A DNA stretch of 64,000 nucleotides from the NCBI GenBank assembly GCA_947168725.1, contig CAMVNA010000001.1, positions 62,001 through 126,000 on the forward strand, given 5' to 3'. Source of the DNA: an uncultured bacterium. Its GTDB lineage: Bacteria; Patescibacteriota; Gracilibacteria; Absconditabacterales; Absconditicoccaceae. Made by a program: the position numbers and the translations under genes. The number at the start of each line of letters is the position of its first letter. Position 1 is the first letter of the stretch. Below, piece after piece: positions 1 to 64,000 of the stretch. The notes under the pieces were generated by a model. It made no database searches and was not told the DNA's origin. It saw only the letters and a list, made by a program, of their open reading frames with translations.

Positions 1-83
1 ATTAAATACAATATATAGTGGTCAAATTAAAAATTAAATCACTATATATTGTGTTTTACATGAATTATTAAACACTAGAAAAA

Positions 84-2315
84 ATGACAATTTATAAAAT
101 TAGAAAAAGAAATGGTTCTATTGTAACCTTCGAAAAAGAGAAAATCACCAATGCAATTCAAGCTGCTTTTGATGCAGTTCAGAATTGAGAAGTTGAGCAC
201 ATTCCTGCTCTTGTAGATTTGGTTATTTCAAATGTAGAAGCAAAAGTCTGAAATGATATTCCAGATATTGAAATCATTCAAGATGAAGTAGAAAATGTAC
301 TTATGCAACAACAATTTGAAGATGTAGCTAAAGCTTACATTACATACCGCCAAAAAAGAGCCGAAAGTCGTGATGTAAAAAATATCGTGGTAGAAGTAGA
401 TAGAACTATGGATGAATACTTGGGTCATTTAGACTGGAGAATCAACGAAAATGCGAATGTATGATATTCTATTTGATGATTGATTCTTAAGAACTCTGAA
501 AAGATTGTAGCAAATTACTGGCTTTCAAAGATATATCCTGCTGAAGTAGGGAACGCTCATAGAAATGGAGATTATCATATCCATGATTTATGAATGTTTA
601 CTCCGTACTGTGCATGATGGAGTTTAAGGCAGATGCTAGAAGAATGATTTAATGGAGTTACTTGAAAACTTGCATCTAAACCTCCTAGACATCTTCAGTC
701 TGCGGTAAATCAGATGGTAAATTTCCTTTGAACTTTACAGAATGAATGGGCTGGTGCTCAGGCCTTCAGTTCATTTGATACTTACTTAGCACCATTTGTG
801 CATAAATATGAAGTATCTATAGAAAAAGAGTTGGATGATAGTAAATCATCATTAACATGAGAAGAAAGGCAGAAATATATCGATGAAAGAACATACAAGT
901 ATGTGAAACAGAATCTTCAGAACTTTGTATTTAACATGAATGTTCCTTCTAGATGGTGATGTCAAACTCCATTTAGTAACATAACATTGGATTGGACTTG
1001 TCCCGAGGATTTAAAGGAGAAATCTCTAATGCTGTGATGAATTGAATGCTGATATTATCCAAAGAAATTCTGAGAACTCCAAAAAGAAATGAATCTAATT
1101 AACAAAATTTTGATTGAAATATATACGGAATGAGATGCAAATTGAGCAGTATTCACATTCCCTATACCAACATACAATATTACAGAAGATTTTGACCGGA
1201 ATGGACCAAATGTAGATGCATTATTTGAAATGACTGCTAAATATTGAATTCCATATTTCCAAAATTTCGTAGGATCTCAATTCAAGGTTAAAAAAGATGA
1301 AAAATGAAATATAGTTAAAGTTCCGAATCCTAATGCGTATAAACCATGAGCAGTTAGATCGATGTGTTGTAGGCTTCAGCTCGATCTTACGGTTCTAGAA
1401 AAGCGTGGATGAGGGTTGTTCGGTTCTGCAGAAATGACATGATCAATATGAGTGGTTACAATCAATCTTCCAAGAATCTGATATAATTTCAAGTGAGATA
1501 AAGAATGATTCAAAAATCAGATTTTGTACCTCATGAACCTAGCTAAAACATCTCTTGAAATAAAGAGAAAAGAGATGACAAAATGGTTAAATTCAGGATT
1601 ATATCCGTTTACAAAGAGATATTTGCCATCATTTAGAAATCACTTCTCAACAATTGGAGTTAATTGAATGAATGAAGCTATTCAGAACTTCACAAGCTGA
1701 AAAGAGGATATTACAACACCATGGTGAATGGAATTTGCTGAAGAAATATTAGATTTCATCAGAGAAAAGCTCAAGGAATATCAAGAAGAAACATGAAATC
1801 TTTATAATCTAGAAGCTACTCCATGAGAAGGAACGACTTACAGATTTGCGAAAGAAGATAAAAAACAGATTCCAAATATTATACAAGCCTGAACAGATGA
1901 TGCTCCTTACTACACAAATTCATCTCAAATCCCTGTTGGTTATACTAATGATCCATTTGAAGCTTTGGAACTACAAAATAATTTACAATGTTTATATACA
2001 GGTTGAACAGTTCTTCATCTATACATGTGAGAAAGAATTTCAGACGCAACAGCTTGTAAAAATCTGATAAAAAAGGTTATAGAAAATTACCAACTCCCAT
2101 ATATAACAGTATCTCCTGTATTCTCTATCTGTCCTAAACATGGATATATTGCATGAGAACATGATTACTGCCCGAAATGTGATGAGGAAATCTGATATAC
2201 TTGAGAGGAATTTAATATGGAAATTAGAAAAAAGCATACTGATGATCCAGAAAAACTTGAACATTTACGTAGAATGCAGATGGAAAATTGAAAGGAAATA
2301 GAGAAAAATAATTAA
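84..2315 (+). CDS. nrdD: Anaerobic ribonucleoside-triphosphate reductase, large (catalytic) part
   Basis: Class III ribonucleotide reductase, which makes deoxynucleotides without oxygen. The 743-aa product opens with an ATP-cone (RKRNGSIVTF near residues 6-15), followed by the barrel with the HRNGDYHIHDLGMF region, the MCCRLQLDL region near residue 426, and a zinc site CPKHGY..CPKCDEE near residues 682-698. Glycine is often UGA, so the standard code would shatter the gene. The family's glycyl-radical segment (RVxGY) is missing from this C-terminus, which ends in a charged tail, and it appears in the next gene. The ATG at 84 has no Shine-Dalgarno. No NrdG activase is seen nearby. Family call is firm; only the split is unusual. 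Confidence 0.95.
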
Positions 2316-2365
2316 TGCCACAAAAATCTTACATATATCTTTTATTTCACTATTTAATTACAAAA

Positions 2366-2581
2366 ATGGCTGCAACATTTGTTAACAAAGATTGAAAAGA
2401 AATTTCAAGAACTCCTTGTGAAGTTTATACAAGAGTTATGGGTTATATTAGACCTGTTTCAAATTATAATCAAGGTAAAAAGTCAGAATTTTATTCAAGA
2501 AAATATTTTGAAGAAAACTTAGTAGATAATTCAGAATTTTTAAGAAAATTTAGTAATTCATCTTGTTCTTGTGGAATGTAA
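2366..2581 (+). CDS. Free-standing glycyl-radical domain of NrdD
   Basis: A 71-aa protein encoded 50 bp after the nrdD stop on the same strand. It contains CEVYTRVMGYIRPVSNYN followed by GKKSEFYSRKYF, which matches the C-terminal glycyl-radical segment of class III reductases; the radical glycine would be the G of RVMGY, encoded GGT. It ends SCSCGM. The large subunit upstream lacks this segment, so the two products should assemble into one enzyme. This resembles the way the YfiD spare part restores pyruvate formate-lyase. The start was chosen at ATG 2366 because it precedes the conserved region by about 20 residues and follows an AU-rich leader. Confidence 0.8.
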
Positions 2582-2613
2582 TTTATTTATAGAATCATTC
2601 ATAGAAAGATTAG

Positions 2614-2643
2614 AAAAAATCGGTCCTTGTGGATCGATTTTTA
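2614..2643 (+). terminator. Rho-independent terminator after the nrdD operon
   Basis: AAAAATCGGTCC and GGATCGATTTTT form a stem around a TTGT loop, followed by a T-rich stretch. It sits 33 bp after the small glycyl-radical gene and also faces the convergent gene at 2668. Confidence 0.75.
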
Positions 2644-2667
2644 TTTTGGATAATTTGTTATAATGTA

Positions 2668-3237
2668 TTATAATTTTCACATCAAATCTCCAAGCGTTGC
2701 TTCTTGTTCTTTTTTTGCAGCCTCTGCTTCTTGTGATCTATTTAATGTATCAAGTACAGCATTCCATTTTTTCAATCTAACTTGCCTTTCAGATATTAAC
2801 GCCTCTTTTTCTCATTCTTCCTCTTCTTCATTCATTAATATTTGTAAGTTCATTTGTTCTTCTATGTAAATTTCGTATAATCTAAGGATTTGAAAAGACC
2901 ATAATTCTGAAACAGTTTTTACAATTGACTGGTCTCAGCTTTTTACTGCTATATAAAGTTCCCATTTCCCGTCTTTATCATCTTGTTTCAATTCATAGTC
3001 ACTTGAAAAAGATCCGATTACTAATTTTTGTAAAATATCCCAATCAAAATCATCCTCTAAATCTTCTGGAGTAAGATACGCTTGTGTAGAAAATTGGCTC
3101 AAATAATCAGTGTACCAAATCTGATTTTTTATATCTCACTGGATTTTTCAGAAATATTTTTCGTATTTTTCTACAATTTCTTTTTTATCCTCCTTTTCTC
3201 TAAGTTCTTCTATGAACGCTGGAAAGTCAAACAACAT
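2668..3237 (-). CDS. Hypothetical acidic coiled-coil protein
   Basis: 189 aa with UGA read as Gly; no family recognised. The N-terminal half carries aromatic and acidic stretches (FDFPAFIEEL, then EKYEKYFGKIQG). The C-terminal half is a Glu/Lys/Gln-rich helix likely to form a coiled coil (residues about 125-180). There is no signal peptide or membrane segment, so it is probably cytosolic. It converges on the nrdD operon. The start at 3237 is the first ATG of the open frame. Its function cannot be inferred from context. Confidence 0.7.
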
Positions 3238-3333
3238 GATGATTTTTTATGAAAAACTAAAAAATTAATTTTTTCACTATGTATTAATGTAAAGAAAATT
3301 AATGTCAATGCAAGTAGAAATAAAAGTGGACAT

Positions 3334-3359
3334 TTCTGCTTAAAATCATCTAAGCAGAA
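3334..3359 (-). terminator. Hairpin overlapping the DUF2461 stop codon
   Basis: Perfect 9-bp inverted repeat TTCTGCTTA / TAAGCAGAA with an 8-nt loop. The stop codon of the gene ending at 3340 lies inside one arm. The downstream side on the minus strand is only moderately T-rich, so it may be an mRNA-stabilising hairpin rather than a strict terminator. Confidence 0.55.
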
Positions 3360-4059
3360 AATCATTGAATTTTTTCATTCTTTTAAATCAAGAAATAACT
3401 TCATTATATCATTTTTCACTTAAAACTTCCTCATCACTTATTCCGTGTGAAACCACCCAGGCTACATAACGCAAAATTTCAATCATATCTGGATTGTTTA
3501 CTACCTTCCTTGCTAAATTTTCTCCAGCTTTTTGTAGTAATTCTTTTCAAATTTTACCTGTTAGTCTTCTTTCTGCTTTCACACTATCTTTTCGTTCAAT
3601 TTCTCAGTAATATTTTTTAAAAGTCTGATTTTTTGTGATTTCTTTTCGTTCATCTCGATTTTTCCAGATATGTAATCTAATACGATTTACTTCGTCTCTA
3701 CTTGGACATCGGGATCATCATCAAATCATTGAATTATTACCTGGCTGGATGTGGATATAATATCATGGTAGTGATGATTTTCTTCATCAAGAACAAAGAA
3801 ATGCTCCAAAATGTAATTTATATGGATGAGATTTATCTGGAGAAAAACGTAAATCTTTGTTAAATCTATAGATACAATCTTTGGTCTGAATTCAATTTAA
3901 ATTCGGATCAATTGTTTGCATATCGATAATTAAATGTTCTACAAGTTCTGTGAATCTTTTTCTTTCTTGCAAATAAAGATCACGATTTCTATGCATTCGT
4001 TCAGTATTATTGTTTATCTTTACTGCTTCTAGAAATTTTAGTGTGATTGGCGAAAGCAT
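3340..4059 (-). CDS. DUF2461 (TIGR02453) family protein
   Basis: 239 aa, close to the usual family length. It shows the family's ordered motifs: NNNTERMHRNRDLY near the N-terminus, RFNKDLRFSPDKSHPYKLHFG in the middle, then PGYYIHIQPGNNSMIGGG and RIRLHIW. Several of these glycines are UGA. The family is widespread and its biochemical role is unknown. A GTG further upstream (4110) would add 17 residues, but ATG 4059 puts the start just before the first conserved motif. It is divergent from the PriA-like gene, with a 92-bp shared intergenic region. Confidence 0.8.
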
Positions 4060-4151
4060 TTTTATACAATATTTATGTACTAAAATTATTGCAATCTTTT
4101 CTTTCTTCACTATATTTATTCTCGTATTTATCGCAAGGATTTATTTGAAAT

Positions 4152-4880
4152 ATGTACCTATTCTCATTCAAACAGTTTGCATGACATGATAGAGTTTTTC
4201 AATCTTTACTTTCTATCTGAAAGCCTGGAGACTTAATCCAATGTGGATGAGATTTTTTGTTAAATTTATGAGATGAAATTGCTTTTCCAGAATTGATTAA
4301 AACTCAGTTTACTCCAACTTCACCTTACGAAGTAGTTTATCCAAAATTTTTTGATGAAAAGTTTATAGCTCTAGCTCATCGGATGGTTTATCAGCGATAT
4401 TCTACATATAATAATGTTTTGAAATATTTTGTTTCGTTTGAAATTCCACAGTTATTAGCTCGTGAGACTAAAGCAAAATGACAAAACAAAAAGCTGATAT
4501 TAAATAAAGTTTTCATTCCATTCGATGAATCGAAACAAAATCTCATAATCATTCCAGATAACCGATCTCGTGAAAATCAGCTTTCAGATTTCTTTTCACA
4601 ACAATGAATTACACATCTTTATTCTACAGACACTCAAAATCGTAAAGACACTAATCGACGAGAAATAAAAAAATCGAAAGTTTGAATAATTGTAGCAACG
4701 CAATCTGAAGTTTTCCAGCCGTTCAATAAACTATGAACTATTACGTTCATTGACTGATACAAATGGTATTACCATAATCAGCAAGATCCCCGTTATGATA
4801 TTTCTGAGGTTGTTAAAAAAATACAAAATTTATGGAATTGTAAGATTATATGATTAAATAACGTAGGATTGATAAAATAA
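4152..4880 (+). CDS. Degenerate PriA-like protein (primosomal helicase relative)
   Basis: 242 aa. The stretch LIIIPDNRSRENQLSDFF...TQSEVFQPFNKLGTITFID followed by QDPRYDISEVV lines up with the PriA helicase region that in the family reads LVPE..., GTRSAxFxPF.NLGLIIxDEEH and PRYxxRDVA. The Walker B DEEH is replaced by IDGY, and no Walker A or zinc-binding region is present, so ATPase activity is unlikely. The protein is about a third of normal PriA length. It may be a remnant, or a structural paralogue retained in this lineage. The start is taken at ATG 4152; the frame stays open further upstream, so the start is uncertain. Confidence 0.5.
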
Positions 4881-4901
4881 CTAATTTTTCTAATCAAAAA
4901 T

Positions 4902-4930
4902 TTGACAAATTTTTATATTTTGTGTATAAT
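4902..4930 (+). promoter_or_regulatory. Sigma70-like promoter of the type IV secretion operon
   Basis: TTGACA (4902-4907), 17-bp spacer, TATAAT (4925-4930), both at consensus, 34 bp before the ATG of the first gene of the cluster. Confidence 0.75.
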
Positions 4931-4964
4931 TTGTGTATGATTTTATTTTATACAAAAATATAAG

Positions 4965-5291
4965 ATGGATTTACCAGAACAATATAAAAATTTAAATGAA
5001 GAATGAAGAAGAGAAATTGTGTTAAATTTAATTGATAGATGTTGATATGAAAAAAATCCAAAAATCGTAAATAGTCTTACGGATGAACAAATTAATTTTT
5101 TATTTAATTATGTCTTTATCGCATCTAAAGAAGAGAGAGCAAAGATGCTAGACACCATACAAAAAAAATATGAATCCGAAATAAAAAGTCTTAAAGCAAT
5201 AGCAAAGAAACTTCAAAAGCTGGATTTTCAGTTTGCTGAATTGTTGGCACAAAGAGAAGATGCACAAAATTTTTGAAAGAGTATTAGATAA
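4965..5291 (+). CDS. Hypothetical 108-aa protein, first gene of the type IV secretion cluster
   Basis: No recognised family. The protein is hydrophilic. Residues about 60-100 form a Lys/Glu/Ala-rich segment (EERAKMLDTIQKKYESEIKS) likely to be a long helix or coiled coil. There is no signal peptide. It follows a consensus promoter and lies 29 bp upstream of the next gene on the same strand, so it is probably co-transcribed with the secretion genes and may be an accessory or regulatory component. Confidence 0.65.
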
Positions 5292-5320
5292 AAATTTTTA
5301 ATTTTATTATTCGTATAAAA

Positions 5321-5881
5321 ATGATATTTCTAAAAACTAATGAAGCTAGTTTTAATCAGACAAATATAAATAATTTTAGTATAAAAGAATCAGCGAATCA
5401 GCAGAATGATGATCAATTAAATTCACTAAATAAGTTAGAAAGAGCTGATACACCGAATGCTTCATGAGGATTTTTGGCTGAAGGAAAGGAGGCCGAAGCA
5501 TCAATCAGAAGATCAATAAAATCAATTAATGATAAATTTTTTAAGCTACTATCTGAAAATAATGATCTTTTGTATGATATTCAAAATAAAATAAAAAACA
5601 TTCCACAAAAAGAAGAACAATTATTTAGTATATGTTGAATTATTGCTTGAGAAACCGAAAAGTATTTTAAAATTAGAGATAAAAATTTTTATGAAAATTT
5701 ATTAAAACCTTTTTTAAACGAATATACTTACTGTGTAAATAGTGCTAAACAAAAATTAACGAACGTGAATTTTTATGAAGCTTATAGTAATCTTATTGAA
5801 AACATAGAAAATGCTGCAACAAACGAATGATGATATATATATCTCAGACTTTCTAATAGACTTTTTCGTCCTATATCATAA
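5321..5881 (+). CDS. Hypothetical 186-aa protein in the type IV secretion cluster
   Basis: No family recognised. The first about 60 residues are Asn/Ser/Gln-rich and probably disordered. The rest is predicted alpha-helical, with Lys, Asn and Phe runs (DKNFYENLLKPFLNEYTY). There is no membrane segment. Spacing of 29 bp from the preceding gene suggests one transcript. Context only hints at a role in secretion or conjugation. Confidence 0.6.
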
Positions 5882-5983
5882 TATGATGTACGTTATTTCT
5901 GTGAGATATTTAATATATGTCAAATGTATTTTAAACAAACGAAAAATAATAGATTTTTAAATATCAAAAAACTGCCCAAAATT

Positions 5984-6011
5984 TTGCATAAAAATCATTT
6001 TCGAATATAAT
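5984..6011 (+). promoter_or_regulatory. Internal promoter before virB4
   Basis: TTGCAT (5984-5989), 16-bp spacer, TATAAT (6006-6011), 42 bp before the ATPase start, in the 172-bp gap after the previous gene. Confidence 0.6.
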
Positions 6012-6053
6012 TATTCTGTGGATTTTATTTATAAACAAAACTGCGAAAATTAA

Positions 6054-8324
6054 ATGTCGGCTCAAATGTTAAATGTTATTTATGATACTAATTACACTAG
6101 CATCATCCAAGATGGTGGTTTTATTGATCATACGTTTTCAAAAAAACTTTGATTTTTTGATTTGCTTTTTTGACCGTTAAATTCGAAAAAACCATCAAAT
6201 GAAATGGAAAATCAAACACAACAAGCGAGCAATTCTTCTATTTCTTCACAGAATTCTGAAAATTGAAGTGTTGGAATTAGTAAAAGCCATGAAATCGCTG
6301 GTGCGGAAGTTTCTTGAAATAATACAGGATGAGGCAGTTTAAAAAAGAAAAAAAGTTGGATTGATTCTATGTTAGACGCTGTTTTTTGAACCGATGAATG
6401 ATCAAAAAAATGAGACAATCCTGAAAAAAAATCTGATGAAAAAAAGACAAACGCAACTGAAGAAAAAAAATTAACAGAACAAGAAAGGAAGGCCAATGAA
6501 TTACGTGAGCAAATTAAAAAAATATTGGAAATTCCTGATTCTGAATATAAAGATAGCATGATTACTTCGGATATGAGGAGATTCATTAAAAAGGTCGATG
6601 AGGAATACACAGCAAATATTGCAGATTTTAAGTCTCATATCGCTCCATCGTATTGGGAATACAAAAGTAATTTGATGAATATAAGTTGAATCTTATGAAA
6701 AACATATTATGCACAAAGATATCCTACATATATTGATGCATTATGGACTAGAGACTTGATGAGTATGCATACAAAACGAGATATGTCGTTTTTCATATAC
6801 CCAGAAGATGATTCCGCTATGCAAGCTATGCTAAAAAGAAAATCAACTCAACTAAAAGCTGAGCTAAATGAGGCTATATGAAAATGAATTACTACAGATA
6901 AGGAAGTTGAACAACAATATAGAGATGTAGAGCTAATCAGAGAAAAATTGAGTACAAGAGAAGAAAGATATTTTGAACTTTCGAATTATTTTACGATATA
7001 TAATACAGATGAGAATACATTAAAAGAAGATTGAAAAAAGTTTGAGCAAAAAGTTAGTTGATACGGTATATCTGTAAAGTGAGCAAACCATAGGATGGAT
7101 GAATGAATGACTTCAACATTGCCTCTATGTATAGATGACTTATGAATTACTAGAAGTGCAGTAACTTCATCATTAGCGTGAAGTTTTCCATTTATATCAA
7201 ATGATTTAGTTCAGAATACTTGAATTTTTTATGGACTGAATCTACATACTGGTTGATTAATAATTATGGATAGATTTAGTGACAAATTACCAAACATGAA
7301 CAGTGTAATTTTAGCTACATCCTGAGCCTGAAAATCCTTTACTGTTAAACTTGAAATTCTGAGATATCTATTGAACTGAATTGATATTATAGTTATTGAT
7401 CCTGAAAACGAATATAAAGATTTATGTGATGCTGTCGGTGGAACTTATATTAATATCGCCACCAATGCACAACAATATATCAATCCATTTGATCTCCCTC
7501 CAAAAATTGAGGACGTAGAATATGGAAAATGAGATCTTCTTCGTTCTCAAATTATGACTTTAATCTGACTTATCCAAATTTTAATTTGAAAATTGACTGC
7601 TGAAGAAGAAGCTGTTTTGGATAAGGCTTTACAAAACACATATGCACTTCGTGGCTTCTCTCTTGAAGATGATGATTATGAATGAAAACAACCTCCTTTA
7701 ATGGAAGATTTGATGAATATATTAAACTGAATGGAATGATGAGAACAAGTTGGATTGCGCTTGAGTAAGTATGCTACATGAACTTTTGGTAAATTATTCA
7801 ATAATTATACAAATGTGGATATCAACAATCGTATCACTGTGTTTAGTATTCGTGACTTGGAAGATGCTCTAAAAACGCCTGCAATGTATAATGTTCTGAA
7901 TTTTATTTGGACAAAAGTTAGATCTGCAAAACGCCAGAGACTTTTGGTTTGTGATGAAGCATGGATTATGCTTCAAAATGATGTTTCGGCAAACTTTATG
8001 TTTAGTATGACAAAAAGAGCCAGAAAATACTGACTATGAATTACAACCATTTCTCAAGATATTGAAGATTTTGTGAGAAGTCCTTATGGAAAACCTATTG
8101 TTTCAAATGCATCACTCCAAATTCTTCTAAAGCAATCAACAACTTCTATAAAATCATTAAATCAGCTTTTAGGTCTTTCAGAATCCGAACAACAAAAGTT
8201 AATTTCATGTAGTGTATGAGAATGATTGATTTTTGCAGGAAATCAACATATAGCTTTAAAAATTGTAGCATCTCCTACAGAAAAAGAGTTGATTACAACA
8301 GACATAAAAAAGAGAAACCTATAA
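6054..8324 (+). CDS. virB4: VirB4/TrbE-like type IV secretion ATPase
   Basis: 756 aa. The Walker A motif SGAGKSFTVK at about residues 422-431 is followed by VIDPENEYKDL (the PxxE motif typical of VirB4). Walker B LLVCDEAW lies near residues 628-635 and is followed by TISQDIEDF. In the Walker A loop both glycines of GAG are UGA, which is the clearest recoding evidence in the window. Residues about 45-150 are a low-complexity Ser/Lys/Glu linker. VirB4 ATPases power assembly of the conjugation or secretion channel at the inner membrane. It lies between small cluster genes and two membrane proteins on the same strand. Confidence 0.93.
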
Positions 8325-8346
8325 TATTTTATTTTAACTATTCATA

Positions 8347-9279
8347 ATGGAAATTAAAAAAAACATCATTTCTTCGGATGCTAAACTCTCTGCTATTGCT
8401 GGAGTGATGTTTTTTGCACCATTTGTAAACAACATGATAAAATCTGATTTTTTTTCAGATTATGAAAAAAGTTTTTTGAGATGATATATTAAAGTATGAT
8501 ATATAAATTTAGCCTTTCTTATAATTGTTTTATTAGCAGCTTGATTAAATTTTTTTTGGATTAACCCAGCAATATCTCGAATCATAATTATTTGATCTAT
8601 TATAATATATACTATTTCAGTTCTAACAATATTTGCCTGTGCTAATGATGTAAGCATGTGGATGAATGGAGAATCTATCAAACAAAACATTCAACATAAA
8701 TGACAACTAATAAAGACGTACACTCCTATTATGAATTTTATACTTCGATTCTGCCAGGAAAATTATAATATGCCATATCGATGGTTAAAAGAATCTGTTT
8801 TATTGCGAACTTTTTTTATTTTTGGTACACTATTATTTTGAAGTTCGTTTTGAATCTGAGTTTTGGTATTTATTGCTATTAGACTAATACTTCTTTTATT
8901 AAATGTAGATATAATCCCTCTTGGAGTAAAAAAATCTATAAATTCAATATTTTCATGTAATCCATGAGAGGTTTTTGCTTATATTTTTGCCCCAGCGGTC
9001 TCGAAAATTAAGAAATTAGATTATGAAGCTGTATTACAATCCAAAAAACAGTGATATGAACAATGACAGAAATTTTGAATCTGAATTGTGGTTCAGTACA
9101 TTTTATTTTTGTGTATTTTATTTTTGTTACATCGTTGAATTGATTTTTCAGTAAATCATATTATATTACTTATTGCTATGTTATTGTGGATTTTTAGAGT
9201 TATAATATTTTTTATATACAAAAAAGCTTTGCTAAAAATCCCTGCTTTATCCGAAATCGTATCTTTAATATTTCATTAA
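8347..9279 (+). CDS. Polytopic membrane protein of the type IV secretion cluster
   Basis: 310 aa with about six hydrophobic segments (around residues 15-30, 52-72, 75-100, 155-190, 245-265 and 270-300). Charged cytosolic stretches include a long amphipathic loop near residues 105-150. No sequence family is recognised. It lies 22 bp after virB4 and 35 bp before the pilin-like gene. The position and topology fit a VirB6/TrbL-like or other channel component, but that is inference from context. Confidence 0.6.
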
Positions 9280-9314
9280 TATATTTATTCTTTTATTATT
9301 TAACGTTTATATAC

Positions 9315-10439
9315 ATGAAAATCTTTAAAAAATTACTAAATACATTTATATTATCTGTTATATGTACCGTCAATCTTGTACCTGTATATAATTTAGCATT
9401 AGCACAAAATCCACATGATGCAGTACTTTCAAATACAGTTAAAAATGATTCTTCCTTGGGTTCTGCTATAAATTGATGAGATGTTGTTAATGGTGAAAAA
9501 TGAGCAATAGCACAGAATCCATATGATGCAGTACTTTCAAATACAGTTAAAAATGGTTCTTCCTTGGGTTCTGCTATAAATTGATGAGACGTTGTTAATG
9601 GTGAAAAATGAGCAAATTTATTTAACGAGCAAGTTAATAGAATTATAGGTTATGCCGTAAATGTTTTTATTGTAATTTGAATTGCTATTGCATTCATTGG
9701 TGGATACAAAATAATGACATCCGACAAAGAAGATTCTATGAAAGATGGAATTAAATTAGTTGGATTTGGTATATTATGAATAATTATCATGGTTTCTGCT
9801 AAATTTCTAGCGACATCTTTAGTTTGAAGTGAGGGAATAATAACAAATGAGTTTTCTAATCCTGGAAACAATTATACACCTAATTGAATACTGTTTGCTG
9901 ATAATTTGTACAATAAAATAATGTATCCGTTCATAAAAATCGTATTGTATCTTGTAATCTGAGTTTTATTCTTTGTGATGGCTGGGAAAGTTATATGATT
10001 TATTATGTCTACTGATGATGCAGCCAAAAAGAAAGCATGATGAATTATTATATGGAGTGTTGTATGAATATTAATTATTATGTGATCAAAGCAAATAGTT
10101 GAAGCTGTAATGTGAAATCAAGCTGACGTATTAGAAAAGAATGCGACATGGATTAGCTGATGAGAAAATGAATGAATGTGATGACAACTATTAGAATTTC
10201 AATCTGTTCCTTTAATCGCACAGATTATTAACTGGGTAATGTGACTAACTATGTTTGCTATCTTGGTGCTTATCATCATACAATGATATCAAATATTTAC
10301 AAAACCTGACGATCCAAAAGTTAGAGAAAACCTTAAGAAAACAATTTTATATATAGTTATTTGAGTGCTTGTAATTGGTGCTGCTTATGTTGTTTCAAAT
10401 GTTCTTGTGGTTAATAATGTTCCAATTGACACAGCTTAG
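9315..10439 (+). CDS. VirB2/TrbC pilin-like secreted membrane protein with internal duplication
   Basis: 374 aa. A signal peptide (residues about 1-30, ending NLALAQ) is followed by two 36-residue near-identical units of the form AQNPxDAVLSNTVKN...NGGDVVNGEKG. Then come repeated pairs of hydrophobic helices with the IGYAVNVFIVIGIAIAFIGGYKIM pattern, separated by short polar loops. Such helix pairs are typical of VirB2-type pilins, and here they occur about three times in one chain. Last gene of the cluster, followed by a strong terminator. The exact family assignment is tentative; secretion and membrane location are well supported. Confidence 0.65.
9396..9611 (+). repeat. 108-bp tandem duplication inside the pilin-like gene
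   Basis: Copy 1 is 9396-9503 and copy 2 is 9504-9611. They differ at only a handful of positions and keep the frame (36 codons each). The duplication follows directly after the signal peptide, so it lengthens the mature N-terminus. Confidence 0.9.
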
Positions 10440-10460
10440 CGATTAATAAAATTAACATCA

Positions 10461-10497
10461 AAAAAAGTCTGTTTAAAATAAGCATCCAGACTTTTTT
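10461..10497 (+). terminator. Terminator of the type IV secretion operon
   Basis: AAAAAAGTCTG and CAGACTTTTTT form an 11-bp stem with a T-tract, 22 bp after the pilin-like gene. Symmetry lets it also serve the convergent nuclease gene. Confidence 0.8.
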
Positions 10498-10517
10498 ATT
10501 ATATCTAATGATTCTAT

Positions 10518-11522
10518 TTAGTTCAATTTTTGGCAAACATCTCTAAATGTACAATGTTCACATTTTTTCTCGCTTGTAGTCTTACGAAACATCATCAAAT
10601 CAACTGGCTGATTTTTATATGGATTTTGGTCTACTAATAGTTGTTTTTGCTCCTCCACATCATGTTTAATTTTTTCTATGATTCAGTCTATATCTTCTTG
10701 TTTCAAGATTCCTCCATATGAATTCATACTATCTAGGTAAACCTCATATGCTTCGATTTTTATTCAGTTGAGAGATGTAAGTCATTTTTTCAAAAGCATT
10801 TTTAATGCATAAACTTTCAACTGATCACTTATAGAATTATCCAAAACCTCTTCTTTACCTGATTTCCAGTCTAAGATTAAGAAATCCGTATCTGAAAAAG
10901 TTGCTCAAAAATCTGGTCAAGCCATTACAGACACATCTCTGAGTCAAATTCTTGAAACATCTACTTTCATAGACTCGAAATCTGGAGTTCTAGGATGTTC
11001 TACATAAACAAATTTAGCAGTATTAAAGTAATCTTGGACTTTTTCGTTTCGAGGACTAGCGATAAAGCGATCTAAATTTCCACAAACTTTTTCAATAGCT
11101 GGTTCAAGTAGGCCATCCGCATCTTCACCATAAAAATGTTCGGAAAGTCAGAATTTTCAAAAAAAATCTTCACGGTCTTCGTAATCTCTTTCTTTGGAAT
11201 AATCAAAATCTGCTTTCATTTCTCTTCTCATGTTATTTTTTAGTTCTTCGATCTTTTCTTCTGTAATTTCTCATTTTTTTAAGGCGTGTAAGTAATCTGA
11301 AAGCAAAAAATGAGATTTTTCTCATACTCGCATTTCTATGCTTTTTAGTCACTTCAAAAGCAAAGTTTCAGCTCGTAAATCTGGATTATCCTGTTTTAAT
11401 GCAAATGTGTAATAATTCAAAAAATACTTTCTTTCACAATATTCCAAAAGCGTAATTCTAGTATTAGACCATGAAAGAGTTTTCTTTGGTTTCCTAATAG
11501 GACGAGATGGTGAATAGTTCAT
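10518..11522 (-). CDS. PD-(D/E)XK nuclease, RecB/Cas4-like
   Basis: 334 aa. The N-terminal NTRITLLEYCERKYFLNY resembles the SxSRxxxFxxCPxKY entry of the RecB/AddB/Cas4 nuclease superfamily. The catalytic core PDFGATFSDTDFLILDWKSGK (around residues 195-220) carries the D...D-x-K pattern, followed by QLKVYAL. The C-terminus KCEHCTFRDVCQKLN holds three clustered cysteines which, with the N-terminal Cys, could bind an iron-sulfur cluster as in Cas4 and AddB. No cas genes or CRISPR array are present, so a DNA repair or processing role is more likely. Confidence 0.8.
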
Positions 11523-11614
11523 TTTTATATGAGAAAAATATAAATCTCTATGAAGATATTGATTTAAAGTAAGATTTTTTTTTGCAATTACAAGTGAAAG
11601 AAAAATTTTGGTAC

Positions 11615-11643
11615 GAAAAAAGGATAACGTAATTCGCTATCCT
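11615..11643 (-). terminator. Terminator after the 69-aa membrane protein gene
   Basis: On the minus strand AGGATAGCG AATT ACGTTATCCT forms a near-perfect stem followed by a run of six T residues. Confidence 0.75.
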
Positions 11644-11668
11644 ATACAATGCATTGTAAGTAGAAAAC

Positions 11669-11878
11669 TTAGCTTAACTGTTGAGTCATTTCAACATTTG
11701 TGCTAGCAAAATCTGATTCTGCATTTGCTAAACTAGCGTTAGCATCTACCAACAAGAATCACATTACAGCAGCAAAAATTGTTACTCCATAACAAACAAT
11801 ATCTCTACATACTTTTTCTTTCTTTGTTCTGCAAGATTCTTTCTTGTAGAATAGATTTCTTTTTGTTGTCTTTGGCAT
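11669..11878 (-). CDS. Small basic membrane protein, 69 aa
   Basis: The first 30 residues are Lys/Arg/Cys-rich (MPKTTKRNLFYKKESC), followed by one hydrophobic segment (VTIFAAVMGFLLV, residues about 33-46) and a short polar tail rich in Ala and Ser. This is a single-pass topology with a positively charged cytosolic N-terminus. It is expressed from its own consensus promoter. That promoter is almost identical, including flanking bases, to the one before the NlpC/P60 gene, so the two are probably co-regulated. No family is recognised. Confidence 0.7.
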
Positions 11879-11911
11879 TTTGTTTGCATGTTAAAATATA
11901 AATACAAATAT

Positions 11912-11939
11912 ATTATAATATATTTTTTTGTTTTGTCAA
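11912..11939 (-). promoter_or_regulatory. Consensus promoter of the 69-aa membrane protein gene
   Basis: Minus strand TTGACA (11939-11934), 16-bp spacer, TATAAT (11917-11912). It is preceded by a GTCCxCAAAAAT box shared with the promoter at 12688-12715. Confidence 0.8.
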
Positions 11940-11967
11940 ATTTTTGAGGACTTTTTTATGTTGTTAT

Positions 11968-12006
11968 AAAAAACAGCTACTTATGGATACAAAGAAGCTG
12001 TTTTTT
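11968..12006 (-). terminator. Terminator after the NlpC/P60-like gene
   Basis: AAAAAACAGCT and AGCTGTTTTTT form an 11-bp stem around a 17-nt loop. It lies between the two minus-strand genes, ending the upstream one (start 12655) before the promoter of the next. Confidence 0.75.
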
Positions 12007-12046
12007 ATTTTAATAATTTTATAGATTGATGATGAAAAAATGTAGC

Positions 12047-12655
12047 CTAAGCATTCATATCTTCATGTCTTATCACAATACTTGGTTTCCGATTAGCATA
12101 AGAACTTTCTGCATTTCTTATGTCAATCTCTTTTCAGCTACTATCTCAACGTTTCCTGTCTTTATTTGAGTGTGCTCATATACTTTGATTTTCTCATGCA
12201 TAAAATTCAACATGACTACCAGGTCTTCGCACCACATCTCATTTTTTTAAATCTTTTATTCCAGTATAAGGTATTTCTTTAAATCAATTTTTCTTGAGCT
12301 CTTTTGACAAACCGGAACCACCACTTCATTTTGTATCAAGAATTCAAGCAGCATTCATTGATGCCCAAATAAGACCCGAGCAATCATATTCTCAATTCCC
12401 ATGTTTTCATCGTCAATATCAATTAGAATCATCCATTGCAATATTTTTAGCATAATCAATGGCTTTATCTATTTTTTCTTCCATGTCTGTTTTTTCTAAA
12501 CTCTCATCATTAAAATTGGAGATATTATCAGATTTTGCAATCGGTTCTTGACCACTAAAATAGTTTCTAAAAAAATTTTTTCAATTAAAAACTCTCGCAA
12601 CATTATTATCAATATTATATTCCCCATTTTCTGGAAATTTTTCTACCATTTTCAT
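12047..12655 (-). CDS. NlpC/P60 (CHAP-like) peptidoglycan hydrolase
   Basis: 202 aa. The catalytic Cys lies in GEYDCSGLIWASMNAAG (around residues 95-110) and the catalytic His in PGSHVEFYAGE (around residues 150-160), the order and spacing of NlpC/P60 cysteine peptidases that cut cell-wall peptides. The GGGSGLSKEL-like stretch and Lys-rich linker between them are usual. There is no clear signal peptide, so export could use another route, for example the nearby type IV machinery, where such enzymes open the wall (an inference). An alternative start two codons later (MVEKF) is possible. Confidence 0.78.
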
Positions 12656-12687
12656 TTTATTAATATGTAAAAACATTTGTTTTCTTA

Positions 12688-12715
12688 ATTATATAATTAA
12701 AAAATGATTTGTCAA
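12688..12715 (-). promoter_or_regulatory. Consensus promoter of the NlpC/P60-like gene
   Basis: Minus strand TTGACA (12715-12710), 16-bp spacer, TATAAT (12693-12688). The 15 or so bases upstream of the -35 match those before the promoter at 11912-11939. Confidence 0.8.
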
Positions 12716-12900
12716 ATTTTTGTGGACTTTTTTGTTTCATGTGATAGCAACTTGACTTTCTAGGCAAAAAAAATATTTATAAATCAGAATTTTTATTCTT
12801 TTTTTAATCTAATAATGAAAATTTTTGCTTAATGACAAGCTTCCCGAAAGTTTTGAAACTGATTTCAAAAAAAGTTGATTTTATATTTTAAGCAAAAAAT

Positions 12901-14073
12901 ATGTTAGATAAAAAAGAATTACAACAATCTGAGCCACTTCGTGTATTCCTTGTAGACTTAGTGGACAAAAATACAAATAAAGAAGAACTTCATGATAGAA
13001 TGAGAGAACTGGAAAATCTCGTTGAAACGTACGGATGAATCGTAGTTCTCCAGAAATATCAGAAAAAAGACGTTCCAGACCCAAAAACATATGTCTGAAA
13101 ATGAAAATTAGATGAAATTATCCACGATATGCTGCTTTTGAAAGCTAATCTTTTGATAGTAGGAAATGCTCTGAAACCATCACAGATTTGGCAGATCAAT
13201 GAAAAATTACGTGTGGTGTCAGAAGAACATAAACTGGATCCAAAAATGGAAGCTCGAGACCGTATCGACCTGATTTTGAAAATATTTGAAAAACATGCTA
13301 CAAGCTGAGAATCTCGCTTACAAATCCAGCTCGCAGCGATTAAACATATGTGACCTAGAATTTATAGAATGTGAATGGATTTGTCCAAGCAGTGATGAGC
13401 TGCTTCATGATGATGAGCATGAGCAACACGTTGATTATGAGAAACTAATACTGAAAGAATGAAAAGACATCTCAAAGAGCAGACTCTGAAAATAGAAAAA
13501 AAACTCGTTGAATATGCTAAAATGCGTAAACTTCACCGTGATGCGCGCATAAAAAAATGAATGCCGACTGTATGAATTGTTGGTTATACAAATGCTGGAA
13601 AATCTTCACTTCTAAACGGTTTGACCAAAAAATGAGTTCTCGCTGAAAATAAACTTTTCGCTACATTATGAACGAATGTGGGAAATTTATACGTGATTAC
13701 TGATCCAGTTACATGAAGATGAAAAGAGATACTTCTAAACGATACAATCTGATTTATCCGTGATTTACCTCCAAAATTGATTAAATCTTTTTCTTCTACT
13801 CTGGAAGATAGCATAGAGTCAGATTTATTATTACATGTGATAGATTCTAGTGATCCATTTGTCGAAGAAAGAATTTCTGTGGTTCACGATGTATTATCCG
13901 ACATTTGAGCCAATCAAAAAAGAATTTTAGTTTTCAATAAGATAGATTTAATCGATGGAGAAAAACTGAATGAATTGAAAGAATTATTTCCAGATGAGGA
14001 TAAAGTTTTCATCTCAGTTAAGTGAAGTGTTTGATTGGATGAACTAAAAAATCTGATAGCCAAGAATGTGTAA
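12901..14073 (+). CDS. hflX: GTPase HflX
   Basis: 390 aa, the usual length. The N-terminal domain has the YVGKGKLDEI motif and GARDRIDLIL-like region, then the linker GESRLQIQLAAIKHMGPR and a glycine-rich GGAASGGGAGAT loop typical of HflX. The G domain has G1 GYTNAGKSSLL (around residues 226-236), G3 DTIGFIRDLP and G4 NKIDLI. HflX rescues or splits stalled 70S ribosomes under stress. Most glycines in the G-rich loop are UGA. It is a single gene ahead of the ribosomal-protein cluster; the start is the first ATG after an AU-rich leader. Confidence 0.95.
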
Positions 14074-14222
14074 CAATATAAATCAAAAATCAATTTTAAC
14101 CAAATATTCATTCACAAACGTGCGCTATAATACAGCTTTTTATCTTTTTTTTCAAGATTTTTAATATTAAGTTTCGGCGTAAAAACTACTCAAATTCGAA
14201 ATTGATATAAATTATCAAAATT

Positions 14223-14252
14223 TTGACTTGATTTTGTTAAGGAATTTATTAT
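14223..14252 (+). promoter_or_regulatory. Probable promoter of the S12-S7 ribosomal operon
   Basis: TTGACT (14223-14228), 18-bp spacer, TATTAT (14247-14252), about 60 bp before the rpsL ATG in a 240-bp gap that otherwise holds only AT-rich sequence. Confidence 0.5.
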
Positions 14253-14313
14253 ATACATTTTCACTGTGATATTTTTTCAGAGAAAAATTTACTTATTTCC
14301 ATTAAATTACGGA

Positions 14314-14730
14314 ATGCCAACTATTAATCAATTAATTAAACAAGGTAGAAGCAAAAAAAAGAGCAAATCAAAGGCTCCAGTGCTTCAGTATGGATTAAAC
14401 AAATTAAAGGGAGACAAAAAGGTTGAAAGACCAGCTCCATTCAAAAGATGAGTATGTTTAAAAGTTTCCGTAATGGGACCTAAAAAACCTAATTCTGCTC
14501 AAAGAAAATTTGCTAAAGTTAGATTATCTAACTGATCAGAAGTTTTGGCTTATATTCCTGGAGAATCTCACTCATTACAGGAGCACTCAGTAGTGCTAGT
14601 ACGTGGATGACGTGTTAAGGATCTTCCATGAGTAAAATATCATATCGTTAGATGAAAATATGATGCTAATCCTGTAGCAGATCGTAAAAAGTCTCGTTCT
14701 CTTTATGGAGCAAAGAGACCTAAGAAGTAG
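14314..14730 (+). CDS. rpsL: 30S ribosomal protein S12
   Basis: 138 aa. MPTINQLIKQGRSKKK start, then VCLKVSVMGPKKPNSAQRKFAKVRL and the conserved [24 protein letters not shown], ending in a basic tail. S12 lies at the decoding centre. Residues of the PKKPNSA loop include the lysine that streptomycin-resistance mutations alter in other bacteria, and here it is the wild-type Lys. ATG 14314 was chosen over an upstream in-frame start because it gives the exact family N-terminus. RimO, which modifies S12, is encoded at 28.5-29.9 kb. Confidence 0.98.
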
Positions 14731-14786
14731 GATTAAATTTGTGAAACTATAAGAATATATTTATTTAGTGTTATTGTGTTGTACAC

Positions 14787-15239
14787 ATGAGTAAACCAAC
14801 AAGTGCTGTTATTCAGAAATCAAATGAAGAAAAGTTTATCAATCATTTGATGAAAAACGGAAAGAAAAGCGTTGCTAGAAGAATTTATGCAGATGCTCTT
14901 AAAGAAATTAAAAAAGCTGGACATATGAATCCTGCTGTAGTAGTTCAGGCTGCTATCGAGAACGCTTCTCCAAATATCATGATTAAATCAAAGAGAATTG
15001 GTTGAGCTGTATACCAAGTTCCTGTAGAAGTAAAACCTGCAAAAAGATTTTTCTTTGCTACAAAATGGATTCTTGATGCTGCTAGATCAAAGGCTGGTAA
15101 ACCAATGTCTCAGAAATTAGCTGAAGAATTAATTGCTGCTTATGGAAATCAGTGAGCTGCTGTAAAGAAGAAGGAGGAAGCTCATAGGATGGCTGAAGCC
15201 AATAAAGCTTTTGCTTATATGGCAAAGTATGTTAACTAA
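14787..15239 (+). CDS. rpsG: 30S ribosomal protein S7
   Basis: 150 aa. Motifs include KFINHLMKNGKKSVARRIYADAL, NASPNIMIKSKRIGGAVYQVPVEV and the C-terminal KEEAHRMAEANKAFAYMAKY. It nucleates assembly of the 30S head. It follows rpsL by 56 bp, the usual str-operon pair, but fusA and tuf do not follow. Confidence 0.97.
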
Positions 15240-15281
15240 TTAAGATAATAATATTAAACTTTATCTCTTATCTGTGTTATA

Positions 15282-15551
15282 ATGTGAGATACTAATGGAA
15301 GAAAAATTAAACATTTCCTTAAAAGACTAACTTGGCATAGAAAAAAGTCTTGTACTAGAAATGATAAAGCAATTGATCGATATATTTTAATCCTAAAGAA
15401 AGAGCAGAAATTCTGAGCTGATGATAGATGGGTTAAAAGAACTAAAGAAAAAGCTGAGCTTAGATTAAAGAAGCTTGGAATATCTCATGCAAAGATCAAA
15501 GAAGTTCTCGAATCTAGAGGACATAAAGATTTATCATCTAAAGTTGCTTAA
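15282..15551 (+). CDS. Unknown 89-aa basic protein in the ribosomal cluster
   Basis: Lys/Arg-rich (MGDTNGRKIKHFLKRL start, then KELRLKKLG-like segment and KIKEVLESRGHKDL). It has one Trp-His-Arg-Lys-Lys patch and no membrane segment. It lies 42 bp after rpsG and 4 bp before the next small gene. Its composition and position between ribosomal-protein genes suggest an RNA-binding or ribosome-associated protein of this lineage, but no family is recognised. A TATAAT-like string overlaps its ATG and may be chance. Confidence 0.6.
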
Positions 15552-15555
15552 CACT

Positions 15556-15699
15556 ATGAGACTTAGAACTAATGCAAAAAGAAAGCTAAACAAGGCTTTA
15601 GTTAGAGTTGAAAAAACTGTGATTATGGATGTTCGTAAGAACCTTGATCAGCAGAAAAAATGGAAAGCTAAGGTTGTAAACAGCAAATCTGCTAAATAA
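15556..15699 (+). CDS. Unknown 47-aa highly basic protein in the ribosomal cluster
   Basis: MRLRTNAKRKLNKALVRVEK start, then a Lys-rich C-terminus. Nearly half of the residues are Lys, Arg or Asn. It starts 4 bp after the preceding stop and lies 28 bp before rplS. Size and charge fit a small ribosomal protein or RNA chaperone. Comparison by eye with bL34, bL36, bS20 and bS21 gave no match. Confidence 0.55.
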   Translation: MRLRTNAKRKLNKALVRVEKTVIMDVRKNLDQQKKWKAKVVNSKSAK

Positions 15700-15727
15700 A
15701 TTTTAAATTATTGATGCTTTTGTTCCC

Positions 15728-16261
15728 ATGAACTACGAAAGATTACAAAGCGTATATAGCAAGAATGGATATCCAATTCTTCCTGTTAGAACTGGTATGC
15801 TTATTGAAGTACACGAAAAAGTTTGAGAAGGTTCTACTGAGAGAATTTGGAAATTTAGAGGATTGGTTATCAAAACTAAAAAAGAAAACCATCCTGATGG
15901 AACATTCACTATGAGATGAACTTGTTCAGGTGTGACTGTAGAAAAGATTTATCCTTTCTCTTTCAATAAATTCGAAAAAGTTCTTCTATTAGATGAATAC
16001 AAAGTTAGAAAATCTAAGCTCTATTATATGAGAGATAAAATCTGAAAGGATGCTAGACTAAAAAGTATCATTTCAGCTGAGAATAGAGATTCAGATTTGT
16101 TAAAGAAGTTAAAAACTTTTGAAGCTCCAAAAGCTGAAGAAAAAGAAGAAGCTAAAGAGGTTGTAGAAGAAAAAGTTGAAACTCCAGTTGAACCAGAAGC
16201 ACCAGTAGTTGAAGAAGCACCAAAAACTGATGAAGCTCCTGCAACTGAAGCTGCAGAATAA
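15728..16261 (+). CDS. rplS: 50S ribosomal protein L19 with acidic C-terminal tail
   Basis: 177 aa; the first about 120 match bL19 (GMLIEVHEKVGEGSTERIWKF, RGLVIKTKK, CSGVTVEKIYPF, KVRKSKLYYMRDKIGKDARL). The remaining about 50 residues are a Glu/Pro/Ala/Thr tail (EEAPKTDEAPATEAAE) not found in ordinary L19. L19 sits at the 30S-50S interface. The neighbouring L25 carries a very similar tail. Confidence 0.93.
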
Positions 16262-16297
16262 TTAAATATCATTTTATCTATTGAATAGATTGTGTAA

Positions 16298-16906
16298 ATG
16301 AAACTTTCAGTTAAAAAGCGTGATATCCATGGGAAGAAAGTTAAGAATCTGAGAGCTCAAGGATTAGTTCCAGCTGTAATATATGGTAAACATGTAAAAG
16401 CTGAATCTATATCTTGTGTAAAAAATGATCTTCTCAAGGTTTATAGAGCTGCTTGATATTCTACACCTGTTGAACTTACAGGAGATGTAGATCACTTAGT
16501 TCTTATCAACTCATTACAATTAGATCCAGTATCTGATGAAATAATTTCTGCAGATTTCTTGGCTGTTAGTAGGACAGAAAAAGTATCTGCAAAGATCCCT
16601 GTAGTTACATTCTGAGAATCTCAACTTGAGAAACTTAATGAAGGTAAAATTATGCAGGTTAGAGACGAAATCGAAGTTGAAGCTTTACCTCAAGATTTGC
16701 CAAACAAATTCGAAATCGATGTTTCAGTATTACAAACGGTAAACGATGTATTCTTCATTAAAGATTTGAAGGTTTCAGATAAAGTTACTATATTAGATGA
16801 TCCTGAGTTACCTATCTTAACTGTTGCTGTAATCGAAGATGAACCAGCAGAAGAAGGTGAAGAAACTGCAGCTACTACAACTGAAGAAGCTCCAAAAGCT
16901 GAATAG
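16298..16906 (+). CDS. rplY: 50S ribosomal protein L25 (Ctc/TL5 form)
   Basis: 202 aa, the long two-domain form. The N-terminal 5S-rRNA-binding domain has LSVKKRDIHGKKVKNLRAQGLVPAVIYG. The C-terminal beta domain has EALPQDLPNKFEIDVSVL, typical of TL5/Ctc. It ends in an acidic Ala/Thr/Glu/Pro tail (residues about 182-202) like that of the adjacent L19. Start 36 bp after rplS. Confidence 0.93.
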
Positions 16907-16945
16907 TAATCAGAATTTATTTTAACTATCTTTTAAGAAAATATA

Positions 16946-17134
16946 ATGGCGAGAGTGTGTTATTTTACCGGGAAAAAAACTAAATCCGGAAATTCTAGAT
17001 CTCATTCAATGAGAGCAACTAAAAGATCTTTCAAACCAAATTTGATTAATAAATGGGTTAGATTGGAAGATGGTTCTTCTGTAAAGGTAAAAATCAATTC
17101 AAAATTATATAAGAAATTTAAGTGATTTCTCTAG
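16946..17134 (+). CDS. rpmB: 50S ribosomal protein L28
   Basis: 62 aa. [22 protein letters not shown] is followed by [12 protein letters not shown] and the short strand [15 protein letters not shown], all in bL28 order. Only the penultimate glycine is UGA. Confidence 0.93.
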
Positions 17135-17178
17135 AATTTTGATAGAAAAAATGTATATATAGTTCACTTATAAAAATT

Positions 17179-17288
17179 AAGTAAGAGTGATAAGGGGTAG
17201 TAGCTCAGTCGGTAGAGCAACAGCCTTTTAAGCTGGTGGTCCTGGGTTCGATCCCCAGCTACCCCAAATTGATACTCTTACTTTTTTG
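17179..17288 (+). terminator. Outer stem around tRNA-Lys ending in a T-tract
   Basis: AAGTAAGAGT before the tRNA pairs perfectly with ACTCTTACTT after it, and the second arm runs into TTTTTT. The whole tRNA forms the loop of the stem, which could serve as processing substrate and terminator. Confidence 0.65.
17194..17266 (+). tRNA. tRNA-Lys(UUU)
   Basis: Acceptor GGGGTAG pairs with CTACCCC; D arm GCTC/GAGC; anticodon loop CTTTTAA with anticodon TTT; T arm CTGGG/CCCAG with TTCGATC loop. Discriminator A; CCA is not encoded. A 9-10 bp inverted repeat brackets the gene. Confidence 0.95.
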
Positions 17289-17374
17289 TTTATGAATAAA
17301 ATTTCACTTGAGAATTTGTTTATTATATTTATGTTATTCGTGTAGAAATGGTTTTTATGTAAATAAAAATTTTT

Positions 17375-20095
17375 ATGGAGTTTGTTTCAAAAATATTAAA
17401 ATTCTTCATTAAATTACGTTATCAAGTAAACGTTTCTTGACTTGAATTGCTTGATTCAGATGGACCTAAACTATTTTTTCCATCTCATATAGCTCTAATA
17501 GATCCTATAATTCTTTTTGCATTTTTATGAAAAAGAAAAAGAATAAAACCTGTTGTAACTGAAAATTACTACAATGTACCTATTTTAAGACAGATTTTTG
17601 ACTTAATTTGAGCAATCCCTGTGCTTGATCTAACTAGGGATAAAAATAAAGAATTGGATACTTCAGAAATAGTTTGAAAAGTTATAAAAGGGCTTAAAAA
17701 TAATTATAATGTTTTACTTTATCCTCAATGAGCACTAGCTCGCCAATGATTTCAATCTATTGTTGGTAAGAAAACGGCTTTTTATGCTTCTCAGCAGGCT
17801 CCAAAAGATACAAAAATTCTTACTATAAATATTCATTGACTTTGGGGTTCTCGTTCATCTCGAGCCTGGACATGAAAAAGACCCAATCTTGCTATTTTTT
17901 TCTTAAAAGGTTTACGATTTATTATTTGAAATCTGTTTTTCTTCGTACCTAAAAGAAAGGTTGATATTGAAATTAAAGATTCTACAGAATTACTCCATAA
18001 AATGGAAAAAAAATGAATAGATATTTTCAACCAAGAATTAGAAAAATTCTATAATTCCAAATGAGAAGAAAAAATAACTTATCTTTCAGGTTTGTGTTGG
18101 TATGATACTGTGGCAAATCATAAAGAACCAAGTGTAATTAAATGATCTATTAAAGATTTACAAAGATCAACATTTAAATCTAATGCTGAAATTTCTTCAA
18201 AAGTTTTGGATAAAATCATAACTATCATCAAAAAAATAAAGCCTGAATATTCTGGAGAGATAAATGTTGATACTAATTTAGTGCTTGATTGTTTTTTCGA
18301 TTCTCTTGATATGGCAGAATTAAAATCAACAGTACAATCAGTTTTTGAAAATTCTTCTAACCCACCTCTTTTGGATTTAAAAACTGTATGAGATGTGGCT
18401 ATGATGGCTATTTGAAATTCTAATACAAATGAGAAATTAAAACCTTGTAATTGGAATGCTACAAAAGATGCTAGAGTAATATATTCTCACGTAAAATTAC
18501 TTCTTAATGAAGACTCGACAATTTTAAGTTTAATGAAAGAAACCTTCAAAAATGGTAAAAATCTTAGTTTTTGTTATGATTGAGTTTTTTGAGTTCAGAG
18601 TAGAAAAGATTTTGTAATAAAAGCATATTTGATAGCCGATTTACTCAAAAAAATGCCAGGAGAAAGGATTGCGATAATGCTACCATCTTTAACTGCTACT
18701 TCATTACTAATAGTGTGATGCTACTTAGCAAAAAAAATTCCAGTTATGATGAACTGGACACAATCAAATGAAGCCTTCTCTCATTGTATTAAAACTCAAA
18801 ATGTAGAGGCGATTTTGACTTCTAAATCTTTTTTTCAGAAAATTCAAACACCTCGATTAAAGAAGTATGATATGATATTTTTTGAAGATATTTTAAAAGA
18901 TATATCATTAATACAAAAATTGAAGGCTGTATTTAAAACTAAGAGATTTAAAATTCCTACAAATATTTCCAAAATTGCTGTAGTTTTATTTACCTCATGA
19001 AGTGAAGCATTACCAAAGACTGTCGAGTTAACCCATGAAAATATATTGCATGATATACTATGAACAGCATGATTAGTGTGACTAAAGATGAATGATGTAG
19101 AATTGTGTTATTTGCCACCATTCCATTCTTTTGGATTTATTCTATGAATTGCAATTCCTCTAATAACATGAGTTAGAATTGTATTTACTCCTGATCCAAA
19201 TGATTCAAAGACGATAGCAAATTTAACTGAACATACAAAAACTACATTCATAGCTTCTACTCCAACCTTCCTTAATGGAGTAGTTCAAAGTGCAAAAGAA
19301 AATCAGCTTGATTCTTTACGTTTTGCTGTTGTATGAGCTGAGAAATGTCCAAAAGATTTGTTCATAAAATTCTCTAAAAAAGCTCCAAAAGCCACGATTA
19401 TAGAATGATATTGAATTACTGAATGTAGTCCAATCATCGCAGTTAATCCATTTAAACGCAATGCAAAAATTAAAAGATGAACGGTTTGATTACCTATACT
19501 TTGAGAAAGTGTTAAAATTGTAGATATAGATACAAACAAAGAACTTCCAGTAAATAAAGAATGAATGATTCTAATCAGATGATTAAATATGTTTTGATGA
19601 TATATAGATCCAAACCTTGAATCGCCGTTTGTTGAAATAGATTGAAGCCAACGGTATAGGACATGAGATCTCTGATTTTTTGATAAAGATGGATATTTAA
19701 CTATATCTTGAAGATTAAAAAGATTTGTAAAAATTGCCTGAGAAATGATCTCTTTGCCTGCAATTGAAAGCCTTCTTTCTCGTAAGTGGAAAAGTAAAAA
19801 TTGAGAAGAGTGTTTGGCAATTGAAGCAGAAGAAAAAGATGGAGATGTTTTATTAACTTTATTTACTACGGAAAAACTTGAAAAATCCGAAGTAAATGAT
19901 TACTTACATGAGCAATGAGCAAGAAATTTAGTTAGTATCGATTCGATAATTCAGCTGAAAGAAATTCCCATGCTTGGTACATGAAAGGTCGACCATGTTC
20001 AGTTAAAATGATTTTTAGAATCAAATACAACGAAACAGACTAGGAAAATCTCATCAAAAAAACAAACAAAAACATCAAAAAGGAATCAAGAATAA
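17375..20095 (+). CDS. Fused acyltransferase / acyl carrier protein / AMP-dependent acyl ligase (Aas-like)
   Basis: 906 aa with three parts. Residues about 1-215 are a PlsC-type acyltransferase (HIALIDP, the HxxxxD motif, near residue 36, and a PQGALARQGF block). Residues about 270-355 are an acyl carrier domain whose FFDSLDMAEL carries the Ser for phosphopantetheine near residue 309. Residues about 400-890 are an adenylating enzyme (FTSGSEALPKTVELTH near residue 538, EGYGITECSP near 678, RTGDLGFFD near 768, and GKVDHVQLK near the end). The arrangement resembles Aas, which reacylates lysophospholipids. The built-in carrier domain fits with the phosphopantetheinyl transferase encoded next. Suggests uptake or recycling of host fatty acids. 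Confidence 0.88.
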
Positions 20096-20134
20096 AAAAG
20101 AATATGTTTATTTTCCTTTTTTAAGATAATTGTT

Positions 20135-20728
20135 ATGTATTTTTCAATAGTATTAAGTACGGATGCGTTATACCAGGAAGCTATGGATTTTTTTATAAAA
20201 CAGTGAAGAAGTGATTTATTAACAAGAGCTCCAAGTTCACTGGTTTGAGCTTATTTAGTTACACAGGAAATGTATAAACTCTGAAAGTTATGATTTTCTT
20301 TTGCAGAATGAGTATTTTCATATGAATGAATATTTTTTTCTACTTCTCATAGTAATGATATGATAGTAATCGCTATTGACTCAAAAAAAGTAGCAGTTGA
20401 TATAGAATATATTCGTCCTAGACATGAATGACTATTGGAAAATTCATTTATTCCTGATTCTTCTTATTCTCAACGAGAAAATTTTTATCTGCAGCGATGT
20501 GCAAAAGAATGTTTGGTAAAATATCTGGATATCACAATGTCTGAAATGCAGGAAATGACCATAACAGCATTCTTTCCATACCACTATTTTGCGATAGGTG
20601 AACGAACATTAAATTCTCTTATGATAATTCATTACAGATGAAAAGAACATCCAGTTCATCTAGACATTAACAACGGAAGAGTTATAGCATTTTTACGCCA
20701 AGATGATTATAATTACATGACATTTTAG
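20135..20728 (+). CDS. 4'-phosphopantetheinyl transferase
   Basis: 197 aa of the Sfp/AcpT type. FFSTSHSNDMIVIAID (residues about 66-81), KVAVDIEYIRPR (about 85-96) and RCAKECLVKYL (about 122-132) give the three family motifs with the metal-binding Asp/Glu pair and the KExxxK motif. It would charge the carrier domain of the gene immediately upstream (40 bp). Its stop codon overlaps the stop of the convergent gene. Confidence 0.85.
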
Positions 20729-21840
20729 TCAGGTTTGTTTTCTCATTCAAAATGATCTTCTTTCTTGTCATCCTGTCAGCAAGGAAGTTTTTTTATTAAG
20801 AAAAGATAAACATTTACTCAGAAGAACAATAAAGCCATAATTAAGAAGATTATGATTTTATTCATTCTATTTGTTCACTGCATAAGCATGAGTATCATCA
20901 TTACAATAGATCGAATTCGAACAAAAGCTCTTACTTCTCATCTAGTCCATCAAAGACGTAATAAACGATGATGCATATGTTTATAATCTCATTGCATTGG
21001 AGATCTTTTGAGTATAAATATTCTGTAGAATATTATCCGTATTGCATCAAATATTACCAATGATAGGGCGACGATTAATGTTCATATCTTCGTACCTCAA
21101 AGCACTGAGAGATACGCTAAACCAAACGCAAGGAACATTGTTCATATATCTCTAATTAATGCTCTAGGTTTAAATTCTATAACGGTATAAACTAATGAAA
21201 TTATTGCTAAAACTAATGATAAATTTTGAACGAAGATTAAAGTATCATAATTTGTATATTCAGTATATGATGGAAGCACTACCCACTGAATAAGTCAAAA
21301 AATTGTAAAGAATCAGATTGTTAAAATTCAGTTTCACTGTGCATTGATTCCATCTATCCAATTCACTGCATTAGTTACAAATGTTGATCGAATCGCAAAA
21401 GCTATATATAAAACCCATTGAGGTAAAACTATTACATTTCATCATATCACAAACTCAAAATCATGGATTCAACTAATATATAATGCCAAACATGCAGCAA
21501 TTAGATGCACTAAAAATCTAGCCCGTGCTGGAATTTTAAACTTTATTTTTCAGATATATTCTAATTCTGTAATTATTTCTACAATAACTATTAATGTTCA
21601 TCAAGCTAAGAATCAGAGTAATAGATTATTCGTCCACATTTCAGGGAAAAATAGAGCAATTATGATAAGAAAAATTAAATAAACTATAATTCATTGCATT
21701 GTAGGAACTGGTTTTCTAGTTCATTTCAAATCTTTTCAAGGTTTATCTAGAATATTCAATTTTCTAAAGATCTTTATTCCACATCGAGATAAAAATGTAA
21801 CTAAACCTAGGATACATAAGCATGTTGTTCGGATATTCAT
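20725..21840 (-). CDS. WecA/MraY-family polyprenyl-phosphate sugar-1-phosphate transferase
   Basis: 371 aa with about ten membrane segments. NAVNWIDGINAQGNG matches the NAxNxxDGxDGLxxG motif, and DAIRIIFYR...SPMQGDYKHMHHRLLRLG matches the DRxHxHHxL loop of the GT4 family. It starts a surface polysaccharide or wall polymer by placing a sugar phosphate on undecaprenyl phosphate. The HHRL loop favours WecA/TagO over MraY. The gene converges on the phosphopantetheinyl transferase with a 4-bp overlap of stop codons. The start is the first ATG after an in-frame TAA. Confidence 0.88.
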
Positions 21841-21928
21841 GAGATTTTATAGATATAAAAATCAGAATACATTTATTTTGTATCTATTAAAATTCAAAAA
21901 ACAAGAAATGTTTTTATTTTCGGTTAAA

Positions 21929-21960
21929 GAAAAAACTCCATCCAGAAGGATAGAGTTTTC
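21929..21960 (-). terminator. Terminator of the S-layer gene
   Basis: GAAAACTCTATCC TTCT GGATGGAGTTTTTTC on the minus strand, a strong stem with T-tract 25 bp after the S-layer stop. Confidence 0.85.
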
Positions 21961-21984
21961 TCTGTATTACTAAGTATCTGAATA

Positions 21985-24900
21985 CTAGTCTTTAGCTTTA
22001 GATACTTTAGCATAATCATCTCCTACCTTGAAGAAATCTTCATATACAGACTTAGAGATGCTTACAGTTCAAGTATTTGAATCTCCATCAATCCAATTAT
22101 AAGAGATATTAGTTATCCACTGAGCTGTGTTTGCATTATTTAAAGCTGATACTTGCTCTCAATCTGAGAATTCATTAGTTGTTCATGCTGTACCTCCAGC
22201 ATATGTAAGGACAACATTAGAAACAGTTATATCATTGTCTGCCTCTACTCCAAGAGTGAAAGTAGTCGAATCTCACTTATTCTCTTGACTCTTAATTTTT
22301 ACAACAGCTTTTTCGAATCTCTTAGAGAATGTTCTTGATTGAGTCTTACCATTAACAGAATCAAGAGTTAGTGTAAATTCTCATCTTTTCTTTGCTGTAA
22401 AGCTAATCTTTACAGTTTCTGGTAAGTCAACAGTCATATCTGTACATGTAACAGTTCCTGCAGAGAAACTACATTCGTCGATATCAACTGAAGATATATC
22501 AATGTCATCTTTTGTGAATGAATCAAAGTCAACACCAGCAGTTCCACTTCCAGCTATAGTAAATACTAAGTCTGTAAGTTGAGTGCTTGCAGAGTTGCTT
22601 GATTTTACTGTAAATTCAGCAAGATCCTGAGTGTTTGATGTTCTCAAAACTGTATTTTTAGAAGCTCCAGCCTCAACTTTAACAGCTCCTTTCTCAACAA
22701 CCTTTAAGTCAACAAGTTTAGCATTTTTATATGCAACATCTTTTCCATACTCATCAGTTCCTCAAAGAACTAATTTTAATCACTCAATAGATCATGTAGA
22801 TCCATAAGCTTCAGCTTGAGCTTTAACCAATATATCAACTGATTTTCCAGCTTCAACTACTACATCATCAAAAATCTCTTCAGCTCCTGATCCATAAGTA
22901 TCAGTATCTGCAACTTCTTCACCATTTACATATAAGTGATAAGTTATTGTAACACCTGTCAAAGGATTAGCTCCTTCAATGTAGAACTTATTAAGATTTA
23001 TAAGAGCTTTCTTAGCTGTATATGTTCATTTGAATACCTCTTCTAAATCGCTTGTGTCTCCATTTATAAACTCTACAGAATCAGAAATAGTATTCTTAAG
23101 AGTGGCCTTAGCAGCTTGGATAGTAACTTTTGAGAAACTAATTGTTCCAGCTACATCACCAGTCTCAACATACTTTCTTGAATTATCATATTTAGCTCAA
23201 GCAAAATTATCTTTGTTGATGTTTGAAGTAACTGTAAATGCTCCAGTCGCATTATCATTATCTTCAATATCAACTGCGAATTGAACTTTTCCTGATTTAG
23301 CTATTTCAACATTAGAGAATGCAAATTGAGTTCCTGATTTTTTACCTTCGAACTCTTCTCCGTTTACATACATTCTCATAGCTGATACATAAGTATTGTT
23401 AGCATTAAGAGTGAATGAAATCTTACTAATTGGCTCTGTAACTGTAACTGTACCTTCAGCCACAACTACATCTTCTGATCCTTGAGAAGCGTCAATGTTA
23501 CCAAGTTTAGTGTTTGCTAATTTAATTTTTCCTCAGTTGAATGCGTGAGAAATAGCATTTCCGGCAACTCCAACCGCAGTTCCTGTTACTGTTAATCTGG
23601 CTCCTGTTTTCTTTTCTACGGCATTGATGTCGCTTTCTTCTTCTAAGTAATAAGCAACAGCATCTCCATAATCATCGAAATCTTTAAGTGAAGCAGAGAT
23701 TACAAATAAGGCGCTCTTATTCATATCTATAGTCATCTCATCGAAAGAAATAACTAATTGATCATCTTTATTTACGCTATATTTTAATCCTTCAACATCT
23801 TTTCCATCAACTTTAACTGTTAATTTATCAAGGAACTCTCCCATATCAAGAGCCTTTGTCGCTCCGTTTGTTAAAGTAAATCATTTAGCATAAACTATAG
23901 AAGATCCAGCTTTAACCTTAAGTCTTGCTATTTCGTAAGACTCTCCTTCTTCATAGTTGTAGTCTTTATTTGTACCTTTTACATCAACTGTTATAGTGTT
24001 TCCACTATATGAAACCATCTCATATGTGTATGGAGTATAGTCATCAAGATTTAAGTTCTTAGCAGAAGATTCTGCATCTATTACTTTAAATCCGATAGTT
24101 CCTCCAACATTACTTCCAGTTAATTTTGCTACAACAGTTGCAACAAATGTTCCATCTACTGATCTGTAGTCTTTCTTTATAGACAAAGTAACTTTATCTT
24201 TTGAAAGACTCTTTCCATCAGCTATAACATTTCCATCTTGATCTTCTAATCGAACTTCATCTACATCATCTTGTGAAGAGTATCCGTATCTTTCGAGAGT
24301 AACTTTAGTAATGTTTACATCTTCTGATGTTTTGAAAGTAAGAGTATCCAAATCTGAAACTCCAGGAACTCTAGCCCTTCTTCATTCAGTTGCTTTAGCA
24401 GTAACTGCTAAATCTCCAGATTTAACTACTCAGTTTTCATCTTTATTAGCGTCTTCTCTACAAGCAGCAGGACAGTTAGCATATACTTCCAATTCTGGAT
24501 CTAGACATGCTAACATTATATCTGCATCAGTACAATCTACTCCAGCTCCTCACAATTCGCTTCTCATAAGCATTAGCATTACATATCCTCTAATTTCTTT
24601 TGTAGATTCAGCATTTGCAATTTGATTCATAATTGCGTTAGCTTTAAGAGCGTTTAAGTGGTTAGCATAGTAAGGAGTTCCTCCATTGTACTGATCTCCC
24701 CACAAAACTCTTGATAAAGCTGTACCGAATTCAGCTCTAGAGATAGTATCATAAGGCCTGAATGCATTATTTGGCATATTTTGACCCATGATACCTAATT
24801 GACAAGATTCAATAATGTAATCGTGAAGATCACCTTTAACTGAATCAATGTCTGTAAATGTACATGCAGCAGATGTGTCAGCTTCCTTAGCAGGATTTAA

Positions 24901-25134
24901 AACTTTAGTAGCATATACAGATAACATTTTAGCCATTTCAGCTCTTGTAATGGCTCCATACATATTAGCGTTATCAATAGAATCCATTGTCGTAACGCCT
25001 TTGTCATGTGCCCAGTTGTAGGCATCTTGAAGTTCTTGGCTGTACTCAGCTCCGAACACTGATGCGCTAGGCAATGTCATTGTAACTGCAACTACCATTG
25101 CAGACAATGCAGTAAACATTTTCTTAATGTTCAT
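21985..25134 (-). CDS. S-layer protein with SLH-like N-terminus
   Basis: 1049 aa. Signal peptide MNIKKMFTALSAMVVAVTMT...SVFGA, then two S-layer-homology-like repeats (residues about 30-190: YNWAHDKGVTTM, ITRAEMAKMLSVYA, FTDIDSVKGDL, RPYDTISRAEFGTALSRVLWG). These would anchor the protein to wall polymer. The rest is a long series of beta-sandwich-like segments rich in Val, Thr, Asp and Ser. Four short cysteine-containing strands lie around residues 205-235. UGA-Gly codons are much rarer than in neighbouring genes, and stretches of 100-200 codons have none, which fits a very highly expressed gene. It is probably the main surface coat of the cell. Confidence 0.88.
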
Positions 25135-25611
25135 GTTTTTTGTTGAATAAAAATAAAAGTCACAAAATAAATTACCAAACAGGGGTAGGGTTTCTGTGTC
25201 TCCACACAGTAAACTAACTCTCAGTGTAGAAATATTAGACACAAATGCAAGAGATTTTGACTAAAGTGGACATCTACATAACTTTAAAGCCCTAATTAAA
25301 GGGAAATAAGAGATAAAATGCTGACTCACTTTCGTCAAGATCATCCAAGATTCGCGATCTACTCGCATGTCGATGATCCCCCATATTCGCCAAACAGGGA
25401 ATACGAATTTGGGCATCTGCAAGCACGTTCTCATACCATTCTACCACGAGCGTCCCTTACAGTTGAGATTACGAACTATTTTCAATTTTGTGACAAATTT
25501 TGTCAAATTTTATACAAATCTGTACCCATTTTTATGAGTTTTTCTCGTTTTGAATTATGTTTTCTGCTTTTTTAGTTTGGCTTGACTTTTTATCGGTTTT
25601 GTACTTTCTTC

Positions 25612-25656
25612 ACCCCTTTTTGAAGGGGCTGTCACGTAGTGACTAGGGATTTCTCC
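25612..25656. repeat. Palindromic repeat family B, copy 1
   Basis: CCCCTTTTTGAAGGGG followed by GTCACGTAGTGAC and AGGGATTTCTCC: two short perfect hairpins in tandem. Related copies occur at 26430, 26556 and 32181. Confidence 0.65.
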
Positions 25657-25667
25657 GTATCACACCT

Positions 25668-25755
25668 GTCATTCTGAGCATCAGCGAAGAATCCAGGGCA
25701 ACCGATTTAACCTCTCTGAATTCTTCGACTTCACTTCGTTCGTCTTTGAATGATA
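25668..25755. repeat. Dispersed repeat family A, copy 1 (inverted pair)
   Basis: GTCATTCTGAGCATCAGCGAAGAATCC followed about 35 bp later by a diverged inverse arm GAATTCTTCGACTTCACTTCGTTCGTC. Same core as the copies at 28 kb and 34 kb. Confidence 0.75.
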
Positions 25756-25906
25756 CACTATCGAAAAAAACATCAAAAAATTTCTCCAAAAATGCTATAT
25801 ATATAAATATTATGTCATACCCATCTTTTAGACATCAATCAAATCCAAAAAATACAGCTTCACAACTATATTTTCCTCCCATTTTTTCTCAAAAATTCAC
25901 AACAAT

Positions 25907-26085
25907 AGTGAATTTCACTAATTCAGTGAACTTTTAGACAACAAAATCATCTATCTTGTAAAAATTCACTATTTCATAGAAAGTGTGAAAAAATTTGCAA
26001 AATAAAATTTTTGGATTATACTTTAGAAAGTTCACTGTTTCATAGAATAAGTGAATTTCACTAACTTAGTGAACTTTTAGACAAC
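25907..26085 (+). promoter_or_regulatory. Symmetric operator array around the HigA-like promoter
   Basis: A 36-bp sequence (AGTGAATTTCACTAA...TTTAGACAAC) occurs at 25907-25942 and again at 26050-26085 with two mismatches. Between them, TTCACT(A/G)TTTCATAGAA lies at 25965 and 26031. All contain the palindromic core TTCACT/AGTGAA. One pair lies upstream and one pair downstream of the promoter at 25995-26022, an arrangement expected for looping or cooperative autorepression. Confidence 0.75.
25995..26022 (+). promoter_or_regulatory. Promoter of the HigA-like regulator
   Basis: TTGCAA (25995-26000), 16-bp spacer, TATACT (26017-26022). The downstream operator copy begins about where transcription would start. 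Confidence 0.65.
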
Positions 26086-26098
26086 TAAAGTGGACAAC

Positions 26099-26551
26099 AT
26101 GATTGAACATCCATGAATCGAATTACAAGTTCTTATCAAGGAAAAATGACTTACTCAAAAAGCTTTTTCTTCTATTTTGTGAAAAAAAGTTAGTGAAGTT
26201 AATGAGCTTTTAAAATGAAAAAGAAATATCACAATTCAGCGAGATTATTTATTACATCAAACTCTATGAACTCCAATTAAATACCGGATTTTGAAGCAAG
26301 TTGATTATGATTATTCATTATTAGATATCGAAGAAAAAAAACCTCTCCCAATAGAAGAAGGCCAGAATGAAATTTCTGAAAATCATGACGTTCTGGATGA
26401 CAACAAAGAATCTACTAAAATTTCTCCCCTTGATAAAGGGGATTCAGCAAAACAGAGAGAATTTGAATCACAAAAAACTCCAACTCAAGAACAAAACCAA
26501 AAAGATGATGAAGACTTCAAAAAAAGAGCCAGAATTTTTAAATCTTTCTAA
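26099..26551 (+). CDS. Orphan HigA/XRE-family DNA-binding protein
   Basis: 150 aa. Residues 1-70 follow the HigA antitoxin pattern: HPGIELQVLIKEKGLTQKAFSSILGKKVSEVNELLKGKR, then ITIQRDYLLHQTLGTPIKY, a helix-turn-helix with the HPGxxL entry. Residues 75-150 are acidic, disordered and low in complexity. Part of this tail (around residue 111) is translated from a CCCCTTGATAAAGGGG palindrome of the repeat family found elsewhere in the window. There is no HigB toxin on either side. The core glycines are UGA while the repeat-derived tail uses GGN. The palindromes upstream suggest it represses its own promoter. Confidence 0.75.
26430..26448. repeat. Family B palindrome inside the HigA-like gene
   Basis: CCCCTTGATAAAGGGG, a 6-7 bp stem within the coding sequence, translated in frame as part of the acidic tail. 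Confidence 0.55.
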
Positions 26552-26555
26552 AAAT

Positions 26556-26643
26556 TACCCCCCTTTCATAAAGGGAACACGCCATGGCTGAGAGAGATTT
26601 AACTCCTCAGTCGCAAGCGACAATCCCACTTGAAAGTGGGGCA
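26556..26643. repeat. Palindromic repeat family B, copy with three hairpins
   Basis: CCCCTTTCATAAAGGG, then GTCGCAAGCGAC, then CCCACTTGAAAGTGGG: three small stem-loops in 88 bp, between the HigA-like gene and rsmA. Confidence 0.65.
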
Positions 26644-26708
26644 CAACTTTCTAATATTGCAAACTTCCACAAATTCCCTATACTACCAACGTTTAGATTC
26701 CAAATATC

Positions 26709-27479
26709 ATGTCCACATATCTCTGACAAAATTTTCTCACCGATTCGACTATCAGACATCGAATTGCCAACAAAACTCAGGATTTTTATGATAAAAATAA
26801 CTGTAAAAATCTAATAGAAATCTGACCATGAAAATGATCAATAACTAAACTAATTCTTAACATTTCTCCGAACTTTTTTCTTTTTGAAAAAGATGAAACT
26901 TTGAAGGAAATTTTGGAGGATGTCGTAACAAAAAAGGAGAGTTGAGAGGCTAAAATTATTTGGTGAGATGTGTTGGATTGAGATTTAGAGCAGTTTGAAT
27001 GAAAGAAAAATCAGACTTTTGTCGTATGAAATTTACCATATTATATTACATCTCCTATTCTAAGAATGTTTTTCTGAGATTGAATGGGAGAATTTGCGGG
27101 TTGACTTTTTATGGTTCAGGATGAAGTTTGACAGAAACTCCGCTTCGATGCAGGGAAAAAATCATATTTATATTGGATTTTGAATTATGCTTATGAGGTA
27201 CAATATCTAAAAACAGTTCCCGCTAAAGCTTTTTCTCCTGCCCCTAAAGTTAAAAGCTGTTTAATATGACTCGTAAAGAAAAATAATATTCCAAATATCA
27301 AATTTGATGAATTAATCAAATTTTTAGATTTATTTTCTCCGTACAGTAGAAAAACCTTATGAAAGATTTCTAAAATAATTAGTAAAAAATGAGGTAGTTT
27401 CGTTGTTCCTGAAAATTTAAGCAACAAAAGATTGGAGGAGCTGGATTGGTCTCAACTTGAAGAAGTTTTTATGTCTTAA
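26709..27479 (+). CDS. rsmA: 16S rRNA dimethyladenosine transferase
   Basis: 256 aa. The start MSTYLGQNFLTD is the KsgA/RsmA entry motif. SAM-binding motif I is LIEIGPGKGSITK (residues about 38-50); motif IV is NLPYYITSPI near residue 107; the C-terminal PAKAFSPAPKVKS is also characteristic. It dimethylates two adjacent adenosines near the 3' end of 16S rRNA. All three glycines of the GPGKG motif are UGA. There is no Shine-Dalgarno. It is somewhat shorter than E. coli RsmA because of a short C-terminal domain. Confidence 0.95.
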
Positions 27480-27497
27480 ATTTTTCTATAAAAAAAC

Positions 27498-27525
27498 TTG
27501 CATTTTAAAAAATTTCGTCTATAAT
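27498..27525 (+). promoter_or_regulatory. Promoter of the 153-aa coiled-coil protein gene
   Basis: TTGCAT (27498-27503), 16-bp spacer, TATAAT (27520-27525). The -10 box overlaps the left arm of the terminator at 27523. Confidence 0.65.
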
Positions 27526-27556
27526 AGCACCATCACCAAAATGGTGCTATTTTATT
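27523..27556 (+). terminator. Terminator of rsmA overlapping a promoter
   Basis: AATAGCACCAT and ATGGTGCTATT form a perfect 11-bp stem with a 7-nt loop, followed by TTTATTT, 44 bp after the rsmA stop. Confidence 0.75.
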
Positions 27557-27573
27557 TCCTAACCAATATAAAA

Positions 27574-28035
27574 ATGTTCAAAGGAAAAGTCTATGTTTAC
27601 AGAAACAACAACTGAAAAGAGGAAGAATTTGAAAAAGAATTCGATAATCCTCAAGAGTTTAATAATTTTAGAAAGACTTATCGTCAGCCAGAATTTGAAG
27701 GTCCTTTCATGTGACTATGAGATTGGGCACATTTGCAAAATTATTTCAATAATTTAATAGATAGAAGATTCTGACTTGAATCTATGCCCGAAGCTGAGGA
27801 AGAACAAAAAAGTCTTCCAAGTGGAATCAATTTCGATGAATATGAATCAGAACTCAAAAAGATGGAATACGAAGAAGCTCATAAAACCGAAAAGATTCAG
27901 GGACTTAAAACTAGTATAGCTAAACTTGAAGATTTCAAAAAGAAATTTAAGGCAAAAGGCAGAGATGATATGATTAAAAAGATTGATAAAGACATCGCTT
28001 CTACAAAAAAAGAGCTGAGCGAATTGGAAAAATAA
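27574..28035 (+). CDS. Hypothetical 153-aa protein with C-terminal coiled coil
   Basis: No family recognised. MFKGKVYVYRNNNGKEEEFEKEF opens the chain; residues about 55-60 include GLGDWAHLQNYF. Residues about 88-153 are a Lys/Glu heptad-like helix (KIQGLKTSIAKLEDFKKKFK). It is acidic overall, has no signal peptide and is expressed as a single gene between its own promoter and terminator. Probably a cytosolic structural or adaptor protein. Confidence 0.7.
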
Positions 28036-28049
28036 AGTTATTTAATCAC

Positions 28050-28079
28050 AAAAAGCCCCACAATTGTGGGACTTTTTTA
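28050..28079 (+). terminator. Terminator after the 153-aa protein gene
   Basis: CCCACAATTGTGGG stem flanked by AAAAG and CTTTTTT, 15 bp after the stop. Confidence 0.8.
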
Positions 28080-28081
28080 TT

Positions 28082-28132
28082 CTTGTCATTCTGAACATTA
28101 TATTGTCATTCTGAGCGTTAGCGAAGAATCTT
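28082..28132. repeat. Dispersed repeat family A, copies left of the GIY-YIG gene
   Basis: A short TTGTCATTCTGAAC copy, then TTGTCATTCTGAGCGTTAGCGAAGAATCTTGG, directly after the terminator and just beyond the stop codon of the minus-strand GIY-YIG gene. Confidence 0.75.
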
Positions 28133-28139
28133 GGGCGTA

Positions 28140-28430
28140 TTATCTTCGATTGCTACTTAAATCATTCCATTCCTCATTATTTTCTTCTATCAATAATATC
28201 TTTTTTTCTCTTTTTCATCATTTTATTACTTTTTCATATTGTATAGCCTCTATAATTGTAGGAAATTCTTGAAACCACACCAATTTATGGACACAATATT
28301 TTTTTGTAAATCAATCAAATATTCACTGCTTATGCTGTAAAATTCTTTGTTCAATGTTGCTTGTAACTCAAGTATACAAAACTCATCATTTTCTCGATGC
28401 TAAAATATAAACATATCATCCCTTTTCCAT
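28140..28430 (-). CDS. GIY-YIG endonuclease, UvrC N-terminal/YhbQ-like
   Basis: 96 aa. GGYVYILASRKGGVLYTGVTSNIEQRILQHKQG gives the GIY-YIG core (here YVY and YTG) with the catalytic Arg of the R-x-x-x-H helix. YCVHKLVWFQEFPTIIEAIQYEKVIKG supplies the second half with the metal-binding Glu. This is the stand-alone single-domain form. Inverted copies of repeat family A lie on both sides (28098-28130 and 28460-28496). That suggests the gene and its flanks may be one mobile unit or that the nuclease acts on the repeat. Many of its glycines are UGA. Confidence 0.85.
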
Positions 28431-28459
28431 AAATTATATTTTTAGATAAAACATACAAG

Positions 28460-28496
28460 ATTCTTCACTCCATTTCATTCCGTTCAGAATGACCCT
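28460..28496. repeat. Dispersed repeat family A, copy right of the GIY-YIG gene (inverted)
   Basis: AAGATTCTTCACTCCATTTCATTCCGTTCAGAATGACCC, the reverse complement of the family core, facing the copy at 28098-28130. Confidence 0.75.
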
Positions 28497-29853
28497 ATTT
28501 AGTATACTCCACTTTTGATCCAACTCTAATCTCCTCTCCATCAAAACATTGAATTATATTTTCCAAATTTACTTCATCTATTGGATCTATCTCTGGACAA
28601 TTAATTTCTGGACGAATAGAAAGGAAAATCTGACCACTTAACTGATCTATACTCTCTACAAATCCAATCTGATTTTTTCACTTTCTTCTAGCTTCTCTTG
28701 ATTTTAAGAGATTATAAACCTGTTTACGAATTATACTGAAACGCTTATGAATAGTACTGTATGGAATCTTGTTTTCAAATGATGAAGATAGAGCTAAAGG
28801 TTCATCGTGATATTCAAAAATAGCAACATTATCGAAATAATCCTCATCCAGAAATGATTGCAAAAGCTGCATATCCTCGTTTGTTTCTCCTGGAAATCAG
28901 ATTATGATATTTGTACGAATGAATGCTTTTGGAAATAATTTACGGATTCACTTCAGTAATGTATGTATCATTTTATCATCGTAAAAACGCCCCATTGATT
29001 TGAGTAATTTTGGAGAAATATGCTGTAAAGGAATATCAAAATATGGAATAAATTTCTCTAATGTGGCAAATTCTTCGAGTTGTTTTAGAGTTAGAATGTC
29101 TGGATACAAATACAAAATACGATATTTGAAATCATATGGAAGCTTGTCTAATTCATGAAGTAATGGTAAAAGTTGAGATTTTGAAGAAAAATCTGTACCA
29201 TATCTCATTGTATCTTGTGCAACTATAATCAATTCTTCTATTCATTGTTTGAGTAAATTTTCTGCTTCTGAAAGAACAGATTTAATTGGCAGGGAAGTTA
29301 ATTTTCATCTGATTTGTGGAATTATACAGAATGCACAGGAGTTATTACATCACTCTGCAATTTTAAGATATTCATAACGATTCTCATAATTTGTGAGCAG
29401 TCTTGGCGCTGAATATCGACAAAAATCTTCAAATCTTTGGCTACGTTTTGTTAGGCTTTCTATATTTGCAAAAGTTAGGTCATTTCGTGAAAGATAGGAA
29501 ATGTTTTCATTTTTTAATAAATTTTCTCGCTTATCTAATTCTGACTTATACGCATTATCAAGAACATTTTTTGATTTTAATACTTTCTCAAAATACTGAA
29601 CTCAACATCCAATTAAACATATTTTCTTTTTTTTCTTAAGTATTTTGTTTATCGTTTGGAACATTTCTTCACGACCAGAAGAAATAAATCCACACGTATT
29701 GAGTAAAACTATTTCTACCGCCGAATCATAAGGATCGGAATAATATTCTATCTTATCTGAATTTTCACTCAAAAGTTTTCATAAAAACAATTGGCTGTCT
29801 ACCAAATTTTTATTACATCATAAATTTATCATAGAAAGATGTACCTTTTTCAT
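28495..29853 (-). CDS. rimO: Ribosomal protein S12 methylthiotransferase
   Basis: 452 aa. The N-terminal UPF0004 domain has MINLGCNKNLVDSQLFLG with its first Cys, then LNTCGFI. The radical-SAM cluster motif is EGCNNSCAFCIIPQIRG (CxxxCxxC, around residues 168-176). YPDILT and FIRTNIIIGFPGET follow, and a TRAM domain closes the protein. The GCxKNLVDS start separates RimO from MiaB. It adds a methylthio group to an Asp of S12 (rpsL at 14.3 kb). The 3' end overlaps the edge of a family A repeat. Its start lies 1 bp after the stop of the large upstream gene. Confidence 0.93.
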
Positions 29854-29854
29854 T

Positions 29855-32800
29855 CTATTCATTCAGCGACAAAAAATTTAAATCAGGCTCTTGAACTAAT
29901 GATTTATTGTATTTATCTTGAAATTGAAGTAAAGCCCAATTTATTTCTTCAGGAATTGAAGATTGAATTTTTGATATAAGATATTCTTTGGAATCCAGTT
30001 CATATTTATCAGAAAAAAGTGAAATAATATCATTAACTGGGATTATTTTTCAACCCCGCTCAAATTGATAATTTCATGATTTTATGGTCTTTTTAGCAGA
30101 AGAATATAAATCAAAATATTCTTTTAATTTTGAATTATAATACAGCATAGAATAGTTATTTTTTAAGTATTTCTGAATCTCTGCTATGTAAGAATTCTGC
30201 ATTGAAAGGAGTTTTTTATTCTTTTCTGTCGTAGAATTTGGAATACTTTTACATGAAAATAGAGTTTTATTATATGAAACACAAAGTTTGTCTCATTTTT
30301 TTACCAATGTGATTTTCTTCACGATTGCAAGTTCTTCTGCTGGAATTTCACGAACAGATGTATTGTTTGAATTAAATCTCATTCAATCAGGCGCTTTTCA
30401 GTAGCAGAATTTATCCAGTTCTGCTCACTGATACAATAATGAAACACACGATGCCGAATTTGGCAAAGAAAACGATCATTTAATTATGATATTTTGGTTT
30501 GGAATCAGATTTCAGACTAGTTTCTTTTTAGTTTTATCATTTATAAGCAAAGAAAAATCTGGGCTTAAATTAAGCATTTTTAGAGATTCTGGAAAGTCTT
30601 CTGATGGCGTTCGCTGTAATGTGATTTCTTCTTTTCAGCTATCTTTTCATGATGGATTTGGAATTATAGATTGGATTTTCACATTCGGAAATGATGATGA
30701 AACTTGTCATGAAAATACCAATTCTTCGTCCGAAGTTAGTCCATTTGGATTGTAACATCGTGTATCGAATGTATAACTTCATTGATTAAGGCTAACACAT
30801 GTAGCACGGTTATTTGGTAGTCAGAAATTTCATTTTAAAGTAATTTCTTGAGATTCTGAAAGGTCAAAAAGTCAGAATTCTGATAATTTTTTGCTTTTCG
30901 TAGTTCATGTAGCATATTCACTTCGTGGGAAAATTGTCAGACTAAAATCATCAGAGAAATCAATGGAACTAACTGTGGAAACCTGTGAGTTGTCGACACT
31001 GAGTTGGACAATTTCATTTCACGAATCCGTTCCATTTGGATCATAAATCACATTGGAAATTTTGATAGATAGTTTCTCGTAATCTATTCCCCAAGCTTCT
31101 GGTTCTTCTTCTATAGATTTTCCACATATTGCAGAAGATCGAAGTCATTTTTCAGACTTTTTAGCGTTTTCTTCAGCTTGTTTGAAAGCTGATTGCTGTG
31201 AATATGCTGTTTTGTAAGTATATTCTTTAGCGTATCATTCGGCTATGAGTGTTTCATTTACAAGTTTTCAATCTAAATAAACATATGCAAGCATTCTACC
31301 ATAAGCATCAGATTGAGCTGAATTAGAGTCGAAATCAAGTGTAACGTACTGATTTTTGATTAGATTTGTTAGATAATTTTTCGCTTCTTTTCAAAAACAT
31401 TCTGTGCTGCGATAACGAGCTGTATTAGATTCAGGAGCATCTACTCCAAGCAAACGGACAGATTGTAAACTTCAGTCTTCTTTACGATAGCGGAAAGTAT
31501 CTCCATCTATGACTGAATAGACTTTCACGACTCAGTCTGGAATTTCCATTTTTGGTTTATTTGGATTATAGGTATAAGTCGAGAAAATATGGTTATCATA
31601 GAATAAAATTACCACTACATCTGAATTGTCTTTCGTGGAATTTGGAAATCCAAAACTTCATTTTAGAGTGATAGTTGAATATGGCTCGAGAATTCATGTT
31701 ATTTTTTTATTGGTAGCATTGACTTTCATTTTAATTTTGGAAAGGTCTAGCGATTTGGATGATTTTGACTGAATTGTTATCGTTTCATTTCCTGAATCGC
31801 TTCATTCTGGATCGTAGTCTATATGAGTAATAGAAATCTGATAATCTGATGGATTGAAATTATCAACCTCTTGCTTTTCTTTTTCATCTTGAGTTTTGTC
31901 TGAGGAATAACAATAAGAGTCTAGCTGATTTTCTCATGAATAAAGGTAAACACATGCTCATGCATCAACAAATCAGAATGATTTAGTAAATGTATCGATA
32001 GTATTTGAATAAAGAATTCCATCTATGTATTTTTTTGTAGTTGCTGTAGAGGTTTTTAAGTAATAATTGTGATTTTTGAAATCAATATCGTATGGAAGAA
32101 ATGATTGTAAAGTGATAGATTCTGGACTTTTTGGCTCTAATGAAACTATTTTTATAGCTTGTCATTTTGGAGTTTCTTGCCCCCCTTCGGTAAGGGGGGT
32201 AGGGGGGATTTCTTGTGTATCTCATGTATTAAATCCCTCCGCCTCCCCATTCGTTACCTCATGGTCGGCACCTCCCTTATCAAAGGGAGTCTTTTGACTA
32301 CCTCCTGTTTGGACAACATTTCATATCTCAGTTCAACAAAGTTCATCTTTACTTGGACATGAACATCCACCTCATCATCATACATATTTTACGGTCTCAA
32401 TTATTTTTTCGTTATATTGTGATGTTACAGAAAAATATTTTAAAGCTGACTCATCGAATCCTGGCGAAAAATCCATCACGTTGTCCATATTATCTCCACA
32501 GTTATGTTCGAAACCATCGTGATAATTTGACTTTTCTAACGATCAAGTTGTAATTTTTACGATGTCCAAAACTTGTCTACTTTGTCCATCTATTCCATAC
32601 AATTCCAGTTCTCAACTAAAAGAATTAAAATTTAAATCTGGATGCAATACAATGGTTATCAGTCCTGCTTCTGTTAGATCTCAATCTTTTGTTGTCAAAA
32701 TCAGCCTTGTATTTTTTTGTAATTTTTCTCTATCATAAGTTTCTGTTTCCCTATCTAAGTCCATGATTATTGGCTGCGTAAGTAGACTTCATGAAAGTAA

Positions 32801-34285
32801 TAATGAATCGTATTCATACTCAATATCTTCATGGATAGAAAACTCCACATAAGGATCATATCTGCTTCATCATCGGAAAACTTCACTGATTGTAATTATA
32901 TCTTCGTGAACATTTGAACAGTCAGCTATTGGAGAATCGTCTTCCTGTAGAGAGTCTTCTGGCGATATTCCGTAATCAATTATTTCATCTGCGTATGTAT
33001 ATAAAATTCATGGATTAGCTGAATTGTATGTATCTTCTGAAAGATTTGCATCATCGTTTGAAATTGATCGTGTAATAACAGGTCCATTTTGGGTTAAAAT
33101 TTTATGGAACGATACTCCATAATCATCCCTTTTGTTTACTCGATATTCATGTGCAAAAAATCAGTCAATTTGTTGTCATGAAAGAAGTAAAGAAATCTGA
33201 ATTTCTTGGTCGTCTGGAATAAAAAACTCTGGAAACCCTCCTTCATTGAGCAAAATATTTACATTTCAATCATGCATGGAAGAAAAATCAAACATTTCGT
33301 TTGAATCAGCAATAATTAAAAAATCGTTTGCTGGAATTTGTATATTTTGGTAAATATAATTTTTATTGTCTGAAAATATATTTCAGGAAAGTGTTAAATC
33401 TCAAAGAAAATCTCAGTTTCAAATATTAAAAATTTCTATCCATTCATCGTCATCGTCGTAAAAGACTTCAGAAATTATTAGATTAAAATCTGAATTTTCT
33501 CATGTATTGTCTCATGTTCATTGTAAATTTCAAGTTCAAGGATTTTCTCAATTTGATGGTCAATCTCATTCCCACGGATTTCAACTTTTTATAACTAATT
33601 TTCACGGATTGGCTACAAATCACGTAATATTGAAGATATCATCCATCGTTGTTATCTGAACCTCTCGTCAATTATCGTAAATTTTCTGAAAACTTGGACG
33701 AGGATTTTTGTTTTTATTTTGATTTACTGTAGTTTCATCTACTTCAAAAGAATCGATTATATCTCATGCATATTGCAATTCTATATATATTCCTTTTCCA
33801 TCTGTAATTGAAATATTTTTAGGATAAACTGAAAAAGTTTCTCAATTTATCATTCATATATCTTCTGAACTGGTAATAATAATTGATTGATAACTTTGAA
33901 TATTAACATCTGAATATAAAATATTTCATCTATTATTTGCTCCTAAAAATGTCAAAGTTCCGTTAAATTCTTCATCTGAAAGATTTGTAATTTCTATCCA
34001 TTCTGAACTTCATAATCGATATACTTCTGTAATCTTTAAATTTGGTAAATATAGTTCTTCTTGTCATTCTGAGCGAAGCCAAGAATCTTGTGTATTTTTC
34101 TCGTCATTCTGAACCAAAGGTGAAGAATCCATAGGGGTATTACTTTCTAAATCCTTCACTTCGCTTTCGCTCGTTCTAGATAGCAATTCTTCGGGACTTA
34201 TATCTAATTCACCAGCAATACTTAAATTAAAAATAAGCGGAAAAAAGGCTAATCGTACGGAAACGATTAAGCGTAACGTTTTCAT
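29855..34285 (-). CDS. Giant exported lamin-tail / staphylococcal-nuclease protein
   Basis: 1476 aa; the frame was checked line by line and carries no TAA or TAG. Residues 1-25 look like a signal peptide. Several lamin-tail-like (LTD) beta domains follow, with motifs such as LKITEVYRLGSSEWIEITNLSD, DWIEIFNI and EIPDDQE. A thermonuclease domain at about residues 910-1065 carries VYSVIDGDTFRY, SVRLLGVDAPES, DAYGRMLAYVYL and LVNETLIAEGYAKEY, with the catalytic Arg/Asp pattern intact. More LTD-like domains follow to the C-terminus. The protein is probably surface-bound or secreted and degrades external DNA, perhaps for nucleotide supply. Dispersed repeats are translated in frame at residues about 30-74 and 663-707. 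Confidence 0.85.
32181..32300. repeat. Palindromic repeat family B inserted in frame in the giant LTD/nuclease gene
   Basis: CCCCCCTTCGGTAAGGGGGGTAGGGGGGATTTC on one side and CCTCCCTTATCAAAGGGAG on the other, about 120 bp apart outer to outer. It is GC-rich against an AT-rich host, keeps the frame, and is read as a Gly/Pro/Thr-rich linker (TPFDKGG ... PPTPLTEGG). Confidence 0.8.
34064..34195. repeat. Dispersed repeat family A cluster inside the giant LTD/nuclease gene
   Basis: GTCATTCTGAGCGAAGCCAAGAATC and GTCATTCTGAACCAAAGGTGAAGAATCC in tandem, then CACTTCGCTTTCGCTCGTTCTAG. All are translated in frame just after the signal peptide (residues about 30-74). Confidence 0.75.
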
Positions 34286-34310
34286 TTGTGATGAAAATAT
34301 GGAATAAAAA

Positions 34311-35417
34311 TTATTTTAATAATTCATCCAATATCGTATGTTTAGCCTTTCATATCTCCTGAAGAATGTCTGTTGAAATTTCTGGCTTGTGATAATCTTT
34401 GAGAGAAATCATAGCATTATATAAATCCGTTTCTGTAGTTGGCTGAGATTGTTCAACCATAATATCGTTAAATTTTTTTACATACCGTTCAGCATTGAGT
34501 TTTTGGTCGTGTGTTCGTGGTATCGGAACTATGATACTTTTCAGATTAAATAATTTTTGCTCTGCAAGTGAAGTCGTTCATCCACGAGTGAGTGAAATAT
34601 CACAGTATTGATATAAAATTCACATATCGGACTGTGAGAGAAAATCGTATGTTGTAACTGAAGGAAATTCTTTAAAAATCTGTTTTAAGTCTTCGTTTAG
34701 TTTTCAAAGGATTATATGATAATGAAATGCATCATGTAAGTTTTTGTATTTTTTGAGTAATTTTGCCAAACTTTCATAAAGTCTTTTTGATCATTGAGAT
34801 CATCACATTACGAGAATTAGAGGTTTCCCATCCTTTTTTTCAGATTTGAGAGAATTAGATAATTCTGGATTTGAATCTTTAGTTGGAACTATTTCATCAG
34901 AGAGGATTTGTCCGACTACGATAGCTCATGGAAAAACATTATCAAAACCACAGAAAGACTGTTTGGAGAATTTATTTCAGATTCTATTTACTAGTCATGG
35001 ACGAGTATCTGATTCATGCACATAAATCGGTTTGTGAATAAATTTTGTAGCAAAAACTACAGGCAATGCTACATATCATCATTTACAAAAAACCACATCA
35101 GCCTTAGATTTTCGTAGATAAAATACTGACTGAAAAAATCCTGCTACAAATAAAAATAAATCTCTGATATTTTTTAGGCGTGATTTTAGGGGAGTTTCCC
35201 TACGTCGTTTTCATGAAAGAATAGAGATAAATTTGACTTTATTTCAAAATTTGGCTGCAGTTTCTTGCTCTAGTGAATTTTTGGATCAAAATCGGATTAT
35301 TTTTTTGATTTGGTTTGAATATTTTGGATTTGAAATTATTGTTTCAACTAAAGATTTGATAGGAAAAACGTGTCATCATGTACCACCTCAAGCCATAACT
35401 ATTGTCTTCTTTTTCAT
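34311..35417 (-). CDS. murG: UDP-N-acetylglucosamine transferase MurG
   Basis: 368 aa. MAGGGTGGHVFPIKSL at the N-terminus is the family signature. HESDTRPGLVNR and the second-domain VMGGGSQGSKRLYE, then ISLTRGGTTSLAEQ with IIVPIPRTHDQKLNA, complete the GT28 fold and the UDP-GlcNAc site. It makes lipid II on the inner face of the membrane. Several of the signature glycines are UGA. It is upstream of the LTD gene on the same strand, with a TTGACA-containing region about 20 bp before it. Confidence 0.94.
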
Positions 35418-35582
35418 TATTTCAAAGTAGACATTGTTAAATACAGTGTCTAGTATTGTCAATTTATGCAAAAATTTCAAGAGAATTTTTAAAAGTTGAA
35501 TTTATATGAAAAATATTGGTCCTCTTTGGTTGTTTTACTTCCATCGGTATAAACCAAAAGAACATCTTTTTTATTTGCATAA

Positions 35583-38500
35583 TTATTCTCCTTCTTTTCT
35601 TTCTTCTCTATCCCATCTTACCAGATGATATCATGGCTTTGGCACTGCACTTACTGGTACTTCACTTCCACATTCTCGTACTGCTTCTGTTGTTTCTTCT
35701 CCATTTATCTCTAGACGTTGAATCCCTGCATCTCAACTTAAATGCACCGTATAACTATTTCTACTATAATATAAACATATCTTTGTTGATCCATCTCACT
35801 TAATCGTAGTTTCTGTTACTATCTCTCATGGTCAATTTTCTGTTCATGTTAAACTTCACCTATCATAGCTTGCACATGGATACTGACTCTCTTTAGATAG
35901 AGATGATAATGTTAATACATCATCCGTTCTTCAATGTCATGTCTCCGTTTCTACTAATATATATTTATTTTCTCAAATCTTCTTCACATAATGATATATT
36001 ATATATTCTACATTGCTACTCTGCCATACCGCATTATATATCTTATTTCAATCACTTCATGATGGAATTATAACTCACGTTTGTGCCACACCCCCATTAC
36101 TTCATGTCCATCATAAGAATATATATCATGTTTTTATTGGTTGTTGAAGTGTTATTGCTCAACTTTCTATTGTATATGTATCTGGATTATTTGGATCATT
36201 TATTCATCAATCCAAATTATATGTAATTGTATATTCTACCAAATTCCATTTTGCTACCAAATTACTAGTTCATATAATTGGTGTAGAAAAATCAAAATCC
36301 AATCAATTTAATGTCCATCCACTAAATTCATATCATGTTTTAGTTGGATCTGGAATTGGTTTTGTTGCTGTAGATCAATATTCAACATTTTGAACATCTG
36401 GCGTATAATCTCATCCATCTGAATCAAATGTTACATCATAACTATTTACACTTCTATCAAAATTTGCTGTAATCTCACAATTCATTGTAACAGATTCAGT
36501 TCATTCGATTCCACAATTTTCAAATGTCCAACCACTGAATGTGTATGTATATTGCTCACCGCTTGTCGCTGGCGTAGCTATCACAGTTGTAAATCAGATT
36601 GTTAATTCATTTCAATTTGTAAAAATTGGCGTTCAAAAGTCTGCTGTCACTAATCCACCGTTTACTGTTCCATAATCTTCATTATTTGATACTATGCTAA
36701 CTTCATATTGTCATGTATTCCAATGGGCATATAGTGTTGTTGATTCTGTAATTATAGTTCATGTAAAATTAAATTCTTCATTTGCTCATGTTAAGAACCA
36801 ACCACTAAATACATATCATGTCTTAGTTGGATCTGATGGTCTAACTCATGTAGTTCCAGATTTTACCGTTTGTGAAGGTACATCACTTCATCACATACTG
36901 TCAAAAATCAATCTTACTCCGTCTTCACATGATGTTCCATTCCATACATATCATGACTGATTACATGTAAATTTAGCATATAAACTGCTTCATGCTGATA
37001 CTGTATCTCATGTAGACAATGGATTTCAAGAAAAATCTGGTGTAGTATACCATCCATTGAATGTGGAGTCTACTCTAGTAGGAGTTCAGAGTGTTGATAT
37101 CACTCAATTATCAATTGAAATTACAACATTTCATCATCCATCCAAATGTATATCGTCCGTTGAAATAGATGTTGCACTTGTATTTACTACATTTTTTACA
37201 CAACGAACAGATCTCGCTCTTGCACGTCAATCAGATTGTTGTGGCTGTATTGCATCATTTGTTTTTAAATAAATTCAAGCAGCTTTAATGGCATTTGTTG
37301 AATCTGGGCTTGACGACCAATAACTCATAGCTGATGAAAATTTAGAATCAAGTGCTCCGTTCTCAGCTCTTCTTCAAACGGGAGGAAGTAATAAATCTTC
37401 AGAAAATTTATAGATAGTATCATTTAAAACATTCAATCATACATTTACCCCGCTCCAATCAATAAAAATATTTTTCCATTCCAATGTACTTGGCACATGA
37501 TATCATATTGGACACGGTCATTTTCTAGCTTCTGAAGTTGTACCTACCCCATTAGCAGTCGTTGTGTCTCATGTTCATCACCAGATTCAATCTGTCTTAC
37601 TTGAGCTTCCCATCCATGATGTATGACTACCTGCATTTGAATAATAAGTTCCACTAGCATAATTTGACGGAACTCACACACTCCATATATTTTTTGGCAC
37701 TTGTGAAGTTCTGATAAAAACTCATTGTTGTGCTAAATTTCATTGAGCTGGGAATCAGTAATTATTTCACCATTGATATAAATATCCCAAAGATGCTGGA
37801 TTTGGAGCATCATAATATTTATTAAATATTTCTGTAGCTCACATATTACGATCCATTATCGTATAATGTATTTTATTTTGATCACTTGCTAATAAATATA
37901 ATTCCAAATCCTGAACTATTTGTCTATTTCTTTGTTCTTCTGCTGTAGGCACACAAAAACCTAGAGCATTTGGTTCTTCACCATCTGGACATCATGTCCA
38001 CATAGCATATAATAAAACATTTTCAATTACTTTTGCACCTGATACATTAAATGCTATTTCAGTTCATTCTAAAAACCATCACAAAAATTCATGATAAGTT
38101 CAATCGTTACCAGTCCGTCATGGAATTTGTCAACTAAATTGAGGAAAATCATCTCATCTTAATAATCATGAGAAAATCTGATCTTCAAATATTTCTCTAT
38201 TATCTATACCATCATTATATGTTACAGTATATCTACGAACTATCGCATCTTCATTTTTAAAGCAACGCACTTGACGTCAGTTCACAAGATTCTCACTATA
38301 ATTTACATCATACGAATCACTCTTAACTAGGAAATCATAAGCAAAAGTTTTTGATGTATTAGGTGTCACTGTTCTATAAAATCAAGCTATATTACCAGAT
38401 TCGAGAGCTGCAGTTGAACGAGTGAGTCATCATGCTAATGGAAGACCTAATTCTGCCCTGAAATTAGGCACATTCATTCATCCATTATTTCATGACCAAT

Positions 38501-41500
38501 ATTCTACTACCTTATTCCATTCTTCAATTGTAGGGACATGCCAATTGGTTGGACATGGTCATTGCTTAGCTTCATTTGTACCTGAATAATATCACCATAT
38601 ATTATAATTTTCTGTTGTAGCCCAACCTGGGAAAGTTGTATTACCTACTTTTCATATAATATAAGTTCAACTATAATATGTTGATGGTGCATATAAAGAC
38701 AAATTTACATTGGCAGTATCTCTACGAATAGTAGGAGGATTCTGAGTAAAACCATAGTTATTTCACCATTGATAGTAATATCACCATGCATTTGATTCTG
38801 TGCCATGTGCTGTAGCTCAGAGATTACGATCCATTATCACGATAGATATTGGGTCTTCCTCATTTGTCCATCACAATGGCATAGGAATTTCTTTTTCTCA
38901 CCATATAAAATTTGGATTTTGATCCAAAATAGTTTTCAGATTTCACTCCAATATACACGTTGTTTTATTTGTATTTATTGCGTATCAATTGTTACACCAT
39001 TTAGCATACAAAGTAATATCAGCATTTACATGATACTGGTCTCATCAATTTCATGCAAAACCTTGTAATGATGAAGTTTGTGATGTATACCATCATACAA
39101 ATACGTGATTATCTCGTGTAGCATTTGGTAAAGTTACATTTCCATTTACTGATGTGATTGTTCAAATTCATTGTTCATTAACTATAATATTATCTCATGT
39201 TATAATTGTTCAATCTCATGGATTTAAAGTTAATGTTATGTTGTTATCTTCTGTAAGTGCCAATACATACACAGAAAAGTCTGATGTTAAAATTTCTATT
39301 TCGTTTCCATCATTATTAGCTACTTCGACTTTTTGTCCCTCATCTGTTTCATCATCAATATGATATACGCTTACTTGAGATGTAGATACTCATTGAAAAT
39401 CTAAATTATCTTTATAATTAAATTTTACTGATACTTCTTTTGTTGGCTGTATTTCTTCTCATGAATATACAAAAGATATATCAAAAGCTACTATTTGAGC
39501 ATTTTCTGTAATGTTATTATTTTCATCTTCTACCAAAGAAGTCTGAATAGTTTCCAATCTATCTTCAGAAACTCACTTAATTACCACTTCTGTTCATGCT
39601 GGGAATGTTCATTCTTCTGCTTCTACACTTACTACAATATCATTAATTGTCTCTGATCATTTCAAATATCCATCTTCATCTGCTAAGAAGAATGATTTTA
39701 GAGTTTTCCATAATCATTCAAAAAATCATTGTTCTTCTCACTCTGAAGTTTCATCCAATGAATCTTCTATTTCAATTATCTCATCTCATGATCATTCTCA
39801 TCCATCTACATTTCACTCCATTCAAGATAAGATACTATCATTATTTCCCATATCTTCCAATAAATCATTTGATTCAACAACATCGCTTCCAGATCCATTA
39901 TCTTCAGATATTTCAACAACATCATATTTAGCTACATAAACAACATCTGATGTTACCCCTGAAATATCTGTTTCCCATCCACTAAAGATATATTCAACAT
40001 TTCAATCTCACTGTTTCACTGGATTCTCTCCATCATATGTCGGCATTGTTCCATATTCTACATCCTTATCCTCTTCAAGAATTGATCAATCTTCATTTTT
40101 CCATGTCACTGTATAAGTATTTAGTATATATTCATATGTTGCCATATATTCAGCTGGTCATACCACATTTAAAATTTCTGGTTCCCATCATTTAAAAACA
40201 TATGTGTATTTAGCATCTGCTGGCTGATATGCATCTTCATGTGTCGGCATTTCTCCATATAAAACTTCCGTTGTATCAATTATTGTTCCATCTTCATTCT
40301 TCCATGTTATTGTTGATTTATTAGCAGTGTATATATATTTTGCTTTATATTCTGCATCTCAATCTACAACTCTTATTTCAGGTTCCCATCATGCAAATGT
40401 ATATGTATATTTTTCATCTGCTAGTTGTGTAATATCTTCATGTTTTGGCATCTCTCCGTATGCTACCTGTGTAGTATCTCTAATTGTTCAATCTTCATTT
40501 TTCCATGTGATTGTATACATTTGAACTCATGTTGTATACACATTATCTTCTTGTAGTCATGTTGTATATGCTTCCTGTTGTCATATTGTATATACATCGC
40601 TTTCTTGTAATCACTGATTTTCATCGTTTTGAATATTTCCTCCTGTTACATTTTCTCCACTTCATACTTCTATTCCTTCTTCTTCCTGGTCTTCTATCTC
40701 CTCTGGTGCTTCATATGGATCTACATTTTGAAAACATCTTATATTATGTCATTGAGACTTATACTGCAATCTCTCATCTGCTCAATTTCAAATATATACA
40801 TTCATATCAAATACTCATGCTTTACTTCCATCCTTTGCTACTGTTGTCCAATACACTCATAATCCTTCTTCATAATTCCCATTCTCATCATAACTTCATG
40901 CCAATGGAAGTTTTAATTCCTCTGACAATGTTTCTATGATAATTGATAATTTATCTTCATCCACACATTCATTTTCTCATTGAGCACACTGTGTGGCTGC
41001 TCATTTGAATGTATGTATATTCTTTGCAGCATAATCTGCTGAATATCTTAATACTGTTCCATTTTTAGTTGTATCTTGTGTATGAATCTTTCACCATATA
41101 CTCAACAACTGATTCCATTCTTTTACCGTTGGTATATGATATCCAATAGGACATGCTCAATATCTAGTACTTTCTTTTGATTCATTTCACCACAAACTAT
41201 TATAATGATCCCCATTCTCCCAATAATCTACACCTCACACTATAAATTTTCATTTACCATCATATCCACGATTATAATAACTATCCTTATATACTGCTTT
41301 CTCTGCTGTCTTATTTCATCAATTTACTGTTTTCACTCCACTATTATTTCACCACTGAAAATAGTTTCCATATGAACTTCTTTCTACTCCTACACTTTCT
41401 GCTCATAGATTCTTATCCATTATCGTTATACTTACTCATGTTTTTGGATCTTTTAATGTAATTGTTCCCACATTATTTCAATCTCTTCCGTATTTTATAT

Positions 41501-42203
41501 ATCTACTATCTCACTCCCTCTTAAAGAAATATCTAATCTTTGTTATTATCTCTTGTATCTCTTCTGTTATAGTTTCTATCACTCATCATTCTTTTTCTTT
41601 TTCCTGTCATTGTGGAATATTAATTCACGTATCTACTCCACTTCATGTTTGTGTTCATGTTTGTATTTCTGGTGTTTCAACTGAAGAATCTTGTGTGTTT
41701 TGTTCTTCATTATCTTGGATATTATTTTCTCCGTTTTCTTGGTTATTTTCTTGTAAATTTGAAGTATCTACTTCACTTCATGTTTGTGTTTCTAATATCT
41801 CTGTCGAAGAGTTTTGTGGATTATCTCCTTCTTCACTCTCTCCGTTATCTTCTATTTCTACTCATAAATTTTCATTTTCTTCTTCATTCTTATCATCCTG
41901 TGTATCTACTGAAGAATTTTGTACATCCTCTTCTTCATCTTCCATATCTTCTTGTCATTCTAAGACATCATCAGAGGATTCTTGGATGTTTTCTTCTTCA
42001 TTATCATCATTTTGAGTTTCTTCTTCTCTATCTGATAAAGAATCACCTATATCTTCCTCTTGAATGATATTTTCTTCAATTTGAAAATCTTGTTCAGCAT
42101 CATTTTCCGCTAACACATAACTCATTGGTGTAAAACATTCTGTTAACACCAATACCAATAACGTAATTAAACTTCAGATTCTCTTTACCATTTCCTTATT
42201 CAT
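35583..42203 (-). CDS. Giant surface protein with FISUMP-like and InlB-type repeats
   Basis: 2206 aa; reading every triplet from 42203 gave no TAA or TAG until 35583. Signal segment MNKEMVKRIGSLITLLVLV...SYVLA, then an Asp/Glu/Asn/Gln-rich disordered stalk (residues about 35-200). At least three copies follow of a domain with TIMDKNLGA or TIMDRNLRA, YFQWGNN and CPIGYHIPTVKEWNQL, the pattern of Fibrobacter-type paralogous (FISUMP) domains. Residues about 550-760 hold InlB/Listeria-Bacteroides repeats (TITWKNEDGTII, FAGWEPEI). The C-terminal third has many shorter beta repeats with NVESTF-like cores. It is probably an adhesin or host-contact protein. Confidence 0.85.
41952..41988. repeat. Probable degenerate family A repeat in the giant surface protein gene
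   Basis: TTGTCATTCTAAGACATCATCAGAGGATTCTTGG keeps both ends of the family A core (GTCATTCT and GAnTCTT) with a changed centre, read in frame within the acidic stalk. Confidence 0.45.
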
Positions 42204-42465
42204 GTATGCTCAAAATAGCCGGGGTATGGCTCATTATATTATATTCCTGAATCCCAATTTTTGCAAAAATCCAATAGCTTTTTTTATTATTTAGAGTTGA
42301 CTTTTTTTTTCTTTTTTATTAATAATTATATACGCTTATTTATAACAAAAAAACATTAATTCTAAACTATTGTTTTATTTGTTTTTTATAAAAATTTTTA
42401 TTGAAACAAAAAAATAATTTATTGATAAAACTTTACAAAATATTTTTTATAAAAATTCTTTGCAA

Positions 42466-43764
42466 TTATGCATTCATGTATGTAAAATGCATTGGATCAT
42501 TATAATTTGAACTTCGATCTCATCATCGATAAAATCAGTGTTTTTTCCGTATTGCTACCGTTTCCTTACCATTAAAATATGGACTGCTCTTATCTGTTTT
42601 ACCGTAAACTCACCCATTCACATTATAATTGACATCAACTGCTGATCAGTAACTATGATGTGACATCTTGTTTCATTTACGCATTTTTCTCCAACAAAAT
42701 CATCATGTTTTTTTTGGATTTACTGGAATGTTTTTATCATACATCTCTTTAAATATAGCCTCATATTCACTCGCTAATTTTGAATGAATATTTAGTTTTA
42801 ATTTATCTTCTTGTCAATCTGGTGTACGAACAGGCACCTCTATTTTCGTGAGATATTTTTGCATTTCCTCTTTGTTTTGTGGAATTCACTCAGGGAATAA
42901 TCGTTTCATACGTTCATTTTTAGGTATATTTGCTGCTTCTCATACTTCTGCAGACGTTATACTAGAAGATTCATTGTTTGAACTTGAATAATTGTCTATT
43001 AAATCAGAAGATCATCCACTTGAACTTGAATAATTGTCTATTGATTCAGAAGAAGATCCACTTGAATTTGAAGAATTATCTGTTGATTCAGAAGAAGATC
43101 CACTTGAATTTGAAGAGTTATCTGTTGATTTATTCGAATGTTTTCTATGCTTATGTGAGCTTTTTTTCTCCTTCTTTTCTTTTTTCTTTTCTTTTTTGTC
43201 TTCTTTTGAAAATTGTTCTAATAAACCATCAAAACCTTTATTTTTCCATTTTTTTAAAAATTTATCTATTTCATCTTTTTTTATTGCTTTTTTTAAGTCT
43301 TTATAAAAATGTTTAAATTCTTTTTTATCATGTTTTTTAATTATATTTTCTCGCTCTTTGTTTGTTAATAATATTCCTTTTTCTTTTAACGCTTTTTTGT
43401 ATTTTTCTCTCCATTTTCTATGTTTTTTCTTTGGTTCTTCTTCGTTTTCCTTTTTTACTTTATTTTCTGTTTCTGTATCCTTTTTTACTTCATTTTTAAT
43501 ATTATTTCATTTTTTCTTAAAATATATTAATATTTCTTCTTCTAATTCTTTTTTCCTTTTTTCTATTTTTTTATATTCTTTTAACCATTTTTCTAAACCT
43601 GTAAGTTGCTGTTTTGATTTATTTACTTCTTGTTCTGATGATTCTTTCTTTTGCTTTTTGTTCTCTTTATATTCTTTTTTTTCGACTTCAGTTGAACGTC
43701 ACTCGGTTTTACGGTGTTCTGTTACTTCTTTTTTTCCCTCTCATTTGTATGTATCTTTGGACAT
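42466..43764 (-). CDS. M15 (VanY/CwlK-like) peptidoglycan peptidase with long charged N-terminus
   Basis: 432 aa. The C-terminal about 110 residues contain FCWRKMRKGNKMSHHSYGSAVDVNYN (HxxGxAxD, metal ligands near residue 368) and YNDPMHFTY with the last His ligand near residue 424, as in D-Ala-D-Ala or L-Ala-D-Glu peptidases. Residues 1-230 are an extremely Lys/Glu-rich helical region. It is joined to the catalytic domain by Ser/Asn repeats of 14 residues. There is no clear signal peptide. The architecture is unusual; the enzyme family is well supported. Confidence 0.82.
42972..43130 (-). repeat. 42-bp tandem repeats in the M15 peptidase linker
   Basis: About three to four units of 42 bp encode STDNSSNSSGSSSE-like segments. 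The two central units are nearly identical at the DNA level and the outer ones have diverged. Confidence 0.8.
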
Positions 43765-43820
43765 CCTATAGATTTTTAAAAATAAAACCTAGTGAATTAA
43801 ATTTATTATATTCAATTAAA

Positions 43821-43848
43821 ATTATAATTAAAATTTTTAATTTGTCAA
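43821..43848 (-). promoter_or_regulatory. Consensus promoter of the M15 peptidase gene
   Basis: Minus strand TTGACA (43848-43843), 16-bp spacer, TATAAT (43826-43821), 57 bp before the ATG. Confidence 0.75.
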
Positions 43849-43885
43849 AAAATCGAAGATTTTTTTCAATTATTGATAAAAATCT

Positions 43886-45469
43886 TTAATCTATTGTTAA
43901 TCACTTTGCTACTGATTTAAGTGGCCTCAAAGAAATTCACACAATAAATAAATTGTAAATTCATGCAATTATTAGAAATAATCGCCGACTAAGATTATGA
44001 TTTTCTAACCATCCATTTATAAAAAATCAAATAATTAACATAATCATTAAAATTCAAAATAATTCTAATCAAGCTTTTTTTTGAAATTTAGGGAAAACTT
44101 TCAGTTTTCAAGCTACTATCATCGCTCAAAACATAAATATAGTTTCTATTAAAACTTGTGTAATTACTCATCATAACAATCATAATTGTGGAATTGAAAT
44201 AGTTTGTCACAATATATTTATATCTAATCATTTAATTATACATAAACCAACCAAAATTCATATTATTACTCATGTTAGATTGATTTTAAAAAGTACATTC
44301 TGCTTTTCGATTGATACAAATAAATAATTGAAAATTTGCTTAATAAAACTGAAAAATAATACAATTCCAAGAAATGGTAAAATCTGATTAGATCACCATG
44401 TAGCTATAGATTCTCGACTTCATAAAAAATCTTTACTAGATACAAATAATATTATATCTCTATTAAAAACTCGAAAATCTATCGCTATTATTCATCCGAT
44501 CCATGCAACTAAGCTAAGTAAATTTCACATGGATTTTCTTTTATTTATAGTTGAATATGTAGGAATTTTATGAAGTAAACTATTTCCTAATGATGATGGA
44601 ATAATTAAAAGAATTTCTAATAATGACAATGCTAATGCCCAATATCATACATATTCATATCATGATGATGTTGGAAAAAACCAACCCAAAAACATCAAAA
44701 CAATCAATGTATGGAATGAACTAAAAAAATATGAAAATCAGTATCTCCAATTTTCTTTAAAAATATTTTTTATAAATTTTAAATCTATATCTATTTTAAA
44801 TGGAAGTAAATCCTTACTTCTTAAATGAACATCTAAATTCTGTCAAATCGAGCTCGCAACTACCGAAAATATTACACAGCAGAATGCTAAAATTGTTGTT
44901 GTGTTTACTACATCTCAATCAAATTTTACACCCTTAAAAATAAGATATACAGTTGGGAATAAAACTGCTAATTGAGACAATCTTGCAACTATTAATGATC
45001 GACTTAATCTATTCATTTTCCGAAAAAGTTGTAATGGAAGCTGTTGGATTCATACAAACATATTACTTGCAGAATATAACATCGCAAGTGGTAGTCATCG
45101 GATTATGAATTGATTACTTGTGTATGCTGGAATCAAATATGCTGTTACAATAGCTATCGTGTAGATAATTATTATCATAAACATTCTAGTTCATACAAAT
45201 TTATGATAATTTTCTTTAAGTTCAGGTGATTCTCATCATTTTTCTTCTTTAATTGCTCAGAGACGTTTTACAGCAATTACATAAACACCGAAATCTACGA
45301 GAGCTGTTCGTCGAGCAAAAAATCTGAATATTGTCCCATAATCTCCATATCTAAGAGGTCATAAATATGAAGAAATAATTTTGGTAATTACAAAACCAAA
45401 AAGAGCTGAAATAATTCTCCCAAATAGTTGCCAAGCTGCATCTTTAATTACTAATTTATGTCACGACAT
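43886..45469 (-). CDS. Wzx/MurJ-like polysaccharide flippase
   Basis: 527 aa with about 12-14 membrane segments and short loops. The N-terminus AAWQLFGRIISALFGFVITKIISSYLGPLRYGDYG is typical of the oligosaccharide/polysaccharide (MOP) exporter superfamily, with the G..YG pattern after the first helix. It would flip a lipid-linked glycan across the membrane. That fits the WecA-like enzyme at 20.7 kb and MurG. Wzx and MurJ cannot be separated safely by eye; the N-terminus looks more like Wzx. It follows a small membrane-protein gene on the same strand with a 48-bp gap. Confidence 0.8.
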
Positions 45470-45517
45470 TTATTATATTTCACGTAAATATATTCAAAAA
45501 AATATTCAAAATCTGAT

Positions 45518-45976
45518 TTATAATTTTAATTTTCTAATAAATTTATCCATTGTTGTTTGCTCATAATTTTCGAGCATGGGAACATATCAATTTAATTCGT
45601 TAACGAAATTTTCGAGATTTTTTTCTGTATCTTTGATTGTATATATTCTAGGTACTTTCTTATCATCTATTATCACAATATTTTGGATTTTCTTTTTTTC
45701 TGTATGATATTCTAATACAAATCAACTTAAATTTTTATATGGAAAAACTATTTTTCATATTTGTAATGCTTCTGGTCATATTATCATTTTTATTATATTA
45801 TTTATTTTTGTTATATAGAAAATATAACCTCATGCTACAATAAATACAAATATTCATCAAACAATATTGCTTGATAATATCGAAAGTACTACAACTAATA
45901 GTATAACTAGAGAAAAAATTAAAAACCAATTCTTACTTCTATCAAATTTTTCTCAGTCATAAACTTTTAATTCCAT
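45518..45976 (-). CDS. Hypothetical small membrane protein, 152 aa
   Basis: Residues about 25-70 form two adjacent hydrophobic helices (WFLIFSLVILLVVVLSIL, then GGIFVFIVAGGYIFYIT). A soluble C-terminal half follows (IGKIVFPYKNLSGFVLEYHTEKKK) that resembles a small PH-like beta domain. It lies upstream of the flippase gene and is probably in the same transcript. No family is firmly recognised. Confidence 0.65.
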
Positions 45977-46003
45977 TATTTAAAAATAGTATAAGATAAA
46001 AAT

Positions 46004-46522
46004 TTAATTAATTGATTTTACAGTTATATCAAATATCAAGTCTTTCCCTGCTAATTCATGATTTAAGTCTAATGTTATTGATTTGTCTGTTACTTCTGTA
46101 ATCAGTGCTGCAGCTCATATTCATAAATAAACTCTTTGTCACTGTGTAAATTTACTTAAATCTCAAACTTCTTCTGCTGAATATGTCATCACATATTCTT
46201 CTTTACGTTGTCCGTATCATTTTTCTGGTCAGAATTGGACTGTCTTTGTCTGTCAAACTTTCATTCATATTACTCATTCATCAAATCATTTTATCATTTG
46301 TCATGCTCATACCTCAAAAGATAATCATTGAGTATAATCTCTACCTTCGTTATATTTTCAGCATCATTTTGCTACTGATTCTATACTTGTATCAAAAACT
46401 GTTCAATCTGGTAAACGTCATATATAATCTACAGTAATATTATCTCCATTTTTCACTTCATTTCACTTTCATTCTTTATCAGACTTTTCTAAATATTCCT
46501 GTACTGCTTTTTGTATTTCCAT
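46004..46522 (-). CDS. FKBP-type peptidyl-prolyl isomerase, SlyD-like, cytosolic
   Basis: 172 aa. [24 protein letters not shown], then GQMIKGFDEGVIGMKVGQTKTVQFGPEKGYG and the C-terminal [20 protein letters not shown] follow the SlyD order (isomerase core with an inserted flap). It has no signal peptide. It is close to its tandem neighbour at 46.5-47.2 kb, which has the same C-terminus but is a lipoprotein. Confidence 0.9.
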
Positions 46523-46545
46523 AATAATTAAAAATAAAGATTAAA

Positions 46546-47184
46546 TTAATTAATTGATTTTACGGTTATATCAAATATCAAATTCTTTCCAGCTAATTCA
46601 TGATTCATATCAAAAGTTACTTCTTTATCTGTAATTTTAACAATTTTAGCAGGATATCCCATTCATAGATAAACTGTATCTCATTCTGAGAATTGACTTA
46701 CATCTCATACTTCATCTATTGGAGTATTCATTATAAGGCTATCATCATATTCTCCATATCATTTTTCTGGTCAAAATTGGACTGTCTTTGTCTGTCAAAC
46801 TTTCATTCATATTACTCATTCATCGAATCATTTTACCATTTGTCATCACATTGCCTCAAAAGATAATCACTGAGTGTAATCTCTACCTTCAACATATGTT
46901 CCACATGCTTCAGCTATTGATTTAATACTTGTATCAAAAACTGTTCAATCTTCTAGGCGTCAAATATAATCTACTACTATATTATCTCATTGTTTTATTT
47001 CTTCTCATTGTCACTCTTTGTCTGCTCAATCTAAATATTTTTGGACTGTTGCTTCACAATTACTATTATCAACAATTTCTGTAGGTTGTACATTTTCTGT
47101 TTGTTCTTCTTCCTTTTTTCCACATGCTGTTAAAACAATTACCGAAAATAAACCCAAACTCAATAATAATACAGTTTTTTTCAT
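46546..47184 (-). CDS. FKBP-type peptidyl-prolyl isomerase, lipoprotein form
   Basis: 212 aa. The lipobox signal [24 protein letters not shown] is followed by an acidic linker of about 30 residues and the same SlyD-like core as the adjacent gene ([53 protein letters not shown]). It would fold proteins outside the membrane. The tandem order and shared C-terminal sequence point to a local duplication with a change of compartment. Confidence 0.9.
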
Positions 47185-47211
47185 TTTTAATATATAAATA
47201 AAATAAAAAAA

Positions 47212-48438
47212 TTATTCAATTTTACACAATAATTTTATTCCATCTTTTTTCTCTTCATTTTCAAGTCAAAGAAATACAAAATTTTCTACATTATTCCATC
47301 AATTCCACTTTGATTTTATTCAGACTTCTTTTTCTTGTATTAAATCACCATCACGTAAAATTATTTTTCAATTATTTTTTCATAAACTACTGAAACAATT
47401 GCTTGGAATTCGAAGATTTTTGAAATTCTCAGAATTTATGGTAAAATATACTGTAATTTTTGTATTTTCATCACTGAGAATAAGATCTGAAACTTCTTCT
47501 AAGATATTAACTGTAATTGTGTATTCTCATTCTCAGTTTAATATTGGACTACGAGTATAGATTTCACCGTAATAATATGAATTTCATCGATTTTTATTCT
47601 CTGTTACAATAGTTACTCATGTTAAATTTTTAGTTAGTAAATATTCATCAAAACTTAAACTTACAGAAATTTCAGGAGTAAAACTATTATCTACAATTTT
47701 TAATAATTTATCTCAATCTTCTATTTTATCTCATTCATTTATATAAATTTCTGACACTATTCAATAAATCGGAGCTCTCGGAGAATATTTATCAATTTCA
47801 TATAAATAATCTATATTTTCTTGGTTTTCTAGTAATATATTATTATCTAATCTAGTAACTTCTGATTTTAAATTTTCTCTTTGATTTTTTAATAAGGTTA
47901 ATTTTTTATTTATTTTTTGAGTTTCTTCTTGTATATTTTCTATTGTTTTTTTATCTTGTGAATCTATTGCTATACTCAATGCCGCGCCTTTTTCTCTTAA
48001 TTCTTTTTCTAAATCTAAAATTTCTTCTCAATATTCTGATTCAAATTGATTATATTCATCTTTTTTTTGGTAATATTCAGTAAATTGTCTTCATAGTCTA
48101 GTGTCAATGTCTATATCTACAATTTCTCAATTTTCATCTCATATTTGCATCAAAACATCCCATTCTTCTACAATATCTCACTCAGTTACGTTTAAAGTCA
48201 TTACTTCTCAATCTGTTTCAGATAATACTGTTACTTCTGGATAAGATAATATTTTTCACTCTTTACCAATTTGTAAAATATTTGAAAATTTGTTAATATT
48301 TATCCATTCTTCTTTGATTTCTTGTTTTTTATTTTTTCGGAAAATATCATAAATTACAAAAAATATTATAATTATAACAAAAATAATACAAAAAATACCA
48401 ATATTTTTATAATTTCTCCACCGATCTTTAAATTTCAT
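47212..48438 (-). CDS. HlyD/AcrA-family membrane fusion (adaptor) protein
   Basis: 408 aa. One N-terminal membrane helix (residues about 12-35) leads to a biotinyl-lipoyl half (GKILSYPEVTVLSETDGEVMTLNVTEGD). A coiled coil follows (residues about 105-200, KKTIENIQEETQKINKKLTLL), then the second half (APIYGIVSEIYINEGDKIEDG) and beta-barrel strands. This is the order of HlyD and RND/ABC adaptors. No pump gene is adjacent in the window. The start was chosen at ATG 48438, just before the helix. Confidence 0.82.
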
Positions 48439-48519
48439 TATTTCTGTAATATTTTTATTTTTTAAACCAATAATTAATTGTAAAAATATCAAAAATTATA
48501 TCAAGAAATAATACTTTAC

Positions 48520-48541
48520 TTGAAACTTTCATATGTTTCAA
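48520..48541. promoter_or_regulatory. Palindrome between the adaptor and FemAB genes
   Basis: TTGAAAC TTTCATAT GTTTCAA, 7-bp arms with an 8-bp spacer, in the 146-bp divergent intergenic region; a possible operator. Confidence 0.4.
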
Positions 48542-48584
48542 TATTATAAATCAACTTAAATATTTTATCTATCTTCATAGAATC

Positions 48585-49640
48585 GTGACATCTTTATCAT
48601 CATTCTATTCTTATCCACTTGAACCAATATCAGATTATAATCTTTATCAATCTCAAGTACGACAAGATATTCAGTCAAAAATATATAGAAAACCTACTTT
48701 CAAAGTACATCTTTTTGGACAAGATTATTTTTGATTGATAAAAAAGAAAAAAATCTGACCATTTTCTATTCAATGGCTACAAGTAATGTGAGTTTTTTTA
48801 CCTGATGATATAGAATTAATTCATAAAGAACTAGATTATATCAAGAAAAAATATGGAAGTAAAATGTGAAATATTTGTTTCCAACTGTGAATAAATAATA
48901 CTATGATTAGATTTTTTAATAATATCAAAAAGCCTGAATGATTTGAAGAAGAAGTAAAAAATATGAGATTAGATTTACGTGAAAAAGTATGTAAAGAATT
49001 TTGACTGAAAGTAGCATTCCGTGAGAATATGCCAGAAAGTAATATAGTTTATGAACTTGATAAATCTAATGAGGAAATTTTAGCATGATTTAACGACTGA
49101 GCTAGACAAAAAGTAAGAAAATGAATTTCACATTGAGTTGAATTTTCTGTAGCAACTCCAGAGGAACATTCAGTTTTTTATAAAAAATGGTGTGAAGTTT
49201 CACAGCTTAAATGATTTACTCCGATCACTAGAAGACAATTTGAAGCTTTGATGAGATATTTTAAGGAAAATAACAATTGAGACCTTTTTGTAACTAAATA
49301 TGAATGAGAAATCATTGCATGAAGTGTATGTGCTTTTGACTGAAAAACTATGATATATTTATATGGATTTTCTCAGAGATGAAAAAACGCCTACTGATGA
49401 CAACAATTCTTGAAGTATAATGCTTTTTGTCGAGCTAGAGATAATGGATATGCTAGATGTGATATGATGTGATGAGCTCCAACATGATTCCCAGATCATC
49501 CACTCACATGAGTAAGTGCTTTCAAAGAATCTCTTTGATGAGAAAAAATTGAACAATGGGGTAGTTATGATTTAGTATTAAATCCATGGTTATATAAATG
49601 TTTTGATATGTATACATCAGCTAGACATAAAAAACATTAG
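48585..49640 (+). CDS. FemAB-family peptidoglycan bridge aminoacyltransferase
   Basis: 351 aa. Two GNAT-like halves: an N-terminal RKPTFKVHLFGQDYFGLIKKKK half and a C-terminal VATPEEHSVFYKKWCEVSQL...GEIIAGSVCAFDGKTMIYLYGFSQRGKNAYGGQQFLKY half. The latter contains the GAxxxxFPDHPLTGVSAFKESLGG end typical of FemABX and methicillin-resistance factors. It adds amino acids from tRNA to the lipid II stem peptide. No ATG is found at the N-terminus, so GTG 48585 is the likely start; it could begin a little further upstream. Confidence 0.85.
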
Positions 49641-49645
49641 AAAAA

Positions 49646-49673
49646 TTGACTTTTAAAATTTTTAATATATAAT
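49646..49673 (+). promoter_or_regulatory. Promoter of the MORN-like protein gene
   Basis: TTGACT (49646-49651), 16-bp spacer, TATAAT (49668-49673), 36 bp before the ATG. Confidence 0.65.
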
Positions 49674-49708
49674 TAGATATAATGTTTTTTTATTTAAAAA
49701 AAATAAAA

Positions 49709-50281
49709 ATGAAAAAATTTCTAATATTTACCGTTATTTTTATTCTAGTATTTATGTGATTATGATTTTTTTGGTATCGTTCTAAACCTTTTATAGATTG
49801 TCCAAAATGATATAATAAAGTTATTAATAATTTTTTATGAAAATATGTTTCTTGTAAAGATCAAAATTGAAAAACATCTTGAATTTCCTACGAAAAAAGT
49901 GACCGATGATACCTTCAATTATTTACATATGATAATGATGAAATAATTAAAATGGAATATTATACATCTACTAATTGATATTTATATGAAGAATGTTATT
50001 GGGAGAATTGACTTCGAAAATGTACAACATTTGATAAATGAAAATTTAAATTTTTAATGGGTATTAAAAATTTTATTAGATGATTTTGAGGTCGATATGA
50101 TACATGAACAATTTTAAGTATAATAAATTATAATGAGCATCATACTTATCAATGACCTTATTATCTGTATTATGAAAATTGAAATATATGACTAAGTTGA
50201 AATTATGATAAATGATTAAAAACATGATTACGAATAAAATATGATAGAAATTGAAGTATTTTATCTGAAGAATATTATTAG
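49709..50281 (+). CDS. Membrane-anchored MORN-type repeat protein
   Basis: 190 aa. An N-terminal membrane helix (FLIFTVIFILVFMGLGFFW) is followed by Tyr/Gly/Asn-rich repeats. The clearest is near the end, YYLYYENGNIYGLSGNYDKG then LRIKYDRNGSILSEEYY, the MORN_2 toxin-antitoxin-type pattern. The external repeat domain probably has a binding or scaffold role. Nearly all repeat glycines are UGA. Confidence 0.7.
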
Positions 50282-50324
50282 AAATACTATTTTACACAAA
50301 AAAATAATATTCATTTTTGAATAA

Positions 50325-50654
50325 TTATTTGTTAGCTTCTATTTTGTCTAAAATTTCATTTTCAGGCAAAACTCCTACAAAATTATCAACTATTTCTCAA
50401 TTTTTAAAGAAAAATACTGCAGGAATTGAGTTAATATTATATTGAGCAGCTAATTCTTGATTAGCATCTACATCTACTGTTAATAATTGGATTTCTGGAT
50501 GTTCACTAGCTATTTTGTGTAATAATGGTTTTAAAACTCTACATGGTCCACACCATACAGCCCAAAAATCTACTATTGTTAATTTTTCAGATTTTACAGC
50601 TTCATCAAACTGATCTTTTGATGTAATTTCTATAATATTTTCTGCTTCTGCCAT
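50325..50654 (-). CDS. trxA: Thioredoxin
   Basis: 109 aa, the usual length. VDFWAVWCGPCRVLKPLL has the active site WCGPC (residues about 33-37). VDVDANQELAAQYNINSIPAVFFFKNGE has the cis-Pro loop. It is a cytosolic disulfide reductase. Single gene, convergent with the MORN-like gene. Confidence 0.95.
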
Positions 50655-50699
50655 TTTTTTAATTAGTAATTAAATAAAATTCAGATTTTTTATGATCTA

Positions 50700-51110
50700 T
50701 TAAACTTCTATAATAACTTCATTTTTCTTAGCTTTTTGTTTTTTAACTTTTTCTGTAGTTAAAATATTAGTTGGAAATAATATTAATATTAAAACTCATA
50801 AAACTGAAAATAGATCTCAAATATATATATGAGAATATCCATCATTAGCTAATATAACCTGGGATACGACTATGAATAATAATCCAATAACTAATGCTGT
50901 AGCTCTAGAAAATTTTATATGAATTGGATATATTCCATACAATCAAATCATATACAGACAAAGTAGTATTAAAATTACATACATTGGAATATTTCGATTA
51001 GAATATTCAGGCTTTACAATCATACTTCACTGAGAAATTAACCATATTAAATATAATAAAAACACTCAAAATATAGCTATAACAATACTTCTTTTTATAT
51101 TATCTTTCAT
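50700..51110 (-). CDS. Small polytopic membrane protein, 136 aa
   Basis: Four hydrophobic helices (residues about 7-25, 42-62, 70-88 and 99-117) and a Lys-rich cytosolic tail (TTEKVKKQKAKK). It lies upstream of thioredoxin on the same strand with a 45-bp gap. No family recognised. Confidence 0.65.
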
Positions 51111-51469
51111 ATAAAAAATATTAAAAAATAAATTCTGATTTTCTTATATTGTTTGATTTTTATTTTTCAACATTTTATTCGCCAATTTTTCTTTTATTAT
51201 ATAAGTATATTAATTTATAAAAAAATTAAGAATAATCATAATAGTGAAATGTTAAAATTTTGATAAATTTAAATAAATGTATTTCTGATTTATTGTTTTC
51301 ATATTTTTTTGAAATGTTAAATAATGTGAGAATGTTAAAAATAATGTTAATAAAAATTTTTTTATAAATTTAATGATGTTAAGATGTTAAAAAAATGTGA
51401 AATTTTAACATTGAAATATTCTAATATTTATCTATATAAAAAAGTGTTTTTATATTTCAATATATAACA
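51111..51469. promoter_or_regulatory. AT-rich intergenic region with clustered ATGTTAA repeats
   Basis: Direct copies of ATGTTAA at 51249, 51314, 51332, 51344, 51376 and 51384, and one inverted TTAACAT at 51405. There is no open frame. They lie upstream of the MscL-LepA-MscS run and could be regulator binding sites or iteron-like sequences. Confidence 0.5.
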
Positions 51470-51754
51470 ATGCGAGAAGAATTTATGGAATTTGTAGCTC
51501 AAAATAATGTAATTTGAGTTGCTATCTGACTTTTAATTGCAACAAAGGTTTGAGAATTAACTAAATCTTTAATTGAAGATTTTGTTACTCCTCTTATTTT
51601 TTCTCCAATTCTTAAAAAATTAAAGATTGAAAAATTGGAAGATCTTTCATGGAGATGAGTTCTTTACTGAAAATTACTTGCAAGAGGTATTGATTTTATA
51701 ATTGTAGCATTGGTTGTTTTCTTAGTTATAAAAGCTATAGGAGTAGAAATTTAA
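51470..51754 (+). CDS. mscL: Large-conductance mechanosensitive channel MscL (short form)
   Basis: 94 aa. MREEFMEFVAQNNVIGVAIGLLIATKVGELTKSLIEDFVTPLI matches the amphipathic start and first pore helix of MscL, followed by a short loop and a second helix (DFIIVALVVFLVIKAIGVE). It lacks the usual cytoplasmic C-terminal helix and is shorter than the typical 100-150 aa. It opens under membrane tension to release solutes. An MscS gene lies 0.7 kb downstream. Confidence 0.8.
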
Positions 51755-51785
51755 TTTGTTATTTAGAAGTTGAAAATATGTAAGT

Positions 51786-52385
51786 ATGTCTACAGAACAT
51801 ATTCGTAATTTTTGTATAATAGCTCATATTGATCATTGAAAGTCTACACTTGCAGATAGAATGCTAGAAATTACATGAACTGTTAGAAAACTTGAACATA
51901 GTCAAGTTTTAGACAGAATGGACATTGAACAGGAAAGATGAATTACAATTAAACTTACTCCTGCAAGAATGCAGTGGAAATGATATGAATTAAATTTGAT
52001 AGATACTCCAGGTCATGTAGATTTTCAGTATGAGGTTTCTCGTTCACTCGCAGCAGTAGAATGAGCAATTTTATTAGTTGATGCAAGTCAGTGAATACAA
52101 GCTCAGACTTTATCTACACTTTATCAGGCAATAGATCAATGATTAGAGATTATTCCAGTTCTAAATAAAATTGATCTTCCTGCTGCAAATCCTGCAAGAG
52201 TGGCAGCAGAAATTGAGCATGTAATTTGAATTCCAGCTGATGAAATTATTTGTGTTTCATGAAAAACAGGTGAAAATGTGGATAAAGTTTTAGATGCTAT
52301 TATAGAAAAAATTGATAATCCGACTGTTCATAAAGAGAAAAACCCAAGTAAATTTATAATTCAAAAAGAAGAAAAATTAGAATAA
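51786..52385 (+). CDS. LepA (EF4)-like GTPase reduced to the G domain
   Basis: 199 aa, whereas LepA is about 600. [23 protein letters not shown] (G1, with the Gly of DHGKS as UGA), RGITIKLTPARM (G2), NLIDTPGHVDFQYEV (G3), LNKIDLPAANP (G4) and VSGKTGEN (G5) match LepA closely. The chain ends with a stop 20 residues after G5; domains II-V and the C-terminal domain are absent, and the next gene is MscS. It could be a trimmed functional GTPase or a remnant that has kept a fully intact G domain. Confidence 0.85.
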
Positions 52386-52408
52386 TTTATATAATTTAAA
52401 AATATAAA

Positions 52409-53452
52409 ATGTTAGATTCTGTAAAAGATATTACAAATACTGTAATTTATTGAAATACTGTATGAATGATAATTCTTTCGGTATTAATATTTTTGATTTT
52501 GTATTTTGTTGTAAATATTTTATTAAAAAAATTAGATTCTCTAAAAGAAAAAGAATCTGAAAAAAAATGGATAAATTTTTTAAGTAAAATAATGAATAAA
52601 TTTCCAAGATGGCTTTTTATAGCGATGGAAATTTATATAGCAATAAGTTTTTTAAATTTTTCAGAAAAAGTTAATTTAATATTAAAATCAATATTTTTGT
52701 GAATAGTTACTATATTTGCGGTAAAAATTATTATAAAATGAATAGATTTTTCATTGGAAAAGTTCTTTAGTAAAGACAAAACAGCCAAAAAATCCGTAGA
52801 AACTATCGTGACAGTTATAGTTTGGGCTTTATGAGTTTTTGTGTTTTTGACTAATATTTGAGTAGATTTGACTCCAGTTTTGGCATGATTTGGAATAGCT
52901 TGAATCGCAGTTGCATTCGCTTTACAAAATATTCTGACAGATTTATTTTCTTCTTTTTCTATAATTCTCAGTAAACCATTTATAGTTGGTGATTATATCA
53001 AAATATGAGAATGAAGTAGTGAAAAGATTTGAACAGTAAAACAAATTTCTCTCAAATCTACTACGATTCAGACAGTTCAATGACAGAATGTAATTATTCC
53101 AAATAGTAATATTCTCGCTACTGAAGTGATAAATTATAGAACTATGAAAAGTAGAAGACAGAGAATTTCTATTTGAGTGACTTATGATACATGAATTAAA
53201 AAGCTGAAAATTATTCCAGAAATTATCAAAGATATAGTTTCAAAGCAAAAAGATGTAGAATATGAACGATGTTATTTAGAGAAAATGTGAGACTTTAGTA
53301 TAAACTTTCTGATGAGTTATAATATTTTGAATCCAGATTATGAAGCAACTTTAAAAATAAATGAAGAGATTTATCTTGAATTGATAGAAAAGTTTGAAAA
53401 AGAATGAATAGAATTTGCATTTCCTTCTCAGACTATTTATGTTAGTAAATAG
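52409..53452 (+). CDS. mscS: Small-conductance mechanosensitive channel MscS
   Basis: 347 aa. Several N-terminal membrane helices; the pore-lining helix region LTPVLAGFGIAGIAVAFALQNILTDLFSSFSIILSKPFIVGDYIKIG is the MscS signature. The cytosolic beta domain follows (GTVKQISLKSTTIQTVQGQNVIIPNSNI). It releases solutes on osmotic downshock. It lies 24 bp after the LepA-like gene, likely in one transcript with mscL. Confidence 0.93.
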
Positions 53453-53479
53453 ATTTTTATAATTTAAAATTATATAATT

Positions 53480-53800
53480 ATGATTTTAACAACAACACCT
53501 ACGGTAGAATGAAAACGTATTACAAATTATCATGGTATAGTGTTTGGTGAAGTTATTAGTGGTGTTAATTTATTTAAAGATTTCTTTGCGAGTATACGTG
53601 ACATGATATGAGGTCGTTCTGGTTCTTATGAGGAAGAATTAATAAAAGCTCGTGAAACTGCTCTAGAAGAATTAACCAAACGTGCAATGGAAAAAGGTGC
53701 TAATGCTGTCGTTGGTATTGATATTGATTATGAAGTATTAGGACAAAAGAATAGTATGTTAATGGTTACTGCATCATGAACAGCTGTTACGATATCATAA
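53480..53800 (+). CDS. YbjQ/UPF0145 family protein
   Basis: 106 aa, family length. [29 protein letters not shown] at the start, [29 protein letters not shown] in the middle and VTASGTAV at the end match the heavy-metal-binding-like YbjQ fold. Its function is unknown. It starts 28 bp after mscS. Confidence 0.88.
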
Positions 53801-53903
53801 AATTTTATAAACAAAATAATAAAAGAATTTTCTGATAAATATTTTATTAATTTTCTTTTATTTAATAGTTGTTTTGTTTGGCTTTATTAGTTTATAAATA
53901 TAA

Positions 53904-54629
53904 ATGAAAAAAATCTGACTTTTAATTAGTTTGTTAATGTGTTGTTTTATTTTCGTATGATGTGGAAATAATAAACAACAGGAAAGTAATGATACAATAC
54001 TTTTTAATGAATTAAAAAAATCTTTTACATGAAATATTGTGGATTGAACTAGTCAAGAGTTGGTAGAAATTACATGAGATTATACATTGTATTATAATGA
54101 TGAATTCTGATTTGCTACAGTTTTGTGAGAAGAATGGAAATGATATAGTGTATGAGTACAAACAGTTGAGGATGATTTTGAATATAGTTGAGAATTAATA
54201 AAAATAAAAAGACCAATGATTTTATTCTGAACTCCAATGGATGAAGAAATTAAAAATTTATTTTTAATTGATTATCATTATTGATTTAGTGTAGTAAGTA
54301 ATGATGATGTAGAAAAAATAAAAAAATCTAATGATTTATGGAATACTTCATTTAAAAATGATTATAAATGAGAAAATAATAAATATAACTTTTTTGAAGC
54401 ATCAACACCATGGCGTTGAAGTCAAAGATATTTAATACAATATTTTCCAAATTTAGATTGTAGGACTTGGACAGGTTGAATTGAATATGATATTGAATGA
54501 AATTCACATGAATATTTAGATGCAGATTGTAATGGATATGAAGTAATAAATTGAGAAGCTGTTAAAACGAGAAAATCTTGGATAGAGCAATTATTTCCAT
54601 ATTGATTTATGTTTTATGATATAGATTAA
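53904..54629 (+). CDS. Putative lipoprotein, 241 aa
   Basis: The lipobox signal MKKIGLLISLLMCCFIFVGCGNN is followed by a Tyr/Asn/Asp-rich globular domain (YTLYYNDEFGFATVLGEEWKGY resembles the PsbP-like start of many extracytoplasmic lipoproteins). It ends TAATG, overlapping the start of the prepilin peptidase by 1 bp, so the two are translationally coupled. No specific function is known. Confidence 0.72.
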
Positions 54630-55555
54630 TGTATACTCTAATAATCATTTCATTAATTTTCTTTGGATTAGTATTTGGATCGTTTGGTTCAGTAATTTTT
54701 TATCGTTTATGAGATTGGCCAACTAAAGAGACTTGGAAATGATTTTTAGTTTGACGTTCAGAATGTCCAAAATGTCATCATCAATTGAAGGCTAGAAACT
54801 TAGTTCCTATTTTTTCATGGCTTTTTCAGTGATGAAAATGTGAATATTGTAAAGCTCCAATTTCACAATTCTATCCATTTTTGGAAATCACAAGTGTGAT
54901 AATATTTGTATGAGTGTTTTTAATTTATTCTAAATTGGGTTGGCTGTCAAATTATTTTATTTGAGATTTATACATGTGACTTAAGGAGTGATATATTTTT
55001 ACAGCTGTTACTATAATTTGTATTTGGTTAACTCGATTAATTTTGCTTTATGATATCAAAACTTATGAATTACATATCACAGCGACTGTATTTTTGGCAA
55101 TAATTACTTTGATTTTCACGTTAACTTTTTGAACTAACAGATTAGAAATATTATTATGAGTATGAATTTTTACCATGATTTTTGGGCTTATTTACTATGG
55201 ATCCAAACTTTATGTAAAAGAGAAATATAAAAAAGATGCTGAATGATTTTGACTATGAGATGTGATTATTGCTCCGATTTTGTGAGCATGGTTAGTATTT
55301 TTTTTACAGCCAAATTGAATATTTGAATGGATGTATTTAGTTTGTTTATTTGTTATTTTAAGTTCTTTGGTAGGATTAATTTATTATTTAATAGAAAATC
55401 TAGTTAAATATTTTATTATGAAAAAAAGTAAAAGATCTAAAAAACCGTATGGATTTCAGACTTCTATTCCATTTTTACCATCAATGATAATCTGATTTGT
55501 TTTGGAAATTATATTTCGAGAACCAATTATAGAGCATTTAGTTTTTAATATATAA
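54629..55555 (+). CDS. pilD: Type IV prepilin peptidase
   Basis: 308 aa, about eight membrane helices. The cytosolic zinc-binding domain has CPKCHHQLKARNLVP and CEYCKAPIS (two CxxC pairs). The catalytic aspartates are in LLYDIKTYELH and GFGLGDVIIAP, the A24 peptidase pattern. It cleaves and methylates type IV pilin-like precursors. Most glycines in the GFGLGD motif are UGA. No pilin cluster is adjacent, so its substrates are encoded elsewhere. Confidence 0.92.
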
Positions 55556-55557
55556 AA

Positions 55558-56547
55558 ATGTCTGATATTGAAGAATTAATAAGTCAAGTTGAGGTGAAAC
55601 CAAAAAAAGATTACAGGGAATTTACTACAAAATCTAAAATGAGATTAGCTATTTTTGTAATATTGTGAATAATGAGTTATTTAATTTGTACAATATCGTT
55701 GTTTTTCTGAGATTGATTTATACTTCCAGCAATCAGTTTTATAATCTTATTTTTATTGATTTATTTTATAGCTTTAGACTGTTATAAAATAAAATTTCAT
55801 TATGTATGTTTATCTTTATTCTTCATATTTCTATTAGAAACTATAGTTTTTATTATATTGCTTTGATTTTCACGATATTTATTAGTAGAATTAGTTTTAT
55901 TTAATATAGCAATTTGAACTTTACTATTCTTATTATTTTGGCAGTTAAATCATCGTACATGATTTTCTCCATTGTCTTATTTTACTGAATGATGATTTTT
56001 TATTGTTAGTTTATTAACGATATTTTTTTGTGTTTTAATGATGTGAAAATATACACAAATTCCATTTACTTGTGATGATATCGAAAACTTTCCAACTAAA
56101 ATAGCAGAAACTACAGCAAATCCATTAAAAAATACACGAAATAAAATTATTTCACGATTCAAGGAAGATGAAGAAGAAACTATGAGCATACCAGAATTTT
56201 ATGCAATATGAAATCCACTATCTAAATCCACAGATTTAGCAAGTGCTGATGCGGTGGAATGATTTTTTACAAATATTAGAAATAATATAGAAAATCAGAC
56301 AGTTGGAATAAAAAATCAAGTTTCTATATCTACATGTAAATCTTATCTTCCACTTTTACAAAAAACCCAAAAAAGCTGATGAATTCAAATTACAGGAATA
56401 GTTATATGATATTTATTATTAGTCTGAGTTTTTAAAATTTTACTCTGGGTAGTTAGTATTTTCTGATTTGTATTGTTTATAATTTTGCGTATATTTGGTG
56501 TGTATAAATATGAAAAAAGAATGGTAGAAAAAGAAGTTATTGTTTAA
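55558..56547 (+). CDS. Hypothetical polytopic membrane protein, 329 aa
   Basis: A soluble N-terminus of about 30 residues, then six or so membrane helices (residues about 32-170). A hydrophilic extracytoplasmic domain of about 110 residues follows (PFTCDDIENFPTKIAETTANP and a second Cys at STCKSYLP, perhaps a disulfide), then two C-terminal helices. It starts 2 bp after the prepilin peptidase, so it is probably co-translated with it. A link to pilus assembly is possible but not shown by any motif. Confidence 0.65.
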
Positions 56548-56564
56548 TTATTATAATAAAAAAT

Positions 56565-57929
56565 ATGAAAAAAATCTGATTTTTAATGTCTTTTTTAGCT
56601 TGCAGTTTATTATTAACTTGATGTGATAGTTATAATAATTTGATTACATATGATGAGCAAACTGTATGATGTGAAAAATGGATTTTATCTCATTGAGTTA
56701 AAAAAGCTGATTTTGAGCGAAAATGAAGTGAAAAAATCTGAGATAAAATTGTAATCACGTGAATTCAATATGGTTATGATTGACGTGCAAATCAAGAAGT
56801 TAGCTGTGAATTCAATGAAAATGGAAAATTATTGTGAATAAAAAGTTCAAATCTTAGAAATTATGAAACCAATAATTCATGAAATGTAATAAATATGTGA
56901 GAAAATATTATTCCATGATGATATCTTTATAGAAATTTAGATTTGGATAATGAATGAGATAAAGCTGAATATGAAGCTATACAAAATGATAAAAATATGA
57001 TTTTGAAATATCAGACAGATACTTCAGCTTCTGTAAATAAATTTATAGATGTAATTCATGATGATTTATTGGATTATTGCCAAGAATATTGAACAGGATA
57101 TGAAACTATGAAATGAACAATATATGAGAGAGATGTTTGTGCAGATAATTATATCAAAGATTTGTATGAAAAACTTAAACTTAATTTAACTCTACCACAA
57201 AAATACTATTCATGAGACGATCCAGTTCTGACTTCTTATTATAATGATTTAAATTGAGATCATCCATTTGTTCGTTATTTTGTAGATTTGTATACAGAAA
57301 TTATTGATTGAGTTTGACTGTATTGAATGCCAGAATATCCAATTAAAGCACCATTATCAGAAAATCCAGATTGATGATATTGGTGAGATGAAGAAAAATG
57401 ACGAGAACTTTACAGTAAAAATAAAACATGATTCTATACTTATTGAGAATGAAACATAACAAGAACTGAACACGGAGATTATATTTCTATAATTGCGTCG
57501 TGAATTGTATTTAATGGAAGTATGCTAGAATGGATTCAAAATGAATATTGATATAATTTTCCATATTATACAGATGCTATTTTACAGTGATCTTCTCCAG
57601 AACGTTGACCAATCGTTTTACATCAAAATAATTGATATGCTGATTATATTTATCAGATAATCAGTGAATGAGGTGGCTCTGGAGAATTTTATCTTTTGGT
57701 TTGGGTGTTAAAAGATGGATTATGGATTCCTATTTGAGAATGTTGATATATGTTATTCCCAAGCTATCCAATGCTTTTTGGAGAATGTAAAGAACGAACA
57801 CAATTTGATCCATTAACTATCTTTACACAAGAATATAATTTTTATGAATGAAACAGTATTGAGGATATGGCAGATAACTTTACGTTTTTTCTCAAATCTT
57901 TAGAAAGTACTAGAGTTCTCAGTAAGTAA
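56565..57929 (+). CDS. Putative lipoprotein, 454 aa
   Basis: The lipobox signal MKKIGFLMSFLACSLLLTGCDSYN is followed by a Tyr/Gly/Asn-rich extracytoplasmic protein. Cysteines at several positions may form disulfides. Many glycines are UGA. It belongs to the same run as the lipoprotein at 53.9 kb and the prepilin peptidase. Its function is not recognised. Confidence 0.7.
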
Positions 57930-57937
57930 TCTGATTT

Positions 57938-58567
57938 TTATAAAATTTCTTTCAAATCAGCTAAAGTAGAAATCTGAATAAAATCTATTCATTTTTTGTG
58001 TATTTGTTTGATTCATTCTTCACTTCTATTTAGAAGAATTGGAATAATTCATACACTATTTGATCAGACTACATCTGATTTTAAACTATCTCAAATCATA
58101 ATTATATCTTTGAAATCTATTCATGACAAAGATTTTAAATATTCATAAATTTTTGGATTAGGTTTAACCGTTCACACATCGAAAGATAAAACTTCATAAT
58201 CGAAGTTTCATTCAGGAATTAGTCTATGTAAAGGTTCAGCATAATCTTTGGATAAATTTGAAACGACAGCAGTTTGATATCATTTGGATTTTATATATTT
58301 CAGAGCTTCTAATGTCTCTGGAAATAGAAAAGTTCATTCAATATCTTTTTTTGTGGATTCTATCAAATCATTTATTTTAAAATCATCTCAAAAATTTTCT
58401 CATTTTTCTTCAATCTCTTTTAGTGTTATTGGTTGAGTAGTTACTATATCTTTTAGTTTTGGAGGTGTTTTAATATTCTTAAAAGGGTGATCTATACAGG
58501 TTCCATATAAATCAAAAGCAATCAGCTTTTTATCTTCATATTTACTCAAATCTAATTGTTCGTTCAT
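57938..58567 (-). CDS. HAD-superfamily hydrolase
   Basis: 209 aa. KKLIAFDLYGTCIDHP (motif I, but with FDLYGT in place of DxDGT so that the second Asp is Tyr), AVVSNLSKDYAEPL (motif II), KPNPKIYEYL (motif III Lys) and IIMIGDSLKSDVVGS (motif IV), like the phosphoglycolate/HAD-IA phosphatases. It is preceded on the minus strand by the RlmD-like gene with an 8-bp gap. An earlier in-frame start (58591) would overlap that gene; ATG 58567 is preferred. Confidence 0.85.
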
Positions 58568-58575
58568 TTGAAATT

Positions 58576-60234
58576 TTATTCTAAAATACAAATATTTTCA
58601 ATATGATGTGTGTGTGGGAACATGTCCACAGGTTGGACTTCTTTTGCATTAAATCATTGATCATTTATGAGCATTTCAATATCTCTCGCCATTGTAACTG
58701 GATTGCATGAAATGTAGAGAAGTTTGAATTTATATTCTTTCTTAAGTTTTCCAATCCATTCAATTACATTTGGATGTAGTCATTCACGAGGAGGATCTAC
58801 AACTACCACTCAAATATTTTTGATTTTTTCTTCCAATTCTGGGAATTTATTCAAAACTTTTTCGCAAGGTGAAGCCACGAAAAAACTCTGATTTTCAAGT
58901 CAGTTTATATTTGCATTCACATTAGCATCACGAATTGCATCTTCTACAATTTCAATTCCAATCAATTCACTATCTTTATTTTTTCCATTATTTTGTTTCA
59001 GTAAAGATAATCCGATACTTCCAGCTCAGCAGTATAAATCTAGTAGATTTCATTCGATATTTCATAGCATATTAAATGCTGTTCAAAATAATTTTTCAGC
59101 TCATAAAGTGTTGGTTTGAAAAAAAGAAAAAGGAGAAATTCTGAATGTTAATTTAGTTTCACTACTCACTTCTTGTTCAGAATTTTCATTATTTTCATCT
59201 ACTATTTCATCTTTATTTTTCCTACTTTGCACAAAATTTAACTGCTCATGAATATATCCATCTCACCAGAAAACTTTAGTTTCAGATTGGTCATTTTTTA
59301 CTGTATCTGAAAGTCATTCATTATATGTGATGACAAATGTTGTCACATTTTTTTTCAAAAATTCATTAGCTTTAAAATCTTCCATCAGCTGTTCCCAAAG
59401 TTTAGTCTGTTCTGCATCTAAATTTCCGAATGAAATGGAAAGATTTACCATCAATTGTTCAGTGTGAATTCATTCACGAATCACTAAATGACGAAAAAAT
59501 CATTGATGAGTTTTCTGGTCAAAAACTGGTAATCATGAATTGAAACACAAAGTTTTTATGGTTTCATAAATCTGATTCATTTTTTGTGAGATTAATCCAC
59601 AACTATCTACATTTACGATTTTTGCAAATTCTCATTGTTTATGGAAACCACAGCATTGATTGGCATCTATATCATATTTATGAATTCATTCTTTCAAAAT
59701 TTCTTCTTCAGATTTTCATTCTTTGATTCATTGACGAAATTCAGGATTTTGCTGTTTATAAACTCCAAAGCTAAACTCAATTTTATTTCTATATCATTTA
59801 TCTAATGGTGATGGAATAATCGGTAAAATCTGGATTTTTTTTCATTTTTCTTCCAAATTTTTATTCAGCTTTTTGAATGCATCTTCCACGAGTTGCTGTT
59901 TAATTCATAATTGAGTTTGATAACTCATCATCTGCCATTTACATCATCCACAACCTATTTTTTCTGTTCAAGCATTAGCTTCACTGATTCATTTTGGAAT
60001 AAAAAAATGAGGGCAGAAAATTTCTCAATCTGCCATTTTTTCATCATATTTTTTGGTTTCAACTATATGTGCTTCTATATAATCTTTTCTCCTTTTTACT
60101 ACAGTTACATCCACTGTACTTCCCGGTAAAGCTCATCATTTTATCAAAACTTTTTTTCCATCAGAAAGTGATGAAATTCAGATTCATCCGTGTCAGAGTT
60201 TATAGACTTTCAGATTTTTGAGAATTGATTTCAT
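58576..60234 (-). CDS. 23S rRNA (uracil-5-)-methyltransferase, RlmD/TrmA family
   Basis: 552 aa. N-terminal TRAM-like domain (GHGGIGISSLSDGKKVLIKGG, VDVTVVKRRK), then candidate iron-sulfur cysteines (CPHFF, CGGCKWQMMSYQTQL). Catalytic half: SPFSFFQTNTLGAEKLF, LLDLYCGAGSIGL, VVVDPPREGLHP and ISCNPVTMARDIEML with the nucleophilic Cys. It is longer than usual (about 430-470 aa) because of a charged insertion (ENNENSEQE). It methylates uridine in 23S rRNA or tRNA; which one cannot be told here. Confidence 0.88.
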
Positions 60235-60374
60235 ATAATTTTAGTCAAAATAAATATAATTCTGAATAAGTAAATTCTAAAGTTTTGCTTATAAAAAACA
60301 AGATTATTCCATTTGCATTTATTCGATACTTTAATATAATGAACTTTAGAATTTTATTAGTTCATTAACCAATC

Positions 60375-60992
60375 ATGCTTAACGAAAAACAGCTTTTGGA
60401 TAAATATTGAGATATTATCAAGGAAGAAATCAATGTAAAAGATGTAGACATTTATCAGTCAGATAAACCAATCACAAAAATATACAAGCCTCTATGAGGT
60501 CAGCTTTCTGCTAAATTTGGAAAAGATACATGACAAATTATAGCCAATTGAAAACAGTGAAATGTGCGTGAAGTGAATGGTTGAATCGAAGTTTTTGATA
60601 ATGCATGACATACTTGGAAATTAGATGAATGAGATTACGAAGTAGTTTATGAATGATTGGATGGAACTGATACAACTGTTGAATGAAATACTATTGTAAA
60701 ATTAGATTTAGAAATTACAGATGAACTTAAAAGAGAGTGAACAGCTCGTGAAATTTCTAGATTTCTTAATCAAATGAGAAAAGATGCAGATTTTTCAGTA
60801 GATGCGAGAGTAAATATGCATTATCAGTCAGATGGTGAAGAGATGAAAAATATCGTTAAAGAATTTGCAGAATTTTTAAAAGAAGAAGCATTGATTATAG
60901 ATATTTCAGAAGGTAATTGTGACTCAGATACGAGAAGTGATACATTTGAAAGTGAAAATGGAAATATAAAATTCTGACTAACTGTTGCATAA
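60375..60992 (+). CDS. Free-standing C-terminal domain of isoleucyl-tRNA synthetase
   Basis: 205 aa, all of it resembling only the last part of IleRS. KDVDIYQSDKPITKIYKPLGGQLSAKFGK, then VKLDLEITDELKREGTAREISRFLNQMRKDADFSVDARV, which is the IleRS C-terminal (DUF5915) pattern. There is no HIGH or KMSKS motif and no upstream same-strand gene; the neighbour on the left is divergent. Either IleRS is split into two genes in this organism, with the catalytic part elsewhere, or this is a duplicated tail. The reading frame is intact and well conserved, against simple decay. Confidence 0.8.
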
Positions 60993-61005
60993 AAATTAGT
61001 GAAAG

Positions 61006-61043
61006 AAAAAAAACCACAGGAAAGATATTTCCCGTGGTTTTTT
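61006..61043. terminator. Bidirectional terminator between the IleRS tail gene and thyA
   Basis: AAAAAACCAC-GGAAA and TTTCC-GTGGTTTTTT form a stem usable from both strands, between two convergent genes. Confidence 0.85.
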
Positions 61044-61065
61044 CTAAAAAAGTTAAATGAATTTC

Positions 61066-62097
61066 TTAGATGGAAACGGCACCCTTGATACTGTCATCGT
61101 GTTCATATCCAATAAGTTCAACATCATCCCAAGTGAAATCTAGGATGTTGTTTATGTCTGGATTTAAACGGATAGATGGTAGAGGGTGAGGTGTGCGATT
61201 TAACTGCTTTACTACTTGATCAATATGATTCAAATAGATGTGGGCATCTCCGAAGAAATGGTTGAATCGGCCAGGTTTACGACCTGTTACTTGTGCCATC
61301 ATACACAGGAATAAAGCATCCTGAGCTGTATTGTACGGCACTCCGAGGAATGTATCACAGCTACGTTGGTAGAGGTTCAAGTGAAGCATACTCGGCTCGT
61401 TCGCAAAGAACTGATAGAGGCACGGGCACGGTGGTAGAAGAGTTTTTTCTACATCTTGAGGATTCCAAAGAGAAATGATAATTCTACGACTTTCTGGATT
61501 ATTAATGATTAAATTAATAGCATCCATGAGTTGGTCTTTTCCCTTGATGAACGGATATTTTAAAGGTCTACCCATTCCATAAAGAGTTTCTTTCATTTTT
61601 GCATCTAAATCATCAAATTTAACTTCTCCAAAACGACGGAATTGATGTCCATAGGTTAGACCTAAGTCACCCCACTTTTCACAGAAAGTATCATTTGATA
61701 GGATTCTTTCCTCAAATTGTTTGATCCTTCTTTTCCACCAGTCTGTGTAGTCAGATTTCTCATTATCTTTCCACATGTTATTTAGCAGTTTTGTTTGGCC
61801 GGTCTGTTGTAACCAGTATTTGAACGGCCATTCTGTCCAAATGTGGTTGTTGTGTTCTATGAGAAAACGGATGTTCGTATCTCCTCTAAGTTTCCAAATA
61901 AGTTCTTCAAAAACAGATTTGAGACTCATACGTTTTGTAGTCAGAAGAGGAAAATTGTGAATTATTCCTTCTTCATCTTGGTGCATTTCGCACGTGTAAT
62001 GGTATCCAGGTAGTGTGTAGGTGCCAGTACCAGTGCGATCATCAGTTTTTACGCCATTATCCAAGATGGCTTTAAGCAATGATAAATACTGTTTCAT
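61066..62097 (-). CDS. thyA: Thymidylate synthase
   Basis: 343 aa. DRTGTGTYTLPGY, the FEELIWKLRGDTN folate region, the RRFGE segment, the catalytic Cys in LPPCPCLYQFF (around residue 222; the usual PPCH is PPCP here), RSCDTFLGVPYN and FGDAHIYLNH match ThyA. Makes dTMP from dUMP. All 20 glycines are GGN and no in-frame TGA occurs, unlike every other large gene in the window. It also has higher GC. This points to recent acquisition from an organism using the standard code. Confidence 0.93.
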   Translation of the reverse strand: MKQYLSLLKAILDNGVKTDDRTGTGTYTLPGYHYTCEMHQDEEGIIHNFPLLTTKRMSLKSVFEELIWKLRGDTNIRFLIEHNNHIWTEWPFKYWLQQTGQTKLLNNMWKDNEKSDYTDWWKRRIKQFEERILSNDTFCEKWGDLGLTYGHQFRRFGEVKFDDLDAKMKETLYGMGRPLKYPFIKGKDQLMDAINLIINNPESRRIIISLWNPQDVEKTLLPPCPCLYQFFANEPSMLHLNLYQRSCDTFLGVPYNTAQDALFLCMMAQVTGRKPGRFNHFFGDAHIYLNHIDQVVKQLNRTPHPLPSIRLNPDINNILDFTWDDVELIGYEHDDSIKGAVSI

Positions 62098-62235
62098 AAA
62101 TTAAAAATTTTTGTTTTGAGTTGATTATTAATATTTTATTTAATTTTTTTGCAGGAGGTAGAATAAGTAAACAATAAAAAAAGTCAAGTTATAAAAATAT
62201 AAAAAAATTTTTTAAGTAAAAAAGTCTGATTTTTT

Positions 62236-62264
62236 TTGACTTTTTTTGTTTGTTGGATTATAAT
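62236..62264 (+). promoter_or_regulatory. Promoter of the VirD4-like gene
   Basis: TTGACT (62236-62241), 17-bp spacer, TATAAT (62259-62264), 36 bp before the ATG. Confidence 0.7.
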
Positions 62265-62300
62265 TTGTTTGTGATTTATAATATTGTTATATTTAGGTAA

Positions 62301-64000
62301 ATGGGAATCGATAGAGATAATTGTGTAAAGTTGCTTCATGATCAGTTTGTATCTGATTTTTCACAAATTAATAATATTTCTAAACTTACATCAAATTCTT
62401 GGTGAAATAATAAGGCAGAATGTCTTTCGTATTACTGAAATAGTTATATAGAAGTAAAAAATACTTTAGAGAATTGGAAACAAACAGAAAGGGAATGAAT
62501 AGTAAATCAAGTTGAAGAAAAATCTACTCAAGAAGAAAGGGGTGATAAATTTATGGCAGCGATACAAACATTATGAGATGCTAATTTTGAAAATTTACCA
62601 GAAATGTGACAGTCTTTGTTGTTTCTTGGTAAGTATATACTTATATGATTCTTTGCGATAATACTGTTAGGTATTTTTATGAGAGCGATGAAAGTCTTTT
62701 TGAGATATCTTTATGGTTTTTGTAATTCTCATAGGTTGATATTTTTGAAAGTTCTTTTACCTAGATGAGATTGAAAGTCTGATCGTGAACAAGAAAAAGA
62801 AATAGCAAAAGATATGAAAGAAAAGATCGGTAGGATGTCTCAGGTTTTGTGAAATTTACATAAAATGAATGAAATTAGTACACATGAAAAAATAATGCAA
62901 TTTTTTTTCTGAAAACATAAATTAGTTTTTATTTATCAGTATGAGAATGGTCAGCTTTCTTGTTTGGTATGAACATATCCAGAATATCAAGAAATGGTTG
63001 AAAGTGCAATAGCTTCTCAATATTCAGCCGCATCTATTGAGAGGGTTTCTAGACCTAAATTTTTTAAGAAAAAATATTTTGATGTTCAAGTTTTGGAAAC
63101 AAAAAAAGATCCTTTATATACAATTAAACTTTATAAAAATATTCCAGACGATCCGATAAATAACATTATAGATTCTATGGGTAAAGTGAGTGCGGAAGAT
63201 ACTGTAAGCATTGTTTTTGTTGTAAAACCAGAAAAATCATCGTTTAATATGCGTAGACAAATCGCTTCAGATAGATTATATAAAAATTTAGATCTTTATG
63301 AAAGAAGGCGATTTAGTTGGAAAAATTTAATAAACCCTTTTATGTGGATTAAATTTGCTATACTGTGACCACAAAATAGTCTAGTGTCTGACAAAAAGGA
63401 AGAAAAAGAAGTAACAATGGTTCGTATGGTTAAAGCAAAAGAGGATAGTAGGAATGCAATGTGAGAAGAAGCGGCCAATCCAACATTTCGTTCTACAATA
63501 TCTATTATAGCATCTAGTAATGTACAAGGTAGGCCAAGGGAAATTATTAATAATTTGGAAAGTGCTTATAATGTGTATAGTGATGAATATAGTAACGCAC
63601 TTGAGTGTTCTAATTCAAAACATGATGTATTTTGATTTTTTTATGTGCCTTTATGGAGTGTTGGTGTATCGGTATATTTAACATGATTTTTTTCTAAATA
63701 TTCATATTTTTCAACAAATGAATTATCTTCCTTATTTCATTTTCCAGATGGATTGTATAACCGTGCTCCAGTAATAGAATGGATGCAATATAAGGTTGTA
63801 GCACCTCCGAGTAATTTACCAATGTTTGATGATGAGTGATGGAATGGTCGTGTGATATCTTGAGTATTGGCGGAGAAATATAAAAAATGAAATTTATCAG
63901 CAATCCTTGATGAATATCCTCATCATTGGGCGGTTTGAACTAGAACAGATCAGATTGAAGATTTAAAAATACTTTCGGATTGTAGTACAAAAGAAAAGAA
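62301..64000 (+). CDS. VirD4/TraD-like type IV secretion ATPase, N-terminal part (runs off the window)
   Basis: 566 codons seen, no stop. Residues about 105-155 carry membrane helices (LGKYILIGFFAIILLGIFM). A large soluble region follows. The last about 90 residues show TNELSSLFHFPDGLYNRAPVIEW, KVVAPPSNLP and HHWAVGTRTDQIEDLKIL, the stretch that leads into the nucleotide-binding core in the CPR group of conjugation coupling proteins. The Walker A motif would lie just beyond the window end, or is degenerate at GTRTDQ. It probably works with the VirB4 cluster at 5-10 kb. Confidence 0.6.

Follow-up and report, generated by a model that had tools for sequence, protein, structure and literature searches.

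A GIY-YIG nuclease gene between inverted REP sequences as a candidate autonomous REP element

The window analysed here is a stretch of 64,000 nucleotides, and in it a unit of 389 bp (28105-28493) lies in a short gap whose neighbours are a RimO/MiaB-like gene and, on the other side, a small conserved ORF that has its own terminator. A terminator-like hairpin, AAAAAGCCCCACAATTGTGGGACTTTTT (28050-28077), lies just upstream of the unit and is also present in the genomes G151 and G244. Inside the unit is a GIY-YIG endonuclease gene (28140-28430, minus strand) of 96 amino acids; the code 11 reading of this interval is broken by eight TGA codons, whereas the code 25 reading, with TGA as glycine, is open. 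The protein matched PF01541 in a Pfam search (E=2.7e-16), and Y8, Y19, G21, R29, H33, E66 and N85 are invariant among 27 relatives, a set that includes residues expected of the GIY-YIG active site. The AlphaFold2 model of the protein has a pLDDT of 86.8, and the PDB fold nearest to the modelled nuclease is UPF0213 BH0048 (1zg2), followed by Slx1. Since the PF01541 domain is accompanied by the catalytic Tyr, Tyr, Arg and Glu, the predicted protein can be placed in the GIY-YIG nuclease superfamily. The host genome (1.07 Mb) uses code 25 (Gracilibacteria/SR1-type), and the second GIY-YIG protein detected in it is of the UvrC type; no others were found.

On both sides of the gene lies a repeat of the form GTCATTCTGAGC-n-GCGAAGAATCTTG, in inverted orientation and with the GTC end away from the gene. 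The left REP, GTCATTCTGAGCGTTAGCGAAGAATCT (28105-28131, plus strand), has its GTC tag outward and its tail TTGGGCGTA abutting the stop of the gene, and shows 0 mismatches to the repeat pattern, with 0.00 such matches expected in shuffles. The right REP, GTCATTCTGAACGGAATGAAATGGAGTGAAGAATCT (28458-28493, minus strand), also has its tag outward and ends in the tail TTGTATGTTTTAT; its middle is longer than that of the left REP, and the two agree at their outer (GTCATTCTGA) and inner (GAAGAATCTTG) ends. The original prediction placed the nuclease exactly between inverted repeats, within 28082-28496, and this is borne out by gaps of 8 bp from the gene stop to the left REP and 27 bp from the gene start to the right REP, the coordinates being consistent with the unit found. 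A truncated extra REP head, GTCATTCTGAACA (28085-28104, plus strand; direct repeat D2), precedes the left REP, and a further copy, GTCATTCTGAGCATCAGCGAAGAATCC (25668-25694, plus strand), has no adjoining nuclease gene. Two more REP heads (34063 and 34103, spanning 34063-34131) are in frame inside an ORF of 1476 amino acids (29855-34285), where they encode the peptide MDSSPLVQNDEKNTQDSWLRSEGQ and form an in-frame REP dimer in the N-terminal part. Copies of a second palindromic repeat family, with CCCCTTGATAAAGGGG and CCCCCTTTCATAAAGGG types and the peptide PPTPLTEGG, are dispersed through the window, some of them within ORFs (approximately 26423-26440, 26555-26575 and 32159-32443).

Di Nocera et al. 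(2013, PMC3733652) define CGTC-tagged REPs by a GTC tag, a stem that begins with AT, a tail resembling CCA and an arrangement in inverted dimers, and the repeats flanking the nuclease genes match this superfamily. The unpaired C/TGTC that marks one end of these repeats is present in the window as TGTC (28104-28107). Instead of a stem of 8-9 bp with AT at its first two positions and a CCA tail, the window REP has an interrupted stem of 5 bp, tandem G-A mismatches and 2 bp, closed by a four-base loop, and its tail is TTG; the 8-9 bp AT-starting stem with a CCA tail is present at many homologous loci. The geneless inverted dimers, with spacers of 17-66 bp, show the inverted (HH) arrangement of CGTC REPs, for which spacers of 20-100 bp are described. 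The window REP is thus a loose member of the CGTC-tagged REPs. The lone left REP is weakly foldable (z=-0.98), and hairpin stability of the single window REP was therefore dropped as evidence; a geneless dimer of 89 nt folds well (z=-4.0).

We compared the flanks of related genes by reverse-complementing the right flank and aligning the left flank to it, with a score of at least 28 taken as positive; the controls were 1984 windows of equal spacing taken from these loci. An inverted flanking pair was found at 73% of 79 relatives from named genomes of many phyla compared to 1.3% of controls (p=3e-33), and the remaining 27% show no clear pair; in the class set, 53 of the 84 genes have one. Among the positive loci are members of Pseudomonadota, Bacteroidota, Campylobacterota, Melainabacteria, Planctomycetota, Armatimonadota, Coriobacteriales, Omnitrophota, Chloroflexota, delta-type bacteria, LCP-89 and Patescibacteria, and the pairing of gene and repeat was seen in at least 10 bacterial phyla. 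In a scan that counts only repeats with a GTC tag, REP density was 4.41 per kb within 300 bp of the gene and 0.51 per kb beyond 1 kb (8.7-fold). In the same scan, tags pointed outward in 286 cases and inward in 114, and 95 of the 286 outward REPs end at most 30 bp from the gene. When the tag was not required for selection, GTC[AG][TC] was still found in 93 of 110 strong inverted pairs. Across 288 genomes, a strong gene match occurred in 22 of 38 repeat-positive and 37 of 250 repeat-negative genomes (Fisher p=4e-8), and gene and repeat also co-occur inside the family (p=0.002). In the genomes G177 and G244 the geneless element has 22 and 27 matches, respectively, but no close gene is present, and so persistence of the repeat needs no present gene. 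The expectation that GIY-YIG genes elsewhere would be flanked by the repeat was therefore confirmed, and the expectation that the repeat would track the gene holds in the co-occurrence counts but fails in these two genomes.

Several loci have arrangements of their own. At L161 (G134:C11:34418-34732), a tandem array of about 97 bp with four REP copies adjoins a GIY-YIG gene. At L160, 550 bp separate two GIY-YIG genes (G134:C14:60407-60682 and 61232-61504), and a TCATTGCGAGC REP stands before each of them; a duplication of the unit is possible. At L016 and L168 (G175), GIY-YIG genes are flanked by another inverted repeat, beginning GGATCAAGCGGAAAAT, which has no GTC tag.

The stem sequence of the REPs varies widely from gene to gene, and this variation follows the protein. 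Between genomes, mean REP similarity rises from 0.29 at less than 50% protein identity to 0.65 at more than 70%, and the correlation of protein identity with REP similarity (Mantel r=0.26) exceeds the maximum of 0.11 reached in 2000 permutations, while outer flank sequence is flat against protein identity in the same comparison. When paralogues within one genome were compared, 26 of 36 had a REP more similar to the one beside their nearest foreign relative than to the REPs of the remaining copies in that genome (p=5e-4); the pairs in these co-variation analyses are partly non-independent, so that the p-values are indicative. The genome G134 has 13 TCATTGCGAGC repeats, and such repeats adjoin two of the nuclease genes there; seven congeners have 0 of them. 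In G151, one paralogue (G151:C2:19187-19474) lies between TTAGGTGT-tailed REPs and the other (G151:C4:27069-27344) is flanked by CCA-tailed ones; this genome also has geneless dimers with either kind of tail. These results show that REP stem sequence tracks the protein and not the genome. Predicting one repeat type from the mere presence of some GIY-YIG gene was rejected as too blunt, because the repeat type differs by gene.

Copies without the gene were located with a consensus of geneless dimers, and full-length copies of 88 bp were found in the host genome (G000), G151, G177 and G244. Both ends of the 389-bp unit match the halves of this element: consensus positions 1-35 correspond to window 28105-28139 (94%) and 41-88 to 28446-28493 (83%), so that the window gene occupies the spacer between the two halves of the dimer. 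The gene-bearing unit and the 88-bp copies share terminal inverted repeats, which is the relation of an autonomous partner to a MITE. The closest homologue of the nuclease (77% identical) is in the congener G151 at another site, after comM, where REP dimers form an array around it; in G000 and G177 the orthologous comM site contains neither repeat nor gene. At the window's own site, G244 and G151 have geneless REP pairs, as read directly from the raw sequences of the site since a three-way alignment placed the gene poorly. Taken together, the presence of repeats and gene at comM in G151, their absence there from G000 and G177, and the geneless pairs at the window site in G244 and G151 show that both the unit and the gene are gained and lost between species; the species compared differ by about 15%, a distance at which no target-site duplication is definable. 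The spacer of the geneless pair in G244 (L219:3900-4010) contains a repeat similar to the second palindromic family. REP dimers are also in frame inside the RimO/MiaB-like gene of G151 and G244 (L218:1383-2810 and L219:4058-5500), and the window copy of this gene (28495-29862) is without the dimer; such in-frame dimers within genes are reminiscent of Rickettsia RPEs.

We consider it probable that the unit is an autonomous REP element, in which two outward-tagged CGTC-type REPs flank the gene of a nuclease that is specific for them and cuts the REP, and host repair spreads the unit. The recurrence of the pairing in at least 10 phyla suggests that these repeats, for which no mover is known, are acted on and possibly spread by the nuclease. 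A REP that becomes single-stranded, as on the lagging strand or in DNA entering the cell, would fold into a small hairpin; the nuclease would bind this hairpin and, close to the GTC tag, nick it; host repair would then copy or rejoin the released or broken unit elsewhere, with the gene or, more often, as the two ends alone in the form of a MITE-like dimer of about 88 bp. Because GIY-YIG enzymes are DNA hydrolases, we infer nicking of the hairpin and spread by host repair, a spread that the nuclease rather than another enzyme would drive. To our knowledge, a strand-transfer step is not known for GIY-YIG enzymes, and with such hydrolytic chemistry reinsertion is left unexplained by the preferred model. 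The main observation that the autonomous-element model has to absorb is that G177 and G244 keep their repeats although no close gene is present; these repeats may be non-autonomous relics, or the gene may have been lost. The weak folding of the single left REP and the 27% of loci with no clear pair also count against this model. The original prediction had likened the locus to REP palindromes and RAYT transposases and had proposed it as a possible autonomous element. The latter idea and the analogy both hold up, with a widespread and specific association, geneless derivatives and insertion polymorphism, but the RAYT mechanism is not simply transferable to hydrolytic enzymes.

A different account, which we regard as unlikely though deserving serious attention, is that this is an Ssn-type module: a site-specific single-stranded DNA nuclease with recognition repeats around its gene and others, which shapes DNA uptake and recombination. 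Repeats and gene would then move not by transposition but through transformation and through homologous exchange between one repeat and another. In the Ssn family, GIY-YIG homologues reportedly cut single-stranded DNA at repeats around their genes, as Chenal et al. are said to have described in Nat Commun in 2025, and Ssn/NTS of Neisseria is said to modulate transformation. The same kind of small GIY-YIG protein has cognate repeats here, gain or loss of the gene within an existing dimer at the window site fits exchange between repeats, and Neisseria dRS3 is in CGTC-1 (PMC3733652). Homologous exchange leaves unexplained the repeats and gene at comM, a site that is repeat-free in two relatives. 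Homing is improbable in our judgement; here the gene would enter REP dimers that already exist, with the nuclease cutting the geneless form and repair copying the gene in, and the dimers would spread otherwise. It agrees with the geneless pairs at the window's site in congeners and with the position of the gene in the dimer spacer, but gene loss from the unit would give the same picture, and the Y1 search revealed no enzyme for spreading the dimers themselves. We give very little credence to mobilisation of the REPs by RAYT/Y1 transposases with the GIY-YIG gene as a passenger. REP/RAYT systems are a precedent and Y1 proteins are present in G251 and G177, but no match to the Y1 transposase (PF01797) was found in G000, whose assembly lacks roughly 9%, and none was found in G134, G144, G151 or G244, which disfavours a RAYT origin in the window genome; furthermore, the 2013 survey recorded no RAYT flanked by CGTC REPs (PMC3733652). 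Chance bracketing by common repeats, for which the handful of copies in the genome might speak in a single case, is the least credible account of all and is refuted by the control rate and by the tracking of protein by repeat type.

Recognition of cognate repeats by the Ssn nuclease family has probably already been published. Among the papers searched, none links GIY-YIG with REP, dRS3 or bacterial MITEs, and the transposon-like anatomy and the CGTC-REP link appear new; we found no description of the CGTC REP identity of the repeats, of the relation between autonomous unit and MITE, of the empty sites or of a quantitative co-variation. CGTC REPs, which are widespread bacterial repeats, here gain a specific, co-varying protein partner in many phyla, including code-25 CPR bacteria, and this partner makes their spread testable. 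Unlike GTAG REPs, CGTC REPs were reported to lack a dedicated transposase (PMC3733652), and we tentatively propose, with somewhat less than even confidence, that the mobilising enzymes missing from the whole superfamily, across bacterial phyla, are GIY-YIG nucleases. If true, this would be a class of minimal transposable element, and the hydrolytic nuclease driving it would have a fold with no known role in bacterial transposition. The many natural nuclease-target pairs also offer a means of reading out a specificity code.

Among known systems, UPF0213 proteins (BH0048, 1zg2) and Slx1 have the fold and catalytic domain of the window nuclease; they differ in that we know of no repeat association for them, whereas the window nuclease is repeat-flanked. 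CGTC REPs have in common with the nuclease-flanking repeats the GTC tag, the AT/AT stem start, the short CCA-type tail, the inverted dimers and the spread over several phyla, and they include R. conorii RPE-4/6 and Neisseria dRS3; they differ in that the 2013 survey found no mobilising gene and in that the window stem is interrupted and its tail is TTG. The Ssn family is alike in its small stand-alone GIY-YIG protein, the cognate repeat around the gene and the many homologues of differing specificity, and in the window family, too, the cognate repeat flanks the gene and the repeat type follows the protein. It differs in the compactness of the window unit, a gene with two outward REPs that has geneless derivatives and shows insertion polymorphism. 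The REP/RAYT REPtrons likewise have a nuclease gene between inverted REPs and scattered non-autonomous dimers, but whereas REPtrons carry an HUH Y1 tyrosine transposase, the window unit carries a GIY-YIG hydrolase.
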